DNA from: Gilliamella sp. Pra-s52
GTDB lineage: Bacteria > Pseudomonadota > Gammaproteobacteria > Enterobacterales > Orbaceae
NCBI RefSeq assembly: GCF_009795805.1
Contig: NZ_WTEY01000001.1
Span: 372,001 to 436,000, forward strand
Length of the DNA stretch: 64,000 bases
Direction: 5' to 3'
A program made the position numbers and the translations under genes. Under the pieces are notes generated by a model. The model worked only from the letters and a program-made list of their open reading frames with translations. It had not been told where the DNA came from and searched no databases. Positions 1 to 64,000 of this stretch are shown here, piece after piece. Numbering within the stretch: position 1 is the stretch's first letter; every line of letters starts with the position of its first letter.

Positions 1-154
1 ATAAAATTTGGGATTCTGTTGATGAACCTTCAACAATTTTACTTACTTTTTCGTTACTAAGAGGTGTGCCTTTTTCAATAAAATTTTTTTGTGTGCACGC
101 CGATAGTGTGATTATAAAACATATTAAAATAAGGAAATTTTTTATATTTTTCAT
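1..154 (-). CDS. Small lipoprotein, BamE/SmpA-like, C-terminus outside window
   Basis: Reading leftward from an ATG at 154 there is a short basic start, a hydrophobic stretch and the lipobox L-S-A-C, so residue 20 should be the lipidated cysteine. The next ~30 residues include a G-T-P-L-S-N-E-K-V segment followed by K-I-V-E-G-S-S, which resembles the start of SmpA/OmlA (BamE-like) domains. The gene runs off the window edge, so only 51 codons are visible. A weak AGG ribosome binding site lies about ten bases upstream. The lipoprotein call is firm; the family is tentative. Confidence 0.6.
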   Translation of the reverse strand, partial: MKNIKNFLILICFIITLSACTQKNFIEKGTPLSNEKVSKIVEGSSTESQIL

Positions 155-562
155 TGTATGATTGCCTGTTGCATTATAGGTTATATGAAATGAGAATTGA
201 TAATAGCATATGTTTGATAACGTTTAATATGATGGTGGCGAAAAAGGAACTGGAAAAATTATTACATCAATGTTATTCCTTAATTTTTTATTTTACAATA
301 TTGTATAATTTATATTAGCTATTAAATTTTACTTCTATTTCATTTTTTAATTTTTCTTAGTTATAAAAATCTATGCTATGTTTTTGTATTATTATATAAA
401 GTTATCAAATTATTTAGTCTCAGATGCGAAGATAAGATATTTTTATAAATATCGTTCAAAATTTTATACTGTTTTTAATAAACAAAAAAAAGATAATTAG
501 TGTTATTATATAAGCTACGATATACTTTAATTTTAGTAAATTTAGTTGCTATGGGATAGTCA
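155..562. other. AT-rich divergent intergenic region before proQ
   Basis: About 400 bases, strongly AT-rich, between the leftward lipoprotein gene and proQ. It must hold both promoters. I see no convincing operator palindrome, RNA gene or small ORF with a good ribosome binding site. Confidence 0.5.
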
Positions 563-1087
563 ATGGAAGCTCAGTTTAAATTAACAAATAGTAAAGAAAT
601 TATTGCTTATTTAGCTCAACAATACCCGAATTGCTTTACCGTTGAAGGTGAGGCTAAACCATTAAAAATTGGAATTTTTCAAGATGTCATCTCTCGTCTG
701 GATAATAGTGAAGTACTTAGTAAAACTAAACTTCGTGCTGCATTGCGTGCATACACAATGAGTTGGCGCTATTTACATAGTATAAAAGAAGGGTATAGTC
801 GTGTTGATTTAGATGGCAATCCTCATGAAATTATCAATCAAGAACAAATGGAGCATGCTCAACAACAATTAAAAGAGAGTAAAGAAAAGGCTAAAATACG
901 GTTTAAAGAACGTGCAAAAGAAAGCCGTAAAATTACTACTCTAAAAATTGGTGATTTTGTTAAAGTTATTGTAGGTAATAAACCTATAAAAGTGCAAATC
1001 ATTAATATTGAAAAAGAGCATATTAAAGTAAAGGTTGGTGTGGGGATGGAGTTAACGGTTAAACCTGAACATATTATCAATAAGTAG
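563..1087 (+). CDS. proQ: RNA chaperone ProQ
   Basis: ProQ binds structured small RNAs and mRNA 3' ends and acts as a post-transcriptional regulator in the cytoplasm. The N-terminal FinO/ProQ domain (about residues 5-115) has the family's signature segments, including the K-T-K-L-R-A-A-L-R-A-Y run and W-R-Y-L. A Lys/Glu-rich linker (about 95-125) joins it to a small C-terminal Tudor-like domain (about 127-174). At 174 residues it is shorter than the ~230-residue E. coli protein, mainly because the linker is compact. The ATG at 563 follows GGGA. prc begins 9 bp downstream, the order known from enterics, so they are probably co-transcribed. Confidence 0.95.
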   Translation: MEAQFKLTNSKEIIAYLAQQYPNCFTVEGEAKPLKIGIFQDVISRLDNSEVLSKTKLRAALRAYTMSWRYLHSIKEGYSRVDLDGNPHEIINQEQMEHAQQQLKESKEKAKIRFKERAKESRKITTLKIGDFVKVIVGNKPIKVQIINIEKEHIKVKVGVGMELTVKPEHIINK

Positions 1088-1096
1088 AGAATTTGA

Positions 1097-3178
1097 ATGA
1101 ATAAATTACTGAAAGGTATTACACTTGGTCTTATTTTGGGTATTATTAGTCAAAATATTCAGGCAAAATCGAATACTAAAGAACAAATTCCCGTTTTGAA
1201 GCAAGATGAAATCCACCAAGTTGTAGCCAAACGTGTGACTAATTTTTTTACTCAATCACATTATCGTAATTTTGCTCTAGATGGTGCTTTTTCTGCTCAA
1301 ATTTTTGATCGTTATTTCAAATTATTAGATGGAAATAAATCCATATTTATTCAAAGTGATGTTGATAGTTTTCGAGATCGACAAGAGTTATTAGGTCAGG
1401 AATTAGTTAATGGTAATTTAAATACGGCTTATGACATCTATAATCGTTTTTTACTAAAACGTTATAATCGTTATCAATATGCTCTTGACGTTTTACAGCG
1501 ACCTATGGATTTTTCTACGAATGATGAAGTTGATTTCAATCGTGAAGAAATTGCATGGCCGACTTCTGAAACGGAACTCAATGCCTATTGGGATAAACGA
1601 GTTAAATATGATGAGCTAAGTTTATCATTATCAGGAAAAGATGAAAAACAGATCCGTGAAGTATTAACTAAACGTTACAATCGTGTTCTAAAAACGATAA
1701 TACAATCAAACAATGAAGATGCTTTTCAAGTATTTATGAATGCATTCGCAAGAGAGATTGATCCTCACACTAGTTATTTAGCACCGCGCAAAAAACGAGA
1801 TTTTGATTCTGAAATGAGTTTATCATTTGAAGGGATTGGTGCAACATTAAGTCAGCAGGATGATTATACTACAATTATGTCTTTTGTAACGGGAGGACCG
1901 GCTGAAAAAAGTAAGCTACTTAGCATCGGAGACAAAATTATTGGTGTAGGTCAAAAAGAGTCGGCAATTGAAGATGTTATTGGTTGGCGTTTAGATGATA
2001 TTGTCGATAAAATACGTGGTCCCAAAGGCACTGTTGTGAAATTAGAAATTTTACCCGCGGGTAATAATAGTAAGACGAAAGTAATTGAACTTACTCGTGA
2101 TAAAATTCATTTTGAAGATCGTGAAGCGAAATTAAAAATTTTTGATAATCAACGTGGTAGAGTAGGGGTTATTGAAATACCAAGCTTTTATATGGGACTA
2201 ACCGAAAAAGTTAAAACTCTTTTACAGAAAGCAAATAAAGAAAATTTGCAAGGTTTAGTTATTGATTTACGAGATAATGGTGGTGGTTCCTTAGCCGAGG
2301 TTATTGCTTTAACTGGTTTAGTTATTGATAGTGGACCTGTTGTTCAGGTTCGTGATAATTTACAAAAGGTTATTACATATAACGACCGAAATAAAGGTAT
2401 TGAATATACTGGACCTCTCGTTGTTATGATTAATCGTTACAGCGCTTCAGCATCAGAAATATTTTCTGCTGCTATGCAAGATTATGGTCGTGCACTAATT
2501 GTTGGTGAGACGACTTATGGTAAAGGAACTGTACAAACATCTCGTAATATTTCTTATCCAGTTGATGCAAGATTACACCCAAATTGGCCTGAACTAGGTG
2601 GTGCTCAGTACACTATACAGAAATTTTATCGTATCAACGGAGGTAGTACACAGTTAAAAGGAGTTGACCCCGACATTGAAATGAATAAAGTGAAATATGT
2701 TGATGAGACAGGTGAACGATTCCTAGACAATGCATTGCCTTGGGACAAAATTCCTTCAGCTGACTATTTAACTCTTGCCAACATTAAGCCATTACTACCT
2801 TATTTAGAATCACAACATTTGGCTAGAATTTCAAAAAATTCTGAGTTTATCTATATTGATGAAGATATTAAAAGGTTTAATGATAGAAAAGATCATCAAT
2901 ATGTTATCTCTCTTAATAAGAAAAAACGAGAATTAGAACAAAAAACTAATGAAGAACGTGATTTAACAAGAATGAATGAACGTTTAAAGAAAGCAGGCTT
3001 ACCATCAATTACTAAATTAGATGATTTACCTAAAGATTACAAACAACCTGATGCTTACTTAGATGAATCAATTGAGATACTCCTAGATTTTGCTCCTAAT
3101 TACCCAAAAATTGAAAGCAATAAACCTATTAGTGAAATTATTTCGTTCGATTCGCCAATCGAAAAAGCTAATCAATAA
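1097..3178 (+). CDS. prc: Tail-specific periplasmic protease Prc (Tsp)
   Basis: C-terminal processing protease that degrades periplasmic proteins, including peptidoglycan hydrolases handed over by the lipoprotein NlpI, whose gene is also in this window (10380). Residues 1-23 are a signal peptide ending I-Q-A. A PDZ domain spans about 235-325, followed by the protease domain with L-R-D-N-G-G-G at about 391. The catalytic serine-lysine dyad is visible: Ser451 in S-A-S-A-S-E-I-F and Lys476 in Y-G-K-G-T, with the conserved Asp at 462. The 25-residue Ser-Lys spacing equals that of E. coli Prc. Length 693 versus about 682. Second gene of the proQ-prc operon. Confidence 0.96.
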   Translation: MNKLLKGITLGLILGIISQNIQAKSNTKEQIPVLKQDEIHQVVAKRVTNFFTQSHYRNFALDGAFSAQIFDRYFKLLDGNKSIFIQSDVDSFRDRQELLGQELVNGNLNTAYDIYNRFLLKRYNRYQYALDVLQRPMDFSTNDEVDFNREEIAWPTSETELNAYWDKRVKYDELSLSLSGKDEKQIREVLTKRYNRVLKTIIQSNNEDAFQVFMNAFAREIDPHTSYLAPRKKRDFDSEMSLSFEGIGATLSQQDDYTTIMSFVTGGPAEKSKLLSIGDKIIGVGQKESAIEDVIGWRLDDIVDKIRGPKGTVVKLEILPAGNNSKTKVIELTRDKIHFEDREAKLKIFDNQRGRVGVIEIPSFYMGLTEKVKTLLQKANKENLQGLVIDLRDNGGGSLAEVIALTGLVIDSGPVVQVRDNLQKVITYNDRNKGIEYTGPLVVMINRYSASASEIFSAAMQDYGRALIVGETTYGKGTVQTSRNISYPVDARLHPNWPELGGAQYTIQKFYRINGGSTQLKGVDPDIEMNKVKYVDETGERFLDNALPWDKIPSADYLTLANIKPLLPYLESQHLARISKNSEFIYIDEDIKRFNDRKDHQYVISLNKKKRELEQKTNEERDLTRMNERLKKAGLPSITKLDDLPKDYKQPDAYLDESIEILLDFAPNYPKIESNKPISEIISFDSPIEKANQ

Positions 3179-3200
3179 AAAAATAATTGGAGATAATAAC

Positions 3201-3290
3201 ATGTGTTCGAATTTAAAATATGCATTGCTCACAACCGTTGGTATACTAGCTATTTTAGCCATATTTGGTATTATTGTTTGTATGCATTAA
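3201..3290 (+). CDS. cydH: Small cytochrome bd-I subunit CydH (YnhF family), 29 aa
   Basis: A 29-codon ORF starting at the ATG at 3201, 8 bp after a TTGGAG ribosome binding site and 22 bp after prc. It encodes one hydrophobic transmembrane helix (about residues 8-27) and ends C-M-H. Length and pattern match E. coli YnhF, also 29 residues: N-terminal M-x-x-x-L-K-[FY], then L-x-T-T, a C-terminal His. YnhF is the accessory subunit CydH/CydY seen in cytochrome bd-I structures. The match is from memory of the YnhF sequence. In E. coli the gene is not beside prc, so the position may be lineage-specific. It could also be an unrelated single-helix protein. Confidence 0.75.
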   Translation: MCSNLKYALLTTVGILAILAIFGIIVCMH

Positions 3291-3329
3291 AAAAGCTTGA
3301 TTAATTACCTTGTGATTATTATAGTATGC

Positions 3330-3351
3330 AGCCTGCTTAACAAAGCAGGCT
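3330..3351 (+). terminator. Hairpin downstream of prc-cydH
   Basis: A 9-bp perfect stem (AGCCTGCTT / AAGCAGGCT) with a 4-base loop lies 40 bp after cydH and 10 bp before tRNA-Ser. No T-run follows, so it may be an mRNA 3'-end hairpin or part of the tRNA leader rather than a standard intrinsic terminator. Confidence 0.45.
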
Positions 3352-3361
3352 CTAATAATTA

Positions 3362-3449
3362 GGTGAGGTGTCCGAGTGGTTGAAGGAGCACGCCTGGAAA
3401 GTGTGTATACGGCAACGTATCAAGGGTTCGAATCCCTTCCTCACCGCCA
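3362..3449 (+). tRNA. tRNA-Ser(GGA)
   Basis: An 88-base class II tRNA with encoded CCA end. Acceptor GGTGAGG pairs with CCTCACC. The anticodon loop contains GGA, a long variable arm follows (GTATACGGCAACGTATC region) and the T-loop is GGTTCGAATCC. It closely resembles enteric serW/serX. Confidence 0.97.
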
Positions 3450-3590
3450 TATTTGGTTGTTGAAAGATAGAGCTATCAAGTTTATATCACTATAAGACTA
3501 GCTAACTAGATTACTTTAATAGTTTACAATTTTTAGAGTCGTTATCAATGATCAACAATACCTCCCTCTCCTTAATCGTTTGGAGCCATT

Positions 3591-4484
3591 ATGGAAAACT
3601 TACGCACAGTTCAAGACTTTATACGCTGGACTGCATCGCAACTTAGTCTATCAAATGTCTTTTTAGGCCATGGTACAGATAATCCTATTGATGAAGCTAA
3701 ACAATTAATTTTAGCTACGTTAGGATTATCGTTGCTTATTCCTGAAGAATTTTACTCTGCAAATTTAACTAATGATGAAAAAAATCAACTTGTTGATATT
3801 ATACAGAAACGGGTTAACGATCGTGTACCAACACCTTATTTAACTAACCAAGCTTGGTTTTGTGGACATGCTTTTTATGTTGATGAGCGTGTATTAATTC
3901 CCCGTTCGCCTATCGGTGAGCTAATTGATAACCATTTTGAGCAGATAATATTAACAGAGCCTAAAAATATTTTAGATCTATGTACTGGTAGTGGTTGTAT
4001 AGGTATTGCTTGTGCTTATGAGTTTGCTGATGCTCAAGTTGACATAACTGATATTTCATTAGAAGCATTAGATATAGCCCAAACAAATATTGAGTTGCAC
4101 GAAATGGATTTTCAGGTTACTCCTATCTTGTCAAATTTATTTGATGATGTACCTGAAAAACAATATGATCTTATTGTCTCTAATCCACCTTATGTTGATA
4201 GTGAAGATATGAGTGATTTACCAGATGAGTTTTTATATGAACCTAAATTAGCATTAGAGGCGGGCTTTGATGGTTTAGATCTTGTAAAAAAAATTTTACG
4301 AGATGCGATAGATTATTTAACACCAGCAGGTATATTAGTTTGTGAAGTCGGTAATAGTTGGGTTAGCTTACAACAACAATATCCTGATGTTCCTTTTAAT
4401 TGGATAGAATTTGAACGTGGTGGATTGGGCGTATTTTCTATCACACGTGAAGAACTGATTCAATATCATTACTGTTTTAATTAA
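3591..4484 (+). CDS. prmB: 50S ribosomal protein L3 glutamine methyltransferase PrmB
   Basis: SAM-dependent N5-glutamine methyltransferase that modifies ribosomal protein L3. The SAM-binding motif L-D-L-C-T-G-S-G-C-I-G is at about 126-136 and the catalytic S-N-P-P-Y-V at about 196-201, which positions the glutamine amide. A helical N-terminal substrate-recognition domain covers about 1-95. The 297-residue length is near the ~310 usual for PrmB rather than PrmC, and aroC directly downstream is the conserved prmB-aroC order. The start at 3591 has GGAG six bases upstream. Confidence 0.93.
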   Translation: MENLRTVQDFIRWTASQLSLSNVFLGHGTDNPIDEAKQLILATLGLSLLIPEEFYSANLTNDEKNQLVDIIQKRVNDRVPTPYLTNQAWFCGHAFYVDERVLIPRSPIGELIDNHFEQIILTEPKNILDLCTGSGCIGIACAYEFADAQVDITDISLEALDIAQTNIELHEMDFQVTPILSNLFDDVPEKQYDLIVSNPPYVDSEDMSDLPDEFLYEPKLALEAGFDGLDLVKKILRDAIDYLTPAGILVCEVGNSWVSLQQQYPDVPFNWIEFERGGLGVFSITREELIQYHYCFN

Positions 4485-4514
4485 GTTATTTTTAATCATT
4501 GGAATAAATTTATT

Positions 4515-5588
4515 ATGGCCGGAAACTCAATCGGAAAATTATTCAAAGTAACCACATTTGGTGAATCGCACGGTATAGCATTAGGGTGTGTAGTCGATGG
4601 GGTTCCACCAGGGCTTGGGTTAACAGAATCAGATATGCAATACGATTTAGATCGCCGTCGGCCTGGTTCATCTCGTTATACCACTCAACGCCGAGAAGCA
4701 GATCAAGTTAAAATTTTATCTGGCGTATTTGAAGGTGTTACAACGGGAACGAGTATTGGTTTACTTATTGAAAATACTGATCAGCGTTCTCAAGATTATA
4801 GTAAAATTAAAGATATCTTTAGACCAAGCCATGCTGATTATACTTATCAAAATAAATATGGCATACGAGATTATCGCGGTGGTGGTCGATCTTCTGCTCG
4901 TGAAACAGCTATGCGAGTAGCTGCTGGTGCTATTGCTAAAAAATATTTACAAGAAAAGCTAGGCATTACTATTCGTGGTTATTTAGCTCAGATGGGGGAT
5001 GTAAAGTGTGAGTTGAAAGACTGGCAACAGGTTGAACAAAATCCATTTTTCTGTGCTGATGAGAGTAAACTAGATGAACTTGAACAGTTGCTTCGTACAC
5101 TAAAAAAAGAGGGTGACTCAATTGGAGCAAAAGTTTGTATTATTGCTGAAAATATTCCTGTAGGACTTGGCGACCCCGTATTTGATAAACTTGATGCTGA
5201 ACTTGCGCATGCATTAATGAGCATTAATGCCGTAAAAGGCGTTGAAATTGGTGATGGTTTTGATGTTGTAAATAAACGTGGTAGTGAAAATCGTGATGAA
5301 ATAACGCCTAAGGGTTTTTTATCTAATCATGCCGGCGGTATTTTAGGTGGTATTAGTTCAGGACAAACCATATTAGCCAGTATTGCTTTAAAGCCAACAC
5401 CAAGCATAGAAATCCCAGGTCAATCGATTAACGTTTTGGGTGAAAGCGTTGAAGTATCTACACATGGACGACATGACCCATGTGTTGGTATTCGAGCAGT
5501 ACCTATTGCAGAGGCAATGGTTGCTATTGTACTGATGGATCAATACCTTCGTTATCGAGCTCAATGTAGTGATGTAAATAAACTATGA
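4515..5588 (+). CDS. aroC: Chorismate synthase
   Basis: Last step of the shikimate pathway: anti-1,4-elimination of phosphate from EPSP to give chorismate, using reduced FMN. Family signatures are all present: G-E-S-H-G near residue 14-18, D-x-R-R-P-G-S, the [12 protein letters not shown] motif at about 124-135 and G-R-H-D-P at about 320. 357 residues, close to the 361 of E. coli. It follows prmB by 30 bp, and its stop codon overlaps the next gene's start in an ATGA, suggesting translational coupling to the transporter gene. Confidence 0.97.
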
Positions 5589-6337
5589 GTTATGATCTGC
5601 TTATATTACTTTTTCTAATTGCGTCTTTAGCCGGCTTTATTGACTCTATTGCTGGTGGAGGTGGTTTGTTGACTGTACCTGCATTACTTGCTGTTGGTCT
5701 ACCTCCAGCTAGCGCGTTAGCAACCAATAAATTACAAAGTTGTGGTGGTTCGTTTTCTGCTAGTTTATATTTTATTCGTCAACAGATGGTGAATTTGAAA
5801 CAACAAAAATGGGCAATTGTTTTTGCTTTTGTTGGCTCTGCAATTGGCACATTGTCCGTGATGCATATCCAAACTGAGTTTTTAAAATTATTATTACCGA
5901 TTTTAACTATCAGTGTGGGATTATATTTTTTGCTTTATCCCACAATCGGCGAAAACGACCGTAAAAGCCGTCTTTCACTTATTCAATTTGCACTAATTCC
6001 TGCTTTTGGTGTTGGTTTTTATGATGGCTTTTTTGGCCCTGGTGCAGGTTCATTTTATGCGTTAGCTTATATTATGTTAGCTGGCTTTAATTTAACTAAA
6101 GCGACTGCGCATACCAAAGTGTTAAACTTCACCTCAAATTTAGCTGGTTTACTATTTTTCACTATGGGTGGGGAAGTGATATGGTCAATTGGATTGGTTA
6201 TGTTAGTTGGTCAATTTATGGGGGCAAGACTTGGAGCTAAAATGGTTATAGCCAAAGGTCGTAAATTAATCCGACCAATGTTAATTACAGTTTCGACTCT
6301 TATGAGTATAAAATTAATTTACGAAAACTTTTTTTAA
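5585..6337 (+). CDS. yfcA: TauE/SafE family membrane transporter (YfcA-like)
   Basis: Polytopic inner-membrane protein, 250 residues, with about eight hydrophobic helices and the duplicated TauE/SafE pattern: an N-terminal [11 protein letters not shown] loop and an internal [12 protein letters not shown] loop. Members export sulfite or other anions; the substrate here is unknown. E. coli yfcA lies in the same prmB-aroC-mepA-yfcA neighbourhood; mepA is missing here and yfcA overlaps aroC by 4 bp. Confidence 0.85.
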
Positions 6338-6583
6338 TTACTTATAAGCTAAATAGTTCATGTTTTGCGCTATCTAGAATATCTAAAGTAATTTTATTAT
6401 CAATTCTACTTTTTCTCACTTTTACCTTTCATAATTCATTTGCATCAAAAAATTTTTCAAAAAGTTTTTAAGAAAGCATATGCTTGAGTATAAAATAGAA
6501 ACAAGTATTTACTTCACTTAAATATTATTTAGTATATATTTGTGTTATGTAAGGTAGTTTGTGTTAACACATCAACCAATATT

Positions 6584-7507
6584 ATGAAACTTCAACAATT
6601 ACGCTATATTTTAGAAATTGCACGCTCTGGTTCAATTAATGAAGCAGCTAAGAATTTATATATTACTCAACCTAGTTTATCAACTGCGGTGAAAGATTTA
6701 GAAACAGAATTTGGTATTGAGATTTTTGTGCGTAGTTCTAAAGGGGTCTCACTTTCGACTGATGGTGTTGAGTTTTTAGGTTATGCCAAACAAGTTTTAG
6801 ATCAGGCTGAGCTATTGGAACAACATTACTCCAAAAAAGAACCTTCTAAACAGTTATGCAGTATATCTACTCAACATTACGCTTTTGCGGTTAATGCTTT
6901 TGTAAATTTAATCAAAAAAAATCAAACTGATGAGTATGAGTTTACGCTCAGAGAAACAAAAACACATGATATTATCATTGATGTTGCGAATTTACGTAGT
7001 GAAGTTGGTATTTTATATTTGAATGACTTTAATCAGAAGGTGATCTTACGGTTATTGAAAGAACATCGACTAACCTTTAATCCTCTTTTTGAAGCGGATC
7101 CTCATGTATTTATTAGTACACATCATCCATTAGCTTCGATGAAGTTATTAACTTTAGATGACTTAGAAGATTATCCTTATCTCTCTTTTGAGCAGGGTGA
7201 ATATAACTCATTTTATTTTTCCGAAGAAATTTTAAGTACGGTTTATCATAAAAAGAGTATACACGTCAGTGATAGAGCAACCTTATTTAACTTATTGCAC
7301 GGACTCAATGGTTATACCATTAGCACAGGGGTTTTAAGTGCTGACTTAAATGGATCTGATATTTTATCAATACCGCTAGATGTAGAAGAAAAAATCCTAA
7401 TTGGCTGGATCACATCACAAAAGGCTCAACTAAGCTTATCAGCTCACAATTATATTGAGGCGCTAAAAAAACTAATTCAAGAAGAGTATGGTTTCGAGCT
7501 TAAGTAA
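6584..7507 (+). CDS. LysR-family transcriptional regulator
   Basis: The N-terminal winged helix-turn-helix starts M-K-L-Q-Q-L-R-Y-I, with the helix-turn-helix at about residues 17-40 (S-I-N-E-A-A-K-N-L-Y-I-T-Q-P-S-L-S), followed by a LysR substrate-binding domain from about residue 90. I chose the ATG at 6584 because the in-frame upstream extension from a GTG at 6542 is not family-like; no strong ribosome binding site is seen before either. 307 residues, normal for LysR. The N-terminus resembles CysB but the effector domain does not obviously, so the regulon is unassigned. It stands alone, 246 bp from the transporter gene. Confidence 0.85.
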   Translation: MKLQQLRYILEIARSGSINEAAKNLYITQPSLSTAVKDLETEFGIEIFVRSSKGVSLSTDGVEFLGYAKQVLDQAELLEQHYSKKEPSKQLCSISTQHYAFAVNAFVNLIKKNQTDEYEFTLRETKTHDIIIDVANLRSEVGILYLNDFNQKVILRLLKEHRLTFNPLFEADPHVFISTHHPLASMKLLTLDDLEDYPYLSFEQGEYNSFYFSEEILSTVYHKKSIHVSDRATLFNLLHGLNGYTISTGVLSADLNGSDILSIPLDVEEKILIGWITSQKAQLSLSAHNYIEALKKLIQEEYGFELK

Positions 7508-7534
7508 ATACTGCTGCTAACTAAATAAATCAAA

Positions 7535-7562
7535 TTGCTATTTTTATAAATTTCAGTATAAT
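7535..7562 (+). promoter_or_regulatory. Probable sigma-70 promoter of rpsO
   Basis: A -35 like TTGCTA (7535-7540) and a perfect TATAAT -10 (7557-7562) are separated by 16 bp. The start would be near 7569, giving an ~88-base leader before rpsO. Confidence 0.65.
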
Positions 7563-7591
7563 TACGTAACTCATATATTCACTATATGGAT

Positions 7592-7626
7592 ACCGAGGAA
7601 TGTCTGAATTAGAGATCGGTCATTCC
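7592..7626 (+). promoter_or_regulatory. Structured rpsO leader, candidate S15 autoregulatory site
   Basis: Two complementary pairs interleave within 35 bases: ACCGA (7592-7596) with TCGGT (7616-7620), and GGAATG (7597-7602) with CATTCC (7621-7626). The order a-b-a'-b' is that of a pseudoknot or of two mutually exclusive hairpins. It lies 30 bases before the rpsO start. S15 represses its own translation through leader structure in several bacteria. The pairing is seen; the function is inferred. Confidence 0.5.
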
Positions 7627-7656
7627 ATTTTTTATATTTATTTTAAGAGGTTTATT

Positions 7657-7926
7657 ATGTCTCTAACTGTAGAAACTAAAGCGAAAATCGTTGCCGAATA
7701 TGGTCGTGGCACTAATGATACTGGTTCAACAGAGGTTCAAGTTGCTCTTTTAACTGCACGTATTAATGATTTACAAGGTCATTTTTCTGAGCATAAAAAA
7801 GATCATCACAGCCGTCGTGGTCTATTACGTATGGTGTCTAGCCGTCGTAAATTATTAGATTATTTACGTCGTAAAGATATTGAACGTTATAACCAATTGA
7901 TTAAAAAACTAGGTTTACGTCGCTAA
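7657..7926 (+). CDS. rpsO: 30S ribosomal protein S15
   Basis: S15 binds the central domain of 16S rRNA early in small-subunit assembly. The 89-residue product begins [10 protein letters not shown] and has the conserved [11 protein letters not shown] and H[11 protein letters not shown] motifs. The start at 7657 matches the family length and has AAGAGG seven bases upstream; an in-frame ATG at 7600 would add 19 non-conserved residues. It is followed by a terminator and then pnp, the enteric rpsO-pnp order. Confidence 0.97.
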
Positions 7927-7943
7927 TTGACAATCTACTTGAA

Positions 7944-7964
7944 AAGAGGCTTAGGCCTCTTTTT
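7944..7964 (+). terminator. rpsO terminator
   Basis: A 7-bp stem AAGAGGC / GCCTCTT with loop TTAG is followed by a short T-run, 17 bp after the rpsO stop. It corresponds in position to the rpsO-pnp intercistronic terminator of E. coli. Confidence 0.8.
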
Positions 7965-7966
7965 CG

Positions 7967-7994
7967 TTGTGAAAAATCGGTGCTCTGATATAAT
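7967..7994 (+). promoter_or_regulatory. Probable pnp promoter
   Basis: TTGTGA (7967-7972) and TATAAT (7989-7994) with a 16-bp spacer, just after the rpsO terminator. The transcript would start near 8001 and include the long hairpin at 8040-8119. Confidence 0.6.
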
Positions 7995-8039
7995 ATTGAG
8001 CGTTAAAAATTATTATTTTATGTAAGCCAACAAAGTAAA

Positions 8040-8119
8040 GATTATATCTCATGTTTCGCGCGACTAATGAGAGCTCTATAATTTATAGATTTGTCATTAG
8101 TCGTGACAGTGAAATAATC
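8040..8119 (+). promoter_or_regulatory. Long pnp-leader stem-loop, probable RNase III site
   Basis: The arms GATTATATCTC...CGACTAATGA and the complement of TCATTAGTCG...GAAATAATC form an interrupted ~35-bp helix closed by a small AT loop. E. coli pnp has a comparable leader duplex, cut by RNase III and then degraded by PNPase, which gives autoregulation. The rnc gene for RNase III is in this window at 39228. Pairing is visible; processing is inferred. Confidence 0.7.
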
Positions 8120-8233
8120 TTTTTGTTGTATATATCCCCACATGGTTGAAGAGAGTATCAATAAGCGTAGCGTAATGCTGCGTCCTGTCGAAATATCAAA
8201 CTTCAACATAACAAATAACAAGAGGACACTATT

Positions 8234-10354
8234 TTGTTTAATCCGACATGTCAAAAATTTCAATATGGTCGTCATACCGTGACTTTAGAAACTGGTATTA
8301 TGGCTCGTCAAGCAACAGCCGCTGTTATGGTTAATATGGACGATACTGCTGTGTTTGTCACGGTCGTTGCTAATAAAAAAGTAAAAGAAGGTCAAGACTT
8401 CTTCCCATTAACGGTTAACTACCAAGAACGTACCTATGCTGCAGGTCGTATTCCTGGAGGTTTTTTTAAGCGTGAGGGGCGCCCAAGCGAAGGCGAAACT
8501 TTAATAGCACGTCTAATTGACCGTCCACTTCGTCCATTGTTCCCAGAAGGATTTGTTAATGAAATCCAAATTATTGCAACTGTTGTTTCTGTTAATCCTG
8601 AAGTTAGCCCTGACTTAGTCGCAATGATTGGTGCTTCTGCTGCACTTTGTTTATCGGGTGTGCCATTCCATGGGCCTATTGGTGCTGCACGTGTTGGTTT
8701 TATTAATGATGAATTTGTACTAAATCCATCAGTTAAAGAGCTAGCAACGAGCCGTTTAGATTTAGTCATTGCCGGAACTAAAAGTGCAGTATTAATGGTG
8801 GAATCTGAAGCTGATTTACTTACTGAAGATCAAATGTTGGCCGCAGTAGTATTTGGTCATGAAGAACAACAAGTTGTTATTGATAACATCAATGAATTTG
8901 TAGAAAAAGCTAATTGTGAAAAATGGGATTGGGTAGCACCATCTAAAAACGAAACATTATACAATGCTATTGTAGAACTAGCTAAAGATCGACTAGGTGA
9001 AGCTTATCGCATTACTGAAAAACAAGCTCGCTATGCTCAAATTGATTTAATCAAAGAAGATGTATTAACCGTATTAAAAGAACAAAACGAAGAGCTTGAT
9101 GAAAACGAAATTATTAATATTATCGTTGATTTAGAAAGCCAAATCGTTCGTCAGCGTGTTATTGCCGGTGAACCACGAATTGATGGTCGTGAAAAAGATA
9201 TGATTCGAGCACTTGATATTCGCACTAATGTTTTACCAAGAACACATGGTAGTGCATTGTTTACGCGAGGTGAAACTCAAGCACTAGTTACAGCGACATT
9301 AGGTACAGAACGAGACGCACAAATCATCGATGAGTTAACAGGTGAATACACTGAGCGTTTTTTACTTCATTACAACTTTCCTCCATATTCTGTTGGCGAA
9401 ACAGGTATGGTTGGTTCACCAAAACGTCGTGAAATTGGTCATGGTCGCTTAGCTAAACGTGGTGTTGCAGCAGTAATGCCTAGCCGTGAAGAGTTCCCAT
9501 ATACAGTTCGAGTAGTATCTGAAATTACCGAGTCAAATGGTTCATCTTCAATGGCTTCTGTATGCGGTGCTTCACTTGCGCTTATGGATGCAGGTGTGCC
9601 AATTAAATCATCGGTTGCAGGTATTGCAATGGGACTGGTAAAAGAAGGTGATCAGTTTGTAGTACTATCTGATATTCTTGGTGACGAAGATCACCTTGGT
9701 GATATGGACTTTAAAGTGGCCGGTACGCGTGAAGGTGTTAGTGCATTACAAATGGATATCAAAATTGAAGGTATTACTAAAGAAATTATGCAAGTAGCAC
9801 TTAACCAAGCAAAAGGGGCACGTTTACACATTTTAGGTGTAATGGAACAAGCAATTAATAAGCCTCGCCAAGAGATTTCAGAATTTGCACCACGTATTTA
9901 TACAATGAATGTAAATCCTGACAAAATTCGCGATATTATAGGTAAAGGTGGCGCAACAATTCGGGCTTTAACCGAAGAAACAGGGACAACCATTGAAATT
10001 ACTGATGATGGTACCGTTAAGATTGCAGCCTCGGATGGTAATAAAGCTAAAGATGCTATGGCACGTATTACTAACTTAGTTGCTGACGTCGAAATTGGTA
10101 AAATTTATACAGGTAAAGTAACAAGAATCGTTGATTTTGGTGCTTTTGTATCGGTTATTGGTGGTAAAGAAGGACTTGTTCATGTGTCTCAAATTGCGGA
10201 TCATCGAGTTGAGAAAGTGGCTGATTATCTAAAAGTAGGCCAAGAAGTGAATGTTAAAGTACTCGAAATTGACCGCCAAGGTAGAATTCGTTTGAGTATG
10301 AAAGATGCTGTTGAGTCAACATCGGCATCAGAAACAGAACCAAGCGCAGAATAA
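8234..10354 (+). CDS. pnp: Polyribonucleotide nucleotidyltransferase (PNPase)
   Basis: Phosphorolytic 3'-5' exoribonuclease, trimeric, part of the degradosome. Two RNase PH-like domains span about 1-220 and 310-550, the second with the [14 protein letters not shown] and G-D-x-D-F-K-V-A-G motifs. KH (G-K-G-G, about 570) and S1 (about 620-690) RNA-binding domains follow. 706 residues against 711 in E. coli. Translation starts with TTG at 8234, eight bases after AGAGGA. A TTG start is also used in E. coli, and the product begins with the expected M-x-N-P followed by K-F-Q-Y-G. Confidence 0.97.
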
Positions 10355-10379
10355 AAATATTATTCACTAGGGGATAAAA

Positions 10380-11240
10380 ATGAAATTATTCAACCTGAGA
10401 ACTGTATGCTGCTTTTTGCTAACTGTTGCTCTGTTGTCAGGTTGTTCTAATTCTCAGTATTTATTGGCTGTTCCTGAGCAAGTTTCATATGATGATGAGT
10501 TAAAAATTGCTCAGCTCAGCCAGCAATTATCACAAAAAGATCTTGATACTATAACGCGGATGCAGCTCATATTTGAACGTGGTATTGTTTATGATTCATT
10601 GGGGTTTAAAGCTTTTGCACAAAGTGATTTTTCGTATTTGTTAGGTTTTAACCCTGAAATTCCTGATATTTACAATTTTCTTGGTACTTATGCGTTAAGA
10701 GATGGTAACTTTGACGAAGCTTTAACGTCGTTTAATACTGCATTAGAGCTTGATCCATCTTATGCTTATGCTTACTTAAATCGTGCCATTACGTTATATC
10801 GTACAGGGCATTATCAAGCAGCAAAGCGTGATGCATTACAGTTTTATCAATATAATGTGAATGAACCCATCAGAATTTTATGGCTTTATCTGATTGAAAA
10901 GGAAACTAATGATAAAGTTGCCCAAAATGAGCTGCAACAACGTTATGATCTGATTAATGATAAAACGATTTATAGTGGCAATATTATTGCATTCTATTTA
11001 GGCAAAATAAGTGAGTCTAAATTAATGCAGAACCTTCAACAAGGTGTCGAGAATAATCGTCAATTAGCTGAACGCCTTTGTGAAGCCTACTTTTACTTAG
11101 GTAAATATTATCAAAGTAAAGGTGATAACGAACGTGCCAAAATGTTATTTAAATATGCTTTAGCCAATAATATTTATAACTATGTTGAACATCAACAGGC
11201 ACTCTATGAAATAAAGTTACTTGAAGAAAAAGAAAAGTAA
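10380..11240 (+). CDS. nlpI: Lipoprotein NlpI (TPR adaptor)
   Basis: Outer-membrane lipoprotein that docks peptidoglycan hydrolases to the protease Prc. The signal peptide ends in lipobox L-L-S-G-C (Cys22) with Ser at +2, predicting outer-membrane sorting. Tetratricopeptide repeats cover about residues 60-165, for example Y-N-F-L-G-T-Y-A-L-R-D-G-N-F-D-E-A and the following Y-A-Y-L-N-R-A. A third helical repeat lies near the C-terminus. 286 residues versus 294 in E. coli. It sits 25 bp after pnp, as in enterics, and AGGGG precedes the start. Confidence 0.95.
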   Translation: MKLFNLRTVCCFLLTVALLSGCSNSQYLLAVPEQVSYDDELKIAQLSQQLSQKDLDTITRMQLIFERGIVYDSLGFKAFAQSDFSYLLGFNPEIPDIYNFLGTYALRDGNFDEALTSFNTALELDPSYAYAYLNRAITLYRTGHYQAAKRDALQFYQYNVNEPIRILWLYLIEKETNDKVAQNELQQRYDLINDKTIYSGNIIAFYLGKISESKLMQNLQQGVENNRQLAERLCEAYFYLGKYYQSKGDNERAKMLFKYALANNIYNYVEHQQALYEIKLLEEKEK

Positions 11241-11556
11241 CATGGGTCATGCCAGTTTTAAAAGTGAAAATATTGTTATAGCGGAGTTCTGATTTGCCAA
11301 ATAATATATTCTCAACATTGAATAATGTAATTAACTTTAAGTTTATTATGTATATTGAATACTTGTTGAGTTGATATTGGCAGTTAGTTATTGGGGTGAG
11401 TTGTAAATTTTCAATTTAGTGAGCTGGCATAAATTTATATCTGCTTTTTTATTTGGTTTAACAAAAATACAAAATTGAGTGTTAGTTAATAACCATCAAT
11501 TTTTTTGTTAACTAAATAAACAAGTTTATATATTCAAAATTTATAAGCGAGTTTAC
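11241..11556 (+). other. Long AT-rich leader region of deaD
   Basis: 316 bases between nlpI and deaD. E. coli has a long deaD leader and a tiny gene (yrbN) here. I found no small ORF I can match to yrbN; a TTG-initiated 26-codon frame at 11294 with GCGGAG upstream is possible but unsupported. Confidence 0.45.
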
Positions 11557-13323
11557 ATGACAACAGAAGTTTCTTTTATTGACCTTGGTTTATCCGAGGA
11601 TATCCTTAACGCATTAAATGATCTTGGTTTTAGCAAACCATCACCAATCCAATCTGAGTGTATTCCTTTATTATTAGAGGGTAACGATGTATTGGGAATG
11701 GCACAGACAGGTAGTGGAAAAACTGCTGCATTCTCAATTCCTTTTTTAATGAATATTGATGCAAATTTAAAAGCCCCACAACTTTTAGTCCTAGCACCAA
11801 CGCGTGAATTGGCTATACAAGTTGCAGATGCTTGCTCTGAATATTCAAAATATATGAAAGGGATAAAAGTACTTGCTCTATATGGTGGTCAACGCTATGA
11901 CGTTCAATTACGTGCGTTAAAACAAGGTCCACAGATTGTCGTTGGTACACCTGGTCGTTTATTAGATCATCTTAATCGCAAAACATTAGATCTTTCAAGT
12001 CTTAAAGGTTTAGTTCTTGATGAGGCCGATGAAATGCTAAGAATGGGCTTTATTGATGATGTTGAAAGCATCATGGCAACCATTCCTGAAAATCACCAAA
12101 CAGCGTTATTTTCGGCAACGATGCCTGCTCCTATTCGTCGTATTACTAAACGATTTATGCATAATCCCAAAGAAGTTCAAATTAAAGGTACTAATCAAAC
12201 AGCACCTGATATTGACCAAAGTTATTGGCTTGTTCGTGGTATGCGTAAAAACGAAGCGATTGTTCGCTTTTTAGAAGCAGAAGATTTTGATGCTGCTATT
12301 ATTTTTGTTCGAACAAAATCAGCTACTTTAGATGTGGCAGAAGTGCTTGAAAAACATGGCTATAGTTGTGCTGCATTAAATGGAGATATGACACAACAGT
12401 TGCGTGAACAAACATTAGATCGCTTACGTAATGGTCGTTTAGATATTTTAATTGCAACAGATGTTGCTGCTCGAGGTTTAGATGTTGAACGTATTAGCTT
12501 AGTAATTAACTATGACATTACATTGGATTCTGAATCTTATGTTCACCGTATTGGTCGTACAGGTCGAGCTGGTCGTGCTGGTCGTGCTATTTTATTTGTT
12601 GATAGCCGTGAACGTCGTTTGCTTAAAAACATTGAACATACTATTAAAAAACCAATTCCAGAAGTCGGATTGCCATCAAAAGAATTACTTGAAAAACGCC
12701 GTTTAGCTAAGTTTACTCAGCAAGTTCAAAAGCAATTAGAAAGTAGTGATTTAGATCAATACCAAACCTTGTTATCACAAATACACAATGGCAGTGGTAC
12801 TGACATGGAAACGCTAGCAACGGCATTATTAAAATTAGCTCAAGGTGAACGCCCACTTATACTTCCTCCCGATCCTGTCTTTAAGCCATCAAGAGATATA
12901 CGTGATCGTGACGATCGTCGAGGTGAACGACGCCTGCGAGGCGATAACCGCGAAATGCCAAAACGTCGTGAACGTCGCGATGTAGGTGATATGGATATGT
13001 ATCGTATCGAAATAGGTAAAGAAAACGGTGTGGAAGTTCGCCATATTGTTGGTGCTATTGCTAATGAAGCAGATATTAGTAGTCGTTATATTGGTAATAT
13101 TAAGCTTTATGAAACTTATTCTACTGTTGAATTGCCTAAAGGGATGCCAAAAGACATATTGAAACATTTTGAAAAAGTAAGAGTGCTTAATCAACCAATG
13201 AAAATGAGCCTTGTTAGTGGTACAAAATCTGAAGCAAAACGAGGCCGTAAAGGCGGTAAATCTGATTCATCAGATAAAGAATTTGCTAAAAAACGCGGTC
13301 GTCCTTCTGCTCCTAAATTCTAA
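11557..13323 (+). CDS. deaD: Cold-shock DEAD-box RNA helicase DeaD (CsdA)
   Basis: ATP-dependent RNA helicase for ribosome assembly and mRNA decay at low temperature. All core motifs are present: Q-motif, Walker A A-Q-T-G-S-G-K-T (49-56), P-T-R-E-L-A, D-E-A-D (155-158), S-A-T, and [12 protein letters not shown]-terminal DbpA-like RNA-binding domain (about 480-550) follows an Arg/Asp-rich linker, and the tail is basic and Gly-rich. 588 residues, near the ~629 of E. coli DeaD. Genomic order pnp-nlpI-deaD supports the assignment over other DEAD-box paralogs. Confidence 0.95.
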
Positions 13324-13330
13324 TTTGATT

Positions 13331-13358
13331 AACCTTTGCCCTAATGGCAAAGGTTTTT
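13331..13358 (+). terminator. deaD terminator
   Basis: 10-bp stem AACCTTTGCC / GGCAAAGGTT with loop CTAAT, then a T-run. It lies 7 bp after the deaD stop. Confidence 0.9.
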
Positions 13359-13566
13359 ATTCATTTCTTATATATTATTACTAATTTTATTTAATAGCAT
13401 TATATAATCAGTAATATAAAAATTTTTTATCTAAGTTATATCTATTCAGAATTAAAATTTTTATCTCATCATTATATTAACTGAAATAAAAAGTGTTAGC
13501 ATTTTGCCCTCAGTTATGATTGAGTGTATACTGTTGAAAATATTAACTGGTAAACCGAGGTATAGC

Positions 13567-13863
13567 ATGACAGATTCTTTAAACAAATGTAAAGCAAATG
13601 AAACCGCAGCATGTTGTTGTGTGGATGTTGGTACAATAATTGATAATGAAGATTGTAGCGCGGAATATGAACATATTTTTGCTACAGAACAAGAAGCGCA
13701 AAGTAAATTAGACTTATTGACTAAAGCAGCAGAAGATGTTGCAACTGAACCATGTGAAATTACAAGCCGAATTGAAAAAGTAGACAATGCTTTTAAGCTA
13801 AATGTTAATTTTACTTTTTGTTGTGGTGCTGAATGCATGATTTTTCAATTAAAATTACGCTAA
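13567..13863 (+). CDS. yfcZ: YfcZ/YiiS family protein (DUF406)
   Basis: 98-residue cytosolic protein of unknown function. The cysteine-rich N-terminus (A-A-C-C-C-V-D-V-G-T-I), E-P-C-x-I-T and the C-terminal F-T-F-C-C-x-A-E-x-x-I-F-Q-L-x-L-R match E. coli YfcZ. I chose the ATG at 13567 because it has GAGG eight bases upstream and gives the family length; the frame is open further upstream to 13504. sixA starts 10 bp downstream. In E. coli fadI and fadJ lie between these two genes; they are absent here. Confidence 0.9.
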   Translation: MTDSLNKCKANETAACCCVDVGTIIDNEDCSAEYEHIFATEQEAQSKLDLLTKAAEDVATEPCEITSRIEKVDNAFKLNVNFTFCCGAECMIFQLKLR

Positions 13864-13873
13864 TTAAATACTG

Positions 13874-14332
13874 ATGAAAGTTTGTATTATGAGACACGGT
13901 GAAGCTAGCTTTTCTGCTTCATCGGATTCAAGTCGCACGTTAACGCATTATGGTATTCAACAGTCAAATCAAGCAGGAATATGGCTTAAACAGCAAAATT
14001 GTCGATTTGATTTTGGTTTAGTAAGCCCTTATATACGTGCTCAACAAACATTAACCGAATTATCATCACACGTTAGTGTTGCAAAAGTTGAAACTAATTC
14101 ATGTTTAGTGCCAAGCGGTAGCCCATCTTCTATTGTCGATATGTTAACGATGTTGTTAAATGATGGTGTTGAAAATGTGATTGTGGTATCACATTTGCCA
14201 TTAGTGGGCTATTTAGTTAATGAACTGTGTCCGCAAGTTTCTCCTCCTATGTTTCCTACTGCTGCAATTGCTTGTATTAATTTATCGCACAACTCTGCAG
14301 GAAAGTTTGAATGGTTTCATCAAGTGGAGTAA
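13874..14332 (+). CDS. sixA: Phosphohistidine phosphatase SixA
   Basis: Histidine-phosphatase fold enzyme that removes phosphate from phosphohistidine domains, such as ArcB and the nitrogen PTS protein NPr. The catalytic R-H-G motif is at residues 7-9 (His8) and the second catalytic His is in V-S-H-L-P-L-V (about 110). 152 residues, near the 161 of E. coli. Its last 22 bases overlap the start of recB, which suggests coupled expression. Confidence 0.93.
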   Translation: MKVCIMRHGEASFSASSDSSRTLTHYGIQQSNQAGIWLKQQNCRFDFGLVSPYIRAQQTLTELSSHVSVAKVETNSCLVPSGSPSSIVDMLTMLLNDGVENVIVVSHLPLVGYLVNELCPQVSPPMFPTAAIACINLSHNSAGKFEWFHQVE

Positions 14333-17300
14333 AAAAACTAAACCTTTTTGATTTGCCTTTAACAGGTCGAACTTTAATTGAAGCATCGGCAGGAACAGGT
14401 AAAACTTATTCGCTGGCCTTCATTTACTTAAGGTTATTACTTGGTATTGGTCAAAATAGCTATCCAAGGCCTTTAGAAGTTAAAGAAATTCTTGTGGTTA
14501 CCTTTACTAAAGCCGCAACGCAAGAACTACGTTCACGGATAAGAAAAAACATACAAGAATTACGAATAGGACTACTACAAGGACAGCATAAAGATCCTAT
14601 TTATCAAAAACTCATTGAATTAATTGTTGATCGCAAGTGGGCTGTGCAACAGCTTACTGTTGCTCAACAATCAATGGATGATGCAGCAATTTATACTATA
14701 CATAGTTTTTGTCAGCGAATACTGACTAGCCATGCATTTGAATCAGGTGTTTTATTTGAACAAACGCTAATCTCGGACGAATATCAACTAAAATTACGAG
14801 TAGCTCAAGACTTTTGGCGGCACTATTTTACTCCATTAGATAAACCTCTGGCTCATTTAGTACTTAGCACATGGCGAGATCCAATCGCATTATTGAAAGA
14901 TATTAAACCATATTTAAGTCTGAATCTTGATGATAATAACAAAATAAATTCTGATATCAGTACAACAATTAAGTCATTTTACCAACAAAATTATAAAAAG
15001 ATTGAAGATATTAAACAGTCTTGGCTAGCATCGACTGATGAATTAGTTAAAATCATTACCGAATCAGGTGTCAATAAACAATCTTACAGTAATCGAAACT
15101 TGCCCACTTGGATAAATAAAGTCTCTACATGGGCTAACAAGCCAACATTAACGTTTGAATTACCAATCGAGCTTGAAAAGTTTAAGCAATCGGTTTTAAT
15201 TGAAAAAACAAAAGAAGGAAAGGTTGCACCATATCATTTTGTTTTTGAACAAATTGATAACTTATATCAACAGCCATTTAATTTACGTAGTCAAATCTTA
15301 ATGGATATTGTTGGGGCAATTCAACAAGGGCTCTACAATGAAAAAATCAAACATGGCGAAATGAGTTTTGATGATCTTATTTGGCAACTCAATCGTGCAT
15401 TACAAGCAAAAACAGGTGAACGATTAGCACAAAGTATAGCTTCAAAATATCGTGTTGCTTTGATTGACGAATTTCAAGATACCGATCCCGCTCAGTATCA
15501 AATTTTTGACCGTATTTATGACAAGCAAAAGTTAGATCGGGGGCTATTATTTATTGGTGATCCAAAACAAGCAATTTATAGTTTTCGAGGTGCCGATATA
15601 TTCACTTATTTAAAAGCTAAACAATCGACTGGTGAAAATTATTTCACTATGGATGTGAACCATCGTTCATCTGCTTCGATGGTCAAATCGGTTAACCAAT
15701 TATTTGCCAATAATGATAATCCATTTATATTCAATGATATTCCTTTTTTGCCTATGGATGCGGCAAAGCGAAATCAGCAAAAATTTCTACAAGTTAATAA
15801 CCAAAAAATTGCTGCATTAACTGCTTATTTATTGCCAGATGATATTACCACGAATGCTGACTATCAAGAATACATAGCACGTTATTGTGCTAGCCAAATT
15901 GTGACTTTGTTATCTAACTCTTCACTATTCATTGATAACGAAAGTGAACAACGCCCAGTAACTACTGCTGATATTGCAATTTTAGTACGTACAGGGCGGG
16001 AAGCTGAAATTATCCAACAAAAATTGGCAGATTGTGGCGTTAAAAGTGTTTATTTATCAAATAATAGTAGCGTTTTTTCTTCTATTGAGGCAAAAGATGT
16101 ATTGAACTTATTACAAGCGGTTTTAATGCCTGAAAACGAAACAACACTAAGATTAGCGTTAATGACCTCGCTATTGGGGCAAACAATGACCGAGCTTGAA
16201 CAAATCAGCGATGATCAAGATAAGTGGGAAAGCTTAGTCGAAGAATTCAAACAATACCAAGCAATTTGGCAATACTATGGTGTATTAGTGATGCTACGCC
16301 GAATGATGAAAAAACGTCACTTAGCTGAAAATATATTAGTCCGACAAGATGGAGAGCGAATATTAACCAACTTAATGCATTTGGGGGAATTACTCCAAGA
16401 CGCTTCTGATGAATTAGACAGCCCACATGCTTTAATTCGTTGGCTAACAAAACAAATCGTTAGTCCAGATCCTAATTTAGAAAACCATCAGCAACGCCTT
16501 GAAAGTGATGAAAATCTTGTCAAAATTATCACTATTCATAAATCCAAAGGATTGGAGTTTCCTGTTGTTTGGTTACCCTTTATTTCGATGTATCGTGAGT
16601 CTGACAGTCAATTTTACCATGATAAGAACAATGATTATCAACCAACCTATGCATGGTTATTGACTGATGAAATTAAGCAACAAATAGAAGATGAACGCCT
16701 TGCTGAAGATTTACGACTATTATATGTTGCAATGACTCGTTCGGTTTATCATTGTAGTATAGGGCTTGCTCCTTTGAAAAAAAACCGATCTGCTATAAGT
16801 TATTTATTAAAAGGTGAATTAAGATCAATTGCCAATATGGCTCATTTAGTTGATATACAATTGCCAATAGAAAGCAAACAATATGATCCTCCAATTTTAC
16901 CAAATCAATTATTATCGGCTAACGTATTTACCCGTAAGATCTCAAATAGCTGGCGAGTTACAAGCTATACTGAATTACAAAAACATAATCATAGTGTATT
17001 GGATTATAACTCTGATGTTATCAATGATTGGGATGAGGCTACACTTGAATCTGATACCGTGCAAGCAAACGATTTACTATATGATATTCACCATTTTCCT
17101 AAAGGTGCATATGTTGGCACATTAATGCATAGCATGATGGAAAATATCACCTCAGATAGCCTTGATGAACTATCTGACAAAATGATAAAAAAACTCAATT
17201 TAGATTCGGTATGGAATGAGGTAATAACAAAATGGATGCAACGAATACTTTTAACACAATTACAAGAACCGAATTTAATGTTATCACAAGTATTAAAAAG

Positions 17301-17787
17301 GCAGTGCATTAACGAATTACAATTTTACCTCCCGATACGAAGTACCGTTACTAGCCAACAATTAGATAGCTTATGTAAACAATATGATCGCTTATCAAAA
17401 TTATGCCCTGAGTTAGATTTTGAGTCCGTACAAGGCATGTTAAAAGGATTTATTGATTTGGTTTTTGAATTTGAAGGTAAATATTATGTAGTCGATTATA
17501 AATCAAATTGGTTAGGTGATAGCGTTGATTCTTATAGCCAAAAATCACTAGAAAAAGTAATGTGTGAGCACCGCTATGATTTGCAGTATCAACTTTATTG
17601 TTTGGCATTACATCGTTTTTTAAAAAGCCGTTTAGCAAATTACCAATATCAAACTCATTTTGGTGGTGTTTATTATCTCTTTTTGCGTGGCATGCCCGAG
17701 CACGGCGTCTTTTACCATTTACCAGAACAAGCATTTATCGAAGATCTTGACAAGTTATTTGAAGGGAAAGTGCCAAATGAGCTATAA
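14311..17787 (+). CDS. recB: Exonuclease V (RecBCD) beta subunit RecB
   Basis: SF1A 3'-5' helicase plus nuclease that processes double-strand ends with RecC and RecD. Walker A A-S-A-G-T-G-K-T is at 25-32, D-E-F-Q-D at about 387, V-N-H-R-S in motif IV, and L-L-Y-V-A-M-T-R in motif VI. The C-terminal nuclease domain has the catalytic D-Y-K-S-N (Asp1062, Lys1064) and G-T-L-M-H-S-M-M-E. 1158 residues versus 1180 in E. coli. The ATG at 14311 has AGGA eight bases before it, inside sixA. Neither recC, ptrA nor recD is adjacent, unlike the enteric recC-ptrA-recB-recD cluster. Confidence 0.95.
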   Translation: MVSSSGVKKLNLFDLPLTGRTLIEASAGTGKTYSLAFIYLRLLLGIGQNSYPRPLEVKEILVVTFTKAATQELRSRIRKNIQELRIGLLQGQHKDPIYQKLIELIVDRKWAVQQLTVAQQSMDDAAIYTIHSFCQRILTSHAFESGVLFEQTLISDEYQLKLRVAQDFWRHYFTPLDKPLAHLVLSTWRDPIALLKDIKPYLSLNLDDNNKINSDISTTIKSFYQQNYKKIEDIKQSWLASTDELVKIITESGVNKQSYSNRNLPTWINKVSTWANKPTLTFELPIELEKFKQSVLIEKTKEGKVAPYHFVFEQIDNLYQQPFNLRSQILMDIVGAIQQGLYNEKIKHGEMSFDDLIWQLNRALQAKTGERLAQSIASKYRVALIDEFQDTDPAQYQIFDRIYDKQKLDRGLLFIGDPKQAIYSFRGADIFTYLKAKQSTGENYFTMDVNHRSSASMVKSVNQLFANNDNPFIFNDIPFLPMDAAKRNQQKFLQVNNQKIAALTAYLLPDDITTNADYQEYIARYCASQIVTLLSNSSLFIDNESEQRPVTTADIAILVRTGREAEIIQQKLADCGVKSVYLSNNSSVFSSIEAKDVLNLLQAVLMPENETTLRLALMTSLLGQTMTELEQISDDQDKWESLVEEFKQYQAIWQYYGVLVMLRRMMKKRHLAENILVRQDGERILTNLMHLGELLQDASDELDSPHALIRWLTKQIVSPDPNLENHQQRLESDENLVKIITIHKSKGLEFPVVWLPFISMYRESDSQFYHDKNNDYQPTYAWLLTDEIKQQIEDERLAEDLRLLYVAMTRSVYHCSIGLAPLKKNRSAISYLLKGELRSIANMAHLVDIQLPIESKQYDPPILPNQLLSANVFTRKISNSWRVTSYTELQKHNHSVLDYNSDVINDWDEATLESDTVQANDLLYDIHHFPKGAYVGTLMHSMMENITSDSLDELSDKMIKKLNLDSVWNEVITKWMQRILLTQLQEPNLMLSQVLKRQCINELQFYLPIRSTVTSQQLDSLCKQYDRLSKLCPELDFESVQGMLKGFIDLVFEFEGKYYVVDYKSNWLGDSVDSYSQKSLEKVMCEHRYDLQYQLYCLALHRFLKSRLANYQYQTHFGGVYYLFLRGMPEHGVFYHLPEQAFIEDLDKLFEGKVPNEL

Positions 17788-17831
17788 ATTTTAAAAAATT
17801 ATTATGTAAAAAAGCATGATGAAATAACTAA

Positions 17832-17866
17832 AAATAAGGCACAAACAAATAGTGCCTTATTTTTTA
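17832..17866. terminator. Bidirectional terminator between recB and lacZ
   Basis: 11-bp stem AAATAAGGCAC / GTGCCTTATTT with a 9-base loop. It is flanked by a T-run on the plus side and an A-run on the other, so it can serve both convergent genes. Confidence 0.85.
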
Positions 17867-17885
17867 TATAGTTAATTTTTATTCA

Positions 17886-20993
<3,108 letters not shown>

Positions 20994-21065
20994 TTATTGT
21001 TACTATCAACCAGTTATTAATTATTATAGGTGGTCTGCGACTAAATACGGTGATCTTGTTAACAT

Positions 21066-21085
21066 TTATGTAATCGTATACATAA
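21066..21085. promoter_or_regulatory. GalR/GalS-like operator upstream of lacZ
   Basis: Palindrome centred on C|G with half-sites TTATGTAATC and GTATACATAA (8 of 10 symmetric). Its core TGTAANCGNNTACA fits the gal operator consensus TGTAANCGNTTACA with one mismatch. It is centred near -60 relative to a minus-strand TATAAT at 21023-21028. The regulator gene is at 23227. Confidence 0.7.
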
Positions 21086-21178
21086 AATGTTAAATCTAGT
21101 TTTATTAGATTTTATTGATTAAAAATTGTGTGGAGGAAATATATTCGCTAATGTTGTATACAAAATTAGAATTTTTAA

Positions 21179-21194
21179 TGTGATATTAATCACA
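21179..21194. promoter_or_regulatory. CRP (cAMP receptor) site
   Basis: TGTGA-N6-TCACA with both half-sites perfect. Its centre is about 60 bp upstream of the predicted porin transcription start (~21246), the spacing of class I CRP activation. Confidence 0.8.
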
Positions 21195-21262
21195 ATATTA
21201 GCATTTAGCTTTTGAATAGTTCTTTTTATTGGTTATATTGAAAGTGCCTATTAAAAGGTATT

Positions 21263-21293
21263 GGATTGTTACCGACTTATAGCGGGCAAAACC
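21263..21293 (+). promoter_or_regulatory. BglG/LicT-type RNA antiterminator (RAT) in the porin leader
   Basis: GGATTGTTAC, a short stem CCG/CGG and GGCAAAACC reproduce the conserved halves of the RAT hairpin bound by BglG/SacY/LicT proteins. Its 3' end (AACC) overlaps the 5' arm of the terminator at 21290, so the two structures are mutually exclusive. No bglG-type gene is in the window, so the protein must act in trans. Confidence 0.85.
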
Positions 21294-21330
21294 TAAAGAA
21301 TAGCTGTGGCCATTCTTTAGGTTTTTTTTT
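21290..21330 (+). terminator. Leader terminator upstream of the porin
   Basis: 12-bp stem AACCTAAAGAAT / ATTCTTTAGGTT with a 10-base loop and an uninterrupted T-run, ending 55 bp before the porin start codon. It would abort transcription unless the overlapping RAT is stabilised. Confidence 0.9.
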
Positions 21331-21378
21331 GTCTCGAATTTAAAAAATTTTTATGTATTTTTTAAAACAATTAGGTAG

Positions 21379-23097
<1,719 letters not shown>

Positions 23098-23124
23098 GTA
23101 TAAGGTTGTAGATATAAAATTTAT

Positions 23125-23183
23125 CATCTGAACTATATTCTAAATATAAAATAATGCCAATTATTTATTATATAGTTCAGATG
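23125..23183. terminator. Inverted repeat between convergent porin and galR
   Basis: 14-bp perfect stem CATCTGAACTATAT / ATATAGTTCAGATG enclosing a 31-base AT-rich loop, between the two gene ends. No long T-run on either strand, so termination is probable but not canonical. Confidence 0.55.
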
Positions 23184-23226
23184 CACAATATGAACTGCTT
23201 TCCGATATACATCTACTTTATTTTAG

Positions 23227-24234
23227 CTATTTATTAATCATAGTTACCGAATAACGTTTAGTTAAGGTTGGTGTATAAACATTAATCAAATTTGTTGGAA
23301 TATTTCCTCCTTTAGAAAGCTTTAGTGCTAATTCAGCTGCTTGTTCAGCCATTGTCTGTAATGGGTAACGAATAGTAGTTAATTTAGGATGTAAATAACG
23401 TGATAAAATAAGATCATCAAAACCGATGATAGAAATATCGCTTGGAATGTTAATATCATTATCATAAAGCACAGACATTGCACCAGCTGCCATTGAATCG
23501 TTATAACAAGCAATTGCAGTTATATGACAGTTTCGTTCAAGTAAAGACATCATTGCTTGTTCACCGCCCATTTCATTTGGCAAACCAATAGCGATTAAGT
23601 TTTCATTAATATCTATATTATGCTCTAATAAAGCATCTTTATAGCCTTGTAAACGATCAGAAGAATCAGATATATTATGATTTGAACATAAATAACCAAT
23701 TTTAGTATGTCCATGTTGAATTAGATGTTTGACCGCAAGATAAGCACCATAACGGTCATCAAGGGCAATGCAGCGTTTTTCAAAACCTTCTATGATTCGG
23801 TTTATCAAAACCATTCCCGGTACTTGTAACATTAATTTTTTAAGAGTGTTGTCGGGAATCATTTTTGCGTGTACAACTAATGATGAACAACGATGTTCAA
23901 TTAATTGAGTAATGGCATTATATTCTTGTTGCTCATTATGATAACCATTACCAATCAACAAAAAATGCCCTTTTCGAGAGGCAACTTTTTCAACGGTACT
24001 AACCATAGCACCAAAAAATGGATCTGAAACATCAGCTACGACAATACCAATAGTATTTGAGTTTTGTTGCGACAAAGCTCGGGCATTGGCATCAGGATAG
24101 TAGTTTAGTTTTTCCATAGCATTTTTTACGGTATCTCGGGTATTATCTCGTACATTATTTGCGTTATTTATAACGCGAGATACGGTTGCAACCGAAACTT
24201 TAGCTAAACGTGCAACATCTTTTATTGTTGTCAT
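23227..24234 (-). CDS. GalR/GalS-type transcriptional regulator (LacI family)
   Basis: N-terminal LacI helix-turn-helix (T-I-K-D-V-A-R-L-A-K-V-S-V-A-T-V-S-R-V-I-N) followed by a periplasmic-binding-like effector domain. It shares long stretches with E. coli GalR/GalS, for example D-P-F-F-G-A-M-V, G-N-G-Y-H-N-E-Q, C-I-A-L-D-D-R-Y-G-A and A-C-Y-N-D-S-M-A-A-G-A-M. 335 residues. Galactose is the probable inducer. Two operator-like palindromes of gal type lie upstream of lacZ and of the alpha-galactosidase gene, so it probably represses both. I cannot decide between GalR and GalS. Confidence 0.92.
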   Translation of the reverse strand: MTTIKDVARLAKVSVATVSRVINNANNVRDNTRDTVKNAMEKLNYYPDANARALSQQNSNTIGIVVADVSDPFFGAMVSTVEKVASRKGHFLLIGNGYHNEQQEYNAITQLIEHRCSSLVVHAKMIPDNTLKKLMLQVPGMVLINRIIEGFEKRCIALDDRYGAYLAVKHLIQHGHTKIGYLCSNHNISDSSDRLQGYKDALLEHNIDINENLIAIGLPNEMGGEQAMMSLLERNCHITAIACYNDSMAAGAMSVLYDNDINIPSDISIIGFDDLILSRYLHPKLTTIRYPLQTMAEQAAELALKLSKGGNIPTNLINVYTPTLTKRYSVTMINK

Positions 24235-24379
24235 AAAAAACCTTTTAATTAATTACTGCTAATATATTGTTTTATATATCACCTAAAATATAATACAAAA
24301 AAGATGCATAAAGCGAAAGTTAACTATTTTGTTTGTATTCTTGAGCAGATTAATTTGCTGTACTCTTATATAAAAATAC

Positions 24380-24416
24380 AAATAGGGAATTAGCGATTTT
24401 TGCTAATTCCCTATTT
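24380..24416 (-). terminator. Terminator of the alpha-galactosidase gene
   Basis: 15-bp perfect stem AAATAGGGAATTAGC / GCTAATTCCCTATTT with a 7-base loop, followed on the minus strand by GTATTTTTATA. It separates the alpha-galactosidase gene from galR. Confidence 0.88.
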
Positions 24417-24449
24417 GTTGCTAAGTGATAATATAATAAATTAATAATA

Positions 24450-26567
24450 TTATTTAGCGGTTAACTTTATTAACATTGCTGTTGCAGGATCAAGTACTGG
24501 TAATGGTAATCCTATATTCATTAACCAATCACCAGATAGCGTTGTTTTATCTTTCATCCATTGTGGTAATACTTTCATAACATGACTATTTATTTTAGGA
24601 TCAATATTATCAGGCATATCAAGCACCTCAATTTGGTATTGCTTATCAGCTAACAAACCTGCCAATCGCAAATTGCCGCTTAACGCATAGGTTGGTAATG
24701 TGAGTTGTGTAATGATAAATGCAGCTTCTTTTTTGTCTTGACTTACAACACCATAACTTTGCATTGCAGAGCTATCATCAACATCTAATCGTATGGTGTT
24801 ACCACTATGCAATAAAGAACGCAATTGCTTATGTAAACAAATATAATGTGTAAAGCCTTTTTGTTCTTCCTCAGACTCTTTTACGGGATCGAGTTCAACT
24901 CCCATATGTCCAAATAAAGCGGTTAGACCACGTAAATTCATATGTAGTTCACGAAATGTGGTATGGCATAATTTTCCACCAATATGCGCTCCCATTACTT
25001 CTGGAGGAAAAAAGTAACTCATACCACGTTGAATTATTTGTCTATCTAATGCATCGTTAGAATCGGAAGTCCAAAAACGTTGGGTACGTTTTAAAATTTC
25101 GTAATCAATACGCCCACCACCTGATGAACAAGATTCAATCTCAACATTAGGGAATCTTTCTTGCAAAATATCAAGTAATCGATAAAGTGATTTTGTTTGC
25201 CCAACAATAGCAGGATTTCCTCCATGTCCAGGTTGTACGATTTCTCGATTCATATCCCATTTTATATAATCAATATCATGGCTACCAAGTAACCACGTTA
25301 GTCTTTCAAGTAGGTATTCAAATACAGCAGGATTTTGTAAATCAAGCAAATACTGATGGCGACCTTCTGGTTGTTGATAACCTGGTAGCTCAAGCAACCA
25401 ATCAGGATGAGTACGATAAAGATCTGAATTTTTATTAATCATCTCTGGCTCAACCCAAATACCGAATTCCATTCCAAGATCTTTAACATGCTTAATCACA
25501 GGTTCTAAACCATTGGGATATTTGCGTCTATCTAAATACCAATCGCCTAATCCTTGATAATCATCATCACGCTTACCAAACCAACCATCATCAATAATAA
25601 AGCGTTCAACACCAATTTGAGCGGCTTTAGTTGCCATTTCCATAATGTAACTAGGATTGTGGTCAAAAAAGATACCTTCCCATGTATTAAGATGGACGGG
25701 CCTAGGTCTATTATTACAGAATTTAATAATATTGTTACGTAAATATTGATGAAAATGTTGGCTCATTTTGTTCAACCCTTCATCACTGTAGGTTGCGTAT
25801 AACCAAGGTGTTGTTAAAGATTCATCCTTAGCTAGTAAAATTTCACCGGCAAGATAAAGTGCTTCGGCTTGAATAAAGCGCTTACCATTACTTTTAACCG
25901 CAACTTGAATACGATGGTTACCACTCCAACCTAAATGGAATCCCCAAACTTCACCCGTTTGTTCCTTAAAGCCTTCAGTTCCAACCATCATTCCTGGGAA
26001 ATACTCGTGAGATGTTCGACCGCGGCGATTTTCTTGTAAATAACCGCAATGTGAGATTTTTGTTCGATGAGGAAAGAATTCCTTAATCCAACGCCCACTA
26101 AATGACATTAATTCTTGGGCTCGTTCAGTAATAGGTAATGTCACAGCAAGGCGATTAACTTGGTATGGTTCATCACCTAAATTAGTTAAGGTATTTTGAC
26201 ATTGTAGTACACCACTTTTATCTAAAATAAAATGACTAGTTAAGCGCAGTTTAGCGATAACGTCTTCGCTAATGATCGTTATATCATTATCATTTTTGAT
26301 AACTTCTTTGGTAGCAAAAACTGGGGACCAATCTTTACCCTCTCTATGTCCTTCAAGCCCTGGTGTACTAAAATTACCTAAGCCTTCTTCAGGGCAAAGA
26401 GTGAAGGGTACATTGACATCTATACGAGAATTAGGCACAGCAGGCATCAACATATCGACCATTTCGAGTTGAGAGTTTTGTAAACGTTTACCAAAATAGC
26501 ATAGTTCAGCATAAGGTTCAGTGCGAAAAAAAACATCAATATTATTATTGTTAATACGATAATTCAT
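24450..26567 (-). CDS. Alpha-galactosidase, GH36 (RafA/AgaA type)
   Basis: Cleaves alpha-1,6-galactose from melibiose, raffinose and related oligosaccharides. 705 residues with the GH36 layout: N-terminal beta-supersandwich, TIM barrel (about 310-610), C-terminal beta domain. The nucleophile Asp438 lies in K-W-D-M-N-R, and the acid/base is within S-D-S-N-D-A (Asp502/505). No signal peptide. I chose the ATG at 26567, which has GGAG just upstream and begins M-N-Y-R-I-N-N; the frame extends 25 codons further but without homology or a binding site. A gal-type operator and a CRP-like site lie 80-116 bp upstream. No sugar permease is adjacent. Confidence 0.93.
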   Translation of the reverse strand: MNYRINNNNIDVFFRTEPYAELCYFGKRLQNSQLEMVDMLMPAVPNSRIDVNVPFTLCPEEGLGNFSTPGLEGHREGKDWSPVFATKEVIKNDNDITIISEDVIAKLRLTSHFILDKSGVLQCQNTLTNLGDEPYQVNRLAVTLPITERAQELMSFSGRWIKEFFPHRTKISHCGYLQENRRGRTSHEYFPGMMVGTEGFKEQTGEVWGFHLGWSGNHRIQVAVKSNGKRFIQAEALYLAGEILLAKDESLTTPWLYATYSDEGLNKMSQHFHQYLRNNIIKFCNNRPRPVHLNTWEGIFFDHNPSYIMEMATKAAQIGVERFIIDDGWFGKRDDDYQGLGDWYLDRRKYPNGLEPVIKHVKDLGMEFGIWVEPEMINKNSDLYRTHPDWLLELPGYQQPEGRHQYLLDLQNPAVFEYLLERLTWLLGSHDIDYIKWDMNREIVQPGHGGNPAIVGQTKSLYRLLDILQERFPNVEIESCSSGGGRIDYEILKRTQRFWTSDSNDALDRQIIQRGMSYFFPPEVMGAHIGGKLCHTTFRELHMNLRGLTALFGHMGVELDPVKESEEEQKGFTHYICLHKQLRSLLHSGNTIRLDVDDSSAMQSYGVVSQDKKEAAFIITQLTLPTYALSGNLRLAGLLADKQYQIEVLDMPDNIDPKINSHVMKVLPQWMKDKTTLSGDWLMNIGLPLPVLDPATAMLIKLTAK

Positions 26568-26646
26568 AGCGGCTCCAAAGTTATAATTCCTATATTTTAT
26601 AAAATAATCATATTTTGTATAAAATAATACCTTTAATTTCATATTT

Positions 26647-26662
26647 TGTGATTAAGATCTCA
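26647..26662. promoter_or_regulatory. CRP-like site upstream of alpha-galactosidase
   Basis: TGTGA-N6-TCTCA, one mismatch to the CRP consensus, six bases from the GalR-like operator. Its position relative to a start site is uncertain. Confidence 0.5.
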
Positions 26663-26667
26663 TGAAA

Positions 26668-26683
26668 ATGTAATCGATTTCAT
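26668..26683. promoter_or_regulatory. GalR/GalS-like operator upstream of alpha-galactosidase
   Basis: ATGTAATCGATTTCAT, a palindrome centred on C|G with 10 of 11 extended half-site positions symmetric. It matches the gal consensus TGTAANCGNTTACA except at one base and shares ATGTAATCG with the lacZ operator at 21068. Confidence 0.72.
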
Positions 26684-26782
26684 TTTTGGTTTTCAAAATG
26701 GTTTGCTATAAAATGATTATGCGAATTGCTGTTTATTTATGTTATTATGTACTTGTTTATGGGCTATATTATTGGAAATATA

Positions 26783-27397
26783 ATGAAAAAACAAAATATT
26801 ATTGCGGTTCTTTCGTTTTTTACAATGGCTTTTGATACGTATGCTGTAGACAAATATGTGACTGATAATGTCGATATTTATTTGCGTCGAGGACCTGGTT
26901 CGCAATATGCGTTTTCTAATGCTGTTAAAGCGGGAGAAAAAGTTGTCGAGCTTGAAAAAAGTACAGATGGTAAGTATACCCGAATTCAACTCAATAATGG
27001 ACGTACAGCTTGGATTGAAACAAATAAACTCAATGAACAACCAAGTTATAAAGAACGCTTTCCATCATTAGAAGCGAAACTTGCCGAATATCAAGACAAA
27101 GTAGATAACGCCGAAGCAAATCAACAAAAATTGGTGAGCGACTATGTTCAAAAACTAAAACTGGCAGAAGAATCAATAGCAACACTGCAAAATAAAAATG
27201 CAGTTTTAGAACAACAAGTTAAAGAGCAGGACTCACAAATTGAATCGATGTTAAATCAAGTGGACGATAAACGCCGTGATCTTATTGTAACTTGGTTTAC
27301 CTATGGCGGACTTGTTGCAGGAGGAGGACTTATTTTAGGATTGATATTACCAAGTATTATACCTAGCCGACGCAAAAAAGACCGTTGGATGCGATAG
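26783..27397 (+). CDS. ygiM: SH3-domain membrane protein YgiM
   Basis: 204 residues: signal peptide (cleavage near T-Y-A), a bacterial SH3 domain (about 22-90, with Y-L-R-R-G-P-G-S and W-I-E), a long coiled coil (about 95-165) and a C-terminal transmembrane helix (about 170-192) with a basic tail. This architecture matches the YgiM/TIGR04211 family; its function is not settled. The ATG at 26783 has GGAAA six bases upstream; the upstream in-frame extension is hydrophobic noise. Its stop codon abuts the cca start, the enteric ygiM-cca pair. Confidence 0.9.
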   Translation: MKKQNIIAVLSFFTMAFDTYAVDKYVTDNVDIYLRRGPGSQYAFSNAVKAGEKVVELEKSTDGKYTRIQLNNGRTAWIETNKLNEQPSYKERFPSLEAKLAEYQDKVDNAEANQQKLVSDYVQKLKLAEESIATLQNKNAVLEQQVKEQDSQIESMLNQVDDKRRDLIVTWFTYGGLVAGGGLILGLILPSIIPSRRKKDRWMR

Positions 27398-28495
27398 ATG
27401 AGAAAAATCTATCTTGTAGGCGGGAGTGTACGTGATAGATTGTTACATCTGCCTGTTTCTGACCATGACTGGGTTGTTGTTGGTGCTACGCCTGAAGAAC
27501 TTTTGGCTTTAGGGTATCAACAAGTTGGTAAAGATTTCCCCGTGTTTTTGCATCCTATAACAAAAGAAGAATACGCATTAGCTCGAACTGAGCGCAAATC
27601 AGGTAAAGGCTATACTGGATTTATTTGTGATTTTGGTAAAGAAATTACATTAGAACAAGACCTCATTCGTCGGGATTTAACCATTAACGCTATTGCCATG
27701 GATGAAAATGGCAATATTGTCGATCCTTATCATGGTGTGGATGATATTAAACATAAGATTTTACGCCATGTATCACCTGCTTTTCGTGAAGATCCATTGC
27801 GTATTTTGCGTGTCGCTCGCTTTGCAGCACGTTTTTATCAGCTTGGTTTTAAGGTAGCACCACAAACCTTAGCGCTAATGAAACAAATGGTAATAGCGGG
27901 TGAAATTAGCTATCTAACTGCCGAACGTGTATGGAAGGAAACTGAAAAAGCATTATCAGCAAAAAATCCACAAATCTACTTTCAAGTGCTTGAACAATGC
28001 GGTGCGTTGACATTACTCTTTCCCTCATTAGAGTTATCAACCAATATAGTTGATGCACTAAAACAATCTGCTTTATTAACTGATGATTTAACCATCCGAT
28101 TTGCCGTGTTGTGTGCTCAGTTACCTAGCAAGCCAGTGGTTGAAGCCCTATGTAAAAAAATCAAAGCACCTAATAATTACACTAAAATTGCCGTTATGGT
28201 TCAGCAATATCGTCATGATTTTGAGCATATACACATGCTCACCGCTGAGCAAATTGTGTCTTTACTAAATAGTATCGATGTTTGGCGTAACCCTTCACAC
28301 CTTGAGCAACTCATTACAGCAAGTCAATCGTTTGCCAAAACGCCTGAATTTGTACAAGCAAATTACCTAAAAGAAGCTTATAAGATTGCCAATAATGTCA
28401 ATGTACAACACATTATTGTGGAAGGTTACACAGGAAAGCAAATTCATTTTGAACTACAAAAAAGGCGAATTGAAGCGTTATTAAACTGGATTTGA
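27398..28495 (+). CDS. cca: CCA-adding tRNA nucleotidyltransferase
   Basis: Adds or repairs the 3' CCA of tRNAs. The nucleotidyltransferase head has G-G-S-V-R-D (8-13) and the metal-binding Asp22/Asp24 in S-D-H-D-W; R-R-D-L-T-I-N-A-I-A and E-D-P-L-R-I-L-R follow. At 365 residues it is about 45 shorter than E. coli Cca, and the H-D-x-G-K metal motif of the C-terminal HD phosphohydrolase domain is not visible, so the 2',3'-cyclic phosphatase activity is probably lost. It starts immediately after the ygiM stop. A tRNA cluster follows 116 bp downstream. Confidence 0.95.
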   Translation: MRKIYLVGGSVRDRLLHLPVSDHDWVVVGATPEELLALGYQQVGKDFPVFLHPITKEEYALARTERKSGKGYTGFICDFGKEITLEQDLIRRDLTINAIAMDENGNIVDPYHGVDDIKHKILRHVSPAFREDPLRILRVARFAARFYQLGFKVAPQTLALMKQMVIAGEISYLTAERVWKETEKALSAKNPQIYFQVLEQCGALTLLFPSLELSTNIVDALKQSALLTDDLTIRFAVLCAQLPSKPVVEALCKKIKAPNNYTKIAVMVQQYRHDFEHIHMLTAEQIVSLLNSIDVWRNPSHLEQLITASQSFAKTPEFVQANYLKEAYKIANNVNVQHIIVEGYTGKQIHFELQKRRIEALLNWI

Positions 28496-28545
28496 TTGCA
28501 TCTTAATCAGTCGTCAATTTTTTTCAAAATATCTAAAAAAAAGGG

Positions 28546-28574
28546 TTGACGATTTGGCGTAATACAAGCATAAT
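28546..28574 (+). promoter_or_regulatory. tRNA operon promoter
   Basis: TTGACG (28546-28551), 17 bp, CATAAT (28569-28574), followed by a GC-rich discriminator GCGCC, as in stringently controlled stable-RNA promoters. The first tRNA starts 37 bp further on. Confidence 0.8.
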
Positions 28575-28611
28575 GCGCCTCGCAGTGTTGGTTATGACGT
28601 TGCGAATGAAT

Positions 28612-28688
28612 GGCTACGTAGCTCAGTTGGTTAGAGCACATCACTCATAATGATGGGGTCACAGGTTCGAATCCCGTCGTAGCCACCA
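28612..28688 (+). tRNA. tRNA-Met(CAT), elongator type
   Basis: 77 bases with encoded CCA. Acceptor GGCTACG pairs with CGTAGCC, anticodon CAT, T-loop AGGTTCGAATCC. Paired G1-C72 and the similarity to enteric metT support elongator methionine. Confidence 0.95.
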
Positions 28689-28725
28689 TTAAGATTAGGT
28701 AGTACTTTTACCGGAAGTATTCAGT

Positions 28726-28810
28726 GCGGGTGTGGCGAAATTGGTAGACGCACCAGATTTAGGTTCTGGCGCCGCAAGGTGTGTGAGTTCAAGTCTCTCC
28801 ACCCGCACCA
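28726..28810 (+). tRNA. tRNA-Leu(TAG)
   Basis: 85-base class II tRNA with CCA. Acceptor GCGGGTG / CACCCGC, anticodon TAG, variable arm GCC-GCAA-GGT. Close to enteric leuW. The T-stem has one T-T mismatch. Confidence 0.95.
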
Positions 28811-28833
28811 TTTAATTTTAGTGTCTTCTTTAT

Positions 28834-28908
28834 TGGGGTATAGCCAAGCGGTAAGGCAGCGGGTTTTGATCCCGCCACGCCCAGGTTCGAATCCTGGTAC
28901 CCCAGCCA
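28834..28908 (+). tRNA. tRNA-Gln(TTG), copy 1
   Basis: 75 bases with CCA. Acceptor TGGGGTA / TACCCCA, anticodon TTG, T-loop AGGTTCGAATCCT. Identical to the second copy except one base (C here, T there) in the variable region. Confidence 0.95.
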
Positions 28909-28987
28909 TTCCAACTGCTTAATTTTTTGATATCTGATTATTCAGTCTACTATTGCTTTTTGCAATTTATTTTTTCGATTATCCTAA

Positions 28988-29072
28988 ACGGGTATAGAGG
29001 AATGGGTAGACGCACTAGGTTCAGATTCTAGTTCCGGAAGGTGTGCGAGTTCAAATCCCACTACTCGTACCA
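28988..29072 (+). tRNA. tRNA-Leu(CAG), divergent
   Basis: 85 bases with CCA. Acceptor ACGGGTA / TACTCGT pairs over seven positions (one G-T). The anticodon stem CTAGG / TCTAG encloses a CAG anticodon, and the variable arm is CC-GGAA-GG. Odd points: an A1-T72 first pair, an A-G mismatch in the D-stem, and a T-stem (GCGAG / CCCAC) with two mismatches. It may be a functional but diverged leucine tRNA or a decaying one. Confidence 0.75.
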
Positions 29073-29093
29073 GATATCATCACTTCCTTCAAT

Positions 29094-29168
29094 TGGGGTA
29101 TAGCCAAGCGGTAAGGCAGCGGGTTTTGATCCCGCCATGCCCAGGTTCGAATCCTGGTACCCCAGCCA
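29094..29168 (+). tRNA. tRNA-Gln(TTG), copy 2
   Basis: 75 bases, identical to copy 1 except one variable-region base. Last tRNA of the cluster Met-Leu(TAG)-Gln-Leu(CAG)-Gln. Confidence 0.95.
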
Positions 29169-29182
29169 ACTATTCACACTAA

Positions 29183-29208
29183 ACATATGCACACATAAAT
29201 GTTTTTTT
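29183..29208 (+). terminator. Possible terminator of the tRNA operon
   Basis: Imperfect hairpin ACATATG / CATAAATGT followed by a run of seven T, 15 bp after the last tRNA. Confidence 0.55.
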
Positions 29209-29340
29209 AGTGGCCGTTGCTTATCTAAATATCATTTTAATTGAACGGAAATGCTGATTTGTTATTGCTGAATAGAATTTTGGTGTGCTTTTGCTTACTT
29301 AATTGTTAGTAACTCTTTGATTTTAATTAAAAATAAAAAA

Positions 29341-29377
29341 TCAAATAAAATCAATAACTTTTCTGACCGTTTTTTAA
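29341..29377 (+). repeat. Dispersed ~37-bp repeat, copy A
   Basis: Contains AATAAAATCAATAAC, then TTTTCTGACCG and a T-run: the same ordered pattern as copies B to E in this window. It lies between the tRNA operon and the convergent YdgH-like gene. Confidence 0.75.
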
Positions 29378-29383
29378 AATAAA

Positions 29384-29417
29384 AACCCATGTAGGAAAGT
29401 GAATTGCTACATGGGTT
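29384..29417 (-). terminator. Terminator of the YdgH-like gene
   Basis: 11-bp stem AACCCATGTAG / CTACATGGGTT with a 12-base loop, followed on the minus strand by TTTATTTTA. Confidence 0.85.
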
Positions 29418-29451
29418 GATTTTAGTAAAGAACAAGTTTATTTATGCTTTA

Positions 29452-30252
29452 TTATTTATATAAATTGATAAAAACAGTTTGCGCTGTACTTGCTGGGTTG
29501 TTTGATACTTCTTTTACATAATAAAAATGTGCACCATTGGCAACAGCATGTTTTTGTGCTGCTTCGCTGATTTCAGAAGTATCGTTAAAGACACCATGGA
29601 AGCTAATAGTATCGTATGGTGTCATGCGTTTAAATGCCTCGCTACTGATTTCGTAAGCATCTTGACCTTGTATTGCGGTTGTAACGATGTAATCCCTCAC
29701 AGGTGCATCTTGTTTATATAATGAAACATCAATGTCTTGGGCTTGGTCTTGACTACCGACTGATGAAATAGAATCGATATAAAACGCATAGGCATTTTTT
29801 TCAGCAGCTAATTTACTTGCCGCTTCAGTAATTTCGGAAGTGTTGTTGTAATTACCTTTAAATTTAACGACTTCAAATGGTACATAGTAAAGGGCTTTTG
29901 AGCGGTTATAGGAAACAACGCCATTATAAGTGGTTGGATTTTGCTCGACAGCTATTTGAGCATTAGATTTGTAAATATTAGCGTAAACAATCGCACGATC
30001 TGAAGAAGTTCCACTAGCTGGAGTTTCCATTGCTGTAATATAATAATATTGAGCACCGGCTTCATCAGCTGCACGCGAAATATCATCTGCAGCATTATCA
30101 GCTTGTAGATAATTTCCTGTTACTGAAATTTCTTTCAATGGTATTAAATGGCGGCTTTCTTTAGATGTTAATGGTTGAGCAGCATAAAGATTAGCAATAG
30201 GTAAAGATAATAATACAGCTAAAGCAATAGAAGATTTAGTAAAACGTTTCAT
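29452..30252 (-). CDS. Periplasmic protein with three YdgH/BhsA (DUF1471) domains
   Basis: 266 residues. Signal peptide with cleavage after L-Y-A-A (about 24). Three repeated domains of ~65-80 residues follow, each ending in a beta strand like [IV]-x-[LI]-Y-K and carrying a D-[DT]-[IS]-x-E-A-A-x-x-A helix, for example N-N-T-S-E-I-T-E-A-A and N-D-T-S-E-I-S-E-A-A. Three DUF1471 domains are typical of E. coli YdgH, although that protein is longer (314). DUF1471 proteins are linked to stress and biofilm; the exact role is unknown. I chose the ATG at 30252 (GAAGGG upstream) rather than the upstream TTG. Confidence 0.85.
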   Translation of the reverse strand: MKRFTKSSIALAVLLSLPIANLYAAQPLTSKESRHLIPLKEISVTGNYLQADNAADDISRAADEAGAQYYYITAMETPASGTSSDRAIVYANIYKSNAQIAVEQNPTTYNGVVSYNRSKALYYVPFEVVKFKGNYNNTSEITEAASKLAAEKNAYAFYIDSISSVGSQDQAQDIDVSLYKQDAPVRDYIVTTAIQGQDAYEISSEAFKRMTPYDTISFHGVFNDTSEISEAAQKHAVANGAHFYYVKEVSNNPASTAQTVFINLYK

Positions 30253-30604
30253 GATATAGCCCTTCAATTTGAATTATTAAAATAGAAAATCACTGTTTAA
30301 CGCTTATTTAATTTGCAGATGTATTAATGATGTCGCTTAGAGAGTATTCGAATTTATGAAGCTCCTGAGTGTTTTATCCTTGTCTACTTGTTAAAAGCAT
30401 TAAGATATAGTTGTTTTAGTAGGAACAGATAGTAAAACAACTAGCTACTGTTATAAGATGTTTATGAAAAATCCTCAAGCTCTTTTAATGAAACAGCAAA
30501 TCGTCTAGCATTATTTGCTTAAAATGAAATTAATTGCTAAAAATGGCGTTAATTCAGCACTGATTTTGTTTGCTATTTTTTTAACAGTATTTTATTGATG
30601 ACAG
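30253..30604. other. Intergenic region with one hairpin
   Basis: 352 bases between the YdgH-like start and the Nudix gene end. It contains a 10-bp inverted repeat AGTTGTTTTA / TAAAACAACT at 30409-30442 with a 14-base loop and no T-run. The YdgH-like promoter should be here; I cannot place it. No ORF or RNA gene is supported. Confidence 0.5.
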
Positions 30605-31216
30605 TTATTCACAAATATTTTCAATAAATAAATTAATCAATTGTGCGGTTAAACCCCAAATAACCCAATCTTGATACTGATAAAAATAGACCGAATATTC
30701 AGATCTTTTTTGCCAATTGGCTGAACGGTTGACAATAATATCAAAAGGAAAGTCATCGGCAGGTTTATGTCCAATAAACATCGTTGCACGTTGTGGTGGG
30801 TTGTCAATAAACCATGCAATAGGAACAGTAAAAATTTGTTCAACTTCATCATGGTTTAGTTGCAAATCATCTAGTGAATTTATTGTACCTACGAATGGAT
30901 AAATCATCATACCCAACGTGGCAATAAATTTAGGTAATTGCCCTAAAATTTTAATTTGATTAAGGGGGAGGCCTAATTCTTCAACGGTTTCGCGTTTAGC
31001 TGTGTATTCGGGATTGATATCCGCTAATTCAACACGCCCACCAGGGAAACAAATATCCCCCGGTTGTCGTTTTAGTTTTTTTGATCTGACTTGAAACAAT
31101 AGCTGGAGTTGATCATCAACATGAACGATCGGTAATAGCACAGCAGCTTTATTATCAACACGTTTTATAGTTGTACATTTTTGAATCTGTTTAGTTATCC
31201 TTTCGATTGTGATCAT
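30605..31216 (-). CDS. nudL: Nudix hydrolase, CoA pyrophosphatase type (NudL)
   Basis: 203 residues. The Nudix box is recognisable as F-P-G-G-R-V-E ... R-E-T-V-E-E-L-G-L (about 57-82), preceded by the R-S-x-x-L-x-x-x-P-G-D-[IV]-x-F-P-G-G segment typical of the NudL/YeaB CoA-pyrophosphatase subgroup. Such enzymes cleave CoA and related nucleoside diphosphate derivatives. Upstream cyaA is divergent, 117 bp away. The subgroup assignment is likely; substrate is inferred. Confidence 0.85.
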   Translation of the reverse strand: MITIERITKQIQKCTTIKRVDNKAAVLLPIVHVDDQLQLLFQVRSKKLKRQPGDICFPGGRVELADINPEYTAKRETVEELGLPLNQIKILGQLPKFIATLGMMIYPFVGTINSLDDLQLNHDEVEQIFTVPIAWFIDNPPQRATMFIGHKPADDFPFDIIVNRSANWQKRSEYSVYFYQYQDWVIWGLTAQLINLFIENICE

Positions 31217-31333
31217 AATAATTAATTTTATCCAGCATTTAATTTAAATTGTTGCTCTATTTACCTTACACGAATAACATGCTAACTTAATAAAAGCGTT
31301 AGTTTAATACGCACGTTTTTCCTAATTGAAGCT

Positions 31334-33823
31334 ATGCAATATTATATCAATAACCTAAAAAAAGAACTCGAAGATCTTGCCAATTTAAAGCGTGAGCGTG
31401 CGCTTATAGGCATGTCAACTGAATTTCAACAGGTTTTCTTGTTACTTCCGGCACTTTTTCATTACCATACCCCTCAATTACCCGGATATATAGAAGGTCA
31501 TATACCTTCTGGTATTGCGTATTATCAATTATCTGACGATGCAAATGAACTACTGAAAAACCAATACAATTTTATTCCACCTACAGACCAAACGCCAACC
31601 CAAAAAACACTACCAGCAGCAATCTCTGCTTTATATTCGATGGGTAGTACTTGCTCTCTTGGGCAATCAGTTCAATCTGATCTTGATATTTGGATATGTA
31701 TTGAAAATAACTTAACAGATCAGCAAAAAGATAATTTACAACAAAAATGTCGATTAATCGAAAAATGGGCAGAAAGTTTACAAGTCAAGTTAACGTTATT
31801 TGTGGTTGATGCCGATCGTTTTATTAAACAACATCACGAATGTTTAATGGGTGAAAATTGTGGCTCTGCGCAACATATTTTATTACTTGAAGAATTTTAC
31901 CGCTCTGCAAATTTATTAGCAGGAAAACTTTTGTTGTGGTTTGCTGTGCCTTATAACTATACCATAAATAATGTCACTTATCCCACATACGAACAGTGCG
32001 TTAGAGCTATGGTAGATCTTAATTTAATTGAGAGAAATGACTGGATTGATTTTGGTCCACTAACTAGCTTATCCGCGCAAGAATATTTTGGTGCAAGTTT
32101 ATGGCAGCTTTATAAAAGTATCGATTCCCCCTTTAAAGCGGTACTTAAAACTCTATTATTAGAAGCGTATTCATGGATCTATCCCGAAAATAAGCCGATT
32201 GCTTACCAGATGAAGGAATTCATTCAAAAAGGTAAAAAACATCAAGGAATGAATCTAGATTCATACTACATGCTGTTAGACCGAATCAGTAACTATCTTA
32301 TAGAAATTAATGACTATGAACGACTTGAACTAATTCGCAACTGTTTTTATTTAAAAGTGAATGAAAAACTATCTGTTTCTATGCAATCACCATCTTGGCG
32401 CCGTAAAATTTTGAGCGATTTAGTTAAAGATTGGGGATGGAATGAGCACCAAATTGCTAAATTAGATGCCTGCCAAACTTGGAAAATAGAGCAAGTTCGT
32501 GAAATGCATGAAATTTTATTACACACTATGATGACAGGCTATCGGAACCTACTCAATTTTGGTCGTCGTAATAATTTAGACTCATTAATTAGTCCTCAAG
32601 ATCTTGCGATTTTAACGCGTAAACTCTATGCTGCTTTTGAAGTGTTACCGGGAAAAATAACAACATTAAAACTTAACATATCCGACAATTTGCAAGAAGA
32701 TGCCTTGACGTTTATTCATGTGGCAGAAGATCGCATTAATCGAGCGGGATGGTATGTTTACAATCAAAAACCCATGTTGCAATCAATTATTGGTCATCAA
32801 TATCTTGAATATAGCAAGTATTTAGTAAAGCTTGTTAGTTGGTGTTATTTTAACGGTTTAATTGCTGATACTACCCAATTTTATTATCGGGATGGTAAAA
32901 ACCGTAATAACGCAAAAATTAATAAATTGATCGCTGATCTAAAAAATTACTTTCCTATCGATGTTCCTGCTGCAACTGAAGAACAGTTATATGGGCCATG
33001 TGAAATCCGTCACTTGGCGATCATTTTAAATCTGGAAGACGATCCAACTGCTAATATTGAATTAGATGATGAAGTTACCAATAGTGTACTTAATTATGGT
33101 AAAGATGAACTAAGCTTAGTTGGAACGATTGATCTTCTTTATCGAAATTCGTGGAATGAAATTCGCATACTTCACTTTAGTGGAACATTGTCTGTGCTTG
33201 AAGCCATAAAAGCATTATTAAATCGTATGCACAAAGATGCCGATCTACCCAATTCCATTGACATTTTTTGTTATAGTGAGCACCTAAGTTACGAAATCAA
33301 ACAGCAAATAAAAAAACTCATGGATGAATGTGTTGATTTACGTCTAACTACGACACAAAATAATTCAACACAAGTCAAACCGCTAAGAGTAGGGGGATCT
33401 TCTTGGTACCTATTTTTTGAAAGATTAGGTGTTTCTAGTCATCAATTTGAAAATGCGATCGACTTTTATGGTGCAGTATCAAATAATAAAATACAAGGCA
33501 GACCGCTAAATATCTTAGATCAAACTAATGAACTACCGAAAGAAATAGACAGTTTTGCTTATCGAGGTATCATCCAATTCTTTTTTGAAGATACTGATTT
33601 AGGTTTTGATCTTTATATCTTAAACGAACATAATCAAGTTGAAATTTACCGTAATTGCAATGGATCAAAAGAAAACATGGTAAAAGATATTAACGATTTT
33701 TATGTTTTATCTGATGACCGTTTTACTTTTACTACTGGCAGTGCCGTTAATTTTAATTTACCACAATTTTATCAAATCACTTATAATGACTCTGGAGATC
33801 GAGAGATCATTCCGCTTAATTAA
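31334..33823 (+). CDS. cyaA: Class I adenylate cyclase
   Basis: Makes cAMP from ATP; the cAMP-CRP complex probably acts on the sugar genes in this window (CRP sites at 21179 and 26647). The catalytic motif G-S-T-x-S-x-G-Q-S-x-x-S-D-L-D-I-W lies at 104-120, with Asp116 and Asp118 as metal ligands, and C-E-I-R-H-L-A-I-I is in the C-terminal half. 829 residues, near the 848 of E. coli, including the C-terminal regulatory half that responds to PTS state in enterics. Confidence 0.96.
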   Translation: MQYYINNLKKELEDLANLKRERALIGMSTEFQQVFLLLPALFHYHTPQLPGYIEGHIPSGIAYYQLSDDANELLKNQYNFIPPTDQTPTQKTLPAAISALYSMGSTCSLGQSVQSDLDIWICIENNLTDQQKDNLQQKCRLIEKWAESLQVKLTLFVVDADRFIKQHHECLMGENCGSAQHILLLEEFYRSANLLAGKLLLWFAVPYNYTINNVTYPTYEQCVRAMVDLNLIERNDWIDFGPLTSLSAQEYFGASLWQLYKSIDSPFKAVLKTLLLEAYSWIYPENKPIAYQMKEFIQKGKKHQGMNLDSYYMLLDRISNYLIEINDYERLELIRNCFYLKVNEKLSVSMQSPSWRRKILSDLVKDWGWNEHQIAKLDACQTWKIEQVREMHEILLHTMMTGYRNLLNFGRRNNLDSLISPQDLAILTRKLYAAFEVLPGKITTLKLNISDNLQEDALTFIHVAEDRINRAGWYVYNQKPMLQSIIGHQYLEYSKYLVKLVSWCYFNGLIADTTQFYYRDGKNRNNAKINKLIADLKNYFPIDVPAATEEQLYGPCEIRHLAIILNLEDDPTANIELDDEVTNSVLNYGKDELSLVGTIDLLYRNSWNEIRILHFSGTLSVLEAIKALLNRMHKDADLPNSIDIFCYSEHLSYEIKQQIKKLMDECVDLRLTTTQNNSTQVKPLRVGGSSWYLFFERLGVSSHQFENAIDFYGAVSNNKIQGRPLNILDQTNELPKEIDSFAYRGIIQFFFEDTDLGFDLYILNEHNQVEIYRNCNGSKENMVKDINDFYVLSDDRFTFTTGSAVNFNLPQFYQITYNDSGDREIIPLN

Positions 33824-33951
33824 ATGATCGACAATGATCTTATTTAACTATAATTCCTGCCAAAAACTTTCAGGGAAGCATGTTTTTTAGTATAAAAAGA
33901 TAAAAATTTACAATTAATAAGTAAAATAATTCAATTTCTATTAGAATAATG

Positions 33952-33979
33952 GGAACTTTTTTTAAATTTAAGAATCTAA
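33952..33979 (+). promoter_or_regulatory. Sigma-E promoter of rpoE
   Basis: GGAACTT (33952-33958) and TCTAA (33975-33979) with a 16-bp spacer fit the sigma-E consensus and its position upstream of rpoE, giving the known positive autoregulation. Confidence 0.85.
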
Positions 33980-34041
33980 CTGTCTGAGCGCACAAATTTG
34001 GGCCGATTGACAGTTATTAACGTAATAAGGAATGGCCTTTA

Positions 34042-34614
34042 ATGGGGGAGCAAGTAACAGACCAAGTATTAGTTGATCGCGTTGTTAATGGAGACAAAAA
34101 CGCATTCAATCTACTTGTGGTTCGTTATCAAAACAAATTAGCTCATTTGGTTTCTCGTTATGTATTAGCGTCAGAAGTCCCTGATGTTGTGCAAGAAAGC
34201 TTTATTAAGGCATATCGCTCATTAAGTCTTTTTAAAGGTGAAAGCGTTTTTTACACATGGTTGTACCGCATTGCGGTTAATACGGCAAAAAATTACTTAA
34301 CTTCTCAAGGTCGACGGCCGCCAGCATCAGATATCGAAGCTAGCGAAGCCGAAGGTTACGAAGGTGCAGATTCACTAAGGGATCTTGATAATCCTGAAAA
34401 TTTAGCACTTTCAGATGAAGTGAAAAAAACTGTATTTGCAGCGATTGAGGCTCTGCCTGATGATTTAAAAACGGCAATTACATTGCGTGAAATCGATGGT
34501 TTAAGCTACGAAGAGATTGCTGAAATTATGGATTCACCTGTTGGAACAGTGCGATCACGTATCTTTAGAGCTCGTGAAGCAATAGATGAAAAATTAAAAC
34601 CATTACTCAATTAA
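34042..34614 (+). CDS. rpoE: RNA polymerase sigma-E factor
   Basis: ECF sigma factor for envelope stress. Region 2 (about 14-85) contains D-V-V-Q-E-[SA]-F-I-K-A-Y-R and F-Y-T-W-L-Y-R-I-A-V-N-T-A-K-N-Y-L; region 4 (about 130-185) contains G-L-S-Y-E-E-I-A and P-V-G-T-V-R-S-R-I-F-R-A-R-E-A. 190 residues, as in E. coli. The anti-sigma gene rseA and rseB follow, and a sigma-E promoter precedes it. Confidence 0.97.
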   Translation: MGEQVTDQVLVDRVVNGDKNAFNLLVVRYQNKLAHLVSRYVLASEVPDVVQESFIKAYRSLSLFKGESVFYTWLYRIAVNTAKNYLTSQGRRPPASDIEASEAEGYEGADSLRDLDNPENLALSDEVKKTVFAAIEALPDDLKTAITLREIDGLSYEEIAEIMDSPVGTVRSRIFRAREAIDEKLKPLLN

Positions 34615-34663
34615 TGGCTACAAACAGATTGATAAAAGTAGTCATAAATTTAAGGTATTTACT

Positions 34664-35227
34664 ATGCAAATAGAACAGAAAGAGCAACTTTCATCACTTA
34701 TGGATGGCGAGTTCACTCATGATCATATTGTTGATGAAGTATCGCATAATGAGAGTTTGCAATCATGCTGGCACCGCTATCATATTGTAAGAGATACAAT
34801 GCGAGGTGAGTTGCATAGTTGCTCATTAACATTAGATATCTCTAATCAAATTGCTCAAGCTATTGCGAGTGAAGATCTATACAATCCACTAACAGATCAA
34901 CCGAATATCAACGCAACAGCACTACCAAAAGCTGAAAACCTAATTTGGATTCACCTTAAAGACTTTTTTGCTAAAGTGAGCCAAGTTGGACTTGCGGCGT
35001 GTGTCACACTCGGTATTATTGCTGGTGTTCAATATCAACAAAGCCAAACGGATAATGTGAATGGCACTCCTACATTATTAAACACTGTGCCGGTGGGCGT
35101 TAATATCGCACCAGTAGGTGGAATTCATCAGCAAAACGATCAGCAACTGCTTGAAAAGCGACAATACGACAAAATTAGATTGCTTGTGCAAGATTACGAA
35201 TTACAGAAAAGACTTAATGCTCACTAA
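34664..35227 (+). CDS. rseA: Anti-sigma-E factor RseA
   Basis: Inner-membrane protein that holds sigma-E inactive until cleaved by DegS and RseP. The N-terminal cytoplasmic domain starts with the family motif L-S-S-L-M-D-G-E and has W-x-R-Y-H-x-x-R-D near 36-44. One transmembrane helix lies at about 104-122 (L-A-A-C-V-T-L-G-I-I-A-G-V), then a periplasmic tail. 187 residues versus 216 in E. coli, mainly a shorter periplasmic part. rseB follows 6 bp later. Confidence 0.93.
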   Translation: MQIEQKEQLSSLMDGEFTHDHIVDEVSHNESLQSCWHRYHIVRDTMRGELHSCSLTLDISNQIAQAIASEDLYNPLTDQPNINATALPKAENLIWIHLKDFFAKVSQVGLAACVTLGIIAGVQYQQSQTDNVNGTPTLLNTVPVGVNIAPVGGIHQQNDQQLLEKRQYDKIRLLVQDYELQKRLNAH

Positions 35228-35233
35228 TTCGAA

Positions 35234-36217
35234 ATGAAATTACCCTATTATTTTGTGCTACATTTTATAAAACAGAGTAGAAATTTTATTTTCACTCTGT
35301 TTTTCGTGTTTTTTTCCGCATCCGTTTATGCTAATGACACCAATGATGCCTTAACACTATTAAACAAAATGCATCATGCAGCTCAAACACAAAATTATCA
35401 TATCCACTTCTTATTTGAAGATAAAGATCAGTATGCAACCACATTTGAATATAGCCATTTAGGTGCAGCAGACACAAACGATATTAATGCCTGTTTACGC
35501 TATCTTGAAGGTCCAGATAAAGAGATCATCTTGCACAATGGCGTAACGAGTTACTTTCAACCTGATAGCCCATCGTTTTCGATCACTAGCCCACGCATTA
35601 TCGAAGCTTTTCCTGATGTGATTTATAATAATTTTAATGACTTAAGCGAGGTTTACGATTTTATTTTATTAGGCAAAGCAAGAACGGCAAATCGTAGTGC
35701 ACAACAGGTAAAAATTATCGCTAAAGAAAAGGACCGTTATAGCTACCTGATTTGGATTGATGATCAAACCTATTTGCCGATCAGAGTTGATTTATTGGAT
35801 GAAAATAACAACATTATTAATCAGATAAAAGTGATCCAGTTAGATGAAAATCTTGATAAGAAAAAACAGCTAGATTATATCAACAACCGAACTTATCCTG
35901 TTTTATTATCGATCGAAAAGCAAGATAGTGCATTTGACCAATGGCGATTAGCTTGGTTACCTAAAGGATTTAAGGAAATCGCTGCTTATAATCTGAACTT
36001 TTACAACTCTGATATTGCAACTAAATTGTTTTCAGATGGTGTATTTTCATTTACGGTTAATATTTCCTCGGAACAAGCTAAGCAATCACACCAAATTATA
36101 CAACAAGGTGGGCGCACTATCTATTCAACTAACTTGGGTCATAAAAATATTATCATCATTGGTAATTTACCGCATACCACGCTTGAACGTATAGCACAAA
36201 ATATTATCCAGAAATAA
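35234..36217 (+). CDS. rseB: Sigma-E factor regulatory protein RseB
   Basis: Periplasmic sensor that binds RseA and shields it from DegS, responding to mislocalised lipopolysaccharide and lipoproteins. A signal peptide (about 1-33, ending V-Y-A) is followed by the large LolA-like domain (about 36-215) and a smaller C-terminal domain that contacts RseA (about 230-325). 327 residues, close to the 318 of E. coli. Part of the rpoE-rseA-rseB operon. rseC, expected next in enterics, is absent; lepA follows 154 bp later. Confidence 0.93.
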   Translation: MKLPYYFVLHFIKQSRNFIFTLFFVFFSASVYANDTNDALTLLNKMHHAAQTQNYHIHFLFEDKDQYATTFEYSHLGAADTNDINACLRYLEGPDKEIILHNGVTSYFQPDSPSFSITSPRIIEAFPDVIYNNFNDLSEVYDFILLGKARTANRSAQQVKIIAKEKDRYSYLIWIDDQTYLPIRVDLLDENNNIINQIKVIQLDENLDKKKQLDYINNRTYPVLLSIEKQDSAFDQWRLAWLPKGFKEIAAYNLNFYNSDIATKLFSDGVFSFTVNISSEQAKQSHQIIQQGGRTIYSTNLGHKNIIIIGNLPHTTLERIAQNIIQK

Positions 36218-36371
36218 GTGCAAACTTCTCGATAACGCTATGCTTAGCAGTGATAAATGTGTAAAATGACGCCTTTATGACTATGTAATTATTAGCAATG
36301 TTGGTAATAACCAAAGGCATTTTAGATAGTTAACCATTAATAACCAAGATACTCATTATAATATTATTAAT

Positions 36372-38168
36372 ATGAATAAAAATATCCGCAATTTTTCGAT
36401 TATTGCCCATATTGACCATGGTAAATCAACACTTTCAGACCGCATCATTCAAATTTGTGGCGGACTTTCAGATCGTGAAATGGAAGCCCAAGTGCTCGAC
36501 TCAATGGATCTTGAGCGTGAGCGAGGTATCACCATAAAAGCTCAAAGTGTTACGCTTGATTATCATGCTAAAAATGGCGAAACCTATCAGCTCAATTTTA
36601 TCGACACTCCCGGCCATGTTGACTTTTCGTATGAAGTCTCGCGCTCGCTTGCCGCTTGTGAAGGCGCATTATTAGTTGTTGATGCAGGGCAAGGCGTTGA
36701 AGCACAAACACTAGCAAACTGCTATACCGCCTTAGACATGGATCTTGAAGTTGTTCCTGTACTAAATAAAATCGATTTACCCGCAGCCGAACCAGAGCGT
36801 GTAGCGGACGAAATCGAAGATATTGTTGGCATCGACGCAAGTAATGCTGTTCGTTGTTCAGCTAAAACAGGTGTGGGCGTGACGGATGTTCTTGAACAAC
36901 TTGTCAACGACATTCCTCCACCAGAAGGCGACTCAAGCGCACCATTACAAGCACTTATTATTGATTCATGGTTTGATAATTACTTAGGCGTTGTTTCATT
37001 AATTCGCATAAAAAATGGTGAATTAAACAAAGGTGACAAAATTAAAGTTATGAGTACAGGCATGACATACAACGTTGATCGACTTGGTATATTTACGCCT
37101 AAACAAGTTGATAAACAATGCTTGCATTGTGGCGAAGTGGGCTGGGTTGTTTGTGCTATCAAAGATATATTAGGTGCCCCAGTCGGGGATACTTTAACCT
37201 TAGCAAAAGCACCGGCACAAGAACCATTACCTGGCTTTAAAAAGGTCAAACCACAGGTTTATGCTGGGTTATTCCCAACTAGTTCTGACGATTACGAAGC
37301 TTTTCGTGATGCGCTAGGCAAATTAAGCCTAAATGACGCCTCATTATTTTATGAACCTGAAAATTCAGGGGCATTAGGATTTGGGTTCCGTTGTGGTTTT
37401 CTTGGTCTACTGCATATGGAAATTATCCAAGAGCGCTTAGAGCGTGAATACAACCTTGATCTTATAACTACTGCACCAACGGTTGTTTATGAAGTGCTAA
37501 CCACATCCAATGACATTATTTATGTTGATAGCCCCGCCAAATTACCAGCGGTAAATAATATTCAGGAACTGCGTGAACCGATTGCTGAATGTAATATTTT
37601 AGTACCACAAACCTATCTAGGTAACGTCATCACATTATGTGTTGAAAAACGCGGGGTACAAACTAACATGGTTTATCATGGAAACCAAGTAGCCTTAACA
37701 TACGAAATACCAATGACCGAAGTTGTATTAGACTTTTTTGACAAACTAAAATCAACTTCACGCGGGTATGCTTCATTAGATTACAGCTTTAAACGATTCC
37801 AAGCTGCCGACATGGTAAGATTAGATGTATTAATAAACGGTGAACGTGTTGATGCATTAGCCTTGATTACCCACAAAGACAATGCACCTTATCGAGGGCG
37901 GGAATTAGTCGAAAAGATGAAAGAGCTTATTCCTCGTCAACTATTTGATATTGCCATACAAGCGGCTATCGGAAATCACGTCATAGCACGATCAACTGTA
38001 AAACAACTACGCAAAAACGTATTAGCTAAATGTTATGGTGGTGACGTGAGTCGTAAAAAGAAACTTTTACAAAAGCAAAAAGAAGGTAAAAAACGCATGA
38101 AACAAGTTGGTAATGTTGAATTACCACAAGAAGCATTTTTAGCGATTTTGCATGTAGGAAAAGATTAA
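36372..38168 (+). CDS. lepA: Elongation factor 4 (LepA)
   Basis: Translational GTPase linked to ribosome back-translocation and initiation. G1 is A-H-I-D-H-G-K-S-T (12-20), D-T-P-G-H (about 77-81) and N-K-I-D (about 131-134). The LepA-specific C-terminal domain ends with K-C-Y-G-G-D[12 protein letters not shown]. 598 residues against 599 in E. coli, with very high similarity. No Shine-Dalgarno sequence is visible before the ATG at 36372; the start is fixed by the conserved [12 protein letters not shown]. Confidence 0.97.
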
Positions 38169-38214
38169 CTAATTAAAACGAATTGATAAAAGATTCATTT
38201 AAAGAGGAAAAAAA

Positions 38215-39216
38215 ATGGCTGGAATGTTTGCCATCATATTAACAACCGCAACTTTTATTACTGGGATCTTTTGGTTTTTAGAAAAATTCAAATGGAAACC
38301 GGCAAGACAGCGTAAAGTAGAAGAAATCCGCACCCAAAGCAATGGTGAGGTTGACGGAAAGATACTTGCTGAAGTGGGTAAACCCAAAGTGTGGGTTGAA
38401 AACTTGGCATCGTTTTTCCCTGTTTTATTTGTCGTGTTTTTTATCCGCTCATTTTTATATGAACCGTTTCAAATCCCATCAGGGTCAATGATGCAAACGT
38501 TACTCATTGGTGACTTTATTGCGGTTGAAAAATACGCTTATGGCTTACGTGATCCTATTACTAACACAGTTATCATCCCAACAGGGCACCCTAAACGTGG
38601 TGATGTAGCCGTGTTTAAACATCCAAATGTTCCACAAATGGATCTGATTAAACGTGTAGTGGGTTTACCGGGGGATAAAATCGTCTATCTGGATAAAGAA
38701 AAGAAAATTGTAATTTATCCAGCGTGCCAAACAGCGGATACCGATTGCAAAGGTCAGCAATCACAGCCACTTGACTTGCATTACAGCGAACCCAAAACAA
38801 GCAATTGGAAAGAAGTTCACGAAAAGTTTAAAACTTCTCCAAGCTTTTATACCTTACAGCAATATGCTGATAAAGGTATTATTGACTCAGATAGTGTTGT
38901 AACATTGAATATGAACATTCAACAAGAAACGCTAGGTGACAAACCGCACGACATTTTGATTACACAAGGATCGCAAGAGGATCCAAATTATTATTACCAC
39001 CAAAAAGATCAACCAATAGCCACTTGGGTTGTACCACAAGGTCACTACTTTATGATGGGTGACAACCGTGACAACAGTGGTGACAGTCGATACTTTGGTT
39101 TTGTACCTGAAGGTAACTTTGTGGGTAAAGCAACTGCAATTTGGATTAGCTTTGAAAAACAACCAGATGAGTGGCCAACAGGAATTCGCTTTAGTCGTAT
39201 TGGTGGAATACATTAA
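38215..39216 (+). CDS. lepB: Signal peptidase I
   Basis: Cleaves signal peptides of secreted proteins at the periplasmic face of the inner membrane. Two N-terminal transmembrane segments (about 4-22 and 62-79), catalytic Ser91 in P-S-G-S-M-M and catalytic Lys146 in [10 protein letters not shown] are at the same numbers as in E. coli. Box E, G-D-N-R-D-N-S-x-D-S-R, lies near 283-293. 333 residues versus 324. lepA-lepB-rnc-era is the conserved operon order. Confidence 0.96.
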
Positions 39217-39227
39217 AAATTATCATT

Positions 39228-39902
39228 ATGAAAAAATTTACACAAATTCAACAATCGATCGGCTATCAGTTTCAAGATCTATCACTACTTGAATTAGCGC
39301 TCACTCACCGAAGCGCTAATAAAATGCATAACGAACGCTTAGAGTTTCTTGGGGATTCTATTTTAAGTTTTGTCATTGCTGATGAGCTATATCACCGTTT
39401 TGTCAAACAAGACGAAGGCGACCTAAGCCAAATGCGAGCTACACTCGTTTGCGGTCAAATGCTTGCCGAAATTGGCAAAGATTTTAAATTAGGCGATCAC
39501 CTTATTTTAGGACAAGGCGAGTTAAAAAGTGGCGGATTTCGTCGCGAATCAATTATTTCTGATGCCGTTGAAGCCATTATTGGTGCCATTTATTTAGATA
39601 GCAACATCGACACAATTCGTCAGTTAATCTTATCGTGGTACCAAACTCGCTTAAGCCAAATTCAACCAGGTATAAAGCAAAAAGATGCTAAAACAAGATT
39701 ACAAGAATATTTACAAGGGATTCATCGACCACGTCCATGTTATCTTATTCTTGAAGTTACTGGTGATAATCACGAACAAGAATTCCTAATTCAGTGCAAA
39801 ATCGATAATGACAACCGCGAATATTTAGGTCGTGGTTTAAGTCGCCGAAAAGCAGAACAAATAGCAGCACAAGAAGCACTCAACCAACTAGGTATAAAAT
39901 GA
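39228..39902 (+). CDS. rnc: Ribonuclease III
   Basis: Double-strand-specific endoribonuclease for rRNA processing and mRNA leaders such as the pnp hairpin at 8040. The signature E-R-L-E-F-L-G-D-S is at 36-44 with catalytic acidic residues there and in D-A-V-E-A-[IL]-I-G-A (about 115). A dsRNA-binding domain occupies about 155-223. 224 residues, as usual (226). Its stop overlaps the era start in ATGA. Confidence 0.96.
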
Positions 39903-40804
39903 CAGAAACAACACAACATTGTGGATTTGTCGCCATTGTGGGGCGACCAAACGTAGGTAAATCAACACTATTGAACCAACTGCTTGGTCAAAAGATTTCG
40001 ATTACCTCGCGCAAAGCGCAAACTACAAGGCACCGCATTGTCGGTATTGACACGCAGAATAACGACCAAATTATTTATATCGACACACCTGGATTGCACA
40101 TTGAAGAAAAAAGAGCCATCAACCGCCTAATGAACCGAGCGGCAAGTAGCTCGATTGGTGATGTTGAACTTGTGATCTTTGTTGTAGAAGGGACTCATTG
40201 GAATGACGATGACGAAATGGTTGCCAATAAACTCAAAGACTGCAAATGCCCAGTATTATTAGTCATTAATAAAATTGACAATGTCACTGACAAAACGCAA
40301 TTATTACCCCACATTCAAGCAATTAGTCAAAAAGTTAACTTCCTTGATGTGGTGCCAATCAGCGCCGAAAAAGGTGAAGGCGTTGATATCATCAAAGATA
40401 TCGTCAAAAAACACTTACCAGAAGGTGAACACCATTTTCCTGAAGATTACATTACCGACCGCTCACAACGTTTTATGGCGTCAGAAATTATTCGTGAAAA
40501 ACTCATGCGTTTTTTAGGTGACGAATTACCTTATTCAGTAACGGTTGAAATTGAACAATTTAAAGTTGACGAACGTAATGGAATGTACCGCATTAACGGA
40601 CTAATCTTAGTTGAGCGTGATGGACAAAAGAAAATGGTTATCGGCAATAAAGGTGAAAAAATCAAAAAAATCGGTATTGAAGCCCGTAAAGACATGCAAT
40701 CATTTTTTGATAACAAAGTCCATCTAGAACTTTGGGTCAAAGTCAAAGCAGGCTGGGCAGATGATGAGCGAGCATTACGAAGTTTAGGCTATAGTGATGA
40801 TTAA
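39899..40804 (+). CDS. era: GTPase Era
   Basis: Ras-like GTPase with a C-terminal KH domain that binds the 3' end of 16S rRNA during 30S maturation. G1 is G-R-P-N-V-G-K-S (15-22), G3 D-T-P-G and G4 N-K-I-D (about 124-127). The KH domain has [11 protein letters not shown] (about 249-259). 301 residues, identical in length to E. coli. Last gene of the lepA-lepB-rnc-era run; recO and pdxJ, usual next in enterics, are not here. Confidence 0.97.
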
Positions 40805-40831
40805 CGATTCCGCTAGATTTTTTAAGTTATC

Positions 40832-40858
40832 AATCAGGCATAACGATGCCTGATTTTT
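40832..40858 (+). terminator. era operon terminator
   Basis: 10-bp stem AATCAGGCAT / ATGCCTGATT with loop AACG and a T-run. Confidence 0.9.
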
Positions 40859-40867
40859 CATTTAAAA

Positions 40868-40907
40868 AACTTCAATAAAATCAATAACCTTCCTGAACGA
40901 TTTTTTA
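40868..40907 (+). repeat. Dispersed ~37-bp repeat, copy B
   Basis: AACTTCAATAAAATCAATAA, then CCTTCCTGAACG and a T-run, matching copies A, C, D and E. It lies 10 bp after the era terminator, in the era sense. Confidence 0.8.
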
Positions 40908-40919
40908 ACGAAAAATCCC

Positions 40920-41912
40920 CTAAATTGTTTGCCCTTTATCAATCTTATAATCTAAATTAACACTACTTTTCACATGCTCACCATTTAATTTTTGCAATAA
41001 TAATTCGATTGCAACTTTACCAATCTCAAATCGTGGCGTAATGACGGTTGCAATCTTTTGGTTGTTTGCTCGACCAATTTCTAAACCATGAAAGCCTGCA
41101 ATAGCAATTTGTTCAGGAACAGGGATCTGATAATTTTGGCACTCAAGTAGTACACCTATTGCCATATCGTCGTTAGTACATAAAATACCATCCATATCAG
41201 GATATTTTTGAATTGCTTGGTGAAATAAACTTTTGCCTAAATCTATTGATGATATTGCATTGGGGATAATCTGACGTGGTGTTAATCCTGATTGTTTCAT
41301 AACACGTTGATAACCTTTGTAACGTTGGCTATCGCGTGCACTTGCAATGGAATTAAAATAGATGATATTTTTTTTGCCAGATTCAATCATTTGCAAAGTC
41401 ATATCATAGGCGGCTTGTTCATTATCAAAACCGACTTGGATATCAAAAAATGTTTTGGTGATATCCATAAGCTCAACAACAGGAATATTAGCGGTTTTTA
41501 AATATTGTAGGGTGGTTTGAGTGTGCTCCTTTTCCATCAAGACAAGAGCGTCGACGTTGTATGACAGCAGGTTAATAATTTTTTCTTCTTCTAACTGTTT
41601 ATCATAATTATAGTTAGTAATAATTGTTTGGTAATGTTGAGCTGATGCGACCGATTCAATACCAGCAAGCACTTCTGTAAATATTTGGTTTTTAAAAGAC
41701 GGTATAACAATGCCAATACAGTGACTGCGCGAACCTAGCATGATTTGTGGTGCAAGATTGGGAATATATTGGATCTCTTTTAACACTTTTGCTATTTTTT
41801 CTTGGTTTTTTTCAGAGACTTGTTTAGGGTTTTTTAGATAGCGACTAATGGTCATTTTAGTCACGCCAGTTAAATTGGCAATATCTTGTAAACTAATACG
41901 CTTATCTTTCAT
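40920..41912 (-). CDS. idnR: IdnR/GntR-type LacI-family regulator
   Basis: Regulates L-idonate/gluconate catabolism. The N-terminus R-I-S-L-Q-D-I-A-N-L-T-G-V-T-K-M-T-I-S-R-Y is near-identical in pattern to E. coli IdnR, and the effector domain shares Y-Q-T-x-I-x-N-Y-N-Y-D, I-N-L-L-S-Y-N, P-V-V-E-L-M-D and I-A-G-F-H-G-L-E-I-G-R. 330 residues. Twin palindromes of the IdnR/GntR type lie upstream of idnO at 44228-44254. It is followed on the same strand's upstream side by the MFS gene, 134 bp away. Confidence 0.9.
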   Translation of the reverse strand: MKDKRISLQDIANLTGVTKMTISRYLKNPKQVSEKNQEKIAKVLKEIQYIPNLAPQIMLGSRSHCIGIVIPSFKNQIFTEVLAGIESVASAQHYQTIITNYNYDKQLEEEKIINLLSYNVDALVLMEKEHTQTTLQYLKTANIPVVELMDITKTFFDIQVGFDNEQAAYDMTLQMIESGKKNIIYFNSIASARDSQRYKGYQRVMKQSGLTPRQIIPNAISSIDLGKSLFHQAIQKYPDMDGILCTNDDMAIGVLLECQNYQIPVPEQIAIAGFHGLEIGRANNQKIATVITPRFEIGKVAIELLLQKLNGEHVKSSVNLDYKIDKGQTI

Positions 41913-42046
41913 AACCTATTATTTTAGGAGGGATGCTGGTTGAATGTGTGGCATTTTACCAGTAAAAACAAGAAAATAAATAATATTCGTTAGAATAAAT
42001 TAAGAAGGCAGTATCCATTGCCTTCTTATTTTTTTGATATTATTGG

Positions 42047-43297
42047 TTATTTTTTAGGCGCTTTAACGCTAGCCATCAAAATAACAGATAAAACTAAAGA
42101 TACGCCCATAAAGATATATGACGCTCCGGCACTGCCCGTTGCCGCATTGATAACACCCACTAACCAAGCACCAATAAATGCGCCAAGTGCTCCAAAACTG
42201 TTAATTAATCCAATCGATACACCCGATACATTGCTTGGTAATAATTCAGGAATTAAAGCAAAGAAAGGTCCATAAGGTGCGTACATACAGCCAGCAGCAA
42301 GTGATAAAAGCACAAAACAGATCCAAAAATGTTCAGCCCCAAGCAAATAAGCAGTAAAAAAAGCAATGGTTGCGACAAGTAATAATGGCCAAACAAAAAG
42401 TTTACGATTTTGTAGTTTGTCAGAATAGAAAGAGACAATTAACATCATAGCAATCGCAACAAAATAAGGAATAGCCGCAAACCAACCAACCGATATAATA
42501 TCAACATTGCCTGCCGATTTGATGATTGACGGCATCCACATCATAAAGCCATATACACCAATACTCCATAATGCGTGCACTGCACAGAGTTTAATAACAC
42601 TGGCAGAACGGAACGCTTCGCCATAGTTACGCATGGGTTTGATATTTTGTTGTTCTTTATCCATGACAGCTTTAAAATCAGCTTTTTCGGCGTCGGTGAG
42701 CCATTTAACTTCGGATGGTTTGTCACGAACAAGGAACCACCACACTACTGCCCATAATACAGCTGGTAAGCCTTCAATTATGAACATTTCGCGCCAACCA
42801 TAAAGGTCGATTAAGTGCGCTGATACAATTGACATCCACAATACGGTTACAGGATTACCTAAAACTAAAAATGTATTGGCTTTTGAACGTTCGGCTTTAG
42901 TAAACCATGTACTGATATAAATTAACATTGATGGCATAACTGCTGCTTCAACAATACCGAGAACAAAACGGATCGCCATAAGTGTTGGAATATTACTGAC
43001 CATCCCTGTCAATGCGGCACATAATCCCCACAGTATTAAACACACAAAAATCAGCTTACGAACACTTCGCTTAACTGCATAAACCGATCCCGGTACTTGA
43101 AAAAAGAAATAACCAAGGAAAAAAAGAGCGCCAATTAATGACGAAGTGCTTGGACTGATGTCTAAATCTTTATTAATCCCCGCTGCAGAGGCAAAGCCAT
43201 AATTGGCTCGATCTAAATAAGCTAAACTATAAGTAATAAAAATGATTGGCATTAAACGCCACCAACGAGACGGCGCTAGTTTGTTTGTTATATTCAT
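42047..43297 (-). CDS. MFS transporter, anion:cation symporter (ACS) type
   Basis: 416 residues, about 12 transmembrane helices. The first loop has the ACS-family pattern S-L-A-Y-L-D-R-A-N-Y-G-F, and a cytoplasmic middle loop of ~40 polar residues lies near 190-225. ACS carriers move sugar acids and organic anions. Lying between idnR and idnO, this one probably imports gluconate, 5-ketogluconate or idonate, replacing the unrelated IdnT/GntP carrier of enterics. Substrate is inferred from context. Confidence 0.85.
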   Translation of the reverse strand: MNITNKLAPSRWWRLMPIIFITYSLAYLDRANYGFASAAGINKDLDISPSTSSLIGALFFLGYFFFQVPGSVYAVKRSVRKLIFVCLILWGLCAALTGMVSNIPTLMAIRFVLGIVEAAVMPSMLIYISTWFTKAERSKANTFLVLGNPVTVLWMSIVSAHLIDLYGWREMFIIEGLPAVLWAVVWWFLVRDKPSEVKWLTDAEKADFKAVMDKEQQNIKPMRNYGEAFRSASVIKLCAVHALWSIGVYGFMMWMPSIIKSAGNVDIISVGWFAAIPYFVAIAMMLIVSFYSDKLQNRKLFVWPLLLVATIAFFTAYLLGAEHFWICFVLLSLAAGCMYAPYGPFFALIPELLPSNVSGVSIGLINSFGALGAFIGAWLVGVINAATGSAGASYIFMGVSLVLSVILMASVKAPKK

Positions 43298-43437
43298 GTT
43301 TTATTCTCGCTTTCAATTAATCATAAAGTGATTTTGCGACAATTTTCATCCCTATTTTTATCAATTTTTTATTTATATATATTGTTTTAACCTTCCTTGA
43401 TTTAAGTCCGTAAAAATACAATTGTCGCAATATGGCT

Positions 43438-44202
43438 CTAAACTGCCGCTAACATTCCGCCATCAACATAAAGAATATGCCCATTAACAAAGTTTGATGC
43501 AGCAGACGACAAAAACACCGCCGAGCCAATAAGTTCTTCAGGTTTCCCCCAGCGAGCGGCAGGCGTTCTTTGACATAACCATTGAGTAAATTCTTTGTTT
43601 TCAACCAAAGCTTTGCACATCTCGGTATCAAAATAACCAGGCCCAATACCATTGACTTGAATGTTGTAACGTGCAAGTTCAACGCACATACCTTTTACAA
43701 GCATTTTCACTGCACCTTTTGATGCGGCATAGGGGGTAATGGTGTCGCGACCGAGTTCGCTTTGCATTGAACAAATATGGATAATCTTTCCTTGCTTACG
43801 TTTGATCATGTGCTTAGCGACTTGCTGTGAAACTAAAAAAACCGCTTTTTGGTTAACATTAATGACGGCATCCCAATCTGCTTCAGGAAATTCAATAAAC
43901 GGATGACGGCGTTGAATACCCGCGTTATTGATTAATATATCAATAGGTCCGATCTCTTTTTCAATATAATTAATGGCATTTTCGACTGAATCATAACTGG
44001 TTACATCAAAACCGACGCCAACGGCATCAATGCCTTGTGATTTAAGTTGGTTTGCTGCATTTTCAGCACGTTCTTGGGTAATATCATTAATAATGATACT
44101 TGCTCCATATTGCCCTAAACCTGTGGCAAGCAAATTACCAATACCTTGTGCTGAACCTGTAATTAAAGCGCGTTTTCCTTTTAGTTCAAATAAAGATTGC
44201 AT
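43438..44202 (-). CDS. idnO: Gluconate 5-dehydrogenase (5-ketogluconate reductase) IdnO
   Basis: NAD(P)H-dependent SDR that interconverts 5-keto-D-gluconate and D-gluconate. The cofactor motif T-G-S-A-Q-G-I-G is at 15-22, the catalytic Ser in C-S-M-Q-S-E-L-G and Tyr/Lys in Y-A-A-S-K. Long identity to E. coli IdnO: N-N-A-G-I-Q-R-R-H-P-F, R-D-T-I-T-P-Y-A-A-S-K-G-A-V-K-M-L. 254 residues, exactly the E. coli length. The ATG at 44202 has AAGGAG seven bases upstream. idnD, idnK and idnT are not in the window. Confidence 0.93.
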   Translation of the reverse strand: MQSLFELKGKRALITGSAQGIGNLLATGLGQYGASIIINDITQERAENAANQLKSQGIDAVGVGFDVTSYDSVENAINYIEKEIGPIDILINNAGIQRRHPFIEFPEADWDAVINVNQKAVFLVSQQVAKHMIKRKQGKIIHICSMQSELGRDTITPYAASKGAVKMLVKGMCVELARYNIQVNGIGPGYFDTEMCKALVENKEFTQWLCQRTPAARWGKPEELIGSAVFLSSAASNFVNGHILYVDGGMLAAV

Positions 44203-44227
44203 GATTTTCTCCTTGTATTTCAAATAT

Positions 44228-44254
44228 TGTTATGCATAACAGTTACGCGTAACA
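44228..44254. promoter_or_regulatory. Twin IdnR/GntR-type operators upstream of idnO
   Basis: Two palindromes lie almost end to end: TGTTATGCATAACA (44228-44241, perfect) and GTTACGCGTAAC (44242-44253, perfect). Both fit the TGTTA-N4-TAACA form recognised by GntR/IdnR. They are 26 bp upstream of the idnO start. Confidence 0.75.
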
Positions 44255-44413
44255 ATATTATGGAAAAGTAAAAAAAGAAAGCCAACAATGCGTTATTTAC
44301 CATGAAAATGTTAATTCTGTGATCAATATCAAATATTATGATTTACCCGTTTTTAGGCTTGTTTAATAAAATTTTTTAATAAGTTAATACTAAACATCCC
44401 CCCTTAATTTATA

Positions 44414-44419
44414 TATAAT
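44414..44419 (+). promoter_or_regulatory. Candidate -10 of the purHD promoter
   Basis: A perfect TATAAT 45 bp upstream of the purH start. No good -35 is present at 17 bp, and I see no clear PurR box. Confidence 0.4.
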
Positions 44420-44464
44420 GCGACTCAATAATTTGAATTTTAATATCAACTTCGGAGCCCCCTC

Positions 44465-46057
44465 ATGCAGCAGTTTCGCCCCATTCGCCGTGCTTTACTT
44501 AGTGTATCCGACAAAACCGGTATTTTAGAATTTGCCAAAGCCCTATCTGAACGAAATGTAGAACTTCTTTCAACAGGGGGAACTGCAAAGCTACTTATGG
44601 ACAACCAAATACCTGTAACTGAAGTGTCAGACTACACAGGCTTTCCTGAAATGATGGATGGGCGAGTCAAAACACTACACCCCAAAATTCATGGTGCTAT
44701 TTTAGGAAGACGAGGTGTTGATGATGATATTATGCAACAACACCAAATTGCACCGATTGATATGGTGGTTGTCAACCTTTACCCATTTGCTAAAACGGTT
44801 GCCAAACCCAACTGCACATTAGAAGACGCCGTTGAAAATATCGATATTGGCGGTCCAACTATGGTGCGCTCTGCCGCTAAAAATCATAAAGATGTTGCTA
44901 TTGTGGTTGATTGTGGTGATTATGAAAATATCATTAATATGATGGATAATAACCAAAACGCCCTTTCTTTTGAATATCGCTTCAACCTTGCCATTAAAGC
45001 CTTTGAACACACCGCCAAATACGACGGCATGATTGCCAACTATTTTGGGCAACAAGTACCACCGTATATGGGCGAAACCGACAAACCAGCAGGTCAATTT
45101 CCACGCACATTAAATCTCCAATTTATAAAAAAACAGAACATGCGCTATGGTGAAAACAGCCACCAACAAGCGGCTTTTTATATTGAAGAAAGCGTTAAGG
45201 AAGCATCGATTGCAACGGCAAGACAACTGCAAGGTAAAGCACTATCTTATAACAACATTGCCGACACCGACGCTGCGCTTGAATGCGTAAAATCATTTGA
45301 ACAGCCTGCTTGCGTGATCGTCAAACACGCCAACCCTTGTGGTGTTGCGGTTAGTGACAATATCCTAAACGCCTATTTAAATGCCTATAAAACCGATCCG
45401 ACATCAGCTTTTGGGGGCATTATTGCCTTTAACCGCCCATTAGATGCGGCAACGGCTCAAGCTATTGTTCAACAACAATTTGTTGAAGTCATCATTGCCC
45501 CAATAGTCAATCAAGATGCATTAGCTATTATTGAAGCGAAAAAAAATGTACGAGTACTGGAATGTGGCGAATGGTCAACGCCTGCGACAGTCAGCCTAGA
45601 CTTTAAGCGTGTTAATGGTGGTTTATTAGTGCAAGATCGTGATTTAGGCATGGTATCGCCAAACGAACTTACCGTTGTCACCAAACGCAAACCAACAGAG
45701 CAAGAACTGTCTGATGCTTTATTTTGTTGGAAAGTGGCTAAATTTGTTAAATCCAATGCCATTGTTTATGCCAAAAACAACATGACAATTGGTATTGGCG
45801 CAGGACAGATGAGCCGAGTTTATTCCGCCAAAATCGCTGGAATCAAAGCGCAAGACGAAAACCTAGAAGTAGCGGGTTCTGTCGTTGCTTCAGATGCGTT
45901 TTTCCCATTTCGAGACGGAGTTGATGCGGCAGCAGCTGCAGGGGTAACGTGTGTAATTCAGCCCGGTGGCTCGATTCGTGATGACGAAGTGATTCAAGCT
46001 GCAAATGAACACAATATTGCAATGATATTTACAAATATGCGTCATTTTAGACATTAA
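44465..46057 (+). CDS. purH: Bifunctional AICAR formyltransferase/IMP cyclohydrolase
   Basis: Last two steps of IMP synthesis. The N-terminal cyclohydrolase domain (about 1-200) has S-V-S-D-K-T-G and S-T-G-G-T-A-K; the formyltransferase domain has the catalytic K-H-A-N-P-C-G (about 280) and F-F-P-F-R-D-G. 530 residues versus 529 in E. coli. GGAG lies eight bases before the start. purD follows 96 bp later, the conserved purHD order. Confidence 0.97.
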
Positions 46058-46153
46058 TTTTGATATGAATAATATGGCGACTTTGCTTATTATTAAAAAT
46101 AAATTACCTATATTTATCTTTTTATTAAAAAAGACATTGTTAAAGGATCTTTT

Positions 46154-47452
46154 ATGAAAGTTTTAGTCATTGGTAATGGTGGGCGCGAACATGCGCTTGC
46201 TTGGAAAATTGCACAATCACCACGAGTATCTAAAGTCTTTGTTGCACCAGGTAATGCAGGTACTTCACTAGAGCCTAGCTTAGAAAATATCAACATCAAA
46301 GCGACCGACGTCGGTGGACTGCTTAGTTTTGCTCAGCAAGAACAAATTGATTTAACGATAGTTGGCCCCGAAGCCCCGTTAGTGATTGGCATTGTTGATA
46401 GCTTTCAAAAAGCAGGATTAAAAATCTTTGGCCCAACCAAAGCAGCTGCACAACTTGAAGGATCAAAAGCCTTTACTAAAGACTTCTTAGCTCGCCACAA
46501 TATCCCCACAGCCGAATATCAAAACTTTACCGAAGTTGCTCCAGCTATTAACTATATCCGTGAAAAAGGCGTCCCAATTGTCATTAAAGCCGACGGCCTA
46601 GCGGCTGGTAAAGGAGTGATTGTTGCCATGACCCTAAAAGAAGCCGAAGATGCCGTACATGACATGTTAGCAGGCAACGCCTTTGGCGATGCAGGGCACC
46701 GCGTTGTGATTGAAGAATTTTTAGACGGTGAAGAAGCCAGCTTTATTGTCATGGTTGATGGCAAACATGTCGAGCCAATGGCAACTAGCCAAGACCATAA
46801 ACGTGTTGGCGACGGCGATACAGGTTTAAACACGGGGGGAATGGGCGCGTATTCGCCAGCTCCTGTTGTAACTGATGCGGTTTTTGCAAAGGTAATGGAT
46901 AAGATCATCTACCCAACCGTTAACGGTATGGCGCAAGAAGGCAATGTCTATGTTGGCTTTTTATATGCTGGCTTAATGATTGACAAAGATGGCAACCCCA
47001 AAGTTATTGAATTCAACTGCCGATTTGGCGATCCTGAAACACAACCAATTATGATGCGAATGCAATCCGATCTGGTCGAACTCTGCCTTGCGGCAGTGGA
47101 TGGCAAATTAGATACCGTCAAATCAAAATGGGATCCAAGACCTGCATTAGGCGTGGTGCTTGCCGCTGGTGGTTACCCAGGCAAATATAATACCAAAGAT
47201 GTCATCCTTGGATTGCCTGCCGAATCAACCGAAGATTGCAAAATCTTTCATGCGGGTACTAGTTTAGAAAAAGGGCGTGTTCACACTAATGGCGGGCGAG
47301 TATTGTGCATAACCGCACTTGGTAACACGGTACTTGAAGCCCAACAACGGGCTTATCAACAAGCCAAAGACATCTATTGGCATGGTTGTTTTTATCGGCA
47401 TGATATAGGTTACCGTGCGATTGAGCGAGAGCAAAACGGCCATAAATCTTAA
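46154..47452 (+). CDS. purD: Phosphoribosylamine-glycine ligase
   Basis: ATP-grasp enzyme forming GAR in purine synthesis. It starts with G-N-G-G-R-E-H-A-L-A-W, has the ATP-grasp segments G-L-A-A-G-K-G-V and F-N-C-R-F-G-D-P-E-T-Q, and is 432 residues, near the 429 of E. coli. The gene is complete, but its last ~310 bp (from about 47135) and the following ~110 bp are repeated twice downstream. The C-terminus E-R-E-Q-N-G-H-K-S is longer than the E-R-E-Q-N-K of the most distal copy, suggesting that this 3' end was brought in by the inserted cassettes. Confidence 0.96.
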   Translation: MKVLVIGNGGREHALAWKIAQSPRVSKVFVAPGNAGTSLEPSLENINIKATDVGGLLSFAQQEQIDLTIVGPEAPLVIGIVDSFQKAGLKIFGPTKAAAQLEGSKAFTKDFLARHNIPTAEYQNFTEVAPAINYIREKGVPIVIKADGLAAGKGVIVAMTLKEAEDAVHDMLAGNAFGDAGHRVVIEEFLDGEEASFIVMVDGKHVEPMATSQDHKRVGDGDTGLNTGGMGAYSPAPVVTDAVFAKVMDKIIYPTVNGMAQEGNVYVGFLYAGLMIDKDGNPKVIEFNCRFGDPETQPIMMRMQSDLVELCLAAVDGKLDTVKSKWDPRPALGVVLAAGGYPGKYNTKDVILGLPAESTEDCKIFHAGTSLEKGRVHTNGGRVLCITALGNTVLEAQQRAYQQAKDIYWHGCFYRHDIGYRAIEREQNGHKS

Positions 47453-47466
47453 TTTCTAAAGTTAAT

Positions 47467-47488
47467 TATGGCGTTTAATGACGCCATA
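47467..47488 (+). terminator. purD-distal hairpin (repeated at 49598-49619)
   Basis: 8-bp stem TATGGCGT / ACGCCATA with loop TTAATG, 14 bp after the purD stop. No T-run follows. An identical hairpin sits after the second purD tail; the third tail has a different one. Confidence 0.5.
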
Positions 47489-47565
47489 GTAGGTATGAAC
47501 GAACAATTAACGCAATGCTCATCAATTCTTATTAAATTTTTAAATAAAAGAATGGGAGAAGGGAA

Positions 47566-48831
47566 GTGAACAAATTATTAGCAGTGTTGGGCGATGATAC
47601 GACAACTGGTGGTAAAGTAATTTCCGCATCAAATGGAGGGTTTTCTCAAGGTCAAGGCATTGCATGCTTAGGCGATTACGCAAGTTGTCCTAAATGTACA
47701 AAAGGGTATGGTTCCATTATTGAAGGAACATATGATTGTATTGTAGATGTCCAATAGGCGATAATCGAATTATCGCCACTAAAAGCTTTGCTTATGTTAA
47801 TGTTGCAATCCATTCATCAGCGAAAAGCTCAAGTTTTAAAATACCTAGCCCTTCAGAAACCTCATTACCTATCTTTCAAAACCTGATGTATACGCAAAGT
47901 GACTCACCACTTGAAATGAGTGATGATACTTCAAAAATTCGATTGGATGCCAAGCGCTTAATGGATTGCACCCACGAACTATGCGAAAAACACCTTTATT
48001 ATAACGAAATAAAACAATCTTTTATTGATGATGTTGATACATATGCCATGAATATTGTCAATAAAGTTGAAAGTGGAGAAATGAGTTATGAGGAAGGCGC
48101 AAAGAAAATAAAGACTGAAGAAAATAATTTATTAGAGCAAAGTTTTATATGGTTGAAAAATGGTTTGTCTATTTTTGGTGGTGTAGGAATGATTCAAACT
48201 AGGAGTAGCACTTTGTTCTGTGTGGTCATGTCTTATTGGTGCCCCTATGATAGCGCATGGAGTAAATGGAATATATGAAGGAGGAGCTGGCATTGTTAAT
48301 GGTGTTATGAACGAGATTGATGGCGGCAACAGAAGTATGGAAGTTGATGGGCCTTTAAGAGGTTGGTATAAAGATGCTACCGAGTCTTTAGGTTTTGATT
48401 CTTCAATAGGTGATATTGCTTATGATAGTTTAGATTTAAGTATGTCAGTAGGGGCTAAGTTGAAATTAGTGCCGAAACTGAATAAGTTTGGTGATCCGAG
48501 ATTTAAATTATTTAAATATGGTCGCAGTAATTTAGAAAATGCTTACAAACAAATGAGTAAGAAATTATTAACTTTTGAAATAGGTAGTGATCTATTATCT
48601 TTTTATCAGCTGCGTGAAAAATTAAAAAAAGCTTTTGTACTTAATAAAGATACCAACCAAGTGAGCATGGTTGTTAAAGAGCCAGAAACAATTATTAATA
48701 CAGGACAAATTGTTGAGAATTGTTCATTGATAATCACAATAGGTAATGATGATGCACCAGATTATTATAGCTGTGAAAGTAGTGATGGTTCAACATATAG
48801 AAAAGATAGAGACGGTAATATTATAAAATAA
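47566..48831 (+). pseudogene. PAAR-domain toxin, copy 1, frameshifted
   Basis: Disrupted copy of the gene at 49696. At 47749/47750 a 43-bp segment present in copy 2 is missing; it is bounded in copy 2 by GATG direct repeats, which points to slippage. The shift causes a stop at 47755-47757 within the PAAR domain. About 450 bp later (near 48201) a +1 insertion restores the frame, and a 3-bp in-frame loss follows near 48225. The C-terminal ~200 codons are therefore intact but separated from the PAAR part. GTG start at 47566. Downstream immunity gene copy 1 is intact. Confidence 0.9.
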
Positions 48832-48841
48832 GGAGATTTGC

Positions 48842-49153
48842 ATGGCTATTAAAATGTGGGTTAGCTATTATTTTTTTGCTATTGTTGGGTGTTTTATTCG
48901 GCGCTATTTCTCGGGATATATTGCAATGGACTATGAAAATGATAAGACTTTAAATTGTAAACGACGTTTAGCTCTTTTTTATTTTTATTTTATTTTTTTA
49001 TATAGCCTGTTTATGATAAGTCAGCCAGGAGAAGGGCTTTTTTTAGAACTTGTTTTTTTCTGGTCAGCTGTTTTTATTTTTATATTGTATGTATTTTTTA
49101 TTAGCTTTCTTGAAACACCACGTAGATACATAAAAAGGAAAAAATGGAAATGA
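48842..49153 (+). CDS. Small membrane protein, probable immunity protein, copy 1
   Basis: 103 residues with three hydrophobic segments (about 6-22, 43-59, 68-90) and a basic C-terminus (R-R-Y-I-K-R-K-K-W-K). It starts 10 bp after the toxin copy-1 stop, with AAGGAG upstream. It differs from copy 2 mainly at residues 3-5, 25, 32, 39, 52-58 and 66-71, while the last third is identical. A small multi-pass membrane protein directly after a toxin with a hydrophobic core is the usual layout for immunity to membrane-active toxins. No family was recognised. Confidence 0.7.
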   Translation: MAIKMWVSYYFFAIVGCFIRRYFSGYIAMDYENDKTLNCKRRLALFYFYFIFLYSLFMISQPGEGLFLELVFFWSAVFIFILYVFFISFLETPRRYIKRKKWK

Positions 49154-49265
49154 TTAATTGAAGTTAAATAGAAGCTGTTGATATTTTGTATTAATCATAT
49201 GTCTATTTATATTTTTAGCCATATTATGCAACATGCTAATGTGGCTATACCGACATAATTTCTAG

Positions 49266-49583
49266 CCAAGACCTGCATTAGGTGTGGTGCTTGTCGCTGG
49301 CGGTTACCCAGGCAAATATAATACCAAAGATGTCATCCTTGGATTGTCTGCCGAATCAACCGAAGATTGCAAAATCTTTCATGCGGGTACTAGTTTAGAA
49401 AAAGGGCGTGTTCACACTAATGGCGGGCGAGTATTGTGCATAACCGCACTTGGTAACACGGTACTTGAAGCCCAACAACGGGCTTATCAGCAAGCCAAAG
49501 ACATCTATTGGCATGGTTGTTTTTATCGGCATGATATAGGTTACCGTGCGATTGAGCGAGAGCAAAACGGCCATAAATCTTAA
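49266..49583 (+). pseudogene. purD 3'-end fragment, tail 1
   Basis: Reproduces the last ~106 codons of purD, including the stop, with a few substitutions (for example V for A in the V-L-A-A-G-G segment). The frame is open but there is no ribosome binding site or start. It abuts the spacer sequence CTAG before CCAAGACC. Probably a recombination relic or homology arm rather than a gene. Confidence 0.88.
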
Positions 49584-49695
49584 TTTCTAAAGTTAATTAT
49601 GGCGTTTAATGACGCCATAATAGGTATGAACGAACAATTAACTCAATGCTCATCAATTCTTATTAAATTTTTAAATAAAAGAATGGGAGAAGGGA

Positions 49696-51006
49696 GTGAA
49701 CAAATTATTAGCAGTGTTGGGCGATGATACGACAACTGGTGGTAAAGTAATTTCCGCATCAAATGGAGGGTTTTCTCAAGGTCAAGGCATTGCATGCTTA
49801 GGCGATTACGCAAGTTGTCCTAAATGTACAAAAGGGTACGGTTCCATTATTGAAGGAACATATGATTGTATTGTAGATGGTAAACCGGCTGCCTATGATG
49901 GTTGCATTGTAGCTTGTGGATGTCCAATAGGTGAGAATCGAATTATCGCCACTAAAAGCTTTATTTATGTTAATGTTGCAATCCATTCATCAGCGAAAAG
50001 CTCAAGTTTTAAAATGCCTAGCTCTTCAAAAACCTCATTACCTATTTTTCAAAACCTGATGTATACGCAAAGTGACTCACCACTTGAAATAAGTGATGAT
50101 ACTTCAAAAATTCGATTGGATGCCAAGCGCTTAATGGATTGCACCCACGAACTATGCGAAAAACACCTTTATTATAACGAAATAAAACAATCTTTTATTG
50201 ATGATGTTGATACATATGCCATGAATATTGTCAATAAAGTTGAAAGTGGAGAAATGAGTTATGAGGAAGGCGCAAAGAAAATAAAGACTGAAGAAAATAA
50301 TTTATGGAAACAAAGTTTTATATGGTCGAAAAATGGTTTGTCTATTTTTGGTGGTGTAGGAATGATTCAAACTGGGGTAGCACTTTGTTCTGTGGGATTG
50401 TCATGTCTTATTGGTGCCCCTATGATAGCGCATGGAGGAAATGGAATATATGAAGGAGGAGCTGGCATTGTTAATGGTGTTATGAACGAGATTGATGGCG
50501 GCAACAGAAGTATGGAAGTTGATGGGCCTTTAAGAGGTTGGTATAAAGATGCTACCGAGTCTTTAGGTTTTGATTCTTCAATAGGTGATATTGCTTATGA
50601 TAGTTTAGATTTAAGTATGTCAGTAGGGGCTAAGTTGAAATTAGTGCCGAAACTGAATAAGTTTGGTAATCCAATATTTAAATTATTTAAATATGGTCGC
50701 CGTGATTTAGAAAACGCTTACAAACAAATGAGTAAGAAATTATTAACTGTGGAAATTCTTGGTGATGCTATTTCTCTTAGAGAACTAGCTAATCAGTTAA
50801 AAAAAGCTTTTATACTTAATAAAGATACCAACCAAGTGAGCATGGTTGTTAAAGAGCCAGAAACAATTATTAATACAGGACAAATTGTTGAGAATTGTTC
50901 ATTGATAATCACAATAGGTAATGATGATGCACCAGATTATTATAGCTGTGAAAGTAGTGATGGTTCAACATATAGAAAAGATAGAGACGGTAATATTATA
51001 AAATAA
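49696..51006 (+). CDS. PAAR-domain specialised effector (T6SS toxin candidate), intact
   Basis: 436 residues, GTG start with GGAG upstream. Residues 1-~90 form a PAAR domain (G-D-D-T-T-T-G-G-K-V, G-D-Y-A-S-C-P-K-C, D-G-K-P-A-A-Y-D-G, C-G-C-P-I-G), which caps the VgrG spike of type VI secretion systems. A helical middle (~125-220) leads to a Gly-rich hydrophobic hairpin (about 222-265: F-G-G-V-G-M-I-Q-T-G-V-A ... A-G-I-V-N-G) resembling DUF4225-type toxin regions, then a variable C-terminal part. Membrane activity is plausible but inferred. Residues ~335-385 differ from copy 1 while flanks are identical. No other T6SS gene is in the window. Confidence 0.8.
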   Translation: MNKLLAVLGDDTTTGGKVISASNGGFSQGQGIACLGDYASCPKCTKGYGSIIEGTYDCIVDGKPAAYDGCIVACGCPIGENRIIATKSFIYVNVAIHSSAKSSSFKMPSSSKTSLPIFQNLMYTQSDSPLEISDDTSKIRLDAKRLMDCTHELCEKHLYYNEIKQSFIDDVDTYAMNIVNKVESGEMSYEEGAKKIKTEENNLWKQSFIWSKNGLSIFGGVGMIQTGVALCSVGLSCLIGAPMIAHGGNGIYEGGAGIVNGVMNEIDGGNRSMEVDGPLRGWYKDATESLGFDSSIGDIAYDSLDLSMSVGAKLKLVPKLNKFGNPIFKLFKYGRRDLENAYKQMSKKLLTVEILGDAISLRELANQLKKAFILNKDTNQVSMVVKEPETIINTGQIVENCSLIITIGNDDAPDYYSCESSDGSTYRKDRDGNIIK

Positions 51007-51016
51007 GGAGATTTGC

Positions 51017-51328
51017 ATGGCTGTTGAAATATGGGTTAGCTATTATTTTTTTGCTATTGTTGGGTGTTTTATTCGGCGCTATTTTTCGGAATATATTGCA
51101 ATGGACTACAATAATGACAAAACTTTAAATCGTAAACGACGTTTAGCTCTTTTTTATTTTTATTTTATTTCTTTATATAGCCTGTTAATTATAAGTCAGC
51201 CAGGAGAAGGTTTTTTTTCAAATATTATTTTTTTCTGGTCAGCTGTTTTTATTTTTATATTGTATGTATTTTTTATTAGCTTTCTTGAAACACCACGTAG
51301 ATACATAAAAAGGAAAAAATGGAAATGA
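51017..51328 (+). CDS. Small membrane protein, probable immunity protein, copy 2
   Basis: 103 residues with the same three-helix plan as copy 1 and about 17 substitutions, clustered around the first helix start, the loop after it and the loop between helices two and three. AAGGAG precedes the ATG, 10 bp after the intact toxin stop, so it should be co-translated with that toxin. Immunity function is inferred from position, size and topology. Confidence 0.72.
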   Translation: MAVEIWVSYYFFAIVGCFIRRYFSEYIAMDYNNDKTLNRKRRLALFYFYFISLYSLLIISQPGEGFFSNIIFFWSAVFIFILYVFFISFLETPRRYIKRKKWK

Positions 51329-51440
51329 TTAATTGAAGTTAAATAGAAGCTGTTGATATTTTGTATTAATCATATGTCTATTTATATTTTTAGCCATATT
51401 ATGCAACATGCTAATGTGGCTATACCGACATAATTTCTAG

Positions 51441-51749
51441 CCAAGACCTGCATTAGGTGTGGTGCTTGCCGCTGGTGGTTACCCAGGCAAATATAATACC
51501 AAAGATGTCATCCTTGGATTTCCTGCCGAATCAACCGAAGATTGCAAAATCTTCCATGCGGGTACTAGTTTAGAAAAAGGGCGTGTTCACACTAATGGCG
51601 GGCGAGTATTGTGCATAACCGCACTTGGTAACATGGTACTTGAAGCCCAACAACGGGCTTATCAGCAAGCCAAAGACATCTATTGGCATGGTTGTTTTTA
51701 TCAGCATGATATTGGTTACCGTGCGATTGAGCGGGAACAAAACAAATAG
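51441..51749 (+). pseudogene. purD 3'-end fragment, tail 2 (possibly the ancestral end)
   Basis: Second copy of the purD tail. Unlike the others it ends E-R-E-Q-N-K-stop and is followed by different sequence: a 13-bp hairpin and dispersed repeat copy C. This looks like the original purD 3' end displaced by insertion of cassettes that carried their own tail. It has no start of its own. Confidence 0.85.
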
Positions 51750-51754
51750 TGATG

Positions 51755-51785
51755 ATTGGGTGTTTTTTTAAGAAAAACACCCAAT
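51755..51785. terminator. Hairpin after the distal purD tail
   Basis: 13-bp stem ATTGGGTGTTTTT / AAAAACACCCAAT with a 5-base loop, 5 bp after the stop. An A-rich stretch follows rather than T, so terminator function is uncertain. Confidence 0.6.
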
Positions 51786-51787
51786 AA

Positions 51788-51828
51788 AAACTTTAATAAA
51801 ATCAATACCTTTCCTCACTGTTTTTTTA
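51788..51828 (+). repeat. Dispersed ~37-bp repeat, copy C (left TIR)
   Basis: ACTTTAATAAAATCAATACC, then TTTCCTCACTG and seven T. Inverted partner of copy D (52194-52236); together they bound a 449-bp element. Confidence 0.82.
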
Positions 51829-51878
51829 GCGGAAAATCAGCTTTTTTGTTTTTGTGAATAGAATAAATTGAGTGCAGA

Positions 51879-52112
51879 GGTTTCGGACGTTTTGACTTTT
51901 TGTGAACAAAATAGCTACAGTGACAACGTCCGAGTCAGGGAATTAAAGCGAATTCCCTGACAACCCACGCTTTGGCTGCTACGGCTAACCCTCCGCCGTC
52001 GCTCGGTCTTAACGCACCGTTTGTGCAATTACTCGTATCATCCTGATACTCGCCTCTACGAGGCCACCTTCTCTATGCTCAGGTGTTCAAATTTGTTCCA
52101 GACAAATTTGTC
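51879..52112 (+). repeat. Long inverted repeat flanking CRISPR, left arm
   Basis: From GGTTTCGGACG to CAAATTTGTC. The reverse complement recurs at 52706-52897 with high identity except for a ~40-bp interior stretch present only on this side. Homology appears to extend outward to copies C and E. Confidence 0.9.
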
Positions 52113-52193
52113 CGACGCCGAAACAAGACAACAACATAACCTTAGGTCTTTTTTGTGAGTTGTTTTTGTGTTAAAAAGCAATGCAAAAACCCC

Positions 52194-52236
52194 AAAAAAG
52201 TGGTCAGGAAAGGTACTAATTTTATTAAAGTTTTTT
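52194..52236 (-). repeat. Dispersed ~37-bp repeat, copy D (right TIR)
   Basis: On the minus strand: ACTTTAATAAAATTAGTACC, then TTTCCTGACCAC and a T-run. Inverted relative to copy C. Confidence 0.82.
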
Positions 52237-52288
52237 CTATCCGTTTTTTTGAATATAAACCTCTCCAAACCCTTTTTTTTACGATAAT

Positions 52289-52311
52289 TTAAAGTTCAAT
52301 AAAATCAATAC
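52289..52311 (+). repeat. Partial dispersed repeat, copy F
   Basis: AAAGTTCAATAAAATCAATAC matches the first ~20 bases of the repeat, then diverges. It lies ~90 bp before the CRISPR array. Confidence 0.5.
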
Positions 52312-52398
52312 ATTAGAAAATAGCTTAAAAAAAGGGTTTTCAAAGTCAAAATTGTTGTTTATCTTTATATAACAAGATTTATCAAATCTTGAGTTCTA

Positions 52399-52598
52399 CC
52401 TTAACGCCGTATAGGCGGTTTAGAAAGATATGCCGAATTGGTTTCTATCTGTCAGTTTCCTTAACGCCGTATAGGCGGTTTAGAAAGTTTGGTTGACTGG
52501 TTAGCTGATTATTACGATCCTTAACGCCGTATAGGCGGTTTAGAAAAAAAGGCGCTAGAGTAACTATAAAATACAACTCCTTAACGCCGTATAGGCGG
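52399..52598 (+). CRISPR. Type I-F-like CRISPR array, 4 repeats, 3 spacers, no cas genes
   Basis: Repeats start at 52399, 52459, 52519 and 52579, with an exact 60-bp period: 28-bp repeats and 32-bp spacers. The repeat carries CGCC-GTATA-GGCG as hairpin and ends TTTAGAAA, like the I-F 5' handle, so transcription should run left to right from the AT-rich leader. The first three repeats are identical; the fourth keeps only the first 20 bases, marking the distal end. 28/32 geometry and repeat sequence fit subtype I-F. No cas genes are in the window, so processing would depend on cas genes elsewhere. Confidence 0.95.
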
Positions 52599-52705
52599 CA
52601 ATAAAAAATAAAGTTAATCACATAATTAAAAAGCAATCGGCTATGTTATCTGTTTTATTCCGGCGTCAGAATGTGGCAACAACAGAGCGAGTTTGTGGCG
52701 CGCTT

Positions 52706-52897
52706 GACAAATTTGTCTGGAACAAATTTGAACATCTGAGCATAGCGAAGAAAGCGAATATCAGGATGATACGAGTATTGCCGAAGGCCACATTCTGCAG
52801 CCAAAGCGTGGGTTGTCAGGGAATTTGCTTTAATTCCCTGACTCGGACGTGGGCACTGTAGCCATTTTGTTCACCAAAGGTCAAAACGTCAGAAACC
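52706..52897 (-). repeat. Long inverted repeat flanking CRISPR, right arm
   Basis: Reverse complement of the left arm at 51879-52112, starting GACAAATTTG and ending in CAGAAACC. It lacks ~40 bp of the left interior. Copy E of the short repeat lies 50 bp further out, matching the position of copy C outside the left arm. Confidence 0.9.
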
Positions 52898-52945
52898 ACC
52901 GTACCAACCCCATTCTATGCACCAACAAAAAAACATCATTTTGAT

Positions 52946-52989
52946 GAAAAAATTGGTCAGGAAAGGTGTTGATTTTATTGATGTTTTTT
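52946..52989 (-). repeat. Dispersed ~37-bp repeat, copy E
   Basis: On the minus strand: CATCAATAAAATCAACACC, then TTTCCTGACCAA and a T-run. It lies ~30 bp after the ilvA stop in the ilvA sense. Confidence 0.8.
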
Positions 52990-53017
52990 CTTGTTGTTTT
53001 TTAACAAAAAAACAACA

Positions 53018-54562
53018 TTACGCCCCCTGATTTGTCAAAAACAACCCAAGTGATGGATTTTGCGTTTCGTTATGAAAACCATACCCCAAAGCTTTCAAAT
53101 GCTGATTAAATTCACTACTATCACTTTCGCCAATTTCAAACGCAGCAAGTACTCTACCATAATCAGTCCCATGGCTACGGTAATGGAACATCGAAATATT
53201 CCAATTTGTCCCTAATGTTTGCAAGAATTTAAGCAAAGCGCCTTGTGATTCAGGAAATTCAAAACTATACACTTGTTCTTGAAGCGATTTGCACGGTTTG
53301 CCGCCAATCATGTAACGAACATGCAGTTTTGCCATTTCATCTTCGGTCAGATCCACAACAGGGTAGCCTGCGGCGGTAAGTTCTTGCATGATGTCGTCTT
53401 TTTCGTTGCTTTGCGCAATTTTGATGCCGACAAAAATATAGGCGGACTTGTCGTCGTGGTAGCGGTAGTTAAATTCGGTCACTGAGCGTCTGCCAAGGAG
53501 TTGGCAGAATTTTAAAAAACTGCCTTTCTTTTCGGGAATGGTGACTGCAAAGAGTGCTTCACGCTTTTCGCCAAGTTCGCAACGTTCTGATACATAACGT
53601 AAGTTGTGGAAATTTAAATTTGCCCCCGATAATATGTGGGCAAGATTTTCGCCGCTGATGTTGTGGTGCTCTACGTATTTTTTTAGCCCTGCTAAGGCAA
53701 CTGCGCCAGAGGGTTCAGCTATGGCACGTACATCGTCAAATAGGTCTTTTACTGCTGCGCAAATTTCGTCGCTACTGACGGTGATAATATCGTCGATATA
53801 TTGTTGGCAAAGCCTGAATGTTTCGTCTCCAATTCGTTTAACGGCGACACCTTCGGCAAAAAGTCCAACACGATCTAAATCAACAGGGTGGCCGGCATCT
53901 AACGCCGCTTTTAAGCAAGCGGAATCTTTAGGTTCGACCGCAATAACTTTGATTGATGGCATGATTTGTTTGATTAATACCGCAACGCCAGCAGCAAGCC
54001 CTCCACCACCGACGGGTACAAAGATGCGGTCGAGTTTGGCATTTTGTTGTAATAATTCCATCGCAATACTGCCTTGTCCTGCAATGACAAGTGGGTGGTC
54101 AAAGGGTGGAATAAAAATGCGTTTTTGTTCTTTGGCAAGCGCCATGGCTTTGGCTTTGGCTTCGTCAAAATTGGCTCCGTACAAAAGTACTTCACCGCCG
54201 AAGCTTTTTACTGCTTCGACTTTGATGTCGGCGGTTGTTAGCGGCATAACAATTAAAGAACTGATGCCTAATTTAGTCGCCGAAAAAGCAACGCCCTGCG
54301 CATGGTTGCCTGCTGATGCGGCAATAACACCGCATTTGCGTTCATCTTCACTTAGGCTTGCTATCATGGTTTGTGCGCCACGGATTTTGAAACTGTGGAC
54401 GAGTTGGCGGTCTTCGCGCTTGACAAAAATTTGATTATTTAATCTTGTTGAGATTTTTTCCATCTTTTCAAGTGGAGTGACTTCGGCCACGTCATAAACG
54501 GCACTGCAAAGTGTTGCTTTTAAGTAGTCGGCGCCTGTGAATTGTGTGTTTTGTTGTTTCAC
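53018..54562 (-). CDS. ilvA: Threonine deaminase (biosynthetic)
   Basis: PLP enzyme converting threonine to 2-oxobutanoate, first step to isoleucine. PLP-binding Lys59 lies in H-S-F-K-I-R-G-A; the phosphate loop is V-G-G-G-G-L-A. Two C-terminal ACT-like regulatory domains (about 330-510) mediate isoleucine inhibition. I chose the GTG at 54562: GGAGG lies six bases upstream, inside the last codons of ilvD, and the product is 514 residues, as in E. coli. The longer frame from 54589 overlaps ilvD without homology. Last gene of ilvLGMEDA. Confidence 0.95.
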   Translation of the reverse strand: MKQQNTQFTGADYLKATLCSAVYDVAEVTPLEKMEKISTRLNNQIFVKREDRQLVHSFKIRGAQTMIASLSEDERKCGVIAASAGNHAQGVAFSATKLGISSLIVMPLTTADIKVEAVKSFGGEVLLYGANFDEAKAKAMALAKEQKRIFIPPFDHPLVIAGQGSIAMELLQQNAKLDRIFVPVGGGGLAAGVAVLIKQIMPSIKVIAVEPKDSACLKAALDAGHPVDLDRVGLFAEGVAVKRIGDETFRLCQQYIDDIITVSSDEICAAVKDLFDDVRAIAEPSGAVALAGLKKYVEHHNISGENLAHILSGANLNFHNLRYVSERCELGEKREALFAVTIPEKKGSFLKFCQLLGRRSVTEFNYRYHDDKSAYIFVGIKIAQSNEKDDIMQELTAAGYPVVDLTEDEMAKLHVRYMIGGKPCKSLQEQVYSFEFPESQGALLKFLQTLGTNWNISMFHYRSHGTDYGRVLAAFEIGESDSSEFNQHLKALGYGFHNETQNPSLGLFLTNQGA

Positions 54563-54563
54563 A

Positions 54564-56414
54564 TTAACCTCCAAGTTTGCTTTTATCACGAACTGCCCCT
54601 TTGTCTGCGCTGGTTGCTAAGCTAGCGTAAGCTTTAAGTGCATAAGAGACTTGGCGGTTGCGGTGGTGAGGCGTAAAGGCTTTGTCACCACGGGCAAGTT
54701 CGGCGACTCGGCGGCGTTCAAGTTCATCATTAGGGACATCTAGTACGAGTTTTCGATTTGGAATATCAATATCGATTATATCACCATCACGAACTAGCCC
54801 TATAACTCCACCACTTGCTGCTTCTGGTGAGATGTGTCCGATTGATAAGCCCGATGATCCTCCTGAAAATCGTCCATCAGTAATAAGGGCACAAGCTTTG
54901 CCAAGTCCCATTGATTTTAGATAGCTGGTTGGGTAGAGCATTTCTTGCATGCCCGGTCCACCTTTTGGTCCTTCGTAAATAATGACAACTACATCGCCTG
55001 CTATTATTTTTCCACCTAAAATGGCATCGACAGCATCTTCTTGGCTTTCAAATACTTTGGCAGGGCCTCGGAAAATGAGATTTTCAGCAGCAACGCCTGC
55101 AGTTTTAACAATTGCTCCATCCAGTGCTACGTTACCATAGAGTGTGGCAAGTCCACCATCTTGACTATAGGCATGGGCTATATCACGAATACACCCCTCT
55201 TGACGGTCATCGTCAAGTGTGTCCCAATAGCAGTCTTGTGAAAATGCTTTGGTAGTGCGAATGCCGGCTGGGCCACTACGGTACATTTTTTTGACGGTTT
55301 CGTCGTTAGTTTGTTTGATGTCGTATTTAGTAAAGGTTTCTTGTAATGATAAACCGAGTACGTTGTGAACATTACGATTGAGTAGGCCTGCTTTGTCTAA
55401 TTCAGACATGATTGATACCACGCCACCAGCACGGTGTACATCTTCCATATGATATTTTGCAGTACTTGGCGCCACTTTGCATAGGTGTGGGACTTTGCGG
55501 GATAATTTGTCGATATCTGACATAGTAAAATCGATTTCACCCTCTTGTGCTGTTGCTAGCAGATGTAAAACGGTATTGGTCGATCCCCCCATGGCAATAT
55601 CGAGTGACATGGCGTTTTCATATGCGGCTTTAGTTGCGATAGCGCGTGGTAGGTAAGATTCATCATCATGTTCGTAATAGCGTTTGGTAATTTCAACAAT
55701 GCGTTTTGCTGCTTGTAAAAAGAGTTGTTCACGCTGTTTGTGTGTGGCAACTAATGAGCCGTTGCCGGGTAGGGATAGGCCTAAGGCCTCAGTTAAGCAG
55801 TTCATGGAGTTAGCGGTAAACATGCCTGAGCAAGAGCCACAAGTTGGACAGGCTGATTCTTCGATTGCTTTGCTGTCTTCGTCGCTGACATTTGGGTTAG
55901 CACTTTGGATCATGGCATCGACCAGATCTAATTTTATAATTTGATCTGACAGTTTGGTTTTGCCCGCTTCCATTGGTCCACCAGAAACAAAAATGGTGGG
56001 AATATTTAAACGAAGTGATGCCATTAACATGCCGGGAGTGATTTTGTCGCAGTTCGAGATGCAGATCATTGCATCGGCACAATGTGCGTTAACCATATAT
56101 TCAACCGAATCGGCAATAAGTTCGCGCGATGGTAATGAATAGAGCATACCACCATGCCCCATGGCGATGCCGTCATCAACGGCGATTGTGTTGAATTCTT
56201 TGGCAATACCACCCGATGCTTCAATTTGTTTTGCAACCAGTTGACCAATGTCTTTTAGATGGACATGCCCTGGTACGAATTGTGTAAATGAGTTAACCAC
56301 CGCAATGATGGGTTTACCAAAGTCTTCATTTTTAACGCCTGTTGCACGCCATAATGCACGGGCACCAGCCATGTTTCGGCCTTCGACCGAGGTTGCTGAA
56401 CGATATTTAGGCAT
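54564..56414 (-). CDS. ilvD: Dihydroxy-acid dehydratase
   Basis: Fe-S dehydratase in valine and isoleucine synthesis. 616 residues, exactly the E. coli length. Cluster ligand motifs are visible: C-D-K-I-T-P-G (about 122) and [18 protein letters not shown] (about 192-209), and D-G-R-F-S-G-G lies near the C-terminus. It ends one base before the ilvA GTG, so the two are translationally coupled. Confidence 0.97.
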
Positions 56415-56529
56415 TTTTTGCTCCCAAGTTTTTATTATGCATACGATTTTATTTTGTCTCGATAATAAATCAATATAGCTAATTCGATGTTTAAAAAATT
56501 CCCACCAAATTAGTTGGTGGGAGTGATTT

Positions 56530-57459
56530 TTATTTAATTGGATCTAACCAACCGTATTTGTCTTCGGTTTTACCACTAAATAAGCCAAAAAATGTTTGTT
56601 GTATTTGTTTGGTGATTGGGCCGCAACGACCAATACCCACTTGAATGCGGTCAACACTGCGTACGGGGGTGATTTCGGCTGCGGTGCCTGTCATAAACAC
56701 TTCGTCGGCTAAATAAAGTGATTCACGAGATAGTGTTTGTTCACGCACTTCTATGCCAATGTCGCGTGCTAATGTTAATACTGCATCACGTGTAATACCC
56801 GGTAGCGCTGAAGACGATAGCACTGGGGTATATAAAATGCTATCTTTTATGATGAATAGGTTTTCGCCTGCGCCTTCTGATAGGTGACCATGCACATCTA
56901 ATGCGATACCTTCTTGGAAACCATTTGCTCGTGCTTCAGATCCAATTAGTAATGACGATAAATAGTTACCGCCCGCTTTAGCTGCTGCGGGAATGGTGTT
57001 TGATGCGACACGATGCCACGATGAGACCATTGCATCAATACCTTGGTCTAATGCTTCTTCGCCAAGATAGGCACCCCATGGGAATGCGGCAATCATGACA
57101 TCGGTTTGATAACCTGCTGGTGGGTTGACTCCCATGCCTACATCACCAACAAAAACAAGTGGGCGGATATAAGCACTTTTTAAATTATTTTTTTTGATGG
57201 TTTGGCGAGTTGCTTCCATAATTTCTTCAAGCGAATAAGGAACAGGAAAACGATAAATTTTGGCTGAGTTTAATAGTCGTTGTGCGTGTTCTTTATGGCG
57301 AAAAATAGCAGGGCCTTTATGGGTGTCATAACAACGTACCCCTTCAAATACTGAAGTTCCATAATGTAAGGCGTGCGACATAACATGTACTTTGGCATCT
57401 GCCCATGGAACCATTTCGCCATTAAACCAAATATAATCCGATTTTGCTGTAGAACCCAT
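56530..57459 (-). CDS. ilvE: Branched-chain amino acid aminotransferase
   Basis: PLP class IV transaminase, last step of Val, Leu and Ile synthesis. 309 residues, as in E. coli. The PLP lysine is in A-A-K-A-G-G-N-Y (about 159), E-G-A-G-E-N-L-F and [15 protein letters not shown] are conserved. AGAGGA precedes the ATG. It lies 131 bp after ilvM and 115 bp before ilvD. Confidence 0.97.
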
Positions 57460-57590
57460 TTTTGTTTTCCTCTTTATTTTTTATTTGATAAGCATTTTTT
57501 GCTGTAAGTATTTTGCTTTAATGGTTAAGCATTATACTCTGAACTTGTGTTTGTTTAACTGTTAAGTTATTTATTAATTTGGTTAATCTT

Positions 57591-57821
57591 TTATTCAACT
57601 GTAATGACATCTTCTAATTTTGCGACTTGGTTTTGTAATGTTGATAGTGATCTTTCGGTCGTTAAGTGTAGCGTCATTGTTATTGTGTTGTTTTCGAATG
57701 TTTGCATTTGCATTGATTCGATGTGTCCACCTCGATGGCGGATTACACGCAATATTCGTTCAAGTGTTCCTAAGGCGTCATTCGCTTTTATGGTTAATTG
57801 ATGTTGCGTTTGTTGGTTCAT
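57591..57821 (-). CDS. ilvM: Acetolactate synthase II small subunit
   Basis: 76-residue ACT-domain subunit that activates IlvG (E. coli IlvM has 87). It begins M-N-Q-Q-T-Q-H-Q-L and has the G-T-L-E-R-I-L-R-V-I-R-H-R-G core. It starts three bases after the ilvG stop, confirming the isozyme II type. Confidence 0.92.
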   Translation of the reverse strand: MNQQTQHQLTIKANDALGTLERILRVIRHRGGHIESMQMQTFENNTITMTLHLTTERSLSTLQNQVAKLEDVITVE

Positions 57822-57824
57822 TGC

Positions 57825-59504
57825 TTACTCCTTGCCACTTTTGTCTAACATGTTTTCGTTGGCCGCACCAGGTGGTACAAGTGGCCATACGTTTTCTAAT
57901 TCGTCTATGCATACATGTAAAAGGTAAGCACCTTTGGAATTGAACATGTTGTCAAGCGCACCGTTTATTTGTGACTTTTTGCTGATGGTTTGCCCCGGTA
58001 TGTCAAACGCTTTGGCTAGCGTTAAAAAATCGGGATTATCAGATAGGTTTGTTTCGCTGTATCTTTCGTTAAAAAATAGCTCTTGCCATTGGCGAACCAT
58101 GCCTAAGCGTTGGTTATCAATTAATACAATTTTTATTGGTAGCTGTTTGCGTTTGATGGTGGTGAGTTCTTGAACATTCATCATGAATGAACCATCGCCC
58201 GATACACAAATAACGCAGTCATTCGGTCTTGCCATTTGTGCACCAACGGCAGCAGGTAAACCAAATCCCATAGTGCCAAGCCCACTTGATGTGATAAAGT
58301 TTTGTGGGTGGGTAAAGCGCATGTGCTGGGCTGTCCACATTTGGTGTTGTCCAACATCGGTTGTAATAACTGCATCGGCCGATTTACGCTCTGATAGGGT
58401 TTTTAATAATGCTGGTGCATAAATGGCTTCGCCTGGGTGATCATAACGGGTTGGATGCTGTGCTTTTAATTCATCAATCCTTTGATGCCATGCATTTATT
58501 GATACAGTTTGATTTAGCAAGGGTAACACGTGTTTTATGTCACCTTGCAATCCTAAATGGCTTTGGCGTAATTTGTTGATTTCGGCTTGGTCAATATCAA
58601 CATGAAGCACTTTAGCATGTCGTGCAAATTCGTTAAGATTGCCCGTTACTCTGTCATCAAATCGCACTCCTAACGCAATTAGTAGATCGCACTCTTGCAC
58701 TGCTAAATTAGCTGCTTTGGCGCCGTGCATGCCAATTAGTCCTAAATAATAAGGGTTATTAAGATCGGCTACGCCAAGTCCTTTTAGTGTTGATACACTT
58801 GGGATGTTTGTTAGTGCCATGAATTGTCTTAGTTCGGCTATTGCTCCAGAAAGTCCAACACCACCACCAATGTAAAGGATTGGTTTTTTAGCTCGGGCGA
58901 TCATTTGTTTGGCTTGGTTTATATCATCAGGCAAGATTGGATATAATTGAGAGTTATCTTGTTGAGAAGTTTTGGTTAAGGATGGCGATAAATAGTTTTG
59001 GTACTCTAGGTTTGCAAGCTGTATGTCTTTGGGGATGTCAATTAATATTGGTCCCGGCCTGCCTGAATTGGCTAAGTCAAAGGCCTGCTCTAAGGTGTTG
59101 GGTAAGTCTTTAGCCTCATCAATTAAGTAACTGTGTTTGGTGCAAGCAAGTGATAATCCTAAAACATCTACTTCTTGAAAGGCGTCAGTACCAATAAGGT
59201 TGGTGGGAACTTGTCCTGTTATGGCAACAATCGGTACTGAATCAATTAAGGCATCGGCAAGACCTGTGATGATGTTTGTTGCACCAGGGCCAGAGGTTGC
59301 AATGCAGACACCTGTTTTTCCTGTTGATCGGGCATAGCCTATGGCTGCCATGGCTGCACCTTGTTCGTGGCGACACAGTACATGCTCAATACCACCATCA
59401 TAAAGCGCATCATATAGTGGCATAATTTGTCCGCCAGGATATCCAAAAACGGTAGTTACGCCTTTCTCTTTTAAAGTTTTTACTATCCACTGTGTTCCTA
59501 ACAT
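57825..59504 (-). CDS. ilvG: Acetolactate synthase II large subunit
   Basis: ThDP- and FAD-dependent enzyme that joins pyruvate with pyruvate or 2-oxobutanoate. The catalytic Glu is in C-R-H-E-Q-G-A-A; the ThDP motif is [12 protein letters not shown]. The gene is intact, unlike the frameshifted ilvG of E. coli K-12. I chose the ATG at 59504, preceded by GAGG, giving M-L-G-T-Q-W-I-V as in IlvG; the frame opens eight codons earlier. About 559 residues versus 548. Confidence 0.95.
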
Positions 59505-59554
59505 TGATTCCTCACTTATTTTGCCCATTTATTTTTCATAAAAAATAAGGTTCA

Positions 59555-59587
59555 TAAAAAAACCCCCGCTTTTTGAGGGCGGGGGTT
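59555..59587 (-). terminator. ilv operon attenuator
   Basis: Stem AACCCCCGC / GCGGGGGTT with a 9-base loop and a T-run on the minus strand, 51 bp before ilvG. The 5' strand of this terminator (CCCCCGC) can instead pair with GCGGGGG inside the end of the leader-peptide gene, giving the alternative antiterminator. Confidence 0.9.
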
Positions 59588-59611
59588 TTTGATCTATGTA
59601 TGAACATATTT

Positions 59612-59695
59612 TTAATTCAAAAAACGCCCCCGCGCAGGAATAATGACCACGCTGACAATAATGTTGATGAGGACGATTTTGAGTGAAAATTTCAT
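59612..59695 (-). CDS. ilvL: ilv operon leader peptide
   Basis: 27-codon ORF before the attenuator. Of its 27 residues, 14 are Ile, Val or Leu, with runs such as I-V-L-I-N-I-I-V-S-V-V-I-I-P. This is the composition and place of ilvGMEDA leader peptides: ribosome stalling at these codons under branched-chain starvation favours the antiterminator. The sequence differs from E. coli IlvL, so the match is by function and position. Confidence 0.88.
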   Translation of the reverse strand: MKFSLKIVLINIIVSVVIIPARGRFLN

Positions 59696-59962
59696 AATGT
59701 TATATAATTAACTTTTTGTCATTTTTAAAAACTATTCTTAACAAAATACTCGTTTTTAAAAAAAGTGCAACCGTTTTTTGACGTTTTTGTCATGTGTATC
59801 AATAATCTGTTGAAAAGGTTTGGCGATTTTTTTGTTGCAGTATAAAAAAACATCATTTTTGATGCTTTGTTTTGGTGTTTTTGATGATGTGGTGTATAAA
59901 TAGTAAACATGAGTAATATTAAGAAATATCGTATATCTAAACCATTAAAATGAGATATCAGT

Positions 59963-60406
59963 ATGAAAATATTGCAACTAATTCTTTTTGCACTTTTAAA
60001 TCTAGCTTTAATCAGCTGTGATAACGCTAAAAGCCCTTCACAAAGTGCGTCCAATACAGATTCAAAAAACAGCGAGCTTAGCGATACTCAAAATGAAGTG
60101 ATTGAACCAATAAAAAAAGCGTTACCGATTGATATTGATGAGTTCACTACGTTAGTTGGGGTAGAAAAAGATCATAATACAATTAATTATACTTATAGTG
60201 TTCGAAATACACCTGAACAAGCTCTATTATTACCAACAACAATTGATGCTATTCGTCAAAAATTGCTTAAGACGTATTGTGAAAATAGTGATGAGATGAG
60301 AACACTAAAAAATGATTTTCTGGATGGTATTAACTATCACTACGATATTAATAATAAAGAAATCATTATAATTGAATTAAAATCAACAGATTGCGAAGTT
60401 AATTGA
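59963..60406 (+). CDS. Lipoprotein, CDN family member 1
   Basis: 147 residues. Lipobox L-I-S-C (Cys19) followed by Asp-Asn, a polar spacer rich in Ser/Asn (20-50) and a ~95-residue C-terminal domain shared with the genes at 61834, 62711 and 63414: L-P-[IV]-x-[IV]-D near the start, a N-Y-x-Y strand, Y-C in the middle, and a final T-D-C. The two cysteines could form a disulfide. Asp at +2 would retain it in the inner membrane by E. coli Lol rules. Family not recognised. Divergent from ilvL. Confidence 0.75.
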   Translation: MKILQLILFALLNLALISCDNAKSPSQSASNTDSKNSELSDTQNEVIEPIKKALPIDIDEFTTLVGVEKDHNTINYTYSVRNTPEQALLLPTTIDAIRQKLLKTYCENSDEMRTLKNDFLDGINYHYDINNKEIIIIELKSTDCEVN

Positions 60407-60789
60407 TCTTTTTTGTTAATGCGCTATATCTAGCTTAGTTAATTTTAATTTGCTACACTAAATCCAGTACAAAATTATACAACGATCATGGCTTTGATAT
60501 GACTATTTTCACCGTTCTCACCAAGCCCACTCAAAGCCAGCTTTAATGAATTTTTAGTCCTTATTTTTAATTTTTTTGAAAATTTAGAAGGTGTTACCAA
60601 GTAGCAAAATTCAGTTTTAAAAGCAAAAGTCTTTAAAAAAGTCCCAATCTTAAACTATATAATTTATTGAGTTGATTAAGTATTTTTAACATTGATATGA
60701 GTACACATAGGATTTTGTGAGTCTTAATTGATTTTATTTAAATTATATTAAGGTTTTATAAAAAATATAGATTAACTTAGGAGCATATT
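60407..60789. other. AT-rich intergenic region before the YghA-type gene
   Basis: 383 bases. It contains a 9-bp inverted repeat TGGCTTTGA / TCAAAGCCA at 60489-60539 separated by 33 bases, and otherwise AT-rich sequence with no ORF that has a ribosome binding site. It may be the remnant of a lost gene. Confidence 0.4.
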
Positions 60790-61680
60790 ATGCGTAAACA
60801 AAAAATCTATAATCCACTTACCAAATATCATCATGACAAGTTTCCAAAACAAAAACAGGTTGCACCGGCTTTACAGTGTGAAATGACCCCAATTCCTGAT
60901 TGTGGCGAAAAGAGCTATCAAGGGCATAATCGTTTAGAAGGGCGTAAAATGCTTGTGACTGGCGGCGATTCAGGCATTGGACGTGCAGCAGCGATTGCTT
61001 ATGCTAAAGAAGGCGCTGATGTGGCTATCAATTATCTTCCTGTTGAACAAAAAGACGCGGAAGAAGTTGCTAAAGTTATTGAGGCCGCTGGGCGTAAAGT
61101 GGTGTTAATTCCCGGTGATTTAAGTGATGAGGCGTTTTGTAAAAAATTAGTTGATGAAGCTCATGATAAATTAGGTGGGTTAGATAATTTGACGTTAGTT
61201 GCCGGTAAGCAAACTGCAGTCGAAAATATTATGGACCTTACCACAGAGCAAATTAAAAAAACGTTTGAAGTGAATGTGTTCTCGCTTTTTTGGATGACTA
61301 AAGCAGCTTTAGGATATTTAAAACCCGGTTCGACTATTATTACTACTTCGTCAGTTCAGGCTTATCAACCTAGTGGTAATTTATTAGATTATGCTTCAAC
61401 TAAGACGGCTATTATTGCGTTTACTCGTGGTTTAGCTAAACAATTAGCACATAAAGGTATCCGTGTAAATAGCGTGGCGCCGGGACCAGTTTGGACTCCA
61501 CTACAAATTTGTGGTGGTCAACCAAGTGATGTGATTCCTGAATTTGGTAAACAAACCCCATTACAACGAGCAGGTCAACCTGTTGAGCTTGCTGGTGTTT
61601 ATGTGCATTTAGCATCAGAAGAGTCAAGCTATACAACAGGCGAAACGTATGGTGTTACTGGTGGTATGCATATTAACTAA
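60790..61680 (+). CDS. yghA: YghA-type SDR oxidoreductase
   Basis: 296 residues. Short-chain dehydrogenase with a ~45-residue N-terminal extension typical of the YghA group (P-L-x-K-Y ... P-x-P-D-C-G-E-x-S-Y-x-G), cofactor motif [10 protein letters not shown] (about 57-66), N-V-F-S-L-F and catalytic Y-A-S-T-K (about 199-203). Similar proteins are NADP-dependent aldehyde/ketone reductases linked to osmotic and general stress; the substrate is not known. TTAGGAG lies upstream of the ATG. Confidence 0.88.
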
Positions 61681-61709
61681 TTAAGTAATTAGCTAATAGA
61701 TAATGGTCA

Positions 61710-61740
61710 CTGTAAAAGTGCTTTTTATGCGCTTTTACAG
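61710..61740. terminator. Hairpin after yghA
   Basis: About 12 paired bases (CTGTAAAAGTGC / GCGCTTTTACAG, one T-G pair), loop TTTTTAT, 29 bp after the stop. No T-run follows. Confidence 0.6.
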
Positions 61741-61833
61741 CTGATTTATAGGTAATCAATTTTTAAAATCAATAGGTTATTGCGAATCCAAATCACTATA
61801 GCCAATATAAATTAAAAATAGAAGGGGAATAAT

Positions 61834-62496
61834 ATGAAACTTTTTAAAGTAATCTCTTTAGTAGTATTAGGGTTTTTTTTAGTTAATTGTGATAATTCAA
61901 AATCAAAAGCTGATGATATCAAGCAGCAAGCCGAGCAGACAAGTTCAGAAATAAATGACAAGGCTAATCAAGTAGGATCTCAAATTAGCGAAAAAGCGAG
62001 TCAATTAAGCTCTGAAATTGGCGATAAAGCAAGTCAATTAGGCTCAAAAATTGGCGATCAAGTTAAGCAAGTAAGTTCAGCCGTTAGTGATAAGGCTAAA
62101 GATTTGTATGAACAAACAAAATCGGAAAAAGAAGATATGCTTAATAAGATTAAAGAAGGTAATTATGGTGTTGCTCAAGGTTTGATGATCAAGGCGATTA
62201 AAACAAAATTGCCTGCAACTATTGATTCGAGTATGACTTTGGTTGATGTATCAACAGATAGTAATGCAATTAATTATAAATATGTTGTGAATAATATTAC
62301 TAAAGATGCATTGCTAGCTGAAACTAATCAAAAAAATTTACAAAATAAATTAGTTGCGTTTTATTGTGGTGATGATGCTAGTATGAAGACGCTAAGATTA
62401 GTATTCCCTAGAGGTGCTAATCATAATTATTATATCAATGACGATAAAGTTTTTTCAGTGGGTGTAAAACCGACTGATTGTGATGATAATGATTAA
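61834..62496 (+). CDS. Lipoprotein, CDN family member 2, with 11-residue helical repeats
   Basis: 220 residues. Lipobox L-V-N-C (Cys19) followed by Asp-Asn. Residues ~40-92 are undecad repeats with hydrophobic positions at 40, 51, 62, 73 and 84 (pattern I-x-[DE]-K-A-x-Q-[LV]-x-S-x), as in LEA-like or apolipoprotein-type amphipathic helices. The C-terminal ~95 residues are the same domain as in the paralogs, ending K-P-T-D-C. AGGGG lies eight bases before the start. No function can be assigned. Confidence 0.78.
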   Translation: MKLFKVISLVVLGFFLVNCDNSKSKADDIKQQAEQTSSEINDKANQVGSQISEKASQLSSEIGDKASQLGSKIGDQVKQVSSAVSDKAKDLYEQTKSEKEDMLNKIKEGNYGVAQGLMIKAIKTKLPATIDSSMTLVDVSTDSNAINYKYVVNNITKDALLAETNQKNLQNKLVAFYCGDDASMKTLRLVFPRGANHNYYINDDKVFSVGVKPTDCDDND

Positions 62497-62549
62497 ATAT
62501 GGTTTAATTAGATTCAATAAGTATAAATAGTTAAAACTCATTAGCAATA

Positions 62550-62575
62550 AAAGGGCTTATTAAAGCCCTTTTTAT
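62550..62575 (+). terminator. Terminator of lipoprotein 2
   Basis: 9-bp stem AAAGGGCTT / AAGCCCTTT, loop ATTA, then T-rich sequence; 54 bp after the stop. Confidence 0.85.
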
Positions 62576-62710
62576 TTATTATTTATTTTTGTTTAAAAAT
62601 GTAAAATATGACAATTTTTATACCTATTTGCTTTCAACTATTTTACAATACTAATGCCTGAATAATCGGCAAAAATAAAATTAGTAACTTTAAAATAAAA
62701 AGGAATATTG

Positions 62711-63157
62711 ATGAACGATTTAAAACCAGCGGCAGTAGTCGCAATTTTGATGAGCTTAGCTCTTTTTGGTTGTGATAACTCAAAATCCGATGCCAACAAA
62801 TCAGTTGGTGATTCTTCAAAAAATACTGATCTTACTCTTGTACAAGATACTATTATTAATGAAGCTAAAAAAATGCTTCCAGTTAAAGTTGATGCAAACA
62901 CTAATTTAGTTGAAATAGCAAAAGATAGTGAATTACTGAATTATAAATATATTATTAATGCTTCAAAAGATGAGATATCAATCTCTGACACAAAAAATCA
63001 AACAGGAGAGGCATTGAAAAAAGTTTATTGTGGTAATAACCCACAACTTAAACAGTTTAGAGACGCATTTCCAAATGGTGTCAGTCATAACTATTATATT
63101 GGAGATGAAAAAGTAATGTCATTTGAGTTAAAACCGAGCGATTGTGATACTAAATAA
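62711..63157 (+). CDS. Lipoprotein, CDN family member 3
   Basis: 148 residues from the ATG at 62711, with AGGA six bases upstream; a TTG one codon earlier is less likely and has no counterpart in copy 4. Lipobox L-F-G-C (Cys21), then Asp-Asn-Ser-Lys-Ser-Asp, and the shared C-terminal domain (L-P-V-K-V-D ... N-Y-K-Y-I-I-N ... Y-C-G-N-N ... K-P-S-D-C). Very similar to the gene at 63414, including the upstream ~100 bp. Confidence 0.78.
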   Translation: MNDLKPAAVVAILMSLALFGCDNSKSDANKSVGDSSKNTDLTLVQDTIINEAKKMLPVKVDANTNLVEIAKDSELLNYKYIINASKDEISISDTKNQTGEALKKVYCGNNPQLKQFRDAFPNGVSHNYYIGDEKVMSFELKPSDCDTK

Positions 63158-63248
63158 CGATATATTTATTTTGTATTATTTTGTTTAAGATTATCAAAAA
63201 AGTTAAAGTTTATGGATTATATCTATCAATTTTGACGAGTTTAGATAA

Positions 63249-63275
63249 AAAGGGCCTATTAGAGCCCTTTTTATT
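63249..63275 (+). terminator. Terminator of lipoprotein 3
   Basis: 7-bp stem AAAGGGC / GCCCTTT with an 8-base loop and a T-run, 91 bp after the stop. Confidence 0.8.
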
Positions 63276-63413
63276 GGTTATTTATTTTTGTTTAATATGT
63301 AAAATATGATAATTTTTATACCTATTTGTTTTCAAAAATTTTACAATGATAATGCCTGTATTTTGAATAATTGGCAAAAATGAAATTGGTAACTTTAATA
63401 AAAAGGAATATCA

Positions 63414-63941
63414 ATGAAAGGTTTAAAACTAGCAGTAGTTGCAATTTTGATGAGTTTAGCTCTTTTCGGTTGTGATAATTCGAAATCTGATGCCAACCAA
63501 GTAGTTGGTGATTCTTCAAAAAATACTGATCTTGCTATTTTACAAGATACCATTATTAATGAAGCTAAAAAAATGCTTCCAGTTAAAGTTGATGCAAAAA
63601 CTAATTTAGTTGAAATAGCAAAAGATAGTGAATTGCTGAATTATAAATATATTATTAATGCTTCAAGAGATGAAATATCAATCTCTGATTTAGTTGAAAT
63701 AGCAAAAGCTAGTGAATTACTGAATTATAAATATATTATTAATGCTTCAAAAGATGAGATATCAATCTCTGACACAAAAAATCAAACAGGAGGGGCATTG
63801 AGAAAAATTTATTGTGGTAATAACCCACAAATTAAACAGTTTAGAGACGCATTTCCAAATGGTGTCAGTCATAACTATTACATTGGAAACGAAAAAGTAA
63901 TGTCATTTGAGGTAAAACCGAGCGATTGTGATACTAAATAA
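63414..63941 (+). CDS. Lipoprotein, CDN family member 4, internally duplicated
   Basis: 175 residues, lipobox L-F-G-C (Cys20) plus Asp-Asn. Near-identical to member 3 except for an in-frame tandem duplication of 28 residues (63606-63689 and 63690-63773), which repeats the L-V-E-I-A-K ... I-S-I-S-D segment and so a whole beta-strand unit of the domain. AAAGGA is upstream. Sequence after the stop again resembles that after member 3, so the array probably continues beyond the window. Confidence 0.78.
   Translation: MKGLKLAVVAILMSLALFGCDNSKSDANQVVGDSSKNTDLAILQDTIINEAKKMLPVKVDAKTNLVEIAKDSELLNYKYIINASRDEISISDLVEIAKASELLNYKYIINASKDEISISDTKNQTGGALRKIYCGNNPQIKQFRDAFPNGVSHNYYIGNEKVMSFEVKPSDCDTK
63606..63773 (+). 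repeat. 84-bp in-frame tandem duplication
   Basis: Two adjacent 84-bp units inside lipoprotein 4 with only a few differences (for example GATAGT versus GCTAGT, AGAGATG versus AAAGATG). Member 3 has one unit. Confidence 0.95.
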
Positions 63942-64000
63942 CGATATATTTATTTTATTTAAAATTATGAAAAAGTTAAAGTTTATGGATTACATCTATC

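Follow-up and report, generated by a model that had tools for sequence, protein, structure and literature searches.

A type I-F CRISPR array of Gilliamella, probably a satellite scattered together with MITE-like repeats

The small type I-F CRISPR array analysed here lies in a 64,000-nucleotide window of the draft genome of Gilliamella sp. Pra-s52 (contig C13, 372001-436000; 2.49 Mb in 65 contigs), and we read it as a satellite array that is served in trans by a Cas operon elsewhere in the genome and that was scattered, as one of several cassette copies, in association with a MITE-like repeat family, a reading to which we assign a probability of roughly 0.6. Extra CRISPR arrays are usually ascribed to duplication or transfer, with the vehicle left unnamed. 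Gilliamella offers a case of lineage-specific leader-array multiplication in which the arrays keep a constant position relative to one repeat family and in which array-bearing and array-free versions coexist, so that where satellite arrays come from, and whether they can move, becomes directly testable in bee symbionts.

The array (52399-52606, + strand) has four 28-nt repeats (CCTTAACGCCGTATAGGCGGTTTAGAAA), starting at 52399, 52459, 52519 and 52579, and three 32-nt spacers (52427-52458, 52487-52518 and 52547-52578, all +), giving a period of 60; the fourth, array-terminal repeat is degenerate and the other three are full. A short stem is predicted for the repeat, although the fold of the repeat alone is not unusual (z -1.5). 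A leader of the satellite lineage lies to the left (52262-52398, +), and the array is followed by a trailer (52607-52638, +) that resembles sequences 3' of several other arrays. The left flank is a copy of the 3' end of a gene that we take, from its translation, to be purD (51459-51749, +), and the right flank is a threonine dehydratase-like gene, on the same basis presumably of the ilvA type (53018-54589, -). Farther left, the window holds purD and then two near-identical modules (46154-51749), in each of which a PAAR-like gene and a gene for a small membrane-like protein are accompanied by a duplicate of the 3' end of purD. The PAAR-like genes match the T6SS PAAR weakly, and the first of them is split into two frames.

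The array stands between inverted copies of a repeated element, as the preliminary description of this DNA had held. On the left is a complete MITE-like unit (51786-52235), in which an inner part, A+B+C (51831-52190, +; strong RNA fold, z -4.2), is enclosed by two copies of a 41-bp repeat, here called T, the outer one on the minus strand (51786-51826) and the inner one on the plus strand (52194-52235). This inner T is common to the left element and the array cassette and, with the leader delimited as above, lies 26 bp upstream of it. The left element is MITE-like in having terminal inverted repeats and in being present in many copies; at purD it abuts a terminator hairpin, and its ends are too repetitive for a target-site duplication to be read. 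On the right, an arm in the order C-B-A (52639-52946, -), with the inner part inverted and shortened, is closed by a further T (52947-52988, +) that adjoins ilvA. The region 52639-52988 aligns with the left unit at 205 bits (blastn, 74% over 328 bp), a score that none of 100 block-shuffled queries approached (maximum 35.6 bits), and repeat finding gave inverted-arm segments of 137 nt (85%), 45 nt (96%) and 24 nt (96%). A second, inverted and shortened unit on this side is therefore upheld, except for its supposed other end (see below). The short repeat outside the arms is also real, its 25-bp core being found at 99 places in the genome when up to 3 mismatches are allowed, against none for the reversed control, but the two T copies that bound the array have the same orientation. 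The unit that recurs is thus T - leader - array - trailer - inverted arm - T, with both T direct. Solo T repeats that lack the inner element are also found in the window, at 29335-29375 and 40865-40907. Rfam, at the gathering threshold, gave no match at the array or the arms.

The array had initially been regarded as an orphan without cas genes. However, contig C55 of the same genome carries a complete I-F operon (cas1f, cas2-3f, csy1, csy2, csy3 and cas6f), with all profile scores over the cut-off (Cas1f 471 bits, Cas3f 1157, Csy1 299, Csy2 320, Csy3 424, Cas6f 155), followed by an array with a different repeat variant; since the cognate operon is complete, the window array is a satellite and not an orphan. 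An I-F3 CRISPR-associated transposon, which would have a cascade without Cas1 and Cas3, does not fit the content of this operon, in which both Cas1f and Cas3f are present. Besides the cas-side array, the genome has eight leader-bearing satellites (the window array and L116-L122) with one to eight full repeats each and leader matches that are 88-100% identical. T lies 26 bp before the leader in five of the eight, is decayed at two (71% and 76%) and was not detected at one, and the homology among these satellites starts at the leader-side T and ends at the right T where this is present. The satellite repeat (up to 3 mismatches) occurs at 35 places in the genome and in 21 of 99 genomes searched (this one included), all of them Gilliamella, and the leader pattern found 13 stretches in the named genome collection, again all from Gilliamella. 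Of the 35 genomes of the genus, 21 have Csy3 and 20 have a Cas1f match over the cut-off. One genome (G028) has Csy3 without a Cas1f match, while two others (G026 and G021) have satellite-type repeats without a Csy3 match or a Cas1f score over the cut-off.

We mapped 22 array loci of the window leader lineage, with both-arm loci in four genomes. The array is bounded by T copies in direct orientation at 15 of these loci, at least part of the right arm is found at 20 and both arms are found at nine, so the expectation that the arms would flank other arrays was borne out; at one locus (L143) an upstream element part has the opposite orientation. In the Pra-s52 genome seven of the 14 inner elements have an array no more than 1 kb away, where about 0.1 would be expected (binomial ~5e-12, the counts being not fully independent), and six of the eight satellites have an inner element within 1 kb, while two do not. 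One may also consider that arrays and repeats simply collect in the same intergenic terminator regions, and many T copies do, by eye, stand beside terminator-like hairpins. Such chance adjacency is very improbable in view of the clustering just described, of the T-leader spacing, constant in five of the arrays, and of the fixed element orientation at 19 of 20 leaders in another species (G001, below), even if tandem copies there are not independent. The T core itself is unevenly distributed, with 118 places in G. bombicola, 3-17 in nine congeners and one in G008; it is absent from 23 of 34 congeners and from all 25 genomes examined that do not belong to the genus. At five loci (L119, L121, L124, L138 and L139) there is a second cassette, in which two direct T copies enclose a similar segment of ~110 bp, in many cases directly ahead of the leader.

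In four relatives, G034 (G. mensalis), G017 (Pas-s25), G033 (App6-5) and G022 (App4-10), purD is likewise followed by an array of the window leader lineage. The left element is present at the same place in G034 and G017 and absent from G033 and G022, where T and the leader come directly after the purD terminator; since these two have the array without the left arm, the left arm is a separate element. The right flank is ilvA in the window, whereas in all four relatives it is another gene, one that in Pra-s52 adjoins a different satellite (L117). At ilvA, the right arm and T stand without a leader or array in G023 (G. bombicola), while the stretch covered at ilvA in G028, G020 and G009 (G. intestini) shows neither T nor leader nor repeat. 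The different right flanks, together with the arrangement in G023, suggest that in the window a left end from the purD side has become joined to a right end from the ilvA side, probably through recombination between arms or arrays. The notion that the whole 51.8-53.0-kb block is a single unit is not supported on either side, with arrays lacking the left arm in G033 and G022 and a right arm lacking the array in G023. An array at this locus without arms, which was to count against the nested arrangement, was found for the left arm only (at purD, in G033 and G022). Short arrays also lie ~1.8 kb (G022, with a leader of another lineage) and ~1.4 kb (G034; L178, with two repeats) from the ilvA flank.

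The preliminary description had also looked to relatives for empty sites. We sought the flanks of the eight satellite sites in seven relatives and judged the absence of arrays with a leader probe, a permissive repeat pattern and a test for periodicity. Five of the eight sites are array-free in at least one relative that retains both flanks (L116 in G034 and G022; L119 in G022; L120 in G023; L121 in G028, G009 and G020; L122 in G022 and G034), the flanks lying collinear on a single contig with neither leader nor repeat in the interval; the permissive pattern and the periodicity test detected no array in stretches L164-L172. T or T-like sequence is left at the array-free L116, L119, L120 and L122 sites, and the L121 gap holds about 2.0-2.9 kb of other sequence. 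The flanks of the window array, L117 and L118 are unlinked in the seven relatives, and in G034 the left flank of L120 adjoins an array of a different leader lineage. The array-free sites may reflect either gain or loss of the array.

In G001, which belongs to another species and has no T, an element related in part to that of the window (57 bp at 88-93% and 103-121 bp at 71-74%) lies 23-45 bp before 19 of the 20 leaders, in one orientation. Since G001 has 20 leaders without T, T is not needed, and we rejected it as a required vehicle. Many of these leaders belong to tandem element-leader-array units of ~0.9-1.5 kb (L149-L153, L227, L228, L230), and array-free tandem copies of the element are seen in G001 (L224, L225, L226, L229; ~455 bp period) and in G030 (L232, L233; often ~390 bp). 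When 11 intervals of G001 with an array and 11 without one are compared by eye (a further, long interval was set aside), they differ by the leader-array at one point, and either side of this point carries a short, similar sequence that resembles the 3' half of the CRISPR repeat. The 128 spacers of G001 include 15 near-identical pairs (up to 8 mismatches) across arrays, of which eight connect loci that are not linked; in G. bombicola a single identical pair is seen, with one of its spacers at a contig end, and in Pra-s52 there is no pair among the 33 satellite spacers, all 39 spacers, cas-side ones included, being distinct. With no spacers in common among the Pra-s52 arrays, copying of arrays with their contents is shown only in G001. 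The array-free sites in relatives, taken with the leader-element linkage and common spacers of G001, nevertheless point to a spread of arrays within genomes that is coupled to the repeat family.

The G001 leaders also bear on the supposed other end of the right unit, a partial repeat, "F" (52286-52314), which we rejected as an element end. It sits within the leader, on an IHF-like site (AATCAATACATTA, 52303-52315, +) 96 nt 5' of the first repeat, the assignment of which relies on what we take to be the IHF consensus, WATCAANNNNTTR; the sequence common to T and F, AATAAAATCAATA, overlaps this site in the leader. The exact motif is present in 43 of 63 leaders of the genus, in 42 of these 94-98 nt 5' of the first repeat, as opposed to 62 of 3150 mononucleotide shuffles, and is missing from the other 20, among them the leader of the cas-side array and those behind purD in G033 and G022. 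Since 13 of the 14 G001 leaders in this set have the exact motif although that genome has no T, F is best read as a part of the leader.

In a tree of the 63 leaders (138 columns, with bootstrap values that had not settled), six of the eight Pra-s52 satellites form one clade (97/97) and 14 G001 leaders another (100/99), eight G. bombicola leaders and one from G. intestini group weakly (89/58), and the leaders of G017 and G034 do not cluster by genome, three pairs uniting one of each. Gene conversion may mimic recent spread, because the purD array is also found in four relatives, yet the window leader groups with its paralogues in the same genome.

On the reading that we prefer, the operon on C55 would serve the window leader and its three spacers in trans: its transcripts would be cleaved by Cas6f and loaded, and the array would gain spacers through Cas1 together with Cas2-3. 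Scatter would have occurred by copying of the T - leader - array - trailer - inverted arm - T cassette in connection with the MITE-like family, the left arm of the window being a second element, separately placed, and the right end of the cassette presumably joining a T/arm of the type found array-free at ilvA in G. bombicola. The repeated elements probably helped the copies to spread, which could have happened through a transposase that works in trans or through recombination among the numerous repeats. A stronger version, in which a multicopy non-autonomous element carries the leader-array units as cargo and these multiply as cassettes within genomes, we put forward tentatively, with more doubt than belief; if true, phage memory would be spread over many loci that are filled and read by one Cas operon.

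The layout of the window recalls a composite mobile unit, in which two inverted elements would act as transposon ends, with the array as cargo and the transposase supplied in trans. The nine both-arm loci in four genomes, all with the C end of the arms next to the array, fit such a unit, as do the array-free sites and the inter-satellite homology that stops at T. Nevertheless, we consider it unlikely: the left arm is missing not only at purD in G033 and G022 but also at seven of the eight Pra-s52 arrays, the upstream element part at L143 is oppositely oriented, the T copies on either side of the array are direct rather than inverted, and there is neither a readable target-site duplication nor a known transposase. 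The inverted copies do not come and go with the cargo, either at purD (G033, G022) or at ilvA (G023), which speaks against a composite transposon. A weightier alternative, which we still hold to be somewhat improbable, dispenses with mobility, so that segmental duplication and reshuffling by recombination between abundant repeats would account for the arrays and the nested look would be a by-product. Synteny does break at arrays, with purD-array-ilvA here and purD-array-another gene in four relatives; G001 has its tandem units, Pra-s52 has 99 T cores, and at one orthologous site (L129 on C11 here, L147 on C31 of G028) the element is oriented oppositely in the two genomes. Yet the arrays occupy different sites, and in relatives the two flanks of such sites are contiguous with no array between them, which requires more than tandem duplication.

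Two of the three spacers of the window array match prophage genes. Spacer 1 matches the portal gene and spacer 2 the large terminase gene (PHROGs) of Gilliamella prophages, whereas spacer 3 had no match in 35 genus genomes or in IMG/VR; one prophage stretch (L209) is matched by window spacers and also by one cas-side spacer. The spacers of Pra-s52 were searched in the 35 genomes and then checked, at up to 6 mismatches, in 15 stretches chosen from those matches, where 14 of the 39 gave 25 protospacer rows, some of which represent one protospacer in several genomes. The motif of type I-F protospacers is 5'-CC, and the 25 rows have CC in 16 cases, CA in four, TC in two, CT in two and TT in one; at least one CC row was obtained for nine of the 12 satellite spacers with rows and for one of the two cas-side spacers. 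In IMG/VR, where the patterns admitted only variants styled on matches already found, spacer 1 hit seven stretches (CC in three, CA in four), one of them exactly (32/32, with 5'-CC), and spacer 2 hit nine, all with TC and 3-5 mismatches that include positions 2 and 4; TC is the sole motif seen for spacer 2 in any of its matches. None of the 39 spacers matched the phage collection, which also had no match to window positions 51770-53020, and IMG/VR had no exact match to the leader or T pattern. A plasmid collection yielded three records only, matching the inner-element part or the repeat region, among them Proteus mirabilis (inner-element part, 82% over 7% of the query, in a stretch with no annotation listed) and Acetobacter (repeat region). 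Spacers have been used for phage-host links in bee-gut bacteria, Gilliamella included, in one study (PMC12586679).

Comparison with known systems shows likeness in parts. MITEs, and the composite cassettes that they may flank, share with the present case a short multicopy element, inverted 41-bp ends here, and at some loci inverted copies around cargo; in contrast, the T copies that bound the array are direct, and the likeness lies in the repeats. Tn7-like I-F3 CRISPR-associated transposons also have I-F repeats near possibly mobile DNA, whereas the Gilliamella operon includes Cas1f and Cas3f and its spacers match phage genes, and it is by these traits that the two are set apart. The dispersed repeat clusters of Methanocaldococcus jannaschii likewise amount to many leader-array units in one genome, although the CRISPR type differs and we know of no coupling of those clusters to a MITE-like element. 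Multiple or Cas-distant I-F arrays occur in Yersinia and Pectobacterium. A literature search of partial coverage found no account of CRISPR arrays coupled to a repeat element. Multiple arrays are common for type I-F, and duplication, transfer and splitting are the sources named in PMC12814883; the systems described there resemble ours in having arrays with similar leaders and repeats distant from one Cas operon, whereas here eight satellites, and twenty leaders in G001, stand in repeat-element units. That paper also cites orphan I-F arrays of E. coli, which like the window array lie away from cas genes but in a genome without I-F cas genes, while the Gilliamella operon is complete.

A multicopy family of exported proteins of ~500-560 aa accompanies some of these loci. 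It had no Pfam match over the cut-off, no NCBIfam family (two copies) and no PDB match (one copy). Its genes lie upstream of the leader at five of eight mapped G. bombicola array loci and at one in Pra-s52; copies are found on the upstream side of the array at L118 (4405-5997), L131, L132, L134, L135 and L137, on the downstream side at L130 and L146, and also in stretches with no array mapped (L127, L142, L172, L179 and L182).
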